DNA from: an uncultured Desulfocapsa sp.
GTDB taxonomy: Bacteria; Desulfobacterota; Desulfobulbia; Desulfobulbales; Desulfocapsaceae
NCBI GenBank assembly: GCA_947311435.1
Contig: CAMZKT010000021.1
Span: 1 to 52,401 of the forward strand
Reading direction: 5' to 3'
DNA length: 52,401 bases
Positions 1-52,401 of the stretch are shown here, piece after piece. The position numbers were made by a program, and so were the translations under genes. The notes beneath the pieces were generated by a model. That model saw only the letters and a program-made list of their open reading frames with translations. It ran no database searches and was not told where the DNA came from. Each line of letters begins with the position of its first letter. Position 1 is the first letter of the stretch.

Positions 1-217
1 CGTTGTCAGACTCGAAGGTGCAGTTTCCCACAAGTCCATCTGTAGGGGTGGTATCGGCGCAGACTTTTATCCCATCCTTATACAAATAATAACTGGAAGG
101 TGTTTTGCCATCTGTTGGCTGGAAGTCATAGGTCACACTGATATTCTGAATTGCAGCAATGGAGTATCCAGGAGTGAGGAACCCAAAAGCGGCCAGGAAG
201 AGGATAAGTTTTTTCAT
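1..217 (-). CDS. Small secreted fibronectin-III-like protein (3' end outside window)
   Basis: Partial gene: 72 codons from the ATG at 217 run off the left edge. The first 22 or so residues (MKKLILFLAAFGFLTPGYSIAA) form a clear signal peptide, so the product is exported. The visible mature part has the pattern Y-x-L-Y-K-x-G-x-x-V-C followed by G-x-C-x-F-x-S, which is also present in the protein encoded at 5430-5822, so the two are paralogues. The pattern resembles fibronectin type III-like domains that bacteria use in secreted or surface proteins (inference). Function is unknown. The ribosome-binding site is weak (AGAG 8-10 nt upstream). Confidence 0.7.
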   Translation of the reverse strand, partial: MKKLILFLAAFGFLTPGYSIAAIQNISVTYDFQPTDGKTPSSYYLYKDGIKVCADTTPTDGLVGNCTFESDN

Positions 218-518
218 AGCAGTCTCTGTCAAAAGTTAGGGAAAAGTTCTAGTAAACACTCCGATGTGTACGCAACAAGTGTGCCAAAACTGACAGAGGT
301 CGTTTGGTTGTGGTGCCTCTATTTAGGCGTTTGCGTGAATATGTTTGTCTGTTATTGCTTGTTATTTCATTATTAAAGATGTGGACGAATAGAAATTGTG
401 TGTTGGGTGTGCAGTGGAATTATCCCGTTTGCACACACCAGTAACTTAAGCGGGTTTCGTTTTGGTTATGCAGTTACATTCTATTCCGTCTTTCAGGAAA
501 AGGGAGTACTCTCTTTTT
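218..518. other. Intergenic region, no gene seen
   Basis: About 300 nt between the partial secreted-protein gene and the MshEN-domain gene, both on the minus strand. It is AT-rich and probably holds the promoter of the leftmost gene. I see no convincing promoter, terminator or RNA gene. An open frame on the plus strand here runs antisense into the neighbouring gene and has no family signature, so I do not call it. Confidence 0.5.
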
Positions 519-1346
519 TTAGTCTGAATTTACAATGCTGGAATATATTGCGTCATGCGATCTTTCTTTGTCTAAAACCCACTCCAGCCACTTTGACTGT
601 TTTACAGAAAAGTCATTTCTGCGGCTTAGAACAAATGCCCTTAAAGTGTGTATATTTTCAAAGGCAACCGAATAATATCCATCGGAAAAAGCACTGTGCC
701 CAAGGAGAGAGATTCTTCCAGATTTTTCAAAAGCAACCATGAGGTCAAGGTGTTCGTAGAGGGTTGAATTTGACAGTTGTGATACGGTACCATATCTTGA
801 TGATTGTATGTAGTTATAAGTTGCTATACCAAAAATTACGACTAGTACAAGGGCTGCCGTGGCTATGACACGTGTTAGTTTAGTGTTAACCTGGGGGTTG
901 AAAATGTCTTTAATGGAATAGGGAACCTTTTGAGCGATGGCTTTATTTATCTCTGATTGCTTCGCCAGGCAGGGCTCAACACCTTTTCCTGTAAAATGTT
1001 CTATGTCTTTTATTGCTTCTTGGTCTGAAGGATCTGCCATGGCGGTTACGAGGATATTGTTGTTTTCCAGTGACAATGGAAGGGCGCCATATTTTGTGCA
1101 GAGATAGCGGGGGAGTATTTGTTTTGCATCCTCTGAGAAAGCCTCATTGAGGTCTGTGAGTTGAATGCCCAACTGTTGTGAGAGTGTGCTTGCCAATTGG
1201 TCGTCAGAAAGTACTCCCATTTGGAGGAGGATATTCCCTAAACGGCGATTACCACCGACCTGAATACGCAGGGCATCGTTTATAGCTTCTTGGCTGACTT
1301 TATTTTGTCGAACTAGTAATTCTCCTAAGCGGGTTTTAGTTTCCAT
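519..1346 (-). CDS. MshEN/GspE N-terminal domain protein with one membrane segment
   Basis: 275 residues starting at an ATG preceded by AAGGAGACACCTC, a good ribosome-binding site. Residues about 1-140 match the MshEN (type II secretion GspE N-terminal) domain: LGELLVRQ, then LG-x-ILLQMGVLSDDQL, then DLNEAFSEDAKQILPRYLC, then ADPSDQEAI. In this family the domain can bind cyclic di-GMP or nucleotides. No ATPase domain follows. Instead there is a membrane helix at about 159-180 and a roughly 95-residue C-terminal region that I do not recognise. This is therefore not a secretion ATPase but perhaps a membrane-tethered c-di-GMP sensor (inference). It is the only gene in its transcription unit. Confidence 0.75.
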   Translation of the reverse strand: METKTRLGELLVRQNKVSQEAINDALRIQVGGNRRLGNILLQMGVLSDDQLASTLSQQLGIQLTDLNEAFSEDAKQILPRYLCTKYGALPLSLENNNILVTAMADPSDQEAIKDIEHFTGKGVEPCLAKQSEINKAIAQKVPYSIKDIFNPQVNTKLTRVIATAALVLVVIFGIATYNYIQSSRYGTVSQLSNSTLYEHLDLMVAFEKSGRISLLGHSAFSDGYYSVAFENIHTLRAFVLSRRNDFSVKQSKWLEWVLDKERSHDAIYSSIVNSD

Positions 1347-1779
1347 GAGGTGTCTCCTTGTGGGTGAAATGTGTTGACTCTGAAGAATCGAGTTTTGACG
1401 CTTATTAAGGATTGAGTTCTCTGTTGCGACAGTTTATTGAAATATTCCTACCCTATTCTTTATTGTACGTTTTCTTTGTTAAAAACATATGGGTAAAAAT
1501 ACCTGTTTTGCAGGGGGGGGGATATGGTTGGAACATTGTTTATCAGCTAACTGTTAGTTGTGGCAAGGGAATTGGCTCAATGTGGATGTGTGAAACAGAG
1601 ACTGGGATACTGGAAAAACTTTTTTTCAGTATCCCGCCCATTGTGAGATGTGGTAAATTGGAATTGGTTCGGGAATTTACTGATTCCAAGCTGTAATTGA
1701 AAGGTGAGACCTTTTGCAATACTACTCCTTAGAGTAGCTGTACATTGATACTGTGTCTTTTCTACTGGAGAGCTTTTAA
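1347..1779. other. Divergent intergenic region
   Basis: 433 nt between the minus-strand MshEN gene and the plus-strand phosphodiesterase fusion, so it should hold the promoters of both. It contains a G8 run at about 1512-1519 and a long inverted repeat (listed separately). A plus-strand open frame of 94 codons has no ribosome-binding site or family signature and is not called. Confidence 0.5.
1604..1635. repeat. Inverted repeat, 9-bp stem extended by A/T run
   Basis: GGGATACTG at 1604-1612 is matched by CAGTATCCC at 1627-1635. The spacer carries A5 and T7 runs that can extend the stem. The T-run lies inside the stem rather than after it, so it is not a classical intrinsic terminator. It sits in the divergent region upstream of the phosphodiesterase fusion and could be a regulatory hairpin or a dispersed palindrome. 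Confidence 0.55.
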
Positions 1780-4587
1780 ATGAAAAATAGAAAACTTCTT
1801 CTCATAGGATGGGATGCAGCAGATTGGAAAGTTATTCATCCATTGCTTGATAGCGGTAAAATGCCAAACCTGCAGAAGCTTATTTCCAATGGAGTTATGG
1901 GCAATCTTGCTTCACTGAAGCCGGAACTGTCTCCCATGTTGTGGACTTCCGTTGCTACTGGGAAACGTCCGTATAAGCACGGGATTCTAGGATTTTCTGA
2001 ACCTGGTTTTGGAGGAAAAGGCGTGAGAGCCGTTACAAATCTGTCTAGAAAAACCAAAGCCATTTGGAATATTCTCAATCAGAACAATTATCGGTCACTA
2101 GTGGTTGGCTGGTGGCCCTCGCATCCTGCAGAACCAATTAATGGTGTTATGGTTTCCAATCAATATCAGCATGCAACTGGTCCTTATGGGACATCCTGGC
2201 CTGTACAGGACGGAACGATCCATCCACCTCGGCTTATTGATAATTTAAGGAAGCTTCGTGTTCATCCCCAGGAGCTTGATCAAGGCCTTATTCAACTGTT
2301 TGTTCCAGATCTTGTGCAGATTGATCAGGACAAGGATCATCGTATTGAGGGCATTGCCAAAATAATAGCAGACACAGAGACTATTAATCGAGCCGCAACT
2401 GCTCTTATGCACCATGAAAAATGGGATTTTACGGCAGTCTATTTTGATGCCATAGATCATTTTTGCCATGGCTTTATGAACTATTATCCTCCACGGCTTT
2501 CATGGGTTGGTGAAGATGATTATCAACTGTACAAACAGGTAGTTATCAGTGGCTATGAGTACCACGATTTACTGCTTGGCTCCCTGCTGACGGAAACTGA
2601 TAAAGATACAACTGTTATTCTTGTTTCCGATCATGGCTTCCATTCTGATAAGCTCAGACCTGCTCAGATACCAGGAGAACCGACTGGCCCAGCTTCTCAT
2701 CACAGGCCATATGGAATTGTAGTTCTAAGTGGGCCTGATATAAAAAAGGACGAATTAGTGTTTGGGAGTTCTTTGCTGGATATCTGTCCCACGATTTTAT
2801 CAATTTTCGATCTTCCGGTTGGGAGTGATATGGATGGAAGGGTACTGGTTAATGCGTTTACCGAACTTTCAGGATGTGATTTCATCCCCAGTTGGGATGA
2901 AATTCCAGGAGAAGATGGCAGTCATTCGCCATCTTTGTATGCCAATTCCTTGGGAGACACTGAGGCTGTTACGCGCTTGGTGGAGCTTGGATATATTGAT
3001 AGGCCAGATCCTGATTTGCTGAAGGCGGCGGCAAATGCAGAGCGGGAATTGGAGTATAATCTTGCACGGTCGTACATTGATGCTGGGCTGCATGGGGAGG
3101 CACTTCCTGTATTAACGACTTTGCTGGAACAATGGCCGGATGAATTCCGTTTTGGTGTCGAGCTTGCCCATTGTTATCAGTCAGTGGGAAAAGCCACCAG
3201 AGCAAGAAAGTTATTAAGTGTCCTTTTTGAGAAAAAACAGCGCAAAGCAGAAGAGGCGGAAAAGGAGCTTGAAAGACTACGAAAAGAGATTGAGCAGTCT
3301 GATATAAAAAAGAAAAAGCTAGAGGAATTACAGCCCCAAATACGTACTCTTCTTGAATCGTCCTCAAGAAATCAGCATGGCATTGCATACTTACTCGGTG
3401 TGGCTTTACACGCCGAGGGAAAATGTGAAGATGCCTTGGATTCTTTTGAAAAAGCTGAAAAGGAGGGAATGCTATCTGCCGCACTCTTTATCCAGAAGGG
3501 TGCTGTATTTGAAACACTTAAACTTAGAAATAAGGCCCAACAGTCTTATAACAAAGCACTCTCCATAGATACGGAAAATTGTGATGCAATGCTTGGGCTT
3601 TGCAGAGTGTATCTGGCATCACGTCAAAACAAAGATGCAGCCCACAAGGCATTGGATGCAATAGCCCTGCGATATCATTTCCCTTTAGCACATTTTTATC
3701 TAGGGTGTGCTCTTCATCGTCTTGGAAGGTTGGGTGATGCAGTAACGGCGTTGGAAGTTGCTTTGGAGCAGAATCCGAATATACCGGAAGCTTGTCATCG
3801 TCTGGCATATATTTACAAAAAACGGTTGCATATGGAGGAAAGGGCCGTTTACTATAAAAAACTGGCTCACAAGGCTGTTCAACGGATACGGGAACTGAGA
3901 AAGGGGACGCTGCAGGAAATGAAACCGGTGCCGGTGACAGTTCATACGAAAACTGGCAATTGTTTCCCTCTTACAACAGAGAACGCTCCTCCCAATAAAA
4001 GTACTATTAACTCAACTATCGTTATTGTTTCTGGTCTTCCGCGGTCTGGAACCTCTATGCTTATGCAGATGCTGGAGGCAGGAGGGATGCCTGTTTTAAG
4101 TGATGGGCACAGGCAGAAAAATGCTGACAATTCAAAAGGGTATTTTGAATATGAAAGGGTTAAGAGATTGGTAAAAGAAAATGGTTGGTTACTGGGACAT
4201 GGTGGAAAAGCTGTGAAAATTATTGCTCAGTTATTGCCTTTTTTACCGGAGAGCGAAAAAATACAGTATCGGGTTCTATTCATGGAACGTGATCTGGATG
4301 AAATTCTGCGCTCTCAAGAGAAAATGCTTGAGAACCTTGGACAGACAAGAAAGCGAATACCTGAAAAACTAATCAAAAATGACTTCCTGAGACAGGTGGA
4401 AACCATGAAATCTCTTTTGTCCATACGAAAAATACCAGTTTTATATGTTTGTCATCAGGACTGTATTCTGAAGGCGTCAACTGTGGCAGGTACTATTAAT
4501 CAATTTTTAGGCCACTTACTTGATCCCTCTGCGATGGAAGCGGTGGTGGATGAAACACTTTATAGGCAAAGGAAAACGGGGATTTGA
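1780..4587 (+). CDS. Type I phosphodiesterase / TPR / sulfotransferase fusion protein
   Basis: 935 residues; GGAG lies about 10 nt before the ATG. Residues 1-370 are an alkaline-phosphatase-superfamily type I phosphodiesterase domain. The first metal-ligand Asp is D12 (GWDAADW). The nucleophile position, aligned on the TG-x-x-P-x-x-HGI motif, is S51. Further metal ligands are D223-x3-H227, D284-H285 and H307 or H308. Residues about 480-520 are a charged coiled coil and about 530-710 are TPR-like repeats. From 748 a sulfotransferase-type domain starts with the P-loop SGLPRSGTSML, the 5'-phosphosulfate-binding motif of PAPS-dependent enzymes. There is no signal peptide, so it is probably cytosolic. 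Substrates are unknown; phosphoester hydrolysis or transfer coupled to sulfate transfer on glycans or glycolipids is an inference. Confidence 0.8.
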   Translation: MKNRKLLLIGWDAADWKVIHPLLDSGKMPNLQKLISNGVMGNLASLKPELSPMLWTSVATGKRPYKHGILGFSEPGFGGKGVRAVTNLSRKTKAIWNILNQNNYRSLVVGWWPSHPAEPINGVMVSNQYQHATGPYGTSWPVQDGTIHPPRLIDNLRKLRVHPQELDQGLIQLFVPDLVQIDQDKDHRIEGIAKIIADTETINRAATALMHHEKWDFTAVYFDAIDHFCHGFMNYYPPRLSWVGEDDYQLYKQVVISGYEYHDLLLGSLLTETDKDTTVILVSDHGFHSDKLRPAQIPGEPTGPASHHRPYGIVVLSGPDIKKDELVFGSSLLDICPTILSIFDLPVGSDMDGRVLVNAFTELSGCDFIPSWDEIPGEDGSHSPSLYANSLGDTEAVTRLVELGYIDRPDPDLLKAAANAERELEYNLARSYIDAGLHGEALPVLTTLLEQWPDEFRFGVELAHCYQSVGKATRARKLLSVLFEKKQRKAEEAEKELERLRKEIEQSDIKKKKLEELQPQIRTLLESSSRNQHGIAYLLGVALHAEGKCEDALDSFEKAEKEGMLSAALFIQKGAVFETLKLRNKAQQSYNKALSIDTENCDAMLGLCRVYLASRQNKDAAHKALDAIALRYHFPLAHFYLGCALHRLGRLGDAVTALEVALEQNPNIPEACHRLAYIYKKRLHMEERAVYYKKLAHKAVQRIRELRKGTLQEMKPVPVTVHTKTGNCFPLTTENAPPNKSTINSTIVIVSGLPRSGTSMLMQMLEAGGMPVLSDGHRQKNADNSKGYFEYERVKRLVKENGWLLGHGGKAVKIIAQLLPFLPESEKIQYRVLFMERDLDEILRSQEKMLENLGQTRKRIPEKLIKNDFLRQVETMKSLLSIRKIPVLYVCHQDCILKASTVAGTINQFLGHLLDPSAMEAVVDETLYRQRKTGI

Positions 4588-4690
4588 TGGAAAGTATGTC
4601 CTGTCTATAAAGGAGAAATAATGTGTATGTTCAGGTGAGAAGTGTTTTATAGTGGAATATGATCTTATAAAATAAAAGGGCAGGTTAGCC

Positions 4691-5338
4691 ATGACAAAAC
4701 AGACATTAGATGAACGGATGGGGCTTTATGTAAAAGTGGGAAGTAAGGGAATGACCTCCGGTGGACTCCTCTTTGCTGCCAGTGCAGTCACTGGTGCCGG
4801 TTTTTTTCTTATTCCTCCTCCTGCAGAGGCTGCTATTGTGTACAGTGGAGTGCAAAACTTTAGTATTGAAAATACAGGTAGCGTATTTCTTGATATGGAT
4901 GATGATGGGATAGATGAGTTCTCATTTTTTCATTCACAAGGCGTAAATACCAATTATCAGTTTTTCTGGGGGGCGGCAGGCAGCCCATCTTTTGTAGGTC
5001 AAATGAATGTCCCTTCTAAGTTGGTGAGTGGAGAAACAGTACACGATAACAATGTTGCTATTGCCACAGGAAGTATCTCTCCTTTAGCAGTAGAGGGAGG
5101 AGAATCCGGGAATTTTTTAAATAGTACAGGCTTTTTGGGGGTAAGATTTGAAGTGAACAATAAAAACCACTATGGTTGGATTCAGTACAAAGCAAATGGA
5201 GACGCATCCATTGGCACCATCATTGACTGGGCCTATGAAAATGTTCCTGGTGCAGCAATAAAAACAGGTGACACCGGGGAAAAATTCAATTGGAACCTTT
5301 TTTTACCTGCAATCATTAATGGCAAGACTGATAAGTAA
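4691..5338 (+). CDS. Secreted protein of unknown function
   Basis: 215 residues. Residues 1-48 form a long signal region (Arg/Lys residues, then SGGLLFAASAVTGAGFFL, then a PAEAA cleavage-like site). The mature start AAIVYSGVQNFSIEN and the later GFLGVRFEVN with HYGWIQYK and IIDWAYEN are typical of a family of exported proteins common in bacteria with PEP-CTERM/exosortase systems (recalled, not searched). No PEP-CTERM motif is present. The C-terminus is NLFLPAIINGKTDK, a short hydrophobic stretch with a basic tail that resembles the C-terminus of the next protein (5430-5822). It follows the phosphodiesterase fusion by 103 nt. Function unknown. Confidence 0.75.
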   Translation: MTKQTLDERMGLYVKVGSKGMTSGGLLFAASAVTGAGFFLIPPPAEAAIVYSGVQNFSIENTGSVFLDMDDDGIDEFSFFHSQGVNTNYQFFWGAAGSPSFVGQMNVPSKLVSGETVHDNNVAIATGSISPLAVEGGESGNFLNSTGFLGVRFEVNNKNHYGWIQYKANGDASIGTIIDWAYENVPGAAIKTGDTGEKFNWNLFLPAIINGKTDK

Positions 5339-5429
5339 TGTGTAGCTTTGTTTTGGTTGTATTTTAATTGGGAGAATCAAACAGTCTATGCAGGAATGAA
5401 GAAAATGGAGCATGTTACCACGCCATTTC

Positions 5430-5822
5430 TTATCGCTTGTTTTTATCATTAAGCAGTAATAATCCAAGAACAGTGGGTAATCCCTGTACCTTTGCGGGAG
5501 TTTCTTTGCTACCGAGATAAAATGGAAATGCTGCAGATTTGCGAGTTTCTGTTCCATCCTCAAAAACAGCCGTCAGAGAAAAATAAAAGAGACCGTTGTT
5601 TGAGGTAAATTCACAATCCCCCTCATAATCATAAGGTGAGTCAAATTGACACACCCTCGTTCCGCTTTTATACAGGCGATATGCAGTGAGTTCCTTGTCT
5701 GCGGAAAGAGAATTGTGTTCAAAATTCCATTCAATATGGATTGAATGGGTGGGAACCATGCCAAAAGCATTATTTGCAGAAAGAGTAATGAATAGTGCTG
5801 TGATGATGAGTAATAGTCGCAT
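5430..5822 (-). CDS. Small secreted fibronectin-III-like protein
   Basis: 130 residues from the ATG at 5822, chosen because MRLLLIITALFITLSANNAFG is a textbook signal peptide. An upstream in-frame ATG at 5882 would add 20 polar residues and cannot be excluded. The mature protein has the Y-x-L-Y-K-x-G-x-x-V-C and G-x-C-x-F-x-S-N pattern shared with the gene at the left edge of the window, then FSLTAVFEDGTETRKSAAFPF, consistent with a fibronectin III-like beta-sandwich. The two Cys of the pattern may form a disulfide. The C-terminus (LPTVLGLLLL followed by NDKNKR) is a hydrophobic stretch with a basic tail, the general layout of a C-terminal sorting or anchoring signal. Function unknown. Confidence 0.7.
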   Translation of the reverse strand: MRLLLIITALFITLSANNAFGMVPTHSIHIEWNFEHNSLSADKELTAYRLYKSGTRVCQFDSPYDYEGDCEFTSNNGLFYFSLTAVFEDGTETRKSAAFPFYLGSKETPAKVQGLPTVLGLLLLNDKNKR

Positions 5823-5882
5823 CTGTTTCGTGTGGTTTGTATGAATTGCTACTGAATGGGAAGTTTTTTTCAAGGGAAGCAT

Positions 5883-6394
5883 TTTTTCTTTTCTTCAACT
5901 GTCATGCATACGACATGCCAGAGAGCTTGTCTGTATTGTTCAGGGAGACGTCACTATTTGCGATATTTTGAGAAGGAAGTAACTTGGCTGCGCTGCTTTT
6001 AGCAGAAAGCAAAGCATTTTTACTGGTCGACACAGGATGTGTCGCAAAAGGGAGACTGGTATATGTTGTTGTATTTACAAGGTATATTTGACCCAGTTTT
6101 GTTCAAGAATTGTTCTGAAAGTGTTATGCTTTTGTTAGGAAGATAAAAGAACTGTAGTATCGGTGTATTATACGATCTTTGCGTCTTTTTGAGATGAGCT
6201 TCTGGTATAGTTTTATTGATTTTAATTTATGGGTAAATTTACCTAGTCGCATAATGGAGACATTTTGTAAGTGTCTGGAAATATAGTTTATGTTTCTCGT
6301 TTCTTGTCGGAATCTGGTGGCGGGGCGGGGGGGGTGTTGAGCGGATTGTCTGCAAAAGGAGACAACTTTTTGTCGGGGATAGGGGATAATAAGA
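5883..6394. other. Intergenic region with one hairpin
   Basis: About 510 nt downstream of the GlrR-like regulator and upstream of the small secreted protein, both on the minus strand. It contains a perfect 7-bp hairpin, CGACACA-GGA-TGTGTCG, at 6028-6044 without a T-run on either strand, and a G-rich run near 6322-6332. No open frame with a plausible start or family match was seen. Confidence 0.45.
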
Positions 6395-7735
6395 TCAGTT
6401 TTTAAAAAGAGATGGGATAATGTTGTGGCGGTTAAGGATTTTGTAAAAATCTGTACGGTTTCGTTTTGCAATTCTGGCAGCCCATGCAACATTGCCGCTT
6501 GTGGTCTGAAGTAAGCGGACAAGGTAGCTCTGCTCGAATTCGTGTCTTGCTTCATCAAAACTGAGGATTTTAACAGGGTTTTCCTTTAAGGTGTGGTGGA
6601 GTAGGTCAGAAGGAATGAGTGGAGTGGTTGATAGGGCAGCGGCCTGCTCTACAACATTAAACAGTTGTCTGATATTGCCGGGCCAGGTTGCTTCCAAAAG
6701 AATTTTCATGGCATCCGGCGAAAAACCGGTGATCTTCTTGTTGTTTTGCTGGTTGAGTAGTGAGACGAAATGGTTGACCAGTAATGTGATATCTTCACGG
6801 CGATCTCGTAAAGGGGGCAGCTCGAGTGTCACAACATTTAAACGGTAATAGAGATCTTCCCTGAATCCCTTCTCTTTTATGGAGTCTTCAAGGTTCTGGT
6901 GGGTTGCCGATATAATGCGAACATCAACAGGAATATCTTTTGTACTTCCCACCGGACGAATTGTTCGTTCCTGAAGCACTCGGAGGAGTTTGACCTGCAA
7001 GTGTGCAGGCATATCACCAATTTCATCAAGAAACAAGGTGCCTCCGTGGGCTGCCATAAAAAGTCCTGGATGGCTTTTATGGGCGCCGGTAAAGGAACCA
7101 CGGGCATGTCCAAATAGTTCTGATTCCATAAGTGCTTCCGGAATCGCACTGCAGTTCACGGGAACAAAATCTTTTTCTGAACGATTGCCTGCTTTATGAA
7201 CTGCAAGGGCAAGCAGCTCTTTTCCTGTTCCGCTTTCTCCACGAATAAGGACGTTGGACATGTTGTCGGCCACTAATTGTACTTTTGCAAGCAGCTCTTC
7301 CATGATCGTGCTTTGGGATACAATATGCTGCCTCCAGGTGTTCTCTTCTGAATTTTGAAGCGGTACTGTGGCAACAGCAAGAGCTTTTGCAATTTCGTTG
7401 AGCAGTTTACGGCCATCAATTGGCTTGGGAAGGAAAGAATACACTCCCTGACGAGTGGCATCAACGGCTTCAGTGATTGTTCCATGGGCAGTAATAATTA
7501 TCACCGGAACGGTTTTGTTCACTTTTCTTATAGAATCATATAGTGCCATGCCGTCCATATCTTCCATTCGCAGGTCAGTAATAACCAAGTGTGGGAGAAT
7601 AGCAGGGAATATGCCCATGGCAGCCTTGCCACTTTCAGCGGTGACGACCTTGTAGCCTGCACTTTCCAGACGGAGTGTCCACAGGCTGAGCAAATCCTGC
7701 TCGTCATCGACAAGGAGTATGGTTTGTCTGTTCAT
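6395..7735 (-). CDS. glrR: Sigma-54-dependent response regulator, GlrR/NtrC family
   Basis: 446 residues. The receiver domain (1-120) has the acidic pocket D10-D11 and phospho-acceptor D54 (VITDLRM). The central AAA+ domain has Walker A GESGTGKE, the sigma-54 contact loop as GSFTGA (a common variant of GAFTGA) and Walker B GGTLFLDEIGDM. The C-terminal Fis-type helix-turn-helix covers about the last 45 residues (GNVAWAARIAKRNRTDFYKIL). It would activate sigma-54 promoters when phosphorylated. It is the third gene of a kinase-lipoprotein-regulator operon with the same order as enterobacterial glrK-qseG-glrR. Proximity to the exosortase operon raises the possibility that it controls envelope genes (inference). 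Confidence 0.88.
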   Translation of the reverse strand: MNRQTILLVDDEQDLLSLWTLRLESAGYKVVTAESGKAAMGIFPAILPHLVITDLRMEDMDGMALYDSIRKVNKTVPVIIITAHGTITEAVDATRQGVYSFLPKPIDGRKLLNEIAKALAVATVPLQNSEENTWRQHIVSQSTIMEELLAKVQLVADNMSNVLIRGESGTGKELLALAVHKAGNRSEKDFVPVNCSAIPEALMESELFGHARGSFTGAHKSHPGLFMAAHGGTLFLDEIGDMPAHLQVKLLRVLQERTIRPVGSTKDIPVDVRIISATHQNLEDSIKEKGFREDLYYRLNVVTLELPPLRDRREDITLLVNHFVSLLNQQNNKKITGFSPDAMKILLEATWPGNIRQLFNVVEQAAALSTTPLIPSDLLHHTLKENPVKILSFDEARHEFEQSYLVRLLQTTSGNVAWAARIAKRNRTDFYKILNRHNIIPSLFKN

Positions 7736-7756
7736 AAAGAAGAAGTTGTGTGATCG

Positions 7757-8323
7757 TTATGGAGTTGTTTTGGTATCAAGCATAGTCTCAATCTCTTTCA
7801 ATTTTTGTACCTGTTGTTCAAGGTCTTGAATTCGACGTTTGTAAGAAAGGGCTTCACTTTCGAGTTGCTTAATGAAGGTATCCTGTTCTTTGTAGCTTTT
7901 TTTATTCTTGAGATAGGATGTCCAGTTTGTATTCAGGTACTTTGTGTATAAGTCAATGTTGCTTTGTGTGATGAGTAATAGCCCTGAAAGTGTTTGATCG
8001 TTACATTCAGGTTTTTGAAGAATTTTTTGTAATATTTTTTCCCCTTGCTGGCGCTGGTTAATGGGTGCGTTGTCGTGCAGTGACAAACAGAGAAGTTTAC
8101 TTAAACTGGTCGGGGCAGGGTTTTCCTTTACAGTGTTTATATTCTTAATTGAATCAAATTTGGCAGAGACCTCTTTATCGGTGAGATTTGCGGAAGAGGC
8201 AATGCAGGAAAGAACCTCAGCAGCAGATATCATGCAGTCATTTGGTTGTTTTTGTGGAAGGGGTTGCAGGTGGCAGGAAGAAAGAACAAAAAGAGCTAGT
8301 AAAAAAAACGTTGTTTGTTTCAT
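7757..8323 (-). CDS. QseG-like lipoprotein of the GlrK/GlrR operon
   Basis: 188 residues with a lipoprotein signal peptide: hydrophobic FFLLALFVL followed by the lipobox LSSC with Cys17. The middle is alpha-helical and carries three further Cys (C30, C40 and one near residue 79). The last roughly 45 residues form a heptad-rich coiled coil (QLESEALSYKRRIQDLEQQVQKL-type pattern). It lies between the histidine kinase and the response regulator, 22 nt from each. In enterobacteria an outer-membrane lipoprotein (QseG/YfhG) occupies exactly this place and modulates the kinase. Identification rests on position and architecture; sequence similarity was not testable here. Confidence 0.7.
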   Translation of the reverse strand: MKQTTFFLLALFVLSSCHLQPLPQKQPNDCMISAAEVLSCIASSANLTDKEVSAKFDSIKNINTVKENPAPTSLSKLLCLSLHDNAPINQRQQGEKILQKILQKPECNDQTLSGLLLITQSNIDLYTKYLNTNWTSYLKNKKSYKEQDTFIKQLESEALSYKRRIQDLEQQVQKLKEIETMLDTKTTP

Positions 8324-8345
8324 TTTTACGAGACCTCTCGTCAGG

Positions 8346-9791
8346 TCATTTGGTTGGGAGTAATGGAAAAGTTAGCATGAAATGGGTTCCTGATTTACGA
8401 TCAAGAACAGAAATGCTCCCCTTATGTTGAGCAATATATTCTTTGACGATGGCAAGCCCAAGTCCGCTTCCCTGAGTATGCCGTGAGTCGCTGTCATTGA
8501 TTTGGTAAAAAGGATTGAAAATCCGGTTTCTTTCTTCAGGTGGAATGGTTGAACCCGTATTCGATATAATACATTTAATATTCTTTTGCACTCGTTTAAG
8601 GTTGCAACAGATTACACCGTTTGGAGGTGTGAATTTAACTGCGTTGGAAAAAAGGTTGTCTAAAAGTGTTTCCAGCTGTTTTTGGTCTCCAGAAATGGCA
8701 ACATCTTCCAGGTGGAGATCAAGGCGGATGTTTTTTGCCATCATTTGAGTCGTTTGTTCCGAGGATACTTGTTCTATCAACGGTTTCAGTTGGATCGATA
8801 TATGACTTTTGGGCTTTCCGCCTACCTTACTCATATTGAAATCAAGAATGTTGTCGATCAGTTTTTGCAGTTTAATACTGTTGTTGGTGAGAATGTCAGT
8901 GACTGCTAACTGTTGTTTATTTAATGATCCAACAAGTTCTTCTCGAAGAAGGCCGGACCCTTCCATGATGGAGGCAAGTGGGGTTTTAAGATCATGGGAT
9001 ATGTGGGCGATGAATTTCATTTTTTGCTGTTCAAGATTAAATAATCTTCTTCTAAGCCAGTTTATTTTTCGTCCCAGAGCTTCCAGATCTTTAGGGCCGG
9101 TGATGAGAATGGGAGTGGAAAAATCTCCTTTCCCCAAACGGTCTATTCCCCGATTAATCTGTTTGATGGGTTGGGATATTATGTAGGCCAGGATAAGGAT
9201 CATGAAAATTGTCAGAAGTATAAAACTGAGTGTTTGCCAGAGCAGCGTTTTTTGGGCTTTGATTTTTGTTGATTTCAGGCGGATGAGCTCATTGTTCATA
9301 AATTCATTGATTGCTGAGCGAATTGCCAGGGCTCGTTTATCCAGGTCTGAAAAGTGAGTTATGGCTCTGGCAATATTTCTTTCTTGGGCTTTTGGACCTT
9401 GGTGGACCAGTCGCAGGGACGTTAAAATTCTTCCTTCATAGGCCTGAAATTGTAGAAGTAGATCTTGAAAGTTTTGATCAACTGACAATGCGTGTAGGTG
9501 CTCTAGCAGGATCTGAATTTTTTCATGCCAAACTGATGCCTCTTTCAAGTATCTTGTCTCTCCGACAATGTCATACAGTCTGATATTTCGTTCCTGATTT
9601 CTGATGTACTCTGAGAGTTCCTGAGCATAGCGAGTAGATGATACCGAATGTTCGACTAAGCCGACGCTTTGGGAAACCAGTTTGTCGAGATGATTTCTTG
9701 TTGTGAAAAGACCTATGACAAGAGGTAGGGATACAATAATTAATCCTCCTGTGACGAGATTGAGAAATGACCGTGGCCGGATGTGTCTCAT
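8346..9791 (-). CDS. glrK: Sensor histidine kinase, GlrK-like
   Basis: 481 residues from the ATG at 9791, chosen because MRHIRPRSFLNLVTGG leads straight into the first membrane helix (about 12-30), as in GlrK; a longer open frame upstream has no kinase-like sequence. A periplasmic helical region (about 31-187) is followed by membrane helix 2 (about 191-211), a HAMP linker, the HisKA box with phospho-acceptor H266 (SHDLKTPL), the N box (LLDNLFSNAVKFTP) and the G box (GSGLGLAIV). It should phosphorylate the GlrR-like regulator encoded two genes downstream. No strong ribosome-binding site is visible. A 6-bp hairpin (9816-9821 with 9829-9834) sits in the leader. Confidence 0.85.
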   Translation of the reverse strand: MRHIRPRSFLNLVTGGLIIVSLPLVIGLFTTRNHLDKLVSQSVGLVEHSVSSTRYAQELSEYIRNQERNIRLYDIVGETRYLKEASVWHEKIQILLEHLHALSVDQNFQDLLLQFQAYEGRILTSLRLVHQGPKAQERNIARAITHFSDLDKRALAIRSAINEFMNNELIRLKSTKIKAQKTLLWQTLSFILLTIFMILILAYIISQPIKQINRGIDRLGKGDFSTPILITGPKDLEALGRKINWLRRRLFNLEQQKMKFIAHISHDLKTPLASIMEGSGLLREELVGSLNKQQLAVTDILTNNSIKLQKLIDNILDFNMSKVGGKPKSHISIQLKPLIEQVSSEQTTQMMAKNIRLDLHLEDVAISGDQKQLETLLDNLFSNAVKFTPPNGVICCNLKRVQKNIKCIISNTGSTIPPEERNRIFNPFYQINDSDSRHTQGSGLGLAIVKEYIAQHKGSISVLDRKSGTHFMLTFPLLPTK

Positions 9792-9993
9792 GGATAAAAT
9801 AATATAGATGAATTGAGTCAGTTTTTCTCTGACTGCCTTATATGATAAAATGTGTAACTGGTTGAAAATCGGCTTTGAAGTATAGCTGTATATTGAGAGC
9901 TTTGGTATATGTTTTTTTTGAGAATGAAAACATAGCGCTGCTATAGTGATAAAAAAACAAGAAGTGGGCTCAAAACCATGAGGAAAAATTATT

Positions 9994-10950
9994 TTGACTT
10001 TCGCCGGAACTGTACTTGATCGGGTGGGGCGAGTGAGGAGTGTCTTTTTACTCCTCTGTATCGGAGCACCATTCTTTTTCCTGGGAGGCCCTGGTGCCCA
10101 AGGGACAAGGTCTTTTGTCGCACTTTGGGATTTGGGGCATATTCTGTTTTTTGCCTTGTTTTCCTGGCTGTTGTGCAGAATCTTTCGATTATGTATTCCC
10201 GGGATATCTGCTACAGCCATTACGTTCTATGTGTTTTGTGCCGTGTTCGTTACAGGAATAGCTGTTGAGGGCTTGCAGATGTGTTTCGATAATCGCAGTC
10301 CCGATGTCCTGGATGTCCTTCGTAATCAACTTGGGTGTGTATTGACTCTGGCTTTTCTTGATGAAGGGGGGATGGAACTGGGAAGAAGGTTGCGGATGTC
10401 TCTGCAAAGCATGGTTGTAGTATGTGTAATCGCTTCTTTGTGTCCTCTGGGAAGGGCTGTTATTGATGAGAGTATAGCATTGAAGCAATTCCCGCTACTT
10501 TCTGATTTCGAAACACCTTTTGAAGAAGATCGTTGGCGGGAGAGGGATCGCTGTGAAATTTCAGGAGAGGTTGCAAGACACGGGAAGCATTCACTGAAGG
10601 TACAGTTGACGACAGAATTGTACTCAGGTGTCGCACTTGTATTTTTCCCTGGTAACTGGGAGGGGTTCAGGAACTTATATGTCAGTGTGTTTCTAATTGA
10701 AGATGACCCCTTGGAACTTGTTTGTCGTGTCCATGATTCTTCTCATACAAATGAGTATGCAGATCGTTTCAACAGACGATTTGTCTTAAAAAAAGGGTGG
10801 AATGATCTCGCAATATCACTTGCAGATATCCAGCATGCTCCTGCAAATCGTTTAATGAAGATGAACACTATTGAAAACCTGAATCTGTTTGTGGTGCGAC
10901 AGGAAAAAGAAAAAACGATCTATATCGATCATATTTATCTGGGCAGGTGA
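9994..10950 (+). CDS. VanZ-like membrane protein with C-terminal beta-sandwich-like domain
   Basis: 318 residues from a TTG start. No ATG is available downstream of the in-frame stop at 9979, and GAGG lies about 9 nt upstream of the TTG. Residues 15-165 contain about four membrane helices with the VanZ-family signature (WDLGHILFFALFSWLL, then GIAVEGLQ, then RSPDVLDVLRNQLG). After the last helix, residues about 170-318 look like a carbohydrate-binding or galactose-binding-like beta-sandwich (SDFETPFEEDRW, HGKHSLKVQL, GWNDLAISLADI, IYIDHIYLG). VanZ-like proteins often accompany exosortase and exopolysaccharide loci. Its 3' end overlaps the convergent exosortase gene by 16 nt. Function unknown. 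Confidence 0.75.
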   Translation: MTFAGTVLDRVGRVRSVFLLLCIGAPFFFLGGPGAQGTRSFVALWDLGHILFFALFSWLLCRIFRLCIPGISATAITFYVFCAVFVTGIAVEGLQMCFDNRSPDVLDVLRNQLGCVLTLAFLDEGGMELGRRLRMSLQSMVVVCVIASLCPLGRAVIDESIALKQFPLLSDFETPFEEDRWRERDRCEISGEVARHGKHSLKVQLTTELYSGVALVFFPGNWEGFRNLYVSVFLIEDDPLELVCRVHDSSHTNEYADRFNRRFVLKKGWNDLAISLADIQHAPANRLMKMNTIENLNLFVVRQEKEKTIYIDHIYLGR

Positions 10951-11804
10951 TTATTTGTCCTGGATTTGTGAGCAAACTTTTTAAGCGTATTACTCACTGT
11001 CACCAGTAACAAAATGCCCACTGCAAACACAACAAGACCTGAAAAATCATGAAGGAATCCCTGAGCTACCTCACCTCCAAATTTGGATGCCAAGGCAGCA
11101 GTAGCAGAGAGACGAACAATATTTGCAAAAATTGCTATGGGCGCTGCTGTCAGGAAAAGAATCCATTTCTGCAATGGAGTATGAGATGAGAGTATGGCAA
11201 AGACAGCACTTAAGGCAAAGAGTGTTGTGAGGGAGCGTAATCCTGAGCAGGCATCAACCACTTCCAGAGTTGTATTGCTGAGATAGAGAATGTTTCCTTC
11301 ACGAAAGATGGGAATTTGCATAAGTCCGACGATTTTTTCAGTGAGATAGGAACCAAGCAATTGCATTGGGAAGGCGATCTTGTTCCAGATTATTGCTGGA
11401 AGCGGGATCATAAAAATAAGATAGCATATTGGTATCAAAAGTTTTTTGAAAAACGAAAAACCAAGACAAAAAAGAACGATCCCGGAAAGGACAGGAATCA
11501 GAGAGGCACGTTGCAGGAAAAATTCAGAACCCGCATGTGCTATGATGAGCTGAGCCAGCCCGGCTATCAAAAGAAACAAGCCCGCTATACTGCCTTTTAC
11601 CGGCAATTGTTGTAAATCATCTTTTAATGAATAGATGATATAAATTGAGAGAATTGGAATGAAATAACCGTGTGAATAGTTGTCGTTCGTGTCCCAGTCA
11701 TGGGCAAGCTTTTGTAAGACAGGAAAATAGAGCAAGGTCATGGCTGAAAGCAAAATTCCTAGAGAAATCGCTGCCTGTTTAGTCATGTTTGTTGCATTGC
11801 TCAT
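10935..11804 (-). CDS. xrt: Exosortase
   Basis: 289 residues, polytopic membrane protein with about eight helices. It has the exosortase hallmarks: D-x-x-YSHGYFIPILS near residue 41, MIPLPAIIW near 132, then the predicted catalytic triad Cys186 (EVVDACSGLRSL), Arg231 (NIVRLSA) and His252 (FLHDFSG). Exosortases cut C-terminal sorting signals (PEP-CTERM and variants) of exported proteins in the inner membrane, usually in exopolysaccharide-producing bacteria. It overlaps the epsI stop codon by 4 nt (ATGA), so translation is probably coupled. The subfamily cannot be fixed by eye, and no classical PEP-CTERM substrate is encoded in this window. Confidence 0.9.
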   Translation of the reverse strand: MSNATNMTKQAAISLGILLSAMTLLYFPVLQKLAHDWDTNDNYSHGYFIPILSIYIIYSLKDDLQQLPVKGSIAGLFLLIAGLAQLIIAHAGSEFFLQRASLIPVLSGIVLFCLGFSFFKKLLIPICYLIFMIPLPAIIWNKIAFPMQLLGSYLTEKIVGLMQIPIFREGNILYLSNTTLEVVDACSGLRSLTTLFALSAVFAILSSHTPLQKWILFLTAAPIAIFANIVRLSATAALASKFGGEVAQGFLHDFSGLVVFAVGILLLVTVSNTLKKFAHKSRTNNHLPR

Positions 11805-12457
11805 ATGTGTTTACCTGGCAAATAGGATTCAAGGGTTTGCATAACACGTTCTGCAAAGTTTTTTGCTTCCATGGAAGCTTGCTCGATATTGTCGCCTTGG
11901 ACAGTATGCATGATTCTTACAAAAGTTCCATCTCTTCGCCTCATGTTCAAGGCGTCTAAAACAAGATAGATTTTTTCCCAATATTCAGAGGCGATTATTC
12001 GTCCTCGATTTTGATACCAGTAAAGAACTATTTGGTAGTTATTCCCATTGCGTATCACCATTTCTGAAACTTCAGATGTAGGATTTCCTTCGATACCAGT
12101 CTCAAGAGGAAGGGACTGGATAGTGTCAATTCCACAGCCACCTCCAGGAAGGCAGTTTTTTGGTGAATGATAAGAACCACTCACACCAACAGCTTTATAA
12201 TAGCCGACGTAAAGGGTGATTAATTCGCCGGAAATGCTTTGATACGTGAAGTAAATTTCATCGTCGACACCAAGCATTTCAACAACTTCAGCGGAAGATG
12301 TCGTTGAACTAACTTTATGCCATTTCCCTATTACATCAGGGAAAGATGCAAGTTGCCGGGAGATGGGAACAGCTATTACGGTGGAGCTGTTCTGAAGAAG
12401 GAAATAAGTCCCAACGAAGAGAAGGAGAACAATTAGTGTATTAATCTTTGCAATCAT
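11801..12457 (-). CDS. epsI: Exosortase-associated EpsI domain protein
   Basis: 218 residues with an N-terminal membrane anchor or signal (about 5-22) and an exported domain. The EpsI-family signature YHSPKNCLPGGG is present, with conserved His97 and Cys102. EpsI is found as a separate protein or as a C-terminal extension of exosortases; its role in exosortase action or polysaccharide export is not established. It overlaps the exosortase gene by ATGA, so the two probably function together in the inner membrane/periplasm. Confidence 0.85.
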   Translation of the reverse strand: MIAKINTLIVLLLFVGTYFLLQNSSTVIAVPISRQLASFPDVIGKWHKVSSTTSSAEVVEMLGVDDEIYFTYQSISGELITLYVGYYKAVGVSGSYHSPKNCLPGGGCGIDTIQSLPLETGIEGNPTSEVSEMVIRNGNNYQIVLYWYQNRGRIIASEYWEKIYLVLDALNMRRRDGTFVRIMHTVQGDNIEQASMEAKNFAERVMQTLESYLPGKHI

Positions 12458-12567
12458 AAGCTCGGCTTTAATTGAAAGCTACTATGGGGGACGCGGGAGT
12501 GTTGGATCTCTGTAGGGATAAAAAAAGATCTGTTAGGTGTCTGCTTTTTGACGTTATCGTACATGTT

Positions 12568-14043
12568 TTACCAACGGAATAATTCTTTCTGAAAAGAAAG
12601 TGTCAGGAACATCCGGTGTTCATCGTATGTATCGTTAATACGCTCTGATTCCTGATTTCTGTACGTGTAGCTGATAGTAGTCGTGTACCATTGTAAAAAG
12701 GTGTAACTAAGTGTAGCGCCTGTTTCATAGATCTCTCTTTTAAACCTGCTTTCCTCTCTAAATGTTTCTTGGTCTACTGAGTTCAGATTCTCACCGGTTT
12801 CAAGAGCGTTCACAAAGCCATGGATTGTATTTTCCTGGGTTTCATCCCGGTATGTCCCAAAAAGAGTTCCTGTCAGGTCGGCACTGAACTGGTGTGAAAA
12901 ATCAATGCTGTAATTCCAGAACTCAGTAAGTCCTTCGTCTCTTCCAAGAAGCGAGTTATTGGCAGAAAAATTTCGTTGATCGTAGCCTTTTTCCACCCCT
13001 GCGGCCATACTGGTATGTTGAGCAACGTCATAATTGAGGTTGAAATGTCCATTGTATCCCCAGTTTGCATCGAAGGTTTCGGTCTTCTCGTAGGAAGGAC
13101 CGGCACCAACATCGAATGAAAGTCGTCTTGAATATTGGTAATGAGCACCAAGAGTAAGGTTATGTAGATTTGTGTCACGACGGAGAACAGCATCATAATC
13201 AGTTATTGAAAAAATATAGTTGGCAAAAAACGTTTTTCGGGAAGACTCAACCCAGTTGAGAGTCCCGCCAAGTTCATATTCACTGAGATCATTGGAAAGG
13301 TTCTCGGTATCAATATTGTCGGTAACACCTGGGAATAATTCTTCAAGTGCCTCTTCTGTTCTGTCTACCAGGTTCTGTTCAGGTGGGTCAAAAAGGCCAC
13401 GAGAATAGTTCGTGAACAGGGAAGCGTTCCAGGAAGCATTGAAGCGGTGTTGGAGCGAAAGATCAAGGGTATGCCTGTCGTAATCTTCGTAACCGCCTAT
13501 GCCGGTATCGTCGTTACGTAATATTTCGTAAGAATAGCCGGCGCCAAAGGAACTTCCTGCGTCGTAGGAATAGTTGGAATTGATGTTAAACGTGTTTGTC
13601 CAGTAACGTCTTCGGCCTCTATTGTAATCAGATGGGTTTTCTGCCTCCAGGAGTTGAGGATCATCAGAATACAGAAAGTTATCGGTGAGTTCAGCTCGAA
13701 ACTGCCTTGTGAAGTCACGAAAGGCAGTAAAAGAAGAATTGTGGTTAATGTTGCTTTGGCTGTCTTCCAGGTCATATACAAAACTGGGGTTGAAGCTAAT
13801 GCTTACCCCATCAGTACTGCTTGTTGTTTCAAAGATAAACGAGGGACCTATGCTAATTTGTTGTACTAAGTCTCTTCGTTCGAAGGACTCAATCGCCTCA
13901 TCGTATCTTTTATAGTTTGTTTTGTCGTAGTCGTAACTTGTTGTTACGCCACCGGTAATGGTGTTGAGGCGTGCGTCTGCCGTATTGTGAAGGCAAAAAA
14001 TAGAAAGTGGTAACAGAAACAGGCAAAGTGAGAGTTTTTGCAT
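12568..14043 (-). CDS. Outer-membrane beta-barrel protein of the exosortase/EPS locus
   Basis: 491 residues. A signal peptide (MQKLSLCLFLLPLSIFCLHNTADA) is followed by a sequence with regular alternation of polar and aromatic residues in short strands (for example NTFNINSNYSYDAGSSFGAGYSY), with little helix and no Cys in the mature part. It ends in an aromatic residue (FQKELFRW), a typical outer-membrane insertion signal. Large beta-barrels of this type are regular members of PEP-CTERM/exosortase polysaccharide loci, where they may serve export through the outer membrane. Position between the epimerase and epsI supports this. Exact family assignment is uncertain. Confidence 0.75.
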   Translation of the reverse strand: MQKLSLCLFLLPLSIFCLHNTADARLNTITGGVTTSYDYDKTNYKRYDEAIESFERRDLVQQISIGPSFIFETTSSTDGVSISFNPSFVYDLEDSQSNINHNSSFTAFRDFTRQFRAELTDNFLYSDDPQLLEAENPSDYNRGRRRYWTNTFNINSNYSYDAGSSFGAGYSYEILRNDDTGIGGYEDYDRHTLDLSLQHRFNASWNASLFTNYSRGLFDPPEQNLVDRTEEALEELFPGVTDNIDTENLSNDLSEYELGGTLNWVESSRKTFFANYIFSITDYDAVLRRDTNLHNLTLGAHYQYSRRLSFDVGAGPSYEKTETFDANWGYNGHFNLNYDVAQHTSMAAGVEKGYDQRNFSANNSLLGRDEGLTEFWNYSIDFSHQFSADLTGTLFGTYRDETQENTIHGFVNALETGENLNSVDQETFREESRFKREIYETGATLSYTFLQWYTTTISYTYRNQESERINDTYDEHRMFLTLSFQKELFRW

Positions 14044-14071
14044 AGCACAAATCCTACGGGAAAAGATTGTT

Positions 14072-15100
14072 TTATAAAAGATTTTTTGTATACCATTCAG
14101 CTGCTTTGTTCAGTCCTTCTTCAATAGAAAACCGTGGGGAGTAGCCAAGAAGTATTTCAGCTTTTGAAATATCTGCCAGGGAGTGTCGAACATCTCCTGC
14201 CCGGAAGTCATGATAGATGAGCTGTGAATCACCGTTTTTTTCCTGGCTTTGTTCCACACGGGCTTTGATCAACTCATGCAGTTTAGTCAGTGTTGTGCGT
14301 TCTCCAAATGCAACATTGTAGACCTGATTTACGGCGTTTTCTGATTGGGCAGTTGCAGCAAGAAGATTTGCTTGAACACAGTTATCAATAAAACAGAAAT
14401 CTCTACTTGTTTTTCCGTCACCATTGATATAGGAATCCTCACCGCTCAAGAGGGCGGCAAACCATTTTGGAATAACAGCAGCGTAGGCTCCATTGGGATC
14501 CTGGCGTTGGCCAAAAATATTGAAATACCTGAGGCCAATGGTTTTGAAATCATAGGTTTTGGCAAAAACATCGGCATATAACTCATTAACAAGTTTGGTC
14601 ACAGCATAGGGAGACAATGGAGCACCGATATGAGCTTCCTGCTTTGGGAGGTCAGGGTGATCTCCATAGGTGGAGCTTGATGCGGCGTAAACAAAGCGTT
14701 TGACCTTGGCATCTCGAGCTGCAATAAGAATATTCAGGAACCCACTGATGTTGTTTTCGTTGGTAAGAGCGGGGTCTTCAATGGATCGTGGCACGGAACC
14801 AAGTGCTGCTTGATGCAGTACATAGTCGACTCCTTGGCATGCCTGGTGACAGGTGGCAATGTTGCAGATATCACCTTTAATCAGGGTGAAGTTTTCCCAT
14901 TGCTCTTTTGTTACCAGTCCATGTACCTCTTCAAGATTATATTGGTGTCCAGTCGAAAAATTATCAAGACCAACTACTTGTTGATTAAGTTTCAGAAGTG
15001 TTTCAAGTAGATTGGATCCTATAAAACCGGCGACGCCCGTGACCAACCAGGCGGACTGTTTTGCTTTAAGTTCTTTTGTGAGAATATCGTATCGGGTCAT
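14072..15100 (-). CDS. wbpP: UDP-N-acetylhexosamine 4-epimerase, WbpP/TviC-like
   Basis: 342 residues from the ATG at 15100. The start was chosen because [12 protein letters not shown] matches the N-terminus of WbpP/TviC proteins; an upstream TTG start would run into the dehydrogenase gene. It is a short-chain dehydrogenase/reductase with NAD-binding G-x-x-G-x-x-G (GVAGFIG, about 22-28), the catalytic S-x(n)-YxxxK (SPYAVTK) and the [11 protein letters not shown] segment of 4-epimerases. It interconverts UDP-GlcNAc and UDP-GalNAc, or their uronic acids. With the preceding dehydrogenase it would make UDP-N-acetylgalactosaminuronate for an acidic exopolysaccharide, as in Vi antigen synthesis (inference from the pair). 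Confidence 0.85.
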
Positions 15101-15141
15101 TGTAAGTTGATGGGGTTGAAGGTTCCTCTGAAGAGTGCGGG

Positions 15142-16434
15142 TTACAGTCTCCAAAAATTAATAGTATCATCTTCAAGTGCAGCGATCCCAAGCATGGATT
15201 TAACATCTATGAGACAACCGTCTTTGACGAGAGTTTTTGTAAAATACTCAAGTGCTTGTTCCCTGAATTCTTTGTGGGGAACGGCAATAATCAAAGCGCT
15301 GAGATTCTTGAATTCCTCAACGGGGCTTAAGGTTACTCCAACGTGTTGTTTTGCGTCCTCAGGAAGTACAGCGGGATCGTGTACTATGGTTTCGATCCCG
15401 TAATCATTTAGCTCCTCAATAATATCAACTACTCTTGAATTCCTGAGATCCGGGCAATCTTCTTTAAATGTGAGGCCAAGGATACCTACCCTGCACTTTG
15501 CGATATCTAATTTGGCCTTGAGCATCATTTTTACTGTCTTTTCTGCGATGAATTTCCCCATATTGTCATTTATTCTACGACCGGCAAGAATAACCTGGGG
15601 GGTATATCCTGTTGATTCCGCTTTATGGGTCAGGTAGTAGGGATCAACTCCTATGCAGTGGCCACCGACCAGACCAGGCCTGAATGGAAGGAAGTTCCAC
15701 TTGGAACCGGCTGCTTCAAGCACATTCAAGGTATCTATCTGTAGACGGTCGAAGATGATGGCAAGCTCATTGATAAGCGCAATGTTAAGATCGCGTTGAG
15801 TATTTTCTATAACCTTTGCAGCCTCCGCCTCTTTGATAGAAGGAACCGGATAGATACCTGCTTCTATAATGCTGTCGTACAGGCTTGATACTGCCTTGAG
15901 GGATTCAGGGGTGTCGCCTGAAACAATTTTGGTGATTTTAGTCAGGGTGTGCTTCTTGTCACCAGGGTTGATGCGCTCGGGAGAATATCCAACATTAAAA
16001 TCTTTTTTCCATCGTAGCCCCGAATTCTTTTCAAGCACAGGCACACAGTCTTCCTCGGTGGCTCCAGGGTATACTGTTGACTCAAAAATAACAGTTACTC
16101 CCTTTTTCATGTGTTTGCCGGCAGTGGCAGAAGCACTCAGCAAAGGGCGCAGGTTGGGCTGGTTTGCATGGTCAATAGGGGTCGGCACTGCGATGATCAG
16201 AAAGTCGGCCTTGGAAAGCTGTTTAGGATTGTTTGTAAAGGTTAAATGTTTTGCACCACTAAATCCTGCTGCATCAACTTCATTGTTATGGTCAATGCCG
16301 TTTTTGTATTTCTGAATCGCATCACTGTTCAGGTCATACCCTATTGTTGGGTAAGTTTTACCAAAGGTGACAGCCAAGGGTAGACCAACGTACCCAAGTC
16401 CTAAGATTCCTACTGTAAGAGTGTTCTTTGACAT
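15142..16434 (-). CDS. wbpO: UDP-N-acetyl-D-hexosamine 6-dehydrogenase, WbpO/TviB-like
   Basis: 430 residues, normal length for the UDP-glucose/GDP-mannose dehydrogenase family. The NAD-binding motif G-L-G-Y-V-G is at 12-17 and catalytic Cys260 lies in [12 protein letters not shown]. The [17 protein letters not shown] context and overall sequence fit the TviB/WbpO group, which oxidises UDP-GlcNAc or UDP-GalNAc to the uronic acid using two NAD+. The gene is 41 nt upstream of the epimerase and 21 nt downstream of wzz. It supplies charged sugar precursors for the locus polysaccharide. The exact sugar specificity cannot be decided by eye. Confidence 0.88.
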
Positions 16435-16455
16435 TGAAATGTGTTCCTGATGTGC

Positions 16456-17550
16456 TTATTTAATTTTAATGGATGGCAGTTTACCTATGATGGGTATGTC
16501 AACAGCACTATGCACATCCTTCTTGTGGCGGATATTTCCCTTGTAGTAGTCCCAGAGTAATATCGGTGCAATTCCTGAAGCAGCTCCTAAAAGAAATCCC
16601 ATAAGTATGATGGGAATACGCATGTTTTTTGAAGGGAACAAGGGGGATTGGGGCGGGTTGATAACTTTGATATTGTTAACTACTGCTTTCTCTTTTCTAC
16701 TTAACTCGAGAAAGATATCATCAATTTTCTTGTAGCGTTCCTTGCTGTTTTCAAGCTTATTCTGGAGTACATCAAGTTGAGACTGAAGCTCCATATCTGT
16801 CACAGATGTGAGGGCTGGAGGGATCTCATATTTCTGCTTAAAAAGTCGGAGTTCATTTTCCGCAGCTTTTAATTGTTTGTGGTACTCAGACCGTTGCTCC
16901 CTGGTGAAATCAAGCTCATGGCGTATGAGGCTTTTGTTGGCATCCATATTCATGGCGACCCAGACATCGATATAGCTGTTTACAAGAACGGTGGCCATCT
17001 CCTGAGCAAAGGTCGTGCCTGTTATCTGGATGGTGCCTTTGCCTGTATTTCCTCGAATCTCTATACGTTTAGAAAGACTGGCGAGTCGTTCTGGAGTGAT
17101 CCTGGCAGTATCGGTTGGTGGGGTGTCGTTTTTGTTGAGGATTTTTTTTGCAAAAGGTTTGAGTTTACGTAAAATTTGGCCTTTAACGCTTAGTGGTATC
17201 TCCAGGTCATTCTGAAGAGCATTAGGAATTACTTTGAGGACTTCAGTTTGGAAGGCTGAGCTGTGCATTCTTGCGACTGCAGCGGTGATGTATGCGCGGT
17301 TGCCAGTTCTGGAACTGATCTCTTCTGTGACCTTGGATATCATTTTGGCTCGAGGAGTTTCCACTTGTGTAGTGGCTGTGCTACTGTATTCAGGCTGTAT
17401 AATCAGGCTTATGGGAACTGCAATGGCTAACCCGAGAAAAGTGGTAAAGACAAGAATCCACTTATGTTCCAATACGGGTAACAGGTACTTGGCAATAAAA
17501 AACTGTGGGTCAAGGGTATTGTTAGCGTCTTGCTGAGTGGTTGAGTTCAT
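16456..17550 (-). CDS. Wzz/GNVR polysaccharide chain-length determinant
   Basis: 364 residues from the ATG at 17550, placed 4 nt after the preceding stop. The longer open frame would overlap the upstream gene and adds non-conserved sequence. Topology is that of polysaccharide copolymerases: membrane helix 1 (about 31-51), a periplasmic helical region with a coiled coil, then a proline-rich segment (NPPQSPLFPSKN) and membrane helix 2 (about 325-345). It regulates chain length or export of the polysaccharide made by this operon. In many bacteria the partner is a BY-kinase, which here would be the degenerate protein encoded just upstream. Confidence 0.82.
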   Translation of the reverse strand: MNSTTQQDANNTLDPQFFIAKYLLPVLEHKWILVFTTFLGLAIAVPISLIIQPEYSSTATTQVETPRAKMISKVTEEISSRTGNRAYITAAVARMHSSAFQTEVLKVIPNALQNDLEIPLSVKGQILRKLKPFAKKILNKNDTPPTDTARITPERLASLSKRIEIRGNTGKGTIQITGTTFAQEMATVLVNSYIDVWVAMNMDANKSLIRHELDFTREQRSEYHKQLKAAENELRLFKQKYEIPPALTSVTDMELQSQLDVLQNKLENSKERYKKIDDIFLELSRKEKAVVNNIKVINPPQSPLFPSKNMRIPIILMGFLLGAASGIAPILLWDYYKGNIRHKKDVHSAVDIPIIGKLPSIKIK

Positions 17551-17554
17551 GGGA

Positions 17555-18613
17555 TTATTTTTTAAAAGGAGCGGGTTTCTTTTTCGGTGCGTGTTCGTTA
17601 AGAACGATTCCATCGATTTTCCCATTGCCGGATTCAATGACAATTTTGGTTTCTTTCAGGTGCTCTTTCGTTGTACCCGATTGCTTGGTAATGAGAAGGA
17701 AATAATCAGCCTCAGATGTGAGCGAGACAATATTGACGTTATTTCGATTTGGCAAAAGAACCGGTGATGTATCGAAAATGATCAGGTCATATTGGGGACG
17801 GATTTGCTGAAGAAGTTTGGGGATATGTGAGTATCGCAGGAAATCCGAGAAGTTTTCACAGGGATCCCCGGCAGTGATAACGCTGAGATTCTCAACCCCT
17901 GTTTCTTTTACCACCGCCTGCCATGGGAGGTTGTCCTGGATCAGGTTGGTGAAACCGTACGACTGGGGAAGTGTGAAAAATTCATGTAAACCAGCCCGCC
18001 GCATGTTGCAGTCAATGAGCAGAACAGATTTTTGACAGGAGCAGGCTGCATTATACCCAAGCGCGGCCGCGAGGAGACTGCTTCCGGTGTTATCGTGGGG
18101 ACTAGCTATAAGGAGGACGTTGCCACCAATTTCTTCAAGATGAGTGAATATCTTTTCGCGTATCCGAGTGAGTTCGGCATAATGATATGCGCTTTCAATG
18201 ATGGGTTTTATTAAATATTGTTCCTGCTTTACAGGTGGGTGTGCAATATCTGTGGAAAGTGAGCGTATCGGCCTGACGGGACGCTGGTTCTCCGAACCGT
18301 TGTTTTTATCTGTTTGTGTGTTTGGGAGAATGACAAAGTTGACATTTCCGTTAAGGGGGGAGTCACTTGCCTCTGTTTGAACACCTGAAATTGCATCTGG
18401 AGATACAGCCATATCTTCGAGGTCAATACCATCAAGTGGGTTCAACTCAAACAAGGCATCGTCACTGTGTGTTCTTTCTGTTGGTGCGACAGCACTGAGA
18501 GTTTCTGGAGAGACACAAATATCAGGAATGTCCAATCCTTCGAAGGGATCGAACTTGTCTCCTGGATGAATGGTGCTGCATATATCAGGTTCACTTGTCT
18601 TTTGTTGTGACAT
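17555..18613 (-). CDS. CpsD/CapB-like BY-kinase homologue with degenerate P-loop
   Basis: 352 residues. The C-terminal half (about 160-350) has the fold of bacterial tyrosine kinases: the Walker A' region is LLIDCNMRRAGLH (200-210) and Walker B is LIIFDTSPVL. The expected Walker A at 171-181 reads SPHDNTGSSLL, so the GEGKS/T lysine is missing, and there is no C-terminal tyrosine cluster. It is probably not an active kinase but a pseudo-enzyme partner of Wzz. The N-terminal 130 residues are low in homology and carry two copies of a roughly 22-residue motif (21-42 and about 57-78) of the form P-[FL]-[ED]-G-[LI]-D, then VSP-[ED], then S-[AG]-V. First gene of the exosortase/EPS operon. Confidence 0.8.
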   Translation of the reverse strand: MSQQKTSEPDICSTIHPGDKFDPFEGLDIPDICVSPETLSAVAPTERTHSDDALFELNPLDGIDLEDMAVSPDAISGVQTEASDSPLNGNVNFVILPNTQTDKNNGSENQRPVRPIRSLSTDIAHPPVKQEQYLIKPIIESAYHYAELTRIREKIFTHLEEIGGNVLLIASPHDNTGSSLLAAALGYNAACSCQKSVLLIDCNMRRAGLHEFFTLPQSYGFTNLIQDNLPWQAVVKETGVENLSVITAGDPCENFSDFLRYSHIPKLLQQIRPQYDLIIFDTSPVLLPNRNNVNIVSLTSEADYFLLITKQSGTTKEHLKETKIVIESGNGKIDGIVLNEHAPKKKPAPFKK

Positions 18614-18804
18614 AGTTCTCAGCGATCAGAATAGGAGAAATTACGTTATTGACATGGGCGTTGATTCACTCCCAATGTCACAGTCTAACATATTAAAGTT
18701 CCTCTTGCCAAGGACTAAGGGCATGAGAAATAGATAAAGAATTACAAGCGATGAGGCCAGAATGAATCGCCTGCCAACGCGTTCCTGATTTGATATGAAG
18801 TGCC
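18614..18804. promoter_or_regulatory. Promoter region of the exosortase/EPS operon (inferred)
   Basis: 191 nt between the orphan parA (which ends at 18805, read leftwards) and the first gene of the seven-gene minus-strand operon. By position it must contain the operon promoter, if the operon is not read through from parA. I looked for a sigma-54 element (GG-N10-GC) for the nearby GlrR-like regulator and found only a poor partial match (TTGGCAAGAGG with TT in place of GC), so I do not call one. Confidence 0.3.
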
Positions 18805-19635
18805 TCAAACAAATTGTTTTCCATAAATGACACTGAAAATTTCAAGAAGTTCGTTGCTCAATGCCGAGTAATCGGCTGCTCCATTGCTGTCTGGTGCAGA
18901 TTCAAAGATTGTTTTTCTGGCAACATGCGCTATATCAATTTCAGGACAATTACGTATGCAGGTGTTAAATATGCCTACCCCTTTCTTGGAAAAATATTTA
19001 TTTATTAGACCGACATTGTTAAGAGAATTCCCCCACTCGGGGTCGTACTTGGTGATAAGGACAGCAAGTAATTGGAGCTTTTGATTATGCTTCCTCATGG
19101 CTCCTATCAGATCAAGGTAGGCAGCAAGGCCATCCAAAGAAAATTGATCGGAAGGTGGAATAGGAATAATAACATAGTCTGAGGCCATGAGAGCATTGTT
19201 CATCATAACTCCCAGATTAGGCGGAGTATCAAAAAAGACAAAATCGTAATGATTTAATGCCGGATCTTTGCTGATCAATCGACTGATACCCATAACAGCA
19301 TCAGATTGCTGGGCGACTTTTCGTTCCCACAGCATGCAACGCGCTGTATTTGGTATTATCTTAATTCTCGGGTGGTAGGTGCTGCAAACGATACCAGACA
19401 GAAGACCTTCACCTTCAGTGGCTTCAAGGGCATCAATAAGAGAATATTTCGTTTGATCCTTAGTATTATTTAGGAGTATGGAAGAACAATTGGATTGGGG
19501 GTCAGTGTCTATAATAAGTATTTTTTTTCCGTGTCTTACAAGGCTGCTGGCCAGGTTGATAACAGAAGTCGTTTTTCCCACTCCTCCTTTTCTATTTCCC
19601 AGGGTAATGAATATGGGTGGATCTTGACGTGTCAT
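18805..19635 (-). CDS. Orphan ParA-family ATPase
   Basis: 276 residues from the ATG at 19635, chosen because PPIFITLGNRKGGVGKTT is the usual ParA N-terminus. The deviant Walker A KGGVGKTT is at 16-23, Walker A' is IDTDPQSN and Walker B is FVFFDTPPNLG. ParA proteins bind DNA or cell poles in an ATP-dependent way and position chromosomes, plasmids or protein complexes. No parB or parS is nearby. It stands upstream of the exosortase/EPS operon in the same direction and may position the polysaccharide machinery (inference). Four Cys in the C-terminal third are unusual. A palindromic operator candidate lies 11-30 nt upstream. Confidence 0.85.
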   Translation of the reverse strand: MTRQDPPIFITLGNRKGGVGKTTSVINLASSLVRHGKKILIIDTDPQSNCSSILLNNTKDQTKYSLIDALEATEGEGLLSGIVCSTYHPRIKIIPNTARCMLWERKVAQQSDAVMGISRLISKDPALNHYDFVFFDTPPNLGVMMNNALMASDYVIIPIPPSDQFSLDGLAAYLDLIGAMRKHNQKLQLLAVLITKYDPEWGNSLNNVGLINKYFSKKGVGIFNTCIRNCPEIDIAHVARKTIFESAPDSNGAADYSALSNELLEIFSVIYGKQFV

Positions 19636-19645
19636 ATGATGATAC

Positions 19646-19665
19646 CTGTTAACAGAATCTGTTAA
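19646..19665. promoter_or_regulatory. Operator-like palindrome upstream of parA
   Basis: TTAACAG-AAT-CTGTTAA (19649-19665) is a perfect 7-bp inverted repeat with 3-nt spacer. It overlaps a second perfect palindrome, CTGTTAACAG (19646-19655), so the heptamer CTGTTAA occurs twice in direct orientation, 13 nt apart. It lies 11-30 nt upstream of the parA start, where a bound protein would block translation initiation or transcription. A plus-strand TATAAT box sits at 19697-19702. This is consistent with an autoregulatory operator, but the binding protein is unknown. Confidence 0.45.
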
Positions 19666-19804
19666 ATTGTTTAAAGAAACTTGTTTAGAAAAAGAGTATA
19701 ATACAAGATTCAAAATAGCAAGCTGGAATTATAAGGGTTTACTGGAATTTTACTCTCATAAAAAGAAGTAATAAATACCTGTTCTTCAATTAAAGGAATT
19801 AATA

Positions 19805-20161
19805 ATGAGTAACGCATTAAAAGGAATATTGTTCTCCGCTTTGATTTTCCCAGGTGCCGGGCAAATTATCTTAACGAAATATCGTCGTGGTGCCGGTTTT
19901 CTTTGTGTCGCATCAGTGAGTGGTCTGGTGTTTGTCGCTGCCCTTGTCCGACAAGCCGTTGAGAGATTACAGGAAGTTGTTGCTCAGGGCGGGGTTGTCA
20001 CCGTCCCCGAGGTAATGAAGATTCTCACGGAACTTTCTACCTATGTATCTTCCGTGTTGATGATCCTTTCCTTTCTTGTGCTGTTCTGTTGCTGGTTATT
20101 TTCAGTTGTAGATGCGTGGCGAGTAGGGACTGAACTTGATCGGAAGTCGGCTGATGTTTAA
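19805..20161 (+). CDS. Small membrane protein, unknown function
   Basis: 118 residues with AAGGAAT 6-7 nt before the ATG. It has three probable membrane helices: about 5-25 (containing FPGAGQI, a motif of TM2-like small membrane proteins), 30-50 and 85-108. The loop between helices 2 and 3 is amphipathic. It is transcribed divergently from parA and alone on the plus strand between two minus-strand operons. I recognise no function. Confidence 0.65.
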   Translation: MSNALKGILFSALIFPGAGQIILTKYRRGAGFLCVASVSGLVFVAALVRQAVERLQEVVAQGGVVTVPEVMKILTELSTYVSSVLMILSFLVLFCCWLFSVVDAWRVGTELDRKSADV

Positions 20162-20249
20162 TGGACTCGTAAAAATGTCAATTGAGAGATGGGTAAACAA
20201 AAAATACAGCAATGAAGCAGGTGAAGAGTTTTTACGACGCCATCAAATG

Positions 20250-20534
20250 TTATTTTCTTAACGCTCGTCTTCGGTCTCCAAGTTTGTCTAATTCTTTTAT
20301 CGCATCGTGGTAACGCACACTTCTACGGCATTCTCCCAGAATAAGTAAGGCTATCGAAATGTGTATGATAGTGAGAATTGTTCCGTAAGGGGAGGGGCCA
20401 TGTAAGGATTTGTAGAGGAGGTGTACAGCCAGGCTACCCACTGCCATGATCCGGAGAGGTAATACCCAGCGCAGGCAGAAAACAGCTCGCTCGGAATTTG
20501 AGTAACGGTGGGTGAGTTTTTTGCAACAGCTCAT
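20250..20534 (-). CDS. Small membrane protein coupled to sbcC
   Basis: 94 residues. Its ATG overlaps the sbcC stop codon by 4 nt (ATGA), which indicates translational coupling. Two membrane helices (about 25-45 and 52-68) are flanked by basic termini (SCCKK at the start and RRRALRK at the end). An unusual Cys-Cys pair is at residues 3-4. I recognise no family. The coupling implies co-expression with the SbcCD nuclease, but there is no direct sign of a shared function. Confidence 0.65.
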   Translation of the reverse strand: MSCCKKLTHRYSNSERAVFCLRWVLPLRIMAVGSLAVHLLYKSLHGPSPYGTILTIIHISIALLILGECRRSVRYHDAIKELDKLGDRRRALRK

Positions 20535-23500
20535 ATTCTCTCCATTGTCACTCCGGGGCCCTTGATACTGCTTTTTCCTCCGCTTCCGGGAACTATTTCT
20601 ATTTGTAGGGGGATTCGGTCTCTTAAAGCTGCAACGTGAGAGATGATTCCGATAAGCTTGTCTTCATCGCGAAGCCCTGCAAGGGTCTCCAGTGCAGATT
20701 CAAGTGCTTCTTCGTCAAGTGTCCCAAAGCCTTCGTCGAGAAAAAGGGAGTCTACCCTGACATTTTGAGATGCCATTTTAGACAGGCCGAGAGCAAGAGC
20801 CAAGCTCACAAGAAAAGCCTCTCCTCCTGAAAGATTTTTAGTAGATCGAATTTCATCTGACTGGTATGTGTCGATGACGTTTAGGTCAAGAGGAGCTTCG
20901 TTATCCCGGATCAGAATGTACCGGTCACTCATGTCTTGCAGATGTGTATTCGCATGGAGAACCATCATCTCAAAGGTGAGTCCCTGTGCGAAGTTTCTGA
21001 ATGTATGTCCGTCAGATGAACCGATGAGCATATGCAGGCGCTTCCATCTTCCCAGGATTTTTTCCTGGATGTCTCTCATTGCACGCTGCTCTTTTGATAG
21101 GCACTTATTCTCGTTGTTTAGCTTTAATTTTTCTTTTTCCGTGATTATTTGTTCCTGAAGCGTTTCCCGCAGCTTTTCCAATTCTTCCAGTTGGGTGTGT
21201 ATTTCTTTGGTAGTGAGCTTGCACTGCGAATTTTTTTTTGCACGTTGTAGCGCGAGTTCCTTGTCTTTGTACAATGCCTGCAGTTCTGTTTTTCTTGTCT
21301 GTAGTTTCTCTTGCAACTCTTGTAATTCCTGCAGCTCTGCACCTGGGAGCTTTGCATCAAGAAATTCCTGCGTGTTGGAGAAGCAGGAGGTGTTAATGGC
21401 CTGTTCGACAAGATTCCTCTGCTCATCAATTTTAGTCTTTCTTATGCTGTCTTCCATTTTCAGTCTGTTGAGTAAGGCATGGGTGCTGACGGTTTCTTGC
21501 TCAAGTGTGACGACTTCTTTTTGTAAAAGGTCATATTGTTCTCGTGCCATTTGTACCTTTTGTTCCAAACGTTGAGATTCTTCTCTCGGTTCTTTTGCGC
21601 CAAAGAGTCGTATCCGTTCTTTTTCTGTTTCATCCAGAACATCCAGCGTTTTATGGCGGAATTCTTCTTCTTCCTGTATCTGCTTATGAAGTTGTCGGAT
21701 GGCCTGTTTTTCCTGCTCAATACTGGAGCAAAGAGAGGAAATCTGAGGGGCGATTGTTTGCTCAATGCTAATCTTTTCCTTCCATTCATTGACTCTCATA
21801 TTCAACGATTCAAGTATGGCAGAAAGATTGAGGGCATTAGGTTTACCCACCCCGTAGTCTTTTGTTTTTGCAGAGAGATCATCACTCAGTTTTTTGATTT
21901 CCTGTGAAGACTTGGTAAGCTGTTCGGATAAGGTTTGCGCTTCTTTCTCCGTGGAAGATACGGAATGACCTGCTTTCAGGAGAGCATGTTCAAGCTGCTG
22001 CATGGTGGTTGTCAGCCTGGACTTGTTTTTCTGCGCGAGATCAAATTCCATGTTGTGTTGTTCAAGGAAGACACAGTCCTGCTCAAGTTGCTGCGCCTCT
22101 TTTTTCAGCACCTGGTATTGTTTTTCCAACTGCGTGAGATTGATTTTATTCAACGGAGGGAGTTCCAGGCTCGACAGAAGTTGTTCGCAGTCTTTTTGTC
22201 CCTGCTGAATCTGTTGCTCTATTTCCTTTTGCTGGTACAGACGAGCTTTTAAATTTTCTTCTGTAATGATACTTAAACGTGTGAACTGGTTGTTCTTCTC
22301 GGTACAATCCTTCAGAGCAGTCTGATTCTTTTGCAGGAGCTGTTCTTCGGTGGAAATTTCAGGGATGTTTCCATGATTATACGGATGATGAATGGAACCA
22401 CACAGTGGGCAGGGAACATCATCCTGAAGTCGCTTTCTTTCTTCTTCCAGGCTTTGGATATGATTCAAAAGCCGTACATTTTTTTCAAGGAGGTCGATGT
22501 CCTTTTGTAGCGTTTTCAGGCGTTCCCTGTTCTCATGGAGAGCTGTTGTATACTCTGTTTTCTGTTTGGACAGGCTATCAACTTTATGGTGAAGCTTTTG
22601 CAGCTGCTCGTTTTTCGTTTTTTGTTCCCCAAGCAATGATAAAAGCTCATTAAACGCAATTTCCTTGGTGCGTATCTGGAAAAGACTCTGTTGCAGATCG
22701 TTGACTGCTGCTCCCCGAAACAGGCTGCTGACTTTTGCTTCTATCCTTTCAATATGTTGGTTCGAAAGTAAAATCTGCTGTTGAATATTCTCTTTATCTC
22801 GCTCAAGCTGTTTCTCGGCAAGTTTTTTTTGTGCTTTTTTTTCTGTAATTTTCCTTTGTTGTACTTCCAGTATCTGCTGCTGCTCATGGAGTTGGCCAAT
22901 CCTTGCAATTTGCAGGCGTATGGCACCAAGCTCTTCAATCAGTTTTCCATCGGACGTGTGCTCTTCAAAAAAAACTTCCAGTTGTTCTTTTTGTGTCTGT
23001 TGTTTACTCAGATCCCGTTGGAGTGTTGCGACCTGATTCAGGTGCTTTTTTTTTGTGGACTTTCTTGCTGATATCTTTTCGGCCAGCTCCTTGAGAGTAT
23101 TTCTCATCGTCAGGACTGAGTGGTCAAGTTTCTGAATAGTTTGTATGAGGAGCAGTCCTGACTCTCTTGAGTCTTCTGTCTGCAGCAGACTGTTCTTTGC
23201 TGCTTCCGCAAGATCCTTTCTGGTCTTCAGGCGTGCGGTGAGATCACCGTGTTTTTCTTCCAGGAGACTGCATTCCTTGAGTGCACTATTCTCTTCCTGC
23301 AATAACTTTTCCAGCTCAGCGTACAGTGGCTCCAGAAGTTTTGCTGCAAGGGCAGGCTGTAATGTGTCGAGCTCCGGTTCCTTTTCCTGTTCTTTTTCCT
23401 CTAAGAGAATAAGTTCCTGCATGCAAAGTTCTTTTTCTGTCAGGAGCCTGCTGGTTATTTCAATTTGGGATTGTTGTGTATGGAGCGTTTTTATCTGGGT

Positions 23501-24208
23501 TTTGTAGACTAAAGCTTCTTTTTCTGTGTCGAGGATTGTTGTGTAGAGTTCTTTCTCCATCTGCGGTGTAAGAAGATGGATATGTTCAAGGCCCTGTTTT
23601 GTTTCGTCGAATTTTCTTTGTTCCACTCCGAGGCGTTCGTGTACCTGTATGGATATCTGTGAATATATTTCCGTACCCGTAATTTGCTCAAGAATAGGTG
23701 CACGCTCATTCGCTGATGCCTGTAAAAAAGCAGCGAATCTTCCCTGGGCAAGAAGAGTCGAACGGGTGAAACGGTCAAAATCCATACCTGTCACTTCTTC
23801 GACTTTATTTGCAACCTTGCGAATGCTGCTTGCGAGGATGGTTCCGTTTGTACAATCTGCAATTTCGTGTTTGGGTTGCTGTAGCTCTCCACCGGGCCTT
23901 TGTCGGGAACGGTGTTGTGACCAGTGGCAACGGAACTGCCCTTTGGTGGTTGAAAATTCGACCTCGGCAAAGCAGGATCCGGTGTGTCTAGTCATGATTT
24001 CATTGGATGATTTTGTGACTTTTCCAAGGCGTGGTGTGGCACCATATAATGCAAGGCAAATTCCGTCGAGCAGAGTGGATTTTCCGGCCCCCGTCGGGCC
24101 TGTAATGGCAAAAAGACTGTGTTGAGAATACGTGGGATCTGTGAAGTCAATTTGCCATTTACCACTAAGAGAGTTCAGGTTCTGGCAACGGATCCGTATT
24201 ATTTTCAT
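20531..24208 (-). CDS. sbcC: Exonuclease subunit SbcC (Rad50-type ATPase)
   Basis: 1225 residues, somewhat longer than E. coli SbcC. The N-terminal ATPase lobe begins MKIIRIRCQNLNSLSG and has Walker A GPTGAGKST at about 36-44. Long coiled coils flank the central zinc hook CPLC (Cys600 and Cys603), which joins two molecules. The C-terminal lobe has the ABC signature NLSGGEAFL, Walker B SLFLDEGFGTLD and a D-loop/His switch (IISHV). With SbcD it forms the Mre11-Rad50-like complex that opens hairpins and trims protein-blocked DNA ends. It starts 1 nt after the sbcD stop and overlaps the small membrane gene downstream. Confidence 0.95.
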   Translation of the reverse strand: MKIIRIRCQNLNSLSGKWQIDFTDPTYSQHSLFAITGPTGAGKSTLLDGICLALYGATPRLGKVTKSSNEIMTRHTGSCFAEVEFSTTKGQFRCHWSQHRSRQRPGGELQQPKHEIADCTNGTILASSIRKVANKVEEVTGMDFDRFTRSTLLAQGRFAAFLQASANERAPILEQITGTEIYSQISIQVHERLGVEQRKFDETKQGLEHIHLLTPQMEKELYTTILDTEKEALVYKTQIKTLHTQQSQIEITSRLLTEKELCMQELILLEEKEQEKEPELDTLQPALAAKLLEPLYAELEKLLQEENSALKECSLLEEKHGDLTARLKTRKDLAEAAKNSLLQTEDSRESGLLLIQTIQKLDHSVLTMRNTLKELAEKISARKSTKKKHLNQVATLQRDLSKQQTQKEQLEVFFEEHTSDGKLIEELGAIRLQIARIGQLHEQQQILEVQQRKITEKKAQKKLAEKQLERDKENIQQQILLSNQHIERIEAKVSSLFRGAAVNDLQQSLFQIRTKEIAFNELLSLLGEQKTKNEQLQKLHHKVDSLSKQKTEYTTALHENRERLKTLQKDIDLLEKNVRLLNHIQSLEEERKRLQDDVPCPLCGSIHHPYNHGNIPEISTEEQLLQKNQTALKDCTEKNNQFTRLSIITEENLKARLYQQKEIEQQIQQGQKDCEQLLSSLELPPLNKINLTQLEKQYQVLKKEAQQLEQDCVFLEQHNMEFDLAQKNKSRLTTTMQQLEHALLKAGHSVSSTEKEAQTLSEQLTKSSQEIKKLSDDLSAKTKDYGVGKPNALNLSAILESLNMRVNEWKEKISIEQTIAPQISSLCSSIEQEKQAIRQLHKQIQEEEEFRHKTLDVLDETEKERIRLFGAKEPREESQRLEQKVQMAREQYDLLQKEVVTLEQETVSTHALLNRLKMEDSIRKTKIDEQRNLVEQAINTSCFSNTQEFLDAKLPGAELQELQELQEKLQTRKTELQALYKDKELALQRAKKNSQCKLTTKEIHTQLEELEKLRETLQEQIITEKEKLKLNNENKCLSKEQRAMRDIQEKILGRWKRLHMLIGSSDGHTFRNFAQGLTFEMMVLHANTHLQDMSDRYILIRDNEAPLDLNVIDTYQSDEIRSTKNLSGGEAFLVSLALALGLSKMASQNVRVDSLFLDEGFGTLDEEALESALETLAGLRDEDKLIGIISHVAALRDRIPLQIEIVPGSGGKSSIKGPGVTMERI

Positions 24209-24209
24209 G

Positions 24210-25442
24210 TTATTGTCTTTGTTCCTTGTGTTCGCTCTGGCTCAGTGCGTCGAGGCTCGTTTCAAAGTCAAGGATGAGTTCCTGGTGCTGTGCCAGCGGG
24301 ATATCATTCTGTTCGAGGCATCGTTGGAAGACCTGTCGCGGGCTTAACTCATCAAGAGTTTTAACTTCTGATGATTGTTGCAGGATGTGATTGTATCTAC
24401 GTTTATTGCTGATCCGAAGCACTTCAAGTTTTGTTTCTTTTAGGGCAGAAGCAATTTGATTCTGCAGGTCGTCAATCAGAGTTTCTCCCCTATAGTGAAT
24501 TTCAAGCAGTATTGAGTCTCCTGTTGCAGTAAGTTGATGGATTTTCTGCAGTATATGTTCTAGATCACCGGAGATACTATGGAGTTGCTGAAAACAGGGT
24601 ACTGGCACTTCCTGGACGGTCATTGTTTCTGAGAAATCGACAAGAAGAACGACCTTTTTTTCCCCGGCTTCTGCAAAGGACATGGCAAGAGGGGAGCCTG
24701 AGTAGCGTCGGTTGTTTTGTTTTGCCAGTACTTGTGGAAGGTGGAGGTGACCAAGGGCCAGGTAATCTATGTCCTTCGAGAAACAGTCGAGGCCAATTCG
24801 TAACAGAGTTCCCACGTAAAGCTCTCGGATTCCGTCACCTTGTCTTGTTTGGCCTCCCTGACAAAAAAGGTGTCCTGTGGCAATTAAGGGGATTTTTTTT
24901 TGAATCTGTTTTTGTTTTTCATGAGCAAGTGCCAGAAGTGAGGAGTAGTGATTGTGAATACCCTGGATTAATTTCTGCTGTTTGTCCCCGAGGCTTTCCC
25001 CTGCAGCTGATAACCGTATGTCTTTATCGCGAAGGTATGGAACTGCAAGGATAATTGCCTCCGGAGTGTTGTTACCGTCATGAAGAACAATAAGCTCGTC
25101 AGAAATGTTCCGGGGTGCACTGCCAATGACATGAATGTTTAAAAAGTGCAGAAGCTCGCGGGGTGCATTTAACAGTGCCGGAGAATCGTGATTTCCTCCA
25201 ACAATGATAATATGGCGACAACAGGAACTTGAAATTCGTGAAAGAAACTCATAATACATTGCAAGCGTTTTGTTGGGAGGTGCCTGGCTGTCAAAGACAT
25301 CTCCCGCAACAATAAGCAATTCCACGCCATTGAGTTCAATGATTGTTTCCAGCCATTGAAGAAACTTTGCAAACTCCTCATGCCGCTGCCTGCCGTAGAA
25401 CTTGTGGCCGAGGTGCCAGTCAGAAGTGTGGAGTATTTTCAT
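24210..25442 (-). CDS. sbcD: Exonuclease subunit SbcD (Mre11-type nuclease)
   Basis: 410 residues, normal length. Calcineurin-type metallophosphatase motifs are all present: HTSDWHLGH near the N-terminus, VAGDVFDS, GGNHDS, then the C-terminal metal ligands in ATGHLFC and LALGHLHLPQ. It is the Mn-dependent nuclease subunit of the SbcCD complex. The gene sits between fapA (11 nt upstream) and sbcC (1 nt downstream) in one operon. Confidence 0.95.
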   Translation of the reverse strand: MKILHTSDWHLGHKFYGRQRHEEFAKFLQWLETIIELNGVELLIVAGDVFDSQAPPNKTLAMYYEFLSRISSSCCRHIIIVGGNHDSPALLNAPRELLHFLNIHVIGSAPRNISDELIVLHDGNNTPEAIILAVPYLRDKDIRLSAAGESLGDKQQKLIQGIHNHYSSLLALAHEKQKQIQKKIPLIATGHLFCQGGQTRQGDGIRELYVGTLLRIGLDCFSKDIDYLALGHLHLPQVLAKQNNRRYSGSPLAMSFAEAGEKKVVLLVDFSETMTVQEVPVPCFQQLHSISGDLEHILQKIHQLTATGDSILLEIHYRGETLIDDLQNQIASALKETKLEVLRISNKRRYNHILQQSSEVKTLDELSPRQVFQRCLEQNDIPLAQHQELILDFETSLDALSQSEHKEQRQ

Positions 25443-25453
25443 GTTATCCTGTG

Positions 25454-27199
25454 TTATCGTAAAGGGACTGCGATGATCTGGCGATGGTTGTTGTTGAGTT
25501 TGAAGCGGCGTTTGTTGATGGTGTTTTTTATAATTAAACTGCAGTTGCCGATTGTCAGTTCAGTACCGACAAAAACAGTACCCGAGATATCGATAAAAAT
25601 ATCTTCAATCTGACATTCTTTTATCCCGGTGAGATCTTCCATACCTTCTTCGGTCAGTTCTGAGTCATCTGCCCCAACCCTGGAAAAGAGTTTAGTTCCC
25701 GGGATAAGGTTGAGCCTGATGAGTTTTCTCTTAATTTCATCGACTTTGGCGTCCATGTCTTTTATTCTTTTTGATCTGCTGCGGCCTCCGCTGAGTTGCA
25801 GTTTTTGTATGATTTCATTTTGTTGTTCGATGAGTTTTCGAGAAAGATCTCGTTGCAAAAGGAGACGACTGTGGTCCACTCCTGCAGCAAGGAGCGCTGG
25901 CTTTCCATTGGGAGAACCAACATTATCTGCCGTGAGCATATCTCCTGCGACAATCTCACCTCCAATGATTGTTGAACCGGGCTTGCATCTAATGGATCCT
26001 ATGGCTGTTATACCACTATAATAGGATTGTTTACGGATAATTATGTTGCCGCCTGAGGTGATTTTTCCCTGTTCAATGAAATTGAAGTCAACATCTCCAA
26101 GGGCTTTGATTGCTGTTTTTTGTCCGGTAATGCCCCCCTTAATGATGATATTGGCATCACTTGAGAGAGTGGCGGACATCACCTCTTTTCTTACTTCGAG
26201 ATCACCCCCGGCGATTACCTTAAATCCGGGTTGCACTGCTCCATGTATGAGGACACAGCTTTTTGAATTGATATTTCCGGTAGTGTAATCAACATCGCTC
26301 TGCAACTCATGCTTGGAACAGACATTTATTTCACACTTATTGACAACTGTCAGAACCCCGTCTTTGCTTGCTGTGATTTTACCCGTTTCCTCAGAAAATG
26401 AGACGTCGTTTTTTATTTTGACGGTTAATGGAGTTCCCCCCCTGGGCGCAATTTGCTCACCCAATACGTTGGTTCCCGGAGTGCCGGGGATTGCGGGTAT
26501 TTTTGTGGCAAGTAATTGATCTTTTTCAACACCTATCATGATACGGCGTTCTCGAAAGTCGATGCTGCCATCTTCAAGAAGTTGTCCGGTAATGGGGCCT
26601 ATCTCAAGTGCAAATTCCAGATAGGCGTCTTCTCCTTCTTCCGGTGACTTGCCAAAGGCTATGGGGATCTCAAGAAAGTCTCCATAGCCCCGCGTGATAA
26701 GTTCCTGGGTTTGTTGCAGGCTTGACTGTTTTATACCAAACAGAATTCCTGCTTCCACCAGGAGTTCAGGGAGCGGTGCACTCGCAGGAGAAAATCCATT
26801 GGGGATGGGAGGATGAAGACAAAGGGTGGCTTTCATATTAGAATCAGTTAGTTTCACAAAGGGCGTAACAGAGACGAGGAGAGAAGGATTCTGGTCATTG
26901 GCATTATTCATGGTGTCAATTCTTGGATACCCCATGATGTCAGCCAGGAGAGTTTCGCCATCTTCAGAAAAGAGAGTGTTTTTTCCCGCACGTATAGGGA
27001 TTTTGGTGAGACCCTGTTCAGCATGTTCCTGAAAATCAGGGAAGGAGAGAAGTGGCTGTCCTTGACGAACCAGCTCGGAAACAGTTACTTTTTCCATTCT
27101 TTCTTCATCTTCTCCAACCAGGATTTGTTGTCGTGCAAAGTGAAGCCTTGGTTCGATATGTTTCTTGTTTGAATTTGATGTGTTATCGACGTTTTCCAT
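25454..27199 (-). CDS. fapA: FapA-family (DUF342) polymer-forming protein
   Basis: 581 residues. The family signatures are seen in the first half (FSEDGETLLADIMGYPRI; PAIPGTPGTNVLGEQIAPRGG, then a right-handed beta-helix-like region with CVLIHGAVQPG, VIAGGDLEV, IIIKGGITG, GNIIIRKQ). A coiled coil follows at about 445-485 and a short beta domain ends the protein. In FapA proteins the N-terminal region binds MinD-like ATPases (FlhG, MinD). The partner here could be the orphan ParA encoded about 6 kb away, but this is speculative. First gene of the fapA-sbcD-sbcC operon. No ribosome-binding site is obvious (CCACCCCC before the ATG). Confidence 0.85.
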   Translation of the reverse strand: MENVDNTSNSNKKHIEPRLHFARQQILVGEDEERMEKVTVSELVRQGQPLLSFPDFQEHAEQGLTKIPIRAGKNTLFSEDGETLLADIMGYPRIDTMNNANDQNPSLLVSVTPFVKLTDSNMKATLCLHPPIPNGFSPASAPLPELLVEAGILFGIKQSSLQQTQELITRGYGDFLEIPIAFGKSPEEGEDAYLEFALEIGPITGQLLEDGSIDFRERRIMIGVEKDQLLATKIPAIPGTPGTNVLGEQIAPRGGTPLTVKIKNDVSFSEETGKITASKDGVLTVVNKCEINVCSKHELQSDVDYTTGNINSKSCVLIHGAVQPGFKVIAGGDLEVRKEVMSATLSSDANIIIKGGITGQKTAIKALGDVDFNFIEQGKITSGGNIIIRKQSYYSGITAIGSIRCKPGSTIIGGEIVAGDMLTADNVGSPNGKPALLAAGVDHSRLLLQRDLSRKLIEQQNEIIQKLQLSGGRSRSKRIKDMDAKVDEIKRKLIRLNLIPGTKLFSRVGADDSELTEEGMEDLTGIKECQIEDIFIDISGTVFVGTELTIGNCSLIIKNTINKRRFKLNNNHRQIIAVPLR

Positions 27200-27512
27200 G
27201 GGGGTGGTTTTTTTTTAAAACTGTTCTGACGGCAAAGATATTTATTCTGTGAAAATTAAAGCTTTGTGATTCAGGGGATTAGGGTAAAATTACATTTATG
27301 CTATTTTATAGTATAGATATTGTAATGCTAAGTAAAGGGAAATGAAAAACTTCAGAGGCTATGTGAAGGAAGAACGCATAGAGATACCAAAGACTTTGTG
27401 ACTTGTCTTTAAGGGCTGCCGAATGTGTTGATACTAACAGGGAATGATGCTGTTTGTTGATCTGTATTTTGTGAAATATCCGTGAATCACCTAAAATAAA
27501 GAAGGACTGACG
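27200..27512. other. Divergent intergenic region
   Basis: 313 nt between the minus-strand fapA operon and the plus-strand Sel1-repeat gene, so both promoters should lie here. The region is AT-rich around 27290-27340, with several TATA-like hexamers. None has a convincing -35 box at proper spacing, so no promoter is called. Confidence 0.4.
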
Positions 27513-28091
27513 ATGAAAAGTTATTTTTTAGGAGTGCTGCTCCTTTTTCCTTGTTGTACATATGCTTCTGACGCTGCAAGTCAGTGTCGCAATCACTTTT
27601 TACACGGGCAATATTTTGTGGCCGAAGAGTCCTGCCTTGCTGCCGCAGAAGAAGGAGACGCGGATGCCAAAAAATGGTTGGCTTTGATGTATACTAAAGG
27701 AAAAGGAGTCAAACAGGATTTTAAGAAGGCTTTTTATTGGAGGAGAGAAGCTGCAAAAAGAGGAGACTCAAACAGTCTATATCATCTTGGCCGTTTGTAT
27801 CAACTGGGCCATGGTGTTGGGCAGGATTTTCCCATGGCCAGGTACTGGTATAAAAAATCTGCCGGGAATGGTGATATGAACGGGGTGTATGCTTTAGGAA
27901 ATATGTACAGAAAAGGTTTTGGGGGGCTTGTGGATATCCCAAGAGCATATGCCTGTTATATTGTGGCTGCCGAAAAGAACTTTCAATTGGCGATTCAAGC
28001 TATTCAAGACCTGGAACAATCCATGACTGCTGAGCAGAAAGCCGAAGGAGATCGACTTGTTAGAGAAGGACTGTACAGCAACGATCCTTGA
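27513..28091 (+). CDS. Secreted Sel1-repeat (SLR) protein
   Basis: 192 residues with AAGGA about 8 nt before the ATG. The signal peptide is about residues 1-19 (MKSYFLGVLLLFPCCTYAS). At least three Sel1-like repeats follow: G-x-x-x-AKKWLALMYTKGKGVKQDFKKAFYWRREAAKRG, then SLYHLGRLYQLGHGVGQDF and GVYALGNMYRKGFG. The repeats bind peptides and act as scaffolds; substrates are not predictable. A strong intrinsic terminator follows 35 nt after the stop. The Sec-rhodanese gene converges on it. Confidence 0.85.
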   Translation: MKSYFLGVLLLFPCCTYASDAASQCRNHFLHGQYFVAEESCLAAAEEGDADAKKWLALMYTKGKGVKQDFKKAFYWRREAAKRGDSNSLYHLGRLYQLGHGVGQDFPMARYWYKKSAGNGDMNGVYALGNMYRKGFGGLVDIPRAYACYIVAAEKNFQLAIQAIQDLEQSMTAEQKAEGDRLVREGLYSNDP

Positions 28092-28126
28092 TTGTTTGGT
28101 GACAGGCTGCGTACTGTCACTGCATC

Positions 28127-28166
28127 AAAGAGTCGTCGGCCATTGTTGCTGACGACTCTTTGGTTT
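28127..28166 (+). terminator. Intrinsic terminator of the Sel1-repeat gene
   Basis: AAAGAGTCGTC (28127-28137) pairs with GACGACTCTTT (28151-28161), and three more inner pairs (28138-28140 with 28148-28150) leave a 7-nt loop. The stem is followed by GGTTT. A-rich and T-rich flanks make it partly bidirectional, so it may also shield the convergent rhodanese gene. Confidence 0.75.
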
Positions 28167-28260
28167 GCCGATGTTCAGTAGAAAAACTGTAACTTCAGGT
28201 GGAACTGCAAAATTAGCAAAACCACCGAACAGTTACGAAATACTTTTCTTTATTTTATAT

Positions 28261-29598
28261 TTATTCGTCAATGTCACAATCATTTTGTTCGCAAGAGACT
28301 TCAGCCTTGAGGAATTTTGCGTTTACATAACCGTTTTTAACAAGTTCTTTATAGGCCATTTCAGCACGGGCACCGGTTGCACAGTGGATGAAAATGTGTT
28401 GTTTTTTGGTAAGGCCTTCAATATTTGACAGGAATTCATCCATTCTGCTGCAGAGCTGATCGAGAGGGATGTGCTGTGAACCTTTCAGTTTTCCGACCTT
28501 TACCTCTTCATTTGTTCGTACATCAAGAATGACAGCCATGGCAGGATTAGCAAGTGCTTTTTGAAAGTCGGCCACTGAAACTTCTCCAGGAGCCATTTTT
28601 CTTTTCCAGGTAACTTCTGTAATCACGGGGCCTTTGATAAGCTTGCCACCAAGCCGTTTCCAACCGTAGTAGCCACCTTCAACCAGAGAAACCTTTTTGT
28701 AACCCTCTTCCTTGAAAAGTTTCAGAGCTGCCAATGATTGCTGTTCATTGTCGCTCAGAAGCACAACCGGGGCTTTGAGGGGGATTTCATCCATGACTTC
28801 TTCTAGAGTGTCAAAGGGCATACTCACAGAACGTGGGATACGGGATTCAGTGGCTTTATTTGTACTACGCAGATCAATAACCACATTGTTGCCCTGACAA
28901 ATAAATCCATATCCGGCGTAGGTGGGATTCCCTGCTTTACTCCAGGCAGGCTCACCATCTAAATAGACATAAACGTTCTTATAACCAGCTTGGACCGCCT
29001 GACCGGCGGACATTGGGCTCATGCCTCATGTGGGGCCCCCACAATAAAAAACCAGAGGTGTATCCTTTTTCTTAGGCAAAAGGCTAATGAGTTCCTGCAT
29101 CTCGCAGACTGGAATGGAAATAGCGCCGGGAAGATGTCCCTGCCCGTAGCGTGCAGCAGGGCGGGAGTCAACCAGGACAAAATCGCTTTCACTCTCAATC
29201 AGGGTTTTTAGTGCAGCTGTGTCGATTCTTGAAACGCCTTTGGGAAGTTTTGAAAGTTTAGGCTTGATGGATATGACATAAGTATCCTTACCTTGTTTCT
29301 TGTAAGTAACGATAACACCATGGCCTTTTGTTGCGTGTTGTATGCCCTTAGTGTTTTCGTCAAATTTGAGTAGTAAGGTTTGGGCTTTGGCACCCTTTCC
29401 CACTTCCAGAGAAAGTGTCTTTGCCTTTTTGGATTTTCCAACAATCCGTCCTTTATAAACGGGCCCTCTTATTTTTTGTTCTTTAGAAACATTTTGTTGT
29501 ATCGCTTTTGTGCTCTGGCTGGCATCTTCTGCACAACTGCTTAATAAAAAAGCAGCAATAATTAAAAATGGCAGCATTCTGAAAACTTGTTTTTGCAT
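28261..29598 (-). CDS. Selenocysteine-containing triple-rhodanese lipoprotein
   Basis: 445 residues if the UGA at 29026-29028 is read as selenocysteine 191. The ATG at 29598 follows GGAGGAAAT closely and gives a lipoprotein signal with lipobox LSSC (Cys22). A small beta domain (about 45-120) precedes three rhodanese-like domains. Domain 1 (about 124-215) has Cys186 and Sec191 in YCGGPT-U-G, where relatives have Cys. Domain 2 (about 235-320) has LLSDNEQQ and no active Cys. Domain 3 (about 340-430) has Cys406 in HCATGARA. Both halves are in the same frame and the protein family continues smoothly across the UGA. A SECIS-like hairpin follows (see separate entry). It probably handles sulfane sulfur in the envelope. 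Without UGA decoding it would be two truncated pieces. Confidence 0.85.
28995..29028 (-). promoter_or_regulatory. Bacterial SECIS-like hairpin after UGA (rhodanese)
   Basis: Reading the minus strand from the UGA (29028-29026), 16 nt of coding sequence lead to a perfect 5-bp GC stem CCGCC/GGCGG (29009-29005 with 28999-28995) that closes the loop GGUCA. The loop begins 21 nt after the UGA. The E. coli fdhF SECIS has a closely similar layout, with a GGUC apical loop at 18 nt. The G-rich start of the loop is the feature recognised by SelB. This element lies inside the coding sequence, as is normal in bacteria. Confidence 0.75.
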
Positions 29599-29734
29599 AT
29601 TTCCTCCTTCATGGAATGTAATAGGGCACCATGGTGAGTTGCCCATGTTTATTTGTTTGTTGCGCGCTGACTTGCTGATTCAATCGAAGATACATTGTCG
29701 TAGCCCTGCCCTCAATAGGTAACGAATCTTCATC

Positions 29735-30715
29735 CTACATTGATGGAGTACGCGTGTGGGCTGTGCCCGTAGATCTCGTTGTGCCTGGTCTGGCTGGCTG
29801 GCCCTCATTTTGTTTAATGGTGGACATTGCGGCAGTAACCATGGAAGCCACATCAGTCAAATTGGCTGGAAGAATCATGGTGTTGTTTTCTTTTGCCAGG
29901 TTGCCAAACTCTTTGACATAGCTTTTGGCGACTTCCAGATTAGCAGCTTCACTTCCACCAGGCAAACTCAGTGCCTCTGCAACTTTCCGAATACCTTGTG
30001 CGGTGGCCTCTGCCACCATGGTAATTTCTTTGGCGCGCCCTTCTGCTTCATTGATCCGTTTTAACTTTTCACCTTCAGAAAGGGCAATGGCTTCTGCCTT
30101 GTCACCTTCTGCACGGTTAATGGTGGACTGCTTATCCGCCTCAGATCGTGCGATTTCTGCACGTTTTTCCCGTTCAGCCTTCATCTGTTTTTCCATGGCA
30201 TCTAAGACTGTACGTGGCGGCTGGATGTCTTTAATTTCATAGCGAAGAACTTTTACACCCCAGTTTTCTGCGGCTTCATCGAGTGCCATAACAACCTGGC
30301 CATTGAGTGTTTCTCGGGCCTCAAAGGTTTTATCCAGATCAATCTTACCAATGGCTGAACGCAGGCTGGTCTGAGCTAGCTGAGCAGCGGCAAAGTGAAA
30401 GTTGTCAATACCATAGGCTGATTTCTTGGCATTAATGACTTGAATATATAAAATGCCATCAATTTCAAGGGTAACATTGTCTGCGGTGATACACGTCTGG
30501 GCTGCGATATCAATGGGTTCTTCTTTAAGGCTTCGTTTGTAGGCGACTTTGTCAATAAAGGGGATCAGGATGTGGAGACCAGCCTGAAGGGTCGTTCTGT
30601 ATTTGCCAAGACGTTCCACAACAAATTCCATCCGTTGTGGAACAACAACTGCAGTTTTGACAAGAATAAGAATGATGAGGGCAATAATAATGCCCAGAGC
30701 AATAAAAGTTTCCAT
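29735..30715 (-). CDS. SPFH/Band-7 membrane protein, QmcA/paraslipin-like
   Basis: 326 residues. An N-terminal membrane helix (about 4-24) is followed by an SPFH domain (VVVPQRMEFVVERLGKY, PFIDKVAYKRSLKEEPIDI, TADNVTLEIDG, Y-x-I-K-D-I-Q-P-P) and a long helical region rich in Glu, Ala and Lys (about 180-260). The tail is Pro/Thr-rich. Such proteins form large membrane rings or microdomains and nearly always pair with NfeD, which is the gene 27 nt upstream. It is read in the same direction as the Sec-rhodanese gene, 136 nt upstream of it, so they could share a transcript. Confidence 0.88.
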   Translation of the reverse strand: METFIALGIIIALIILILVKTAVVVPQRMEFVVERLGKYRTTLQAGLHILIPFIDKVAYKRSLKEEPIDIAAQTCITADNVTLEIDGILYIQVINAKKSAYGIDNFHFAAAQLAQTSLRSAIGKIDLDKTFEARETLNGQVVMALDEAAENWGVKVLRYEIKDIQPPRTVLDAMEKQMKAEREKRAEIARSEADKQSTINRAEGDKAEAIALSEGEKLKRINEAEGRAKEITMVAEATAQGIRKVAEALSLPGGSEAANLEVAKSYVKEFGNLAKENNTMILPANLTDVASMVTAAMSTIKQNEGQPARPGTTRSTGTAHTRTPSM

Positions 30716-30742
30716 ATGTTTTTCCTTGAATAGAAGCTTGAT

Positions 30743-31186
30743 TTATTGAATCTTCTTCACTGTTATAAGTAGGTTGTTCTGTTTGGTTATTTCCACAACT
30801 GCACCTTCTTTGATTTCTTCATCTGCTTCAGCTCTCCAGAAGGTACCGGCAAATTTAACTTGTCCTTCGGCAGGGGGGATGATTCCTTTAGTGACTTGAC
30901 ATTTCTCGCCGCCATGGGCAAGAAGAGTGTCGTCACCTTCGTCTTTTTTGTCTCCAGTAAACACTTGTTCTACAAAACCGCGAAGACTAAAAAGACAAAC
31001 CATTGAAAGAAGCAGGAAAACAGCAAGCTGTATGTTAACGCTCCATGGAAAAAAATAACAGCCTATCGCCGTTAACCACGCGGCGAGACCGAAGAAGAAG
31101 AGGACGAAACCTGGGACAGCCATCTCTAAAACAAAGAAAGATGTACCAATAATGAGCCACATCAAGGCTGGGTATGCGATGTCCAT
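30743..31186 (-). CDS. NfeD family membrane protein
   Basis: 147 residues with three to four membrane helices (about 5-25, 27-47 and 50-70) and a C-terminal OB-fold domain (GEKCQVTKGIIPPAEGQVKFAGTFWRAEADEEIKEGAVVEI). This is the short NfeD class without protease domain, the usual partner of QmcA-like SPFH proteins. The SPFH gene follows after 27 nt. The C-terminal domain is thought to interact with the SPFH protein ring. Confidence 0.88.
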   Translation of the reverse strand: MDIAYPALMWLIIGTSFFVLEMAVPGFVLFFFGLAAWLTAIGCYFFPWSVNIQLAVFLLLSMVCLFSLRGFVEQVFTGDKKDEGDDTLLAHGGEKCQVTKGIIPPAEGQVKFAGTFWRAEADEEIKEGAVVEITKQNNLLITVKKIQ

Positions 31187-31545
31187 ATGATTCCTGCGAG
31201 GTAGAGGGGAGTAGGTTTCTATGACGCCATTTCCATGAAGAACAGTTTGACATTGCTTTCAAAGGGCGGTAATTGTAAATAGTTACAGTTTAGAGATATT
31301 AAAGGCACATGAGTATCAACCTCTGTGAGTAGTTACGTGGAATTTATTGAGGTTGCTACCGGAGCATTCGGAGATCTCTCTTTAGGAGTGCCGAAATGTG
31401 AAATCCTTTTGCCCAGAATATCTAAAATACTAGCAGCTATGGTATCTCCTTACAAGCCTTACTCATGAGGCAAACACCTTTTAACGAGTTTTTCAGAGAA
31501 CGGAGAAAAAGGCATGAATAGATTGATCCTCTGTTAATTAGTATT
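31187..31545. other. Divergent intergenic region and damaged 5' end of the Sec-redoxin gene
   Basis: About 330 nt between nfeD (minus) and the Sec-redoxin gene (plus). At its right end a good ribosome-binding site (GGAG at 31502-31505) precedes an ATG at 31514. That reading frame starts M-N-R-L-I-L-C and then stops, while the frame two positions over contains the rest of a signal peptide. No promoter could be identified with confidence; nothing else is recognised here. Confidence 0.4.
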
Positions 31546-32100
31546 GTGTTAGCTTTCTCACTTAACGTGTCAGGGGAGGGATACGCCAAACCACCGGTTG
31601 CAGGTGAAACCCTTGCCGACTTCAATCTTCCCGTACCGAAAGACGTAAAACAACGGGAATATCTCGGGCTTACGGCAACGGATGTTTTTACTATTCCACA
31701 AATCAAGTCTGACGTAGTCATCATTGAAATCTTCAATATGTACTGACCTCATTGTCAGCGGGAGGCTCCCACTGTTAATGAATTGTATCAGGAGATTGAG
31801 GCTAATCCAGAGTTACAGGGAAAAGTGAAGATGATCGGGATCGGTGTTGGTAACTCAGATTATGAAGTTGGCCATTTCAGAAAAACCTACGATGTTCCCT
31901 TTCCGTTATTCAGTGATGGGGACTTTGCTATTCATAAAAAAATAGGTGAAGCCTGGACGCCTCATTTCTTTGGTGTTCGTTTGAACACCGATGGCTCTCA
32001 TCGTATCTTTTATTCGCAGCTTGGCGGGAAAAATCCTGCTGGTAAAATTCTTAAAGAACTGCTGGTTGCTGCCGGGATGACTCTGCAGGAGAGGAAGTAA
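31546..32100 (+). CDS. Selenocysteine-containing thioredoxin-fold protein (U-P-H-C)
   Basis: 184 residues from the in-frame GTG at 31546, with the UGA at 31744-31746 read as selenocysteine 67. The sequence on both sides is one thioredoxin/redoxin domain: [25 protein letters not shown], then [14 protein letters not shown], then [27 protein letters not shown] with the cis-Pro. Relatives have C-x-x-C at this site. A hairpin resembling a bacterial SECIS follows the UGA. The true start is probably the ATG at 31514 (GGAG upstream): removing one CT from CTCT at about 31528-31532 would give [24 protein letters not shown], a complete signal peptide. The protein is therefore likely periplasmic, and either the gene or this sequence has a 2-nt slip. 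Confidence 0.8.
31744..31774 (+). promoter_or_regulatory. Bacterial SECIS-like hairpin after UGA (redoxin)
   Basis: After the UGA at 31744-31746 a stem forms from CAG (31756-31758) with CUG (31772-31774). A C/A mismatch follows, then GGGA (31760-31763) pairs with UCCC (31767-31770), leaving the loop GGC. The loop starts 17 nt after the UGA and begins with two G, as expected for SelB-dependent elements, and the mismatch resembles the bulge seen in known elements. The stem is weaker than that of the rhodanese gene. Confidence 0.65.
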
Positions 32101-32147
32101 CATTTTATTTATTGGAGCAGTGAGTAATGTTCCAGGAGAAGTAACTT

Positions 32148-32750
32148 ATGAAAAGGCAATATCTTTTTTTTACCGTGTTTATCGGTACAGTATTGTTATC
32201 TACAACGGCTTTTGGACTGTCGGAAACATTCAAGGGGCATATTTATAATCCCGGTCAATTAAAACCTGTTGATAGTGTTTTGAAGGTGAAGATCGGGGAG
32301 CCTGCACCGGATTTCTCATTGGCTTCGGTGGGTGGTGATTCTGTAAGTCTTAGCTCTTATGAGGGAAAAAAGAATGTGGTCATCTCTTTTGTTCCGGCAG
32401 CTTGGACGCCGGTTTGTTCCGACCAGTGGCCGGGCTATAATATCGTAAAAGGATTGTTTGATGAAAACGATGCGGTTCTTTTGGGGATTACAGTTGACAA
32501 TATTCCTACTCTTTTTGCCTGGACCCGGGAAATGGGTGACTTGTGGTTTCCTGTGTTGTCTGATTTTTGGCCCCACGGAGCTGTAGCTAAAAAATATGGT
32601 GTGCTCCGTTCCGATGGGACGACGGAGAGGGGTCTTGTTTTTATCGACAAGAAGGGGATTATACGACTCATCCATGTTGGAGATATTAATGTCCGTCCCA
32701 AGCTGGAAATCATAGCCGGGGCTCTTGAAAGAATGAATACAGCGCAGTAG
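32148..32750 (+). CDS. Exported peroxiredoxin/redoxin-like protein
   Basis: 200 residues with GGAG 9-12 nt before the ATG. The signal peptide is about residues 1-23 (MKRQYLFFTVFIGTVLLSTTAFG). The redoxin domain starts KIGEPAPDFSLASVGGDSVSLSSY and has the peroxidatic-type motif PAAWTPVCSDQ with Cys90. No obvious resolving Cys is present, so it would be a 1-Cys type or use a partner. It lies 47 nt downstream of the Sec-redoxin gene. The two probably form an operon and may share a thiol/selenol relay in the periplasm (inference). Confidence 0.85.
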   Translation: MKRQYLFFTVFIGTVLLSTTAFGLSETFKGHIYNPGQLKPVDSVLKVKIGEPAPDFSLASVGGDSVSLSSYEGKKNVVISFVPAAWTPVCSDQWPGYNIVKGLFDENDAVLLGITVDNIPTLFAWTREMGDLWFPVLSDFWPHGAVAKKYGVLRSDGTTERGLVFIDKKGIIRLIHVGDINVRPKLEIIAGALERMNTAQ

Positions 32751-32781
32751 CTTTGTGCCACTACCTCACAGGGATACCACC

Positions 32782-33177
32782 ATGAAAGATTCATCAAAAG
32801 AGCCATCCATTCGTCGGGTCATGCTGCCTAAAGACACTAATCCTGACGGAGATATCTTTGGCGGAATTATCTTGTCCATGATAGATGAGGCTGCGGCAGT
32901 CGAGGCACAACGTCAGGCACCGCATCGTTATGTTACAGTGAGTATGGATTCTATACAATTTCACCGGCCTGTGCATGTCGGGGATGTTGTGAGCCTCTGG
33001 TGTGAAACCTTGAAGATCGGTACAAGTTCCATCGTCATTCATATTACTGTGTTTTCCCGCCCGCGATGTGCCGAGAAGGATCATAAGGTAACAGAAGCAA
33101 CAGTGACCATGGTGGCCATTGATGAACTGAGGAATGCCATTCCCATTGCCACAAGCTATTGCAAAAGTATTTCCTGA
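32782..33177 (+). CDS. Acyl-CoA thioesterase, hotdog fold (YciA/ACOT-like)
   Basis: 131 residues from the ATG at 32782 (AGGG about 8 nt upstream); an upstream GTG would add nine non-conserved residues. Family motifs are clear: IRRVMLPKDTNPDGDIFGGIILSMIDEAAA and VSMDSIQFHRPVHVGDVV. It hydrolyses acyl-CoA thioesters in the cytoplasm. It follows the redoxin gene by 31 nt and is probably co-transcribed, but no metabolic link is evident. Confidence 0.85.
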   Translation: MKDSSKEPSIRRVMLPKDTNPDGDIFGGIILSMIDEAAAVEAQRQAPHRYVTVSMDSIQFHRPVHVGDVVSLWCETLKIGTSSIVIHITVFSRPRCAEKDHKVTEATVTMVAIDELRNAIPIATSYCKSIS

Positions 33178-33217
33178 AAGTTTTTTCGTGGCGTTCGTCT
33201 CGTTGGCATGGATGATG

Positions 33218-33883
33218 TCATGTGAAATATCGAGTGAACGAGCCCACCTTCTCACGCGGGGTACGGTAGCTGTTTATAACTGCTTTTTTATCTTCATACC
33301 CAAGTGCCATACCACAAACTAAAATAGAGTCCTGCGGATAGCTGAGTTCTTTTTTGATTATTTCAGGGTAGTCGGCAAGTGATGCCTGTGGACAGGTTGA
33401 TAGATCCAGATCCAGAGCAGCCAGCATAATAGATTGTAAAAACATACCGTAATCAATAAAGGATCCTGTTTGCATGCTTGAATCCATGAAAAAAAGAAGC
33501 ATAACCGGGGCATCAAAACAACGGTAGTTTGCTGCCCATTGTTTAAGACGGCGCTGTTTGTCGCGGCGTGCAATTTTTAAGGTGTTATACATGAGCTGTC
33601 CACATTGAATACGCCTGAGTTTGTATGGGTTTTCCCATACCTCCGGGTAATACTGATAGTCAGCTTTCCCTCTCTCTCCCGCCCAGAAACCTTGTTCGAT
33701 TTGTGCCTGGAGTCTTTGTTTTGTCTTACCGGAAACAACCGCCACTTGCCAGGGTTGAATGTTGGCGCCGGACGGTGAATTGGCAGCCATTGAAAGAAGT
33801 GTGTCGATTTTTTCCTTCTCAACGTCACGTTGAAGAAACGCACGTACTGATTTTCGCTGTTTCAGAGATTTTGTAATGTTCAT
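33218..33883 (-). CDS. Nitroreductase family FMN oxidoreductase
   Basis: 221 residues. FMN-binding signature RKSVRAFLQRDVEKEKID near the N-terminus, then the SPSGANIQPWQ motif (about 37-47) and GMALGYED near the C-terminus. These NAD(P)H-dependent enzymes reduce nitro-aromatics, quinones or flavins; the physiological substrate is not predictable. It is convergent with the thioesterase gene (40-nt gap) and is the last gene of the minus-strand run that starts near 40556. Confidence 0.85.
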   Translation of the reverse strand: MNITKSLKQRKSVRAFLQRDVEKEKIDTLLSMAANSPSGANIQPWQVAVVSGKTKQRLQAQIEQGFWAGERGKADYQYYPEVWENPYKLRRIQCGQLMYNTLKIARRDKQRRLKQWAANYRCFDAPVMLLFFMDSSMQTGSFIDYGMFLQSIMLAALDLDLSTCPQASLADYPEIIKKELSYPQDSILVCGMALGYEDKKAVINSYRTPREKVGSFTRYFT

Positions 33884-34004
33884 GGATGAGTTTGCTAGTC
33901 TGGTTGATGGAGATAAAGGTTGAACGAAAGTGTTGTCGGATGAGGTGTTACCATAGTCGATCTAATACTCTATTGCCTGGATACGGTATTAAAAGCTCGT
34001 CGCA

Positions 34005-35426
34005 TTAATTCTGCTTGCTATTGATAAGTGCGTCTCGGTTCCCTGGGGAGGAATAGTGTGTGCTTAATATGGGTTTCACCTGGTGAAAAAGGGTAGACGC
34101 TGTTTTCCCGCCTTCTGTATTTGGAAATGAACTGCCAAGTATTGAGGATAGGATTTTCCTGTATTCGAGGTTTTCTGCAGGGCCGCTTGGGAGGAGGCGC
34201 CCCCTGGGACAGCGTATAATTATTTGTGCAACGATTAGTTTTTGCAGGCTGTTAAAAAGGAGGGAGGCCGAGTATGCGGGGCAGCGTGCGGGAAGAGTCT
34301 TGTCCCGAAGCTCTCTCATGTTTGTATAGGAAGCATATACTGCATTAAGGATATCGAAAGCGGCACTGAGTTGTTCAAGGGGAGAGTGGTGCTGTCTTTT
34401 TAACTGGTAGCTGCGTTGTTTCTGGCAGGCAAAAGCAAGCTGTGCGCCACCGAGGATAAAAACCCAACTAAGAAACATCCAGATAAGAAAGAGTGGCAGG
34501 GTCGCGAAGGAACCATAGATTGCATTGTATCGTGCAACACCAACCTGAAGGCCGATGTAAAGGTTTTGAACGATAAACCAAAGTGTCCCAGCAAAAAGTG
34601 CACCTATGAGAGCGGGGCCAGCTTTGACGTTAGTGTTGGGAAAAAAAATATAGATTAAAAACAACGTGAGTGTGATAAAAAAAAGAGGAATGAACAAGAG
34701 TAGGATGGCTTGTGTCAGGGTTCCTGGGAGAAGAGTCATGACTTTGGTGAGTAGTGTATCATTTTTAAGCACTGCGTTTGCTGCAAAACCAAAATTGATG
34801 GAAAGGGGCATGAGGACAAGGAAGGTGAGATAATCTGTTATTTTACGTAAGAGAGATCTTCCGGCAGGGACATGCCATATGGTGTTCATTGAACTTTCAA
34901 TGTTACTCAAAACAAGAATTGCACTGAGGAATACACCGAGTACGCCAATGGTTCCAAGTGTGGCAAAATCTGTTTTGTCAACATAGTTGAAAATCTGATC
35001 GGCTGCTAATCGAAGTCCGGCGGTGACAGAGGTTTGTTCTGCAGCTGGGTCATTAATGGTATCAGAGGATGTCAGATTTCCATTGGTGAAACTGTCGGGA
35101 AAACTGAAATGGGTGAGAGGGGTGGTTTCCTCCAGAGTGTCAAGGTAGCTGTATACCACCTGCTGTAGTTCTGTTCCGCCGCCAAGCCCTTTTATTACTG
35201 CGGTGCTCATGGCGAGCATGGGGACCAGCGACAGAAGAATGGTGTAGGTTAGTGCGCTTGCACGGATGTTAAGGAAGTTGTTAGCGAATTCTTTAAACGT
35301 GATAAGGAAAATCCGTATGAGGATGTGAGTTTTTTTTAATAGAAAAGAGGTGTCCTGGCAGGGGGCGTCTGCCCAGTTAATTAGTCGGTCAATGATGGGT
35401 GTTTGTCTAATTTTTTGTTGTGTCAT
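34005..35426 (-). CDS. YihY/BrkB family inner-membrane protein
   Basis: 473 residues, about six membrane helices between roughly 35 and 330. The family motif [24 protein letters not shown] is near residue 55, followed by the [27 protein letters not shown] segment and [47 protein letters not shown] (families formerly called RNase BN). A roughly 150-residue cytosolic C-terminal domain follows. The role in bacteria is unsettled. Its start overlaps the end of the hybrid kinase gene by 20 nt, which suggests coupling. Confidence 0.88.
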
Positions 35427-37566
35427 AATGATAGAGCCATTTATCCAGCATGTTAAAAATTAAATCTCGTTTGATCGGCTTGGTGATGTAGTCATTCATG
35501 CCCGCTTCCAAGCATAGTTCTCTATCTCCCTTCATTGCATTGGCTGTCATGGCAAGAACCGGGATATCTTTGAATCCCTGTCTTCTGAGCTCTCTTGTGG
35601 CTTGGTAGCCGTCCATTTCAGGCATTTGCACATCCATAAAGATTATGTCAAATTCGTCAGGACTGGTTGTGAATTTTTCCACCGCTATCTTTCCGTTTCC
35701 TGCAACTACTACTTGGTATCCAGCTTTTGTCAGTATCATATTTGCCAGTTTCTGATTTACCGGATTGTCTTCGACCAGTAAAATACGAATGGAGTGTTTG
35801 ATTTCCTCCCTTACTGAATATTGGGTTACCAGCGTCTTCTCGGAAGTTTTGTCGCTCGTGTCATAGGCATTTCCCAAGGTTTTCGAAAGAGTGCGGAGCA
35901 GGATATCTCGTCGCGCCGGTTTATTTAGAAATGCGGTAAATCCGATATTCTTACATTTCCTGGCAATTTTCTCGGTAGTAGATGTGTAAGCAAGAAGGGG
36001 AATATTCTTGCGCTTTAGGTCAGAGGAGCGAATCATCTTAGCCAGTTCAAATCCTGTAAGAACAGGCATTTGTAAGTCAATGATTGCTAAATCAAAAGGA
36101 TTGCTTTCCTGCTCTGCTGTTATTAAAGCATCCAGGGCCAAGGTCGCATCCTGAAGAGTCGTAGCGTTTATTCCAGCTCTTGTTAAAACATGCATGAGGA
36201 TCTCATTGTTGGCAGTGTTGTCGTCGACAATAAGTATCCTTGTTCCTTTTAGGTCGAGCTGTTGTAGTGTTTTTATATGCGATACTGTTGACTTGCGCAT
36301 CGTTGCAGTGAAGTGGAAGGTGGAACCTTTTCCTTTAATGCTGTCCACCCAGACTTTGCCGTTCATGAGATCTGCGATTTTCCGGCAAATAGAGAGGCCG
36401 AGTCCGGTTCCTCCATATTTTCGTGTTGTCGTTCCGTCCTCCTGTTTAAACGCTTCAAAAATTGACTTGAATTTCGAGGGGTCTATCCCGATTCCGGTAT
36501 CCCGAATAAGGCAATGGAGCTTGATACATTTTTCATCTTCCTCTTCAACATTTATTGTGAGCTCCAGTTCCCCCCTTTCTGTGAACTTTGCAGCGTTTCC
36601 GAGCAGATTCACAAGAACCTGCCGGAATCGTCCCGGATCACCACTGACGTTAGCGGGGAGTTTGTCATCAATTCTGCACAGAACTTCAATGGGTTTCCCT
36701 GCAACACGCGGTCGCACTAATTCACAGACATCATGTGCAGTGATTTCAGGGTCAAAATCAATATATTCAAGACTCATTTGGCCTGCTTCTACTTTTGAAA
36801 AGTCAAGTATGTCATTGATTAGCCCAAGCAGTGCTTCACCGCTTCTTTTGATTGTTTCAGCGTAGTCTCTCTGTTCTTCGTCAAGAGCAGTGCCTAGAAG
36901 CATTTCAGTAAAACCAATGACTCCATTCATAGGAGTTCGTATTTCATGACTCATTGAAGCCAGAAATTGGCTTTTTGTAACTGAGGCTGCTTCTGCTGCT
37001 ACTTTTGCTTCTCGTAGTTGTTTGGTTTGTACTGCGATCTCTCTTTGCAGGGTGCGTGAGTAATTCTCCTGTTGTTCCTGGATAATGCGGTAACTTTTTT
37101 CATTCTCTTCCAGTGTGGCCTGATATTTTATCTCAAGTACAGAAAACTTTCGTTGGAACTGCTTTTTTTGGATCTCAAGCTTCTTGTAAGCAATGAGTTT
37201 TTTCTGACGACTGTTAAAGAGTTCACAGCAGAGCAGGAGAATGGTGTCGGATTGTGGTTGAGGAGACTCCAGAGGAAATTTGAAGTAAAGAGTCGATTTT
37301 ATAGTAGGCAGGGCGACCGCGTTCCACAGAATCTCTTTTGTACTAACAATGTGGTGCGTTTTGTTGTTGGTTGCAAGAAGGTACTGAAGACTCTTAATTT
37401 CCGATGCAGGGAGACTGTAAATCTTCGTGTTACTATGTTGTCTGCCATCCTGTTCAATACAAACGCAAATGCTGTCGGGGATAGAATCGTGAATCATTTG
37501 CAATAAGTGGTCAATCTCTTTTTGAAAAGAAGTAACCGTGTCAAAAATAGAGAAATTGTCTGCCAT
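35407..37566 (-). CDS. Hybrid histidine kinase with two receiver domains
   Basis: 719 residues from the ATG at 37566, preferred because GGAGG lies upstream; an ATG at 37584 overlapping the HDOD gene is an alternative. Residues 1-115 look like a small sensory (GAF-like) domain. A coiled coil (about 120-195) leads to HisKA with H207 ([12 protein letters not shown]), then the ATPase domain ([26 protein letters not shown]). Two receivers follow: the first ([21 protein letters not shown]) and the second ([22 protein letters not shown]), both with their acceptor Asp. No membrane helix, so it is cytosolic. It lies directly after an HDOD gene, which suggests a shared signalling role. Confidence 0.9.
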
Positions 37567-37573
37567 CGCTTCT

Positions 37574-38413
37574 TCAGCCTCCATACAAATCTTGTGCTCG
37601 GCTCATTTCTTCGGGGAGATCGTCAATAAGTACTTTGAACTCGTCCATGTTTTTCTGCATGTGGGTAACAATATGAGCGGGAAGCGTGGTTTTTATACCA
37701 AGGAGTGATGTGTAGCCGAGTTGTCCTGTTATATATTCTGCAATTTGGAGAATTGCTGTGAGGTCTGCAGGGTCGCCCATGCTCGTGTCGAGATGATGAT
37801 CTCGGATTGCTTTCTGGATACTCTCGGGCATGTCCCAATCCTGCGCCAGAATATAGCCAATTTCACAGTGGTTTGTGGTTAGAATTTCTTGTTCATGTTG
37901 AATTAAGGGATTTCCATCGATACAGGCTTCACACGCTGTGAGGAATTTTTCCGGTTCCACCTGTGACTCAATGATAAGACCAAAATCATGCAATATCCCG
38001 GCAAGGTATGCATCGTCGCCATTTTTCCCGAAAATTCGTTCCGAAATCATTTTTGCACAAATGGAGACTGCTGCACAATGGAGCCATAGTTTTTTCCGGG
38101 AAAAAATTTTGGCTTCGTCCTGTTCCTGGAAAATATTTTTCAGTGCATCTGTAATTGCAAGGTTGTGGAGGTTTTTCATACCCAGGAAGGCAACGGCTCT
38201 GCCAATGGAGTCCACCTGTCGGGTCAATCCGTACAATGGGGAGTTTACCAGCCGCAATAAGCGTACTACCAGAATAGGATCCATTTTGATAACATCTTCA
38301 AAATCCTTCATGGTAGAATCTTCGTCTGCAATAAGCCGGGATAAATGAGTAACCACATGAGGGAGGGTTTGAATGTCTGTAAATTTTCTGATTAACAGTT
38401 TGGCGTTACTCAT
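37574..38413 (-). CDS. HDOD domain signalling protein
   Basis: 279 residues. The HDOD signature is complete over most of the length: [104 protein letters not shown] proteins are non-catalytic relatives of HD phosphohydrolases found in bacterial signalling and often encoded with sensor kinases, as here. It is 7 nt upstream of the hybrid kinase and 22 nt downstream of the MoaE-like gene. Confidence 0.9.
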
Positions 38414-38435
38414 GTATTACCCGTAGTTGTGCGAA

Positions 38436-38801
38436 TCACTCAGCCATGATTTCTTTTTTTGTCAGCGCTTCTGCCTTAACCCGGTCAAGCAGTTCTGCGA
38501 GTACGGGCTTGATGTTTTCTCGAATATCCCCCGCAACAATGAGAAAAAGCAAGTCGTCACCGGGTTGGAACTGTCCACTGTTCGCTTCAATAACAATCTC
38601 AAAAATCCCTTCACGTTTCATAAGTTCTTGGCGGATAGTTTCTATTTTTTTTGAGTCAGGGCTGACCTCCAAGGCTGCCACGCTTTTTTTTGTGTTTCGG
38701 GACCAACTGCGAACTGTTCCATTATGGATGAGAATCATCCCCACATTGTCTACAAAACCTGGTAGTTTCTTCATTTCTGCGATACGTTTTGAAATGTCCA
38801 T
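38436..38801 (-). CDS. MoaE-like protein
   Basis: 121 residues from the ATG at 38801, preceded by AAGGAGATTCA, an excellent ribosome-binding site that overrules a longer open frame. The core resembles MoaE, the large subunit of molybdopterin synthase: DNVGMILIHNGTVRSW, then VAALEVSP, then SGQFQPGDDLLFLIVAGDIRENI and the two Lys of LLDRVKAEALTKKE that correspond to catalytic/binding Lys of MoaE. It is shorter than E. coli MoaE (150). Similar short forms occur in sulfate-reducing bacteria (recalled). No MoaD is encoded nearby, and the neighbours are signalling genes. Confidence 0.65.
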   Translation of the reverse strand: MDISKRIAEMKKLPGFVDNVGMILIHNGTVRSWSRNTKKSVAALEVSPDSKKIETIRQELMKREGIFEIVIEANSGQFQPGDDLLFLIVAGDIRENIKPVLAELLDRVKAEALTKKEIMAE

Positions 38802-38845
38802 TGAATCTCCTTGTGGATTACTTGTTGCTGAAGCTTGTGTCTCCG

Positions 38846-39028
38846 TCAGATAGTTTTGATGATCGGAATGGCGAGCCATTGTGATGAGTGGAGGCTGTTA
38901 AAGTCAAGTGAAGCATTGTATTTTTTCAGTAACCAGAGGGGACGGTCAAACTTGTTTTTACAAATCGTCCAAATTGTATCACCCTCTTTAACTCTGTATG
39001 AGTTTACCTCTACTATAGTTATATACAT
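38846..39028 (-). CDS. LysM module, likely C-terminal part of the upstream transglycosylase
   Basis: 60 residues in a frame one position off the transglycosylase frame. It contains one LysM domain (SYRVKEGDTIWTICKNKFDRPLWLLKKYN, then LHSSQWLAIPI). It overlaps the last 41 nt of the transglycosylase gene. If the A5 run at 39031-39035 (T5 on the coding strand) had four bases, both would be one protein. I see no good ribosome-binding site for separate translation. So it is a frameshifted module, a sequencing error, or a separately translated peptide. Confidence 0.55.
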   Translation of the reverse strand: MYITIVEVNSYRVKEGDTIWTICKNKFDRPLWLLKKYNASLDFNSLHSSQWLAIPIIKTI

Positions 39029-40556
39029 TGAAAAAGTCTTCTTCGCTTTTCATGTGATAATCAAAGCGTTTTTCGTCAAAACTTTTGGCGGAGAACTGGT
39101 TGGAAATTGTTTTGGTCTTTTTTAATACAGGCCTGCTTTTTTTGTTGTCAGTAAGTGTCGGAAGGTCTGATCTTCTTGTCTTCGTCGGGTAACGCTTTTT
39201 GAGCTTTTGTTGGGATAAGGAAAGTGTAACTACCTGGTTGTTTGAGTTTGTGTTACGAGGGATTCGAAGGCTTTGTCCTACGAATATAGCGTTGTTTTTT
39301 TTGAGGGAATTTGCCTTACGCAATGCCGCAAGGCTGATTTTGTGAGTGCGAGCTACCTTGCCTGCTGTATCTCCTTTTTGAACACGATAAAAAAGAGTAG
39401 GTTTTTGCTTCTTGTGAAAAAAATGGGAGGGAATAGTGGCGAGTAGTGTTCTGTTCCGATTGTTTACGGGCAAGTGAATGGTGTAGTCTTTGGGGATGTA
39501 CTTGTCGCCCTGAAGTATGGGGTGTCTGAGTGCCGGGTTCATTTTTTTCACAGCATTGAGAGAAATATTAAAATGCTTACAGAGATCATGAACAGAGATA
39601 TATTCTGGGAAACGAAACCGCAGTCTGGGGAGTGGCTTGTCCAGTTGGATGTCTGGATCCTTTTCAAGTCGTTTTGCGACACGTTTGGCGGCGAGGAATT
39701 CTGAATAAAAATTGCGGGAAGCAAATTTAAAATACCCCTGAGTATAGTGCAGGAAGATTTCTTCATAACGCAAGTAAGCCATTTTTGCACGCAACATTCC
39801 AGCAGTTCCATAGTTGTAAGCTGTAATAGCTAAAGGCCAATTTCCCAGTAGCTCGAAGTTTGTCTTCAGGAGTTGAATAGCCGCATGGCTTGCACGAATA
39901 GGGTCTTGTCTTTCATCAAGTGCGTGGTTGATTGTGAGGAATCGCTTTCCGGTGGAACGAGTGAATTGCCAGATTCCCGAAGCACCAACTTTTGAATATG
40001 CCTTTAAGTTAAATGATGATTCAATATGGGGAAGATAGGCTAAATCAAGGGGTAATCCGTTTTTCTTTAGTATGCTTTTTATCTCTGCCATATAAGCACC
40101 TGATCGTATAACACCTTCCAGAAAACGGTCTTTTTGGCCAACCTGGATACGAACGGAGTTCGCTGCTTCTCTAAAGCGTTTAGGACTGACTCTGCCGAAA
40201 AGAGACGCAATACGTTTTTCCTCGATAGTGACTGGTGTTATTCCCTCTGCAAGTTTGTTGAGGATTGTAACATATTTTTTTCTGACTTTTTTAAAAAGAG
40301 GTTTGTTGAATTGTGAAGAACCGGGAATCTTGTGGTTGAATATGGGGATTACCTCATAGACTATTCCAAGGTTGTATGAATCATGAACTACAGCCTGGCT
40401 GGTTGAGTAGCGTCCATAAATTGTTTCCCAGAATCGCACATTGTTGTCAATAACAGGGTAGAGGGGAAAGGGAGGGGCTGCAAGGCACAGATTGGATTGA
40501 AGAAGAAAAAAGAATAGAAAACAAACACCGGATATTTTATGAAGGAGAGTGAACAT
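38988..40556 (-). CDS. mltD: MltD-like lytic transglycosylase with LysM domains
   Basis: 522 residues from the ATG at 40556, where the signal peptide begins (MFTLLHKISGVCFLFFFLLQSNLCLA); the longer frame upstream is not protein-like. The transglycosylase domain (about 140-300) has catalytic Glu179 in YLPHIESSFN and the GASGIWQF motif. Two LysM domains follow, at about 375-425 (ISVHDLCKHFNISLNAVKKMNP) and about 445-490 (YRVQKGDTAGKVARTHKISLAALRKAN). It cleaves peptidoglycan in the periplasm. The last 10 or so residues (NVYNYSRGKLIQS) look like read-out of a wrong frame; a third LysM continues in the neighbouring frame. Confidence 0.85.
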   Translation of the reverse strand: MFTLLHKISGVCFLFFFLLQSNLCLAAPPFPLYPVIDNNVRFWETIYGRYSTSQAVVHDSYNLGIVYEVIPIFNHKIPGSSQFNKPLFKKVRKKYVTILNKLAEGITPVTIEEKRIASLFGRVSPKRFREAANSVRIQVGQKDRFLEGVIRSGAYMAEIKSILKKNGLPLDLAYLPHIESSFNLKAYSKVGASGIWQFTRSTGKRFLTINHALDERQDPIRASHAAIQLLKTNFELLGNWPLAITAYNYGTAGMLRAKMAYLRYEEIFLHYTQGYFKFASRNFYSEFLAAKRVAKRLEKDPDIQLDKPLPRLRFRFPEYISVHDLCKHFNISLNAVKKMNPALRHPILQGDKYIPKDYTIHLPVNNRNRTLLATIPSHFFHKKQKPTLFYRVQKGDTAGKVARTHKISLAALRKANSLKKNNAIFVGQSLRIPRNTNSNNQVVTLSLSQQKLKKRYPTKTRRSDLPTLTDNKKSRPVLKKTKTISNQFSAKSFDEKRFDYHMKSEEDFFNVYNYSRGKLIQS

Positions 40557-40721
40557 GTTCAGTGGAGGAGTTCCCGCTACCAGGGCTCCCCGTAAGGTAA
40601 AGGCCCACTTTTCGAGGGACAGTAAATGGTATATGAAAAAAAATACTTTCATTGTTAGTTAGTAGTTGGAAAATTAAGTATCGTTACCCTCTGTTGTACA
40701 TTTAATCATAAGGAGTCGTTG

Positions 40722-41207
40722 ATGTATAGGCCTATCTTAGCTACGCTGGGTTTTATCCTTTCAGAAAACAAGAAGTCTGTGTTGCTGATCCATAGAAATA
40801 AAAGGAAGAATGACCAACACTTGGGGAAATACAATGGACTCGGCGGGAAGATGGAAGCTGGAGAGGATGCCTTGGGCTGTTTAAAGCGTGAACTCATGGA
40901 GGAAGCTGGCATCCTTTGTACAGAGGTAGAGTTGCGTGGCACAGTTAATTGGCCGGGTTTTGGGAAGAATGGGGAAAACTGGTTTGGTTTTATTTTTCTG
41001 GTGAAGGCGTATCGGGGCGAGCCACATCAGACAAATGAAGAAGGTGACTTGCACTGGCGGTTGATTTCTGATCTTGAGCGATTACCAATGTGGGAGGGAG
41101 ATAAACACTTTCTCCCAATGATCTTTGATAACAATCCAAAACCATTCCATGGGAATATGCCTTATAAAGATGGGCGTCCCGTGAGCTGGACTTTTTCAAG
41201 GTTTTAG
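40722..41207 (+). CDS. Nudix hydrolase, MutT/MTH1-like
   Basis: 161 residues from the ATG at 40722 (AAGGAG 6 nt upstream; an overlapping TTG at 40719 is a less likely start). The Nudix box is complete: GGKMEAGEDALGCLKRELMEEAG fits GX5EX7REUXEEXGU. The following WFGFIFLVKAY and W-x-x-GDKHFLPM segments match the 8-oxo-dGTP/purine triphosphate diphosphatase group, which cleans oxidised nucleotides. It stands alone on the plus strand. Confidence 0.88.
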   Translation: MYRPILATLGFILSENKKSVLLIHRNKRKNDQHLGKYNGLGGKMEAGEDALGCLKRELMEEAGILCTEVELRGTVNWPGFGKNGENWFGFIFLVKAYRGEPHQTNEEGDLHWRLISDLERLPMWEGDKHFLPMIFDNNPKPFHGNMPYKDGRPVSWTFSRF

Positions 41208-41230
41208 CTGTGCTTGCAATTAAACCAATC

Positions 41231-41460
41231 AGGGGTATAATTGCTTTTTGTTAGCCAAGTAAAATGATAACCCCTCACAGGGCACCGTATCTTTTCGCGG
41301 TCACGCTGGCTTGTGTATGACTAATACACGACATCGGCTTGGCTGCGAAAACCTGCATCCCCCTGTAAGCAGCTACAGATTCAGTGGTTTTCGAATGTAA
41401 GTCGCTTACCCCTGCGAGTAGTAAGGTAAAATGTTATAAAAACATCGTATTATAATTGGA
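41231..41460. other. Intergenic region holding a nested palindromic element
   Basis: 230 nt between the Nudix and zapB-like genes. Besides the 90-nt palindrome listed separately, AGGGGT (41231-41236) pairs with ACCCCT (41270-41275) around a 33-nt loop. The region could be a dispersed intergenic repeat or produce a structured RNA. Confidence 0.4.
41277..41366. repeat. 90-nt imperfect palindrome (REP/MITE-like or structured RNA)
   Basis: Three inverted repeats share one centre near 41321: ACAGGG (41277-41282) with CCCTGT (41361-41366), TTTTCGC (41292-41298) with GCGAAAA (41345-41351), and GTGTAT (41313-41318) with ATACAC (41324-41329) around the loop GACTA. The symmetric nesting is unlikely by chance. 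It can fold as one long bulged hairpin. A dispersed palindromic repeat is the simplest explanation; a regulatory RNA upstream of zapB-zapA is an alternative. Confidence 0.6.
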
Positions 41461-41469
41461 GTGAATACA

Positions 41470-41805
41470 ATGACTGAAGAAAATGAACTTGCGCGTCTTG
41501 AGGGCTTTGTTTCTGGTCTTTTAGAGAGATTCAACGCTTTGAAGAATGATAATATAGTATTAACTGATCGTTTGGGAAGAAGGGACGAAACCATTGAGAA
41601 TCTCCAGTCTGAGCTAGCTGCCATGACGAACGAACGAGGTGAAATATCTTCAAGGGTGAACAACCTTATTGGAAAGATTGAAGATTGGGAGGTCAATAGC
41701 GAAGTGTCTGTCAAGGATGGATACGAAGAACAATCCGATGGGGATTCACATGAGAATTCTTCGGACTCTGGTTTTCAAGAGAATCACTATGACGGAGATT
41801 CCTAG
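41470..41805 (+). CDS. ZapB-like coiled-coil cell-division protein
   Basis: 111 residues from the ATG at 41470 (GGAG 8 nt upstream; an in-frame GTG at 41461 is less likely). Residues about 5-80 are a continuous coiled coil (LARLEGFVSGLLERFNALKNDNIVLTDRL pattern). The tail is very acidic and Ser/Asn-rich (about 82-111), including SDGDSHENSSDSG. Coiled-coil proteins of this type next to zapA serve as ZapB-like partners of ZapA at the division ring. The call rests on position and coiled-coil character, as the family has little sequence conservation. Confidence 0.65.
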   Translation: MTEENELARLEGFVSGLLERFNALKNDNIVLTDRLGRRDETIENLQSELAAMTNERGEISSRVNNLIGKIEDWEVNSEVSVKDGYEEQSDGDSHENSSDSGFQENHYDGDS

Positions 41806-41923
41806 GATACATAGTGTGTTTTGGGCGACCATTGCTACGAGCTGCTCAGGCAATCAAGTTTTTTGTCCTGGACAGGAGACATGCTATTTTTGAGATTTAT
41901 TTGCTTGAATAGAGGAAACTTTT

Positions 41924-42235
41924 TTGGAACGACTTGTCAGTTTTGAACTCCTGGGGATTGAGTTTTCGTTTTATACGGGTGCCCCTGAGGATGAAGTTGA
42001 AGAGATTATAACCTTGGTAACAGAACTTGTGCAGGAAAACTGCTCTTCTGGATCTAAGGGCAGCATTGCTGTGGGAAAAGTTGCAGTGCTGGCAAGTCTT
42101 AATATCGCGTCTATGTATGTAGATCTGAAACGGGATTTTAAAGAGTATAAACAGGAAAACGAAGAACGTATTGCCCATATTGGAAAACAGATAGCTGATG
42201 AATTGGCGGAAGAAAAAAAGATTTTACTCAGATAA
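41924..42235 (+). CDS. zapA: Cell division protein ZapA
   Basis: 103 residues from a TTG start, supported by AGAGGAAAC about 8 nt upstream and by MERLVSFELLGIEFSFYTGAP matching the ZapA N-terminus. The family core KVAVLASLNIASMYVDLKRDFKEY and the C-terminal coiled coil are present. ZapA bundles FtsZ filaments. The order zapB-like, zapA, 6S RNA candidate, rny matches a frequently conserved neighbourhood in Proteobacteria and relatives (recalled). The TTG start may keep expression low. Confidence 0.85.
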   Translation: MERLVSFELLGIEFSFYTGAPEDEVEEIITLVTELVQENCSSGSKGSIAVGKVAVLASLNIASMYVDLKRDFKEYKQENEERIAHIGKQIADELAEEKKILLR

Positions 42236-42390
42236 TTCATTTTTTTTTTTTGAAATCTTGCTATACTGCTTGTCTATTAATAGTTAGCTACGGTTTGCTG
42301 GTGTTTGTATCTTCACCCGAATGTGGTGCTGAAAACTTAAAATTGTAGGTTTTTTGACGGATATATGGAGGCACAAAGCAATACGTTACA

Positions 42391-42557
42391 GTTTCCCTGG
42401 CCTGTTTGTGATCGCTAGTGTTGTTGAGCCAACTCTCTTAAAAAGGGTAACTCCTCTGTTTCAGGATGGAAAATCGCTTGCGAATTACCTGAGAGAATTA
42501 TGAGTCTGCCCACCTATATTATAGGTTTGATGTTCCTGGTGACACGGCAGGGTGGGG
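42391..42557 (+). ncRNA. ssrS: Probable 6S RNA
   Basis: It lies just downstream of zapA, where 6S RNA genes are found in many bacteria. The sequence folds as one long hairpin with an open middle. The closing stem is CCCTG at 42395-42399 with CAGGG at 42548-42552, plus TGTT with GACA further in. Then come ACTC (42450-42453) with GAGT (42502-42505) and TTTCAGG (42459-42465) with CCTGAGA (42488-42494), plus a small hairpin CCTAT-ATT-ATAGG on the 3' side of the central bubble, typical of 6S. GAGCC at 42426-42430 is also in the expected region. A TTGACG box at 42354-42359 could be its -35 element; the -10 is weak. Ends are approximate. 6S RNA binds sigma-70 RNA polymerase. Confidence 0.5.
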
Positions 42558-43080
42558 GGTTTTTATTAGAATGGAAATCGGGATTGTCCGGTGTTCGTTC
42601 TGTTTGCATATTCCGGAAGAGCTCTAAGCTATTGACTGGAATTAACCGACAGGATTGACTGTAGGTGGAACAAACAGTTCCTTGAATGAAGAGGGAAGAA
42701 GATTGGTTATTATAACTGTCTGTCGGTCAAGGTGTGAGCCTTGGTCGATTTTTTATATAAAGAAAAGTTAAGTGTGATAAACTCGCAAGAAGTTCGTAAG
42801 TTTGCTGGAGTGGGCAAGGATTTAAGCGAGTGGTATGTTTTTTTGTCTGATCATGGTATGCTAATGTGCGTTGTAATCAGGCAAGAATATAGCAGTGAGC
42901 GAGATGATTTTTCGCTTTTGTCATCAATTGATCTGCTAATGTTCACGTTTCCCTGTGAGAGTTTTGGGAGAGCAGGTAGTGGCAGGAAACCTGCCCTGGA
43001 AGAAGTCTTTTATGTGATTTGACATACTTTTTTTTAGAACAGTTTACGTTCAGGATCTAGTCGTACCGATCTTGTTCTTT
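42558..43080. other. Intergenic region between 6S candidate and rny
   Basis: About 520 nt. The G6T5 stretch just after the 6S candidate (42554-42565) may serve as its termination region. An open plus-strand frame of up to 93 codons (42741-43022, TTG or internal GTG start near 42774) has no ribosome-binding site and no family I recognise, so it is only mentioned. The rny promoter should lie in the right part. Confidence 0.4.
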
Positions 43081-43212
43081 ATGATGACAGGCATCCGCCT
43101 GGTTGCACATCTTCTTGTTGTCTTGTGTTTCCTCTTTGCAGGGTTTTTCAACCCGCTTTTCTTACTGTTTTTCACCTCTCCTTCGATCCTGTTGTTATTG
43201 GAGGGATATTAA
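43081..43212 (+). CDS. Possible 43-residue membrane peptide overlapping rny start
   Basis: Open frame starting ATG-ATG at 43081 and ending with TAA at 43210-43212, sharing the A with the rny ATG (TAATG). The product would be almost wholly hydrophobic ([17 protein letters not shown] and [18 protein letters not shown]), with one or two membrane helices. TAATG overlaps often couple translation of two genes. No ribosome-binding site is visible before 43081, so it could be leader sequence without expression. Confidence 0.3.
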
Positions 43213-44771
43213 TGTATTTTCAGACTATTGCGTGTCTGGTCGGGGGATTGTTTGTTGGGGGTGCTGTAGGTATCCTCCTGAGAAAACGCCTTGTCGAGGC
43301 GTATCAGGCAAATATCGATTCGCAGTCGAAGCAAATCATAGAAACAGCCATATCGCAGGCTGAACAGATAAAAAAAGAGTCGCTTTTAAAGGCCAAAGAG
43401 GAAGCTTATAAGGAAAAGCAGCTCGCTCATGAAGAGATTCGCAGAGAAAAAGCTGATCTGAAGGAAGAATTACAGCGTTTGGATAAGAAGAAAAGCCAGT
43501 TAAAAGAGGAATGGTCTGCTTTGGACAAAAGACAGCGTGACCAGGATAGACGTGCAAGTACTCTCAAAAAAGAAGAAGAGGAACTGGTTGGAAAAAATAA
43601 AGAAGTTGAACTTCTGATTGGTAAGCAGCGCTACAAACTAGAAAATATTTCTGGGATGAGTCAGGATGAAGCCAAAAAAATGCTCATGGAGTCTCTTGAA
43701 AGTGAAGCTCGTATGGATGCTGCCAAACGTCTTGTTCGGATAGAAAACGAGATGAAGATGCAGGCTGATCGAAAAGGGAAACAAATTTTAGCTCTGGCAA
43801 TTTCCAGGTATGCCGGTGATTATGTCGCTGATAAAACAGTCTCCATGGTTCCTCTGCCAAATGATGAGATGAAAGGTCGAATCATAGGTCGTGAAGGGCG
43901 AAATATTCGGGCGATTGAAGCGGCCACTGGTATTGATATTATTATCGATGATACACCAGAAGCAGTTATTCTTTCAGGGTTTAATCCAGTTCGTCGTGAA
44001 ATTACCCGCCTGGCGTTACTCCAGCTTATAAATGATGGTCGCATTCACCCGGCTCGTATCGAGGAGGTTGTTGAGAAGGTTACCAATGATCTTGATGTTG
44101 TTATGCGGGAAGCTGGTGAACAGGCCACCTTTGATGTCGGTTGTCATGGTGTACATCTGGAACTCATCAATATCTTAGGTCGATTGAAATATCGAACCAG
44201 CTATGGACAAAATGTTCTACAACATTCTCTGGAAGTAGCGTTTCTTTGTGGAGTCATGGCGGCTGAGCTTGGTATTGATGTGAAGATGGCTAAACGTGCC
44301 GGGCTTTTCCATGACATTGGAAAGGCTGTGGATCATGAAGTGGAAGGGTCTCATGCCATTATAGGAAGAGACTTGGCAAGGAAATATGGAGAACCAGAAG
44401 AGGTGGTTTATGCCATCGGAGCTCACCATGAGGATGAACCACCCCGGTCGGTTCTTGACGTACTTGTGCAATCTGCCGATGCTCTTTCAGGCGCCAGACC
44501 CGGAGCCCGTAAGGAAATGCTACAGTCATACGTGGAACGGCTTGAAGATCTTGAGGCAATCGCCTGTGGCTTTGATGGGGTGGAAAAAAGTTATGCTATT
44601 CAAGCCGGGCGTGATCTCCGGATTATTGTCGACGCACAGAAGGTAAAAGATGGTGAAGCTGTTATACTCAGCCGGGATATTGCCAAGTCAATTGAAGAGC
44701 AGCTTACCTATCCCGGTCAGATTCGTGTAACTGTTATTCGTGAAACAAGGGCTGTTCAATACGCCAAATAA
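43212..44771 (+). CDS. rny: Ribonuclease Y
   Basis: 519 residues from the ATG at 43212, which has GGAGGG 6 nt upstream and gives the usual length (about 520); the longer frame upstream is not used. Domains: N-terminal membrane helix (about 4-22), long coiled coil (about 25-170), KH domain with [15 protein letters not shown] and an HD domain with [10 protein letters not shown] and [11 protein letters not shown]. It starts mRNA decay as a membrane-bound endonuclease. It is followed by tyrS. Confidence 0.95.
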
Positions 44772-44881
44772 AGTATTTTCCATTTGTTCTCTGGAAGGAC
44801 AGTGCGGTTACAAATAGACAATTTCCCATCGGGGTGTTCCCAGGTGGATTCTTAATTAATATTACTTTTTAGATAGTTACG

Positions 44882-46093
44882 ATGCCAAGTATAGAAGAAC
44901 AGATTACCCTCTTGGAAAGAGGAGTGGTTGACTGTATCAGTCATGAAGAACTTATTAAAAAACTTAAAAAATCTGAAGAAACAGGTGTCCCTCTTCGGGT
45001 TAAGGCGGGGTTTGACCCCACAGCTCCGGATCTTCATTTGGGGCATACGGTATTGTTGCAGAAACTAAAGCATTTCCAGGATCTAGGGCACGATATATAC
45101 TTTCTTATCGGAGATTTTACCGGGATGATTGGTGATCCAACTGGTAAATCAGAAACGAGGAAAGCACTTACAAGAGAAGATGTCGCTGCAAATGCTGAGA
45201 GTTATAAGGAACAGGTTTTTAAAATTCTTGACCCTCATAAAACAAAAGTGGTTTTCAATTCAGCTTGGCTGTCAAAGCTTGATTCTTTTGACATGATTCG
45301 TTTGGCTTCCGAGCTTACGGTTGCAAGAATGCTTGAACGGGAAGATTTTAAGGTTCGTTTTCGTGAAGGTAATCCAATCTCCATTCATGAATTTATGTAT
45401 CCTCTTATTCAGGGGTACGACTCAGTGGCACTCAACGCCGATGTTGAATTAGGTGGTACGGACCAGCTATTTAATCTTCTCATGGGACGTGATTTGCAGA
45501 GATCCAGAGGGCAGGAACCGCAAGTGGTGTTGACTCTCCCTCTTCTGGAGGGTTTGGATGGAGTCAATAAAATGAGCAAATCACTTGGCAATTATATAGG
45601 AGTGTCCGAATCAGCAAATGATATTTATGGGAAAGTTCTTTCTGCTTCAGACGTACTGATGTTTCGATATTACGAGTTGTTGAGTGATCTCAGCAGTGAT
45701 GAAATTGAATTATTAAAGGCAAACATGGAGTCGGGACGGCAACATCCAAAAGAGATCAAACAACAGTTGGCAAGAGAATTGACGGCTCGCTATCATTCTG
45801 CCGAAGCGGCAATTCAGGCAGAAAATAATTTTGAGAAAGTGTTTAAGAAAGGAGGGTTGCCTGACGATATTCCTGAAAAGCACATTCAATCCAATGAAGA
45901 TATCTGGTTGCCCCAGCTTTTGATGGATTTGAAACTTGTTAAGTCAACGTCTGATGGTAGACGTATGATAAAGCAGGGTGCAGTATCGCTTGATGGTGAT
46001 AAAATAAGTGATCTGAAGACCAATGTTTCTCCTCAGGGAGTGGTGTTAATCAAGGTCGGGAAGCGTCGTTTTTGTAGAGTTGTTTTTGAATAG
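44882..46093 (+). CDS. tyrS: Tyrosyl-tRNA synthetase
   Basis: 403 residues. Class I signature HLGH at 52-55 and KMSKS at 230-234. [14 protein letters not shown], the Y-P-L-I-Q-G-Y-D and [13 protein letters not shown] segments fit bacterial TyrRS, and the C-terminal S4 domain (about 340-403) is complete. The sequence resembles the TyrZ-like subgroup of about 400 residues. No leader T-box is visible. It follows rny by 110 nt and is probably in the same transcription unit. The gene ends before a bidirectional terminator. Confidence 0.93.
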
Positions 46094-46283
46094 GGTGTTT
46101 TCTGTAATTCGCTAACGGGCACGTGAAGGTACTTACTCTCTGGGGGATATTATTTTACTCTTCACCAGATTTTGTATTTACCTACAGAGAAGGCGTGATT
46201 GACCTTGTCCCCCGCTCCTGCTCAAGTGTGCGCAGAATGGGACGGTCTCTTGTGAATGGTTCTACGCGAACCAAAAAAAAAAG

Positions 46284-46317
46284 GCCTGTCGAAATTGAAA
46301 TCTGACAGGCTTTTTTT
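46284..46317. terminator. Bidirectional intrinsic terminator between tyrS and perR
   Basis: GCCTGTC (46284-46290) pairs with GACAGGC (46304-46310). An A-run lies to the left (46273-46282) and a T7 run to the right (46311-46317), so it works on both strands. tyrS and the perR-type gene converge on it. A second perfect inverted repeat, GTGTGCAA (46340-46347) with TTGCACAC (46354-46361), lies just to the right but has no T-run. Confidence 0.8.
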
Positions 46318-46410
46318 CTGTTTTGTCACTACTTACTGAGTGTGCAACAGCTTTTGCACACAAGAGAAATTGTCAGTGTATGCGAGACGTCGTAGCTGTT
46401 TGCAGGGTAA

Positions 46411-46827
46411 TTAGTTTACCAGTGTGTTTTGTTCCGGGCAGTTGCATGAACTGCAAACTCCAGAAAATTCAATGTGATGTCCAAGCACCTGATAGTGGCT
46501 GATGGCTGCTGCTGTTTTGTTAATATCTTCAATGACGGGGAGTTCAATGTCGTCCACTTTTCCACAACTTATACAGCGAATATGGTAGTGAGGAGTTGTG
46601 ACAGCGTCAAAACGTTTTTGGGTTCCTCCGACTTCCAGTTTCAAAATAATCCCGGCATCAGCCATGAGTTCAAGGTTCCTGTATACTGTGCCAAGGCCGA
46701 TACGGGGAAGGCGCTTCCTCACCATATCATAAACTTCATTAGCAGTGGGGTGTGATGTGACTTTTTCAAGTTCTTCGAGTATTATTTGACGCTGCGTTGT
46801 CAGACGTATCTGTGGTGTTAGTTGCAT
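46411..46827 (-). CDS. perR: PerR-type peroxide-sensing Fur family regulator
   Basis: 138 residues. Winged-helix DNA-binding domain (about 1-75) with GLGTVYRNLELM. The regulatory metal site matches Bacillus PerR with constant offset 11: His26, Asp74, His80, His82 and Asp93 correspond to H37, D85, H91, H93 and D104. Structural zinc ligands C85, C88, C125 and C128 correspond to C96, C99, C136 and C139. Position 93 is Asp, as in PerR, not Glu as in Fur. It should bind Fe or Mn and be inactivated by peroxide through His oxidation. A box-like palindrome lies 23-37 nt upstream, suggesting autoregulation. Confidence 0.85.
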   Translation of the reverse strand: MQLTPQIRLTTQRQIILEELEKVTSHPTANEVYDMVRKRLPRIGLGTVYRNLELMADAGIILKLEVGGTQKRFDAVTTPHYHIRCISCGKVDDIELPVIEDINKTAAAISHYQVLGHHIEFSGVCSSCNCPEQNTLVN

Positions 46828-46849
46828 GGTTTCTCTCTAAAATATATCA

Positions 46850-46864
46850 TGATAATTATTCTTA
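46850..46864. promoter_or_regulatory. Candidate PerR/Fur box upstream of perR
   Basis: TGATAATTATTCTTA, a 7-1-7 imperfect palindrome that agrees with TGATAATNATTATCA at 12 of 14 defined positions. It is 23 nt upstream of the perR ATG, in the promoter area. This fits negative autoregulation, common for Fur-family genes. Confidence 0.55.
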
Positions 46865-46912
46865 CATTGCCATAGTAGAACTTTACGGTAAAAGATCAAG
46901 AAGAAAATTGCT

Positions 46913-48199
46913 TTACCCTTTAGGCACAGGTGGGTTGAAATAGCCAAACTGAAGACTTGGAAATTCAGTTTTAAGGTTTTGTATCCATCTTTTCATGCCC
47001 AGGGGTTTCGCAGATGGCAGGAATTGTATGCTCTTTAGGTAATACTCAGGATCCATATTTAAATTACGGAGTTGAATACGATCCGGATGGGTAGTATCCA
47101 GCAGATCACAAAGTGCTGAATATTCTTGTGGGGAATCTGTAAAGCCAGGTAGAATAAAGTAATTCAACGACACAAACTTGCCCTTTTGTTTCATTACATT
47201 GATTGATTCGAGAGCGTCTGAAAGTGTGAAGTCCTTGGGTCTATAATAATTTTTGTGATATTTTATTTGTGCAGAGTTTATACTTACCCGTAGACTATCA
47301 AGTCCGGCATCAGCGAGGCGTTTGACTTTTTGCGGAAGACTACTATTGGAGTTGAGATTGATAGTTCCCCGTTCTGTTCTACTCCGAATCATTCTGATTG
47401 CTTTTTCTATGGTAGCTGCCTGGAGCAGGGGTTCTCCTTCGCAGCCCTGTCCAAAACTCACGATGGCATTTTCGGCATGTTGTAAATGAGGAATTGCGAC
47501 CTGGCTTATTTCTGCAGGTGTTGGCACGAATTGTAGCCTGTCCTGAGTAGCCGAACATTTTCCGGATATTTGAAGAGAAATACAACCTATGCACTGGGCA
47601 TTACAAACAGGAGACGTCGGCAGAGGTGCTTCCCAGCGTCCTAAAAAATAATTTCTGGCTGCAGGACAAGCATAGGTCAGGCAGCACTTGCCAAGGTGCT
47701 GAATCAGCTTGTTATTCTTGTGCTCACGAAGTTTTTTCGCAGTCTTGGAGTCAATTTCCCTTTGATTAAACTGGACAAAGTCTTGCCGTATATCCTTGTC
47801 ACTGCGAAAAGCGGTAGTCCAGAAACGACCATCATACCATCCCACGGCAGTATAGGCGAAAAGTGGAAGGCGAGGAGCTCGTTTACTTGTTTGATACGCA
47901 CCGTTCAGGATAGCAGTGTGGGCTGGAGCCATAAAAGCCGCAACGGCTTGAATCTTTTTTCCAGAATAGGGGTCTTCCTTGATCAGTAGTGGCTCACCAG
48001 TGGTACAATCACACCCAATGGGTAAACGCCCAGGAAGAACAAAGAGCTCAGATCCTTCAGGGAGAGGAATGAAATCACTTTTGGCTGGGAGTTGGAAAAT
48101 GCCTCCACTCATACCTGCAGCATGCAGGTCTTGGAAGTCGGTTATATTTCCCTGAGCATCGGCATAAACAAGAAAAGGTTGTCCTGTGGGATGAATCAC
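46913..48199 (-). CDS. Radical SAM protein
   Basis: 428 residues. The radical SAM cluster motif C-x3-C-x2-C is seen as CNAQCIGC, in the middle of the protein, preceded by a roughly 190-residue N-terminal domain. Another Cys group (CCLTYACPAARN, about 165-180) could help bind a second cluster or substrate. Motifs GQGCEGEPLLQ and DSLRVSINSAQ follow in the TIM-barrel. The ATG overlaps the stop of the upstream 48196-48624 gene (ATGA). Substrate unknown. The unusual N-terminal domain (YADAQGNITDFQDLHAAGMSGG) is not one I recognise. Confidence 0.85.
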   Translation of the reverse strand: MIHPTGQPFLVYADAQGNITDFQDLHAAGMSGGIFQLPAKSDFIPLPEGSELFVLPGRLPIGCDCTTGEPLLIKEDPYSGKKIQAVAAFMAPAHTAILNGAYQTSKRAPRLPLFAYTAVGWYDGRFWTTAFRSDKDIRQDFVQFNQREIDSKTAKKLREHKNNKLIQHLGKCCLTYACPAARNYFLGRWEAPLPTSPVCNAQCIGCISLQISGKCSATQDRLQFVPTPAEISQVAIPHLQHAENAIVSFGQGCEGEPLLQAATIEKAIRMIRSRTERGTINLNSNSSLPQKVKRLADAGLDSLRVSINSAQIKYHKNYYRPKDFTLSDALESINVMKQKGKFVSLNYFILPGFTDSPQEYSALCDLLDTTHPDRIQLRNLNMDPEYYLKSIQFLPSAKPLGMKRWIQNLKTEFPSLQFGYFNPPVPKG

Positions 48200-48624
48200 T
48201 GTGGTGGTCTGAGAATTTTGAAAATTGAATCAATGGCTCGATAAATGTCTGCATCTTCGCCAAATATATCTTCAATTGCCGGATTGTTGATGAGGTCTTC
48301 AATGACGTATCCAGTGAGATACAGGCTCAGGATGTTAGGATCTTGGATCAGAGTACGAATGGGGGCAATTTTCATTTGAATATCAAAATCATCCAATTCA
48401 GGAAGGCGTCGAAGTTGTTGCACAAAGGCATCTCGTACATCTTGCAGTGAATTGATCTCAAGGACTTCCCTGTCTATGAGTCTCTGAGTCACCCGGGTTG
48501 CAAACTCTTCAGCATTTTCTTTTGCCTTGTTGAGAATAAAACGTTTTTCCCGTTCTCGTTTTCTATCAATGGTCCGGATGGTTTTGTCCGTGGCATTGGT
48601 TGCACTTATATGGGCTTTAGCCAT
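48196..48624 (-). CDS. Conserved-looking helical protein coupled to radical SAM gene
   Basis: 142 residues from the ATG at 48624 (AGGTG about 7 nt upstream; a GTG start at 48633 is the alternative). The product is all-helical and highly charged, with an N-terminal basic helix (about 10-45) and a C-terminal part LTGYVIEDLINNPAIEDIFGEDADIYRAIDSIFKIL. No signal peptide and no Cys. It overlaps the radical SAM start by 4 nt, so the two are likely translationally coupled and work together. I recognise no family. Confidence 0.65.
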   Translation of the reverse strand: MAKAHISATNATDKTIRTIDRKREREKRFILNKAKENAEEFATRVTQRLIDREVLEINSLQDVRDAFVQQLRRLPELDDFDIQMKIAPIRTLIQDPNILSLYLTGYVIEDLINNPAIEDIFGEDADIYRAIDSIFKILRPPQ

Positions 48625-48782
48625 TATATTCACCTTTTGAGGAATGTGTGGTCTGTCTTTGTGTACTGTTTACAATAAAACAGGAGATCTTCCTATTATT
48701 TTTTAGCTAGGTCTTTATACTTCATCGACGATGTAAACGATTGATAAAAAATATAGGAGGAAATGTCACAGCACCATGTATG

Positions 48783-50984
48783 CTATTCGTTACTGTTGTA
48801 TAAGTTTCCAAAATCGATCATTTGATTCTCCAGGGCAGCAGGGAGGGTCAAGTGATATTTTACAAGGTACTCTGCTGCCATTCGATGGGTATTGAATATG
48901 GGAATATTCAGACTCAGGTTGTTGATTGCCTTGTCGATGAAAAGTGATTTCTTGTCTTCTTCATAGAACTCTTCAAGAACCAAGGGCAAGGTTTTGTAAA
49001 AAGAAGCGGAATCTTCAGCATAAAGTAAGGCTTCCGGGGATTCGCTGAGGTCTGCTTCATCAACGGGGCCTTCATACCCAAACTTCCATCCTGTTTGTCC
49101 ATCATGGTAGCCTTCAACCCACCAGCCATCCATAATCGAAAGGTTGGGTACTCCGTTAAGGGCTGCTTTCATTCCACTGGTTCCAGAGGCTTCGAGTGGA
49201 CGTTTTGGATTGTTAAGCCAGATGTGGACACCAGCTACCAACATTTTAGCAATCAACATGTCGTAATTGGGGATGAATATGAGATTTATAAGGCCGTTAC
49301 TTTTCGCATGCAGGGTCTGTTGATAATCGAGGATGAGTTTTATTACGGTTTTGCCGGGTTCATCAGCAGGGTGTGCTTTTCCGGAGAAGAGAAAAGTGAC
49401 AGGCCAATTGTTATTTACCGCTATAGAGCAGAGTTTATCAATATTGTCAAATATAAGATCTGCGCGTTTGTAGGTGGAAAATCGTCTTGCAAAGCCGATG
49501 GTGAAAACCTTTGGGTCCAGTTGAATGTTCGTGTCGATAATGGTGGAGAAATGATTTGGGGGATCAATCCAGGTACTGGACATCTGGTTCCGATGCTGGA
49601 CGAGCATTGTGTTGATGTAACGATACAGGATCCTGGTATCTTCCTCCCAGGCACGAATCAGGGCGGTTCGAAATCGAGTGTTGTTTTTGAGATTGGCAGC
49701 ATTTTTGAAAACACCAGGGTCGCTTCTCCAGTTGTTCAATTCATTGAAGCTGTCAAAAAAGTCGGCTCTTGCTTTGCTTATCCAGGTTAAATGGTGGACA
49801 CCATTGGTAATGGCGGTAATTTTTTCTGAGAATTCAGAAAACTGTTTACGAGTGACATCTCTGTGCAACCTGCTGACACTGTTTGCTGTGCGGTTGACCC
49901 TCATGGCTAGAGTCGTGAAATTGTAGGAATGTGGCGACTCTTCATCATGTGCGAGGAGCTCAAGAATATGCCTGCATGATCTGTGACTAATTCCGGCATA
50001 AACAGACTTGTTGAAACGATCATGGCCAGCCTTAACAGGCGTGTGAATAGTATAGACCAGCCTGTCGGCCACAGTCTCTGCGGCTGTAGCAATCTGTTCA
50101 TGACTGGCTTGCGACATATCCGAGTTGTTGAGTGTTTTTGTGAGTTCTTCTGCGATAAGTTGCAGGGCAACCACAACGCCATGTTGTTCGTTCAGGTGCA
50201 GGGTGTAGGAAGTAATTCCAAGGGCTTGAAGAACCGGTAGGATGCCAGTACCCAGCATTCTTCTTTGTGTCGCTTTGATTGTTGAAGACTGAGAGTTGTA
50301 GAGTTGACCGGCGGCATCTTTGATGGGAGTGGGATTTTCATCTAAGGAAAAATCAAGCAAGAGTTCGGGGATGAAATAATCCAGAGTGTGGTTTACTTCC
50401 ATTTTCATCCATACTTGAGCTATTGCTACGGTTTCTTGATCATATTCATTAAAGAAAGGGATCTCAATCTGCAGGGCTTTTTCAGGATTTTCTGGATCAT
50501 TGAGTAAATAAAGACCAGGAGTCTCTTCAGGATGCCATGCAACGGGTTGGGCTATCTGGCCTATTTTTGAATCAACCAATTGAGAGAAATATCCATGGCG
50601 GTAAAGTAGACTCACAGCGACAACAGGAAGCCGACAGTCTGCATAGCTTTTTAAAGTATCTCCGGCTAGAACTCCTAAACCTCCACCATAACACGGAATC
50701 TTTTCTGGACCGTTAAAAATTTTTTTGATGAATTTTTTGAGTCGTGAGTCCATGGAATTGGTTTTTTCCAATTCTAAGAGCCTGTCTTTAACCGGATGAA
50801 AAACATCTGGATCAGCACCTATCTCCATGGAGATGTAAACCACTGAGTTTTTGTCATTTCCTCTAAGGTTATTCCAGACAGTATCAAATGTCTTTTGGGA
50901 AACACCGAAGAAGGTTCCAAACTGGTTTTTTGCTACCATGTCGAGAAGAGTCAGATTGCCATTGTTAGGATTACTTGCTTGCAT
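48783..50984 (-). CDS. glgP: Alpha-glucan phosphorylase
   Basis: 733 residues, a member of the alpha-glucan/maltodextrin phosphorylase group with the shorter bacterial layout. PYGGGLGVLAGDTLKSYAD near residue 97 and NPKRPLEASGTSGMKAALNGVPNLSIMDGWW near 595 contain the active-site regions; Lys606 is the pyridoxal phosphate lysine. It releases glucose 1-phosphate from glycogen or maltodextrins. It stands alone; 158 nt separate it from the radical SAM pair. No ribosome-binding site is evident. Confidence 0.92.
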   Translation of the reverse strand: MQASNPNNGNLTLLDMVAKNQFGTFFGVSQKTFDTVWNNLRGNDKNSVVYISMEIGADPDVFHPVKDRLLELEKTNSMDSRLKKFIKKIFNGPEKIPCYGGGLGVLAGDTLKSYADCRLPVVAVSLLYRHGYFSQLVDSKIGQIAQPVAWHPEETPGLYLLNDPENPEKALQIEIPFFNEYDQETVAIAQVWMKMEVNHTLDYFIPELLLDFSLDENPTPIKDAAGQLYNSQSSTIKATQRRMLGTGILPVLQALGITSYTLHLNEQHGVVVALQLIAEELTKTLNNSDMSQASHEQIATAAETVADRLVYTIHTPVKAGHDRFNKSVYAGISHRSCRHILELLAHDEESPHSYNFTTLAMRVNRTANSVSRLHRDVTRKQFSEFSEKITAITNGVHHLTWISKARADFFDSFNELNNWRSDPGVFKNAANLKNNTRFRTALIRAWEEDTRILYRYINTMLVQHRNQMSSTWIDPPNHFSTIIDTNIQLDPKVFTIGFARRFSTYKRADLIFDNIDKLCSIAVNNNWPVTFLFSGKAHPADEPGKTVIKLILDYQQTLHAKSNGLINLIFIPNYDMLIAKMLVAGVHIWLNNPKRPLEASGTSGMKAALNGVPNLSIMDGWWVEGYHDGQTGWKFGYEGPVDEADLSESPEALLYAEDSASFYKTLPLVLEEFYEEDKKSLFIDKAINNLSLNIPIFNTHRMAAEYLVKYHLTLPAALENQMIDFGNLYNSNE

Positions 50985-51167
50985 AATTTGTGTACATGTT
51001 GGGGTAGAAGTTTTAGTTATCTCTATGTTTGCTTTTTATTTAGAGGCGTAAACAGTATTTTTCAAGTAGAAAACCGATGAGTGGGAAAAAAGTCTCCCGG
51101 GAAAACTATATCATGGCGTCGTGAAAACGTCTGGTCTTTTTTCTTAAAAAAAAGTAGCATCAAGAAG

Positions 51168-51195
51168 TTGATTTCGAAAGTTAATGCACTATTGT
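51168..51195 (+). promoter_or_regulatory. Candidate sigma-70 promoter of pal
   Basis: TTGATT (51168-51173) and TATTGT (51190-51195) are separated by 16 nt, about 50 nt before the pal ATG. Both boxes match the consensus at 4 of 6 positions. The stretch is AT-rich and faces away from the divergent glgP. Confidence 0.4.
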
Positions 51196-51244
51196 AAGAA
51201 AAACAGTACGAAAATGGGTATAGAAGTGAGTTTAGGAGAATGTT

Positions 51245-51751
51245 ATGAGAACTGGAAGCACCCTCTATTTAGTGTTGTTGCTTTTTCCTATATTTTTGTC
51301 TGCTTGTGGTGGTGAAAAAATCCATGAAAAGTCTTTGCTGCCACCTGAAGATCCTGCTGCGATTGGACGGGAAGAGTCGCTTGAGTCAGAGTCAATAGGA
51401 ATTATGGAGGGGAGAACCTCCGGTCCGATGTTGCCTGTTTATTTTGGATATGACAGCTATACTGTCAGACCGGATCAGGTGCCGAGGATGAAACTAAATG
51501 CTTACTTTCTTAAAGAAAAGATGGAAACCAGGATACGAATAGAAGGAAACTGTGACCCGCGGGGAACGCGCGAGTACAATCTCGCACTTGGCGAAAAAAG
51601 GGCTCTTGGGGCTAAAAAATATCTTGTTAATATGGGTGTTTCACCGGACAGAATTGGTACAGTGAGCCTTGGCGAAGAAAAGATTCTTTTTCATGGCTAT
51701 GACGAGATGGCCTGGGCACAAAACAGAAGGGGAGATTTTGTAATTGAGTAG
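51245..51751 (+). CDS. pal: Peptidoglycan-associated lipoprotein Pal
   Basis: 168 residues with AGGAG upstream of the ATG. The lipoprotein signal ends LSAC with Cys21. The OmpA-like domain (about 65-168) has VYFGYDSYTVRPDQ, then IEGNCDPRGTREYNLALGEKRALGAKKYL and the NRRGDF C-terminus. The Asp and Arg that bind diaminopimelate are within GNCDPRGT and NRR. It anchors the outer membrane to peptidoglycan together with the Tol system. skp follows 54 nt downstream. Confidence 0.9.
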   Translation: MRTGSTLYLVLLLFPIFLSACGGEKIHEKSLLPPEDPAAIGREESLESESIGIMEGRTSGPMLPVYFGYDSYTVRPDQVPRMKLNAYFLKEKMETRIRIEGNCDPRGTREYNLALGEKRALGAKKYLVNMGVSPDRIGTVSLGEEKILFHGYDEMAWAQNRRGDFVIE

Positions 51752-51805
51752 ATCTAACATATAGAGAGTTTTGTTTGTTAATTTCTTAAAACAGGAGAAA
51801 AGTTG

Positions 51806-52333
51806 ATGTTAAAACGTATAACGTTGGTTGTTACTTTAGTGGTACTTGCAGGGTTTACTCTGGATAGCAGTGCAGCATATGCAGAGGCACAAAAAATAGG
51901 TGTGATGAATATTCAAAAAGTACTCCTTGAATCATCATCTGGTCGCAGAGCAAAAGAAGTTTTCGAAAAAAGAATGAAAGAGTTGCAGGATAAGTTTAAA
52001 AAAGAACAAAACATGCTAATATCATTGCAAAAGGAGATTGAAAAGAAAAGTTCTGCCTGGAGTAAGGATAAAAAGACTGAGAAAATTCGTGAGTTGCAGT
52101 TAGGACAACGTGATTTACAGGCGAAGACAGAAGATGCTAAAATGGAACTTAAGCAACTACAGGATAAAGAGCTTGAGCCTATTTTAAAAATGTTACAGTC
52201 TGTTGTTGATAGCTATGGAAAGAAAAACGGCTTTTCAGTAATTCTTGATTCAAAGGTTGCTGTTTTATATGCAAATCAAGATATTGACGTGAGTGATGCT
52301 GTTAAAGCTGAACTTGATAAACGTATGAAGTAG
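51806..52333 (+). CDS. skp: Periplasmic chaperone Skp/OmpH family
   Basis: 175 residues from the ATG at 51806 (AGGAGAAAAG upstream; a TTG three bases before is unlikely). Signal peptide of about 25 residues ending SSAAYA, then KIGVMNIQKVLLESSSGRRAKEVFEK, the Skp N-terminal segment, a long basic coiled coil (about 50-140) and the C-terminal strand GFSVILDSKVAVLYA. It carries unfolded outer-membrane proteins through the periplasm. Confidence 0.88.
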   Translation: MLKRITLVVTLVVLAGFTLDSSAAYAEAQKIGVMNIQKVLLESSSGRRAKEVFEKRMKELQDKFKKEQNMLISLQKEIEKKSSAWSKDKKTEKIRELQLGQRDLQAKTEDAKMELKQLQDKELEPILKMLQSVVDSYGKKNGFSVILDSKVAVLYANQDIDVSDAVKAELDKRMK

Positions 52334-52401
52334 AGAGAGTTACTTTAATAGTAACTGTTCAGCAGCACTTCATCTGTGTTCGATCAGACTTACTCACAGA
52401 G

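Follow-up and report, generated by a model that had tools for sequence, protein, structure and literature searches.

The window, which is the whole 52,401-nucleotide stretch of Desulfocapsa sp. DNA that was analysed, contains on its minus strand a gene for a rhodanese lipoprotein in which an in-frame UGA almost certainly encodes selenocysteine (Sec) at residue 191. The whole reading, that of a Sec-decoded rhodanese lipoprotein, is held with high confidence, if slightly less than the assignment of Sec191. This assignment is made because UGA and Cys interchange at a fixed site, the RNA following the UGA is under selection as a hairpin, and the coding sequence is conserved on both sides. On the minus strand, a single TGA is all that separates frame 29646-29026 from frame 29022-28261, which has the same register; this confirms the account of a lone UGA at 29026-29028 given in an earlier note on this DNA. 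When the TGA (29028-29026) is read as Sec (U), the two frames become a single protein of 445 residues, with U as residue 191 in the motif YCGGPT-U-GMSPMSAGQAV. The features of the gene are as follows.

29598-28261, minus strand: complete Sec-containing coding sequence, 445 amino acids plus stop; in orthologues the reading frame likewise continues across this UGA.
29603-29608, minus strand: ribosome-binding site AGGAGG, 5' of the ATG at 29598, read from the sequence.
29533-29544, minus strand: predicted lipobox LSSC with lipidated Cys22; Cys22 is kept in 52 of 67 relatives, and seven of the remainder have a gap.
29260-29460, minus strand: small N-terminal β domain, residues 47-113; five predicted strands, pLDDT of the block mostly 85-90.
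28936-29214, minus strand: rhodanese domain 1, which holds Cys186 and Sec191; best Pfam PF00581 stretch, residues 129-221.
29041-29043, minus strand: Cys186, the canonical rhodanese catalytic position, invariant (67/67).
29026-29028, minus strand: in-frame UGA, Sec191; of 67 three-domain relatives, 60 have UGA at this codon and 7 have Cys.
28995-29009, minus strand: bSECIS hairpin CCGCC-GGUCA-GGCGG, with covariation, an invariant loop G and low fourfold entropy.
28654-28896 (approximate), minus strand: rhodanese domain 2, probably inert, from Pfam and NCBIfam stretches; without a conserved Cys.
28309-28581 (approximate), minus strand: rhodanese domain 3, with a canonical HC-A-T-G-A-R loop, from Pfam and NCBIfam stretches; Cys406 and Arg411 invariant (67/67).
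28381-28383, minus strand: Cys406, the second catalytic cysteine, invariant (67/67).

As read from the sequence, the 445-residue protein opens with a signal peptide containing the lipobox. A Pfam profile search matched the remainder to the rhodanese superfamily (PF00581; 141 bits, E=1.5e-41) in three stretches, and the product is probably a lipid-anchored periplasmic three-domain rhodanese of the outer membrane. Two further rhodanese domains had been proposed beside the Sec-containing one. Both are present, and domain 3 has the canonical HCxTGxR loop, but a census of the 67 relatives found no conserved Cys in domain 2, which is probably catalytically inert. The AlphaFold model of the 445-residue protein is weak (pLDDT 68.4, pTM 0.47) and too poor for geometry; a fold search with it returned only generic multi-domain rhodaneses (1yt8, EanB, YnjE), a result that is uninformative at such confidence.

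The same TGA codon is present in all ten homologues first found to span the site in a scan of genome contigs (56-74% identity; from Desulfocapsa, Desulfobulbaceae and other MAGs). In most of 93 genomes of the host family there is a long relative; as a rule it has a single internal TGA, though in a few cases it has no TGA at all. Among the aligned three-domain relatives (~32-74% identity), the codon for residue 191 is UGA in 60 of 67 and specifies Cys in the other seven, as had been anticipated for homologues of this protein; Cys186, Cys406 and Arg411 are invariant in the same alignment. All seven Cys forms belong to a single genus. They mostly read CGGVTCGMS or CDGVTC, have UGC or UGU at site 191, and are single, uninterrupted genes. 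A phylum-wide sample yielded a homologue at E<1e-30 in 38 of 395 genomes. More distant homologues that keep Cys186 and align at position 191 have U or C there; in a few lineages the loop is shorter and lacks the Cys186/191 pair. Values of dN are 0.12-0.18 on the 3' side of the UGA vs 0.22-0.25 on the 5' side, with dS saturated; by this measure the coding part beyond the UGA is constrained at least as strongly as the part before it.

The hairpin that follows the UGA has the stem-loop sequence CCGCC-GGUCA-GGCGG, and its loop begins after 21 nucleotides, the position claimed earlier for a SECIS-type element. The folding energy of this single hairpin is unremarkable (z -0.07 to -1.09), and a SECIS therefore cannot be proved from a single sequence. 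We compared 59 distinct Sec sequences, comprising the three-domain genes and a few shorter Sec paralogues, and numbered the hairpin with position 1 at the U of the UGA codon. Pairs 21-33, 22-32, 23-31 and 24-30 are formed in 59/59. Compensatory changes (C-G, U-A and A-U) occur at 21-33 and also at 24-30, and genes of other families supply G-C at 21-33; the outermost pair, 20-34, is not conserved (32/59). G26 in the loop is invariant in the Sec sequences (59/59) vs 4 of 13 Cys sequences, and in most of these 13 the stem is broken. In a subset of the sequences, sliding the partner by 1-3 nucleotides lowered the pairing from 100% to 25-53%, and shuffled sequences never attained the observed pairing at 21-33, where the shuffles ignore relatedness. 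Of 57 conserved fourfold codons, the third base varies least in 198, 199 and 201, the very codons that form the hairpin (entropy 0-0.24 bits vs a median of 1.76). An Rfam scan at the hairpin gave no family at the cut-off, only sub-threshold chance matches. Taken together, these comparisons go far beyond chance; they show selection on the hairpin as RNA and make Sec at the UGA, inserted under direction of the hairpin in our reading, close to certain, in line with the selenoprotein claim of the earlier note. Shorter rhodaneses of the family (L103-L106, L110) with a CxxxxU motif, such as FYCMGPRUPYS, have the hairpin in the same register.

In the rhodanese superfamily, the persulfide is carried by a Cys that follows a β-strand; here this residue is Cys186 of FYC. 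Cys186 and Sec191 do occupy one loop, as first described, and the alignment indicates that Sec stands in for the loop partner of the catalytic Cys and not for the catalytic Cys itself. Because Cys and Sec share the loop, a redox cycle suggests itself, and on balance we favour a sulfane-sulfur mechanism with domain 1 as a redox sulfurtransferase. Cys186 would accept a sulfane sulfur, with polysulfide, thiosulfate or S0 as the source, and hold it in a persulfide, which would be attacked by Sec191, five residues further on, with release of sulfide. The resulting selenenylsulfide between Cys186 and Sec191, a bond that we infer as the earlier note did, would then be re-reduced by an electron carrier. 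In the reverse direction, sulfide would be oxidised to persulfide. Domain 3, with Cys406 in its CxTGxR loop, would exchange persulfide sulfur with domain 1 in either direction, and domain 2 would be a structural part. Periplasmic sulfane-sulfur redox transfer via the Cys186-Sec191 pair is thus the role that we consider likely. Sud of Wolinella succinogenes is a periplasmic single-domain Cys rhodanese-fold polysulfide transferase; as an exported rhodanese passing sulfane sulfur to a Psr-type reductase it would work in a like manner, the likeness being one of proposed role.

The genes next to the one in the window encode Sel1, FapA, SbcD, SbcC, Band 7 and NfeD proteins and provide no sulfur-metabolism context. 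The FapA-SbcD-SbcC neighbourhood is common to Desulfocapsa relatives, and the Sel1 neighbour to the closest orthologues (locus 25454-29598). These closest orthologues (70-74% identity) come from different genera within the host's family; the best congeners have 58-59%. A horizontal origin was weighed on this account, and the mixed shared neighbourhood allowed no conclusion. Four distant Cys homologues (L157-L160, ~30% identity) have an added CxxCH haem-c motif before the N-terminal domain and adjoin genes for molybdoenzymes whose best NCBIfam match is PhsA, below its cut-off. The loci examined around Cys homologues also contain 4Fe-4S and NrfD/PsrC partners, with PsrC as best match. By gene context, these Phs/Psr-type neighbours connect the family with electron transfer and with inorganic sulfur, a connection that does not extend to the copy in the window.

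Sec191 might instead serve in antioxidant defence, in the reduction of peroxides or disulfides, or in metal(loid) handling, which would leave the protein a selenoprotein without sulfane-sulfur chemistry; we regard this as a rather unlikely alternative. Most prokaryotic selenoproteins are homologues of thiol oxidoreductases (PMC9312934), and the porin gene of the Geobacter ExtH cluster influences selenite and tellurite reduction (PMC5877670). An AhpC/TSA-type protein is also encoded ~2.5 kb from the Sec gene (32148-32750, plus strand), but on the opposite strand, and none was seen beside the relatives examined. Sulfur transfer is favoured over such functions by the two invariant rhodanese cysteines, one of them in the canonical CxTGxR site, and by the Phs/Psr neighbours of the Cys homologues.

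The host MAG (2.45 Mb, 134 contigs, 88.8% complete) was searched for the Sec decoding genes that the earlier note had named. It contains selA (593 bits) and selD (366 bits; L155, G000:C35:404-1342, minus strand), the latter being itself a Sec gene (STVKAAGUAAK), but neither selB nor tRNA-Sec was recovered. The apparent selB matches proved on inspection to be EF-Tu and another translation GTPase, and the apparent tRNA-Sec matches to be tRNA-Leu, tRNA-Trp and tRNA-Arg. The SelB winged-helix domain is present in 81 of 93 family genomes, and 16 of 20 genus genomes have a tRNA-Sec above the cut-off, which ARAGORN calls as tRNA-SeC(tca). Given the incompleteness of the MAG and the presence of both genes in most congeners, their absence is likely to be an assembly gap. 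A second Sec rhodanese is encoded in the host genome (L173, G000:C13:23765-24100, minus strand); it is a single-domain, exported protein of the known CxU form (LVLYCAUPSEA). Sec-containing SelD occurs in most of the host's family as well. In genus g12, four of five genomes (G064-G067) have a UGA rhodanese and no SelB-wing_3 match; their genus-mate has a match, and either a gap or a divergent SelB may account for the difference.

The missing selB and tRNA-Sec could also mean that the UGA is a true stop, leaving a split or decayed gene with a 190-residue single-domain lipoprotein followed by a separate or dead gene. Both halves are indeed open frames, and there is an ATG at 29022, close behind the UGA. 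This explanation is nevertheless highly improbable, as it is contradicted by the occurrence of UGA in 60/67 relatives with Cys in the others, by the constraint on the hairpin, by the intact coding sequence downstream, and by the Cys versions, which are unbroken genes. A sequencing or assembly error in the fragmented MAG, or a genome-wide reading of UGA as Trp or Gly, is more improbable still, the UGA being common to independent assemblies, the other genes in the window being long and open under table 11, and the Cys relatives using UGC or UGU at the site. A stop codon, a pseudogene, an error and an altered code are all rejected on the conserved UGA/Cys interchange and the hairpin evidence.

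Rhodaneses with Sec had been called rare, which needs amending: they are an established kind, with at least five forms catalogued. A 2026 catalogue lists rhodanese selenoproteins of the forms UxxS, UxxG, CxU, UxxG and UxxxxU (PMC13188914). The CxxxxU lipoprotein passes no NCBIfam cut-off, and none of the papers found in our literature search describes this protein. Comparison of the genes indicates that several distinct Sec rhodaneses share the CxxxxU loop. In TsoB (NF045694; form 5, UxxxxU, PMC13188914), the second Sec aligns with Sec191. TsoB differs in having Sec at the catalytic-Cys position too, a length of ~590 residues and a DsbD-like part, whereas the CxxxxU lipoprotein has one Sec and scores 67.8 bits against the TsoB model, far below the cut-off of 805. 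TsoB-like proteins of ~590 residues are encoded in sister genomes (L098-L102), with two UGA codons per rhodanese loop (FYUxGLTUVRS, e.g. FYUAGLTUVRS). The LYCAU rhodanese (NF041203; form 3, CxU), the form with a copy in the host genome, is likewise exported and has a Cys at the catalytic position followed by Sec. It has a single domain, however, with Sec two residues past the Cys instead of five; the CxxxxU lipoprotein scores 76.9 bits against this model, below the cut-off of 115. The motif of form 1, UxxS (WP_010941598.1; PMC13188914, PMC9312934), also fits U191-G-M-S194, a likeness of motif, and it is possible that the protein was catalogued before under this form.

Relatives with Cys offer further parallels. 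In the BH2092 rhodanese (PDB 3nhv/3o3w), YCWGPACNG aligns with YCGGPTUGM, which puts a Cys at the Sec position and a Cys-Cys pair at 186/191; this protein differs in having a single domain and no Sec. Geobacter ExtH is a rhodanese lipoprotein of 49.0 kDa encoded near a porin and a small protein of 104 residues (PMC6148476, PMC5877670). Its reported size is similar, and its setting resembles that at L159 and L160, where the Cys homologue comes after a DUF3373 protein and a protein of 103-107 residues (cf. extHIJ). No selenocysteine is reported for ExtH, which may be a Cys relative of the CxxxxU lipoprotein; it is likened here by description.

Judging by the alignments, dozens of species related to this sediment sulfur bacterium have retained the UGA arrangement. 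Standard annotation would split the gene at the UGA, and a protein of most species in a sulfur-cycling family has probably been missed or misread. The natural series of Cys and Sec forms at the loop-partner site makes it possible to probe what selenium contributes to sulfane-sulfur chemistry. More speculatively, and as a proposal that we put forward with considerable doubt, the lipid-anchored three-domain Cys-Sec rhodaneses could be an undescribed family of selenoenzymes. These would carry out sulfane-sulfur redox transfer in the envelope (polysulfide or S0 reduction, or sulfide oxidation) in Desulfobulbales and other Desulfobacterota, and would supply a missing early step of sulfur reduction or disproportionation.
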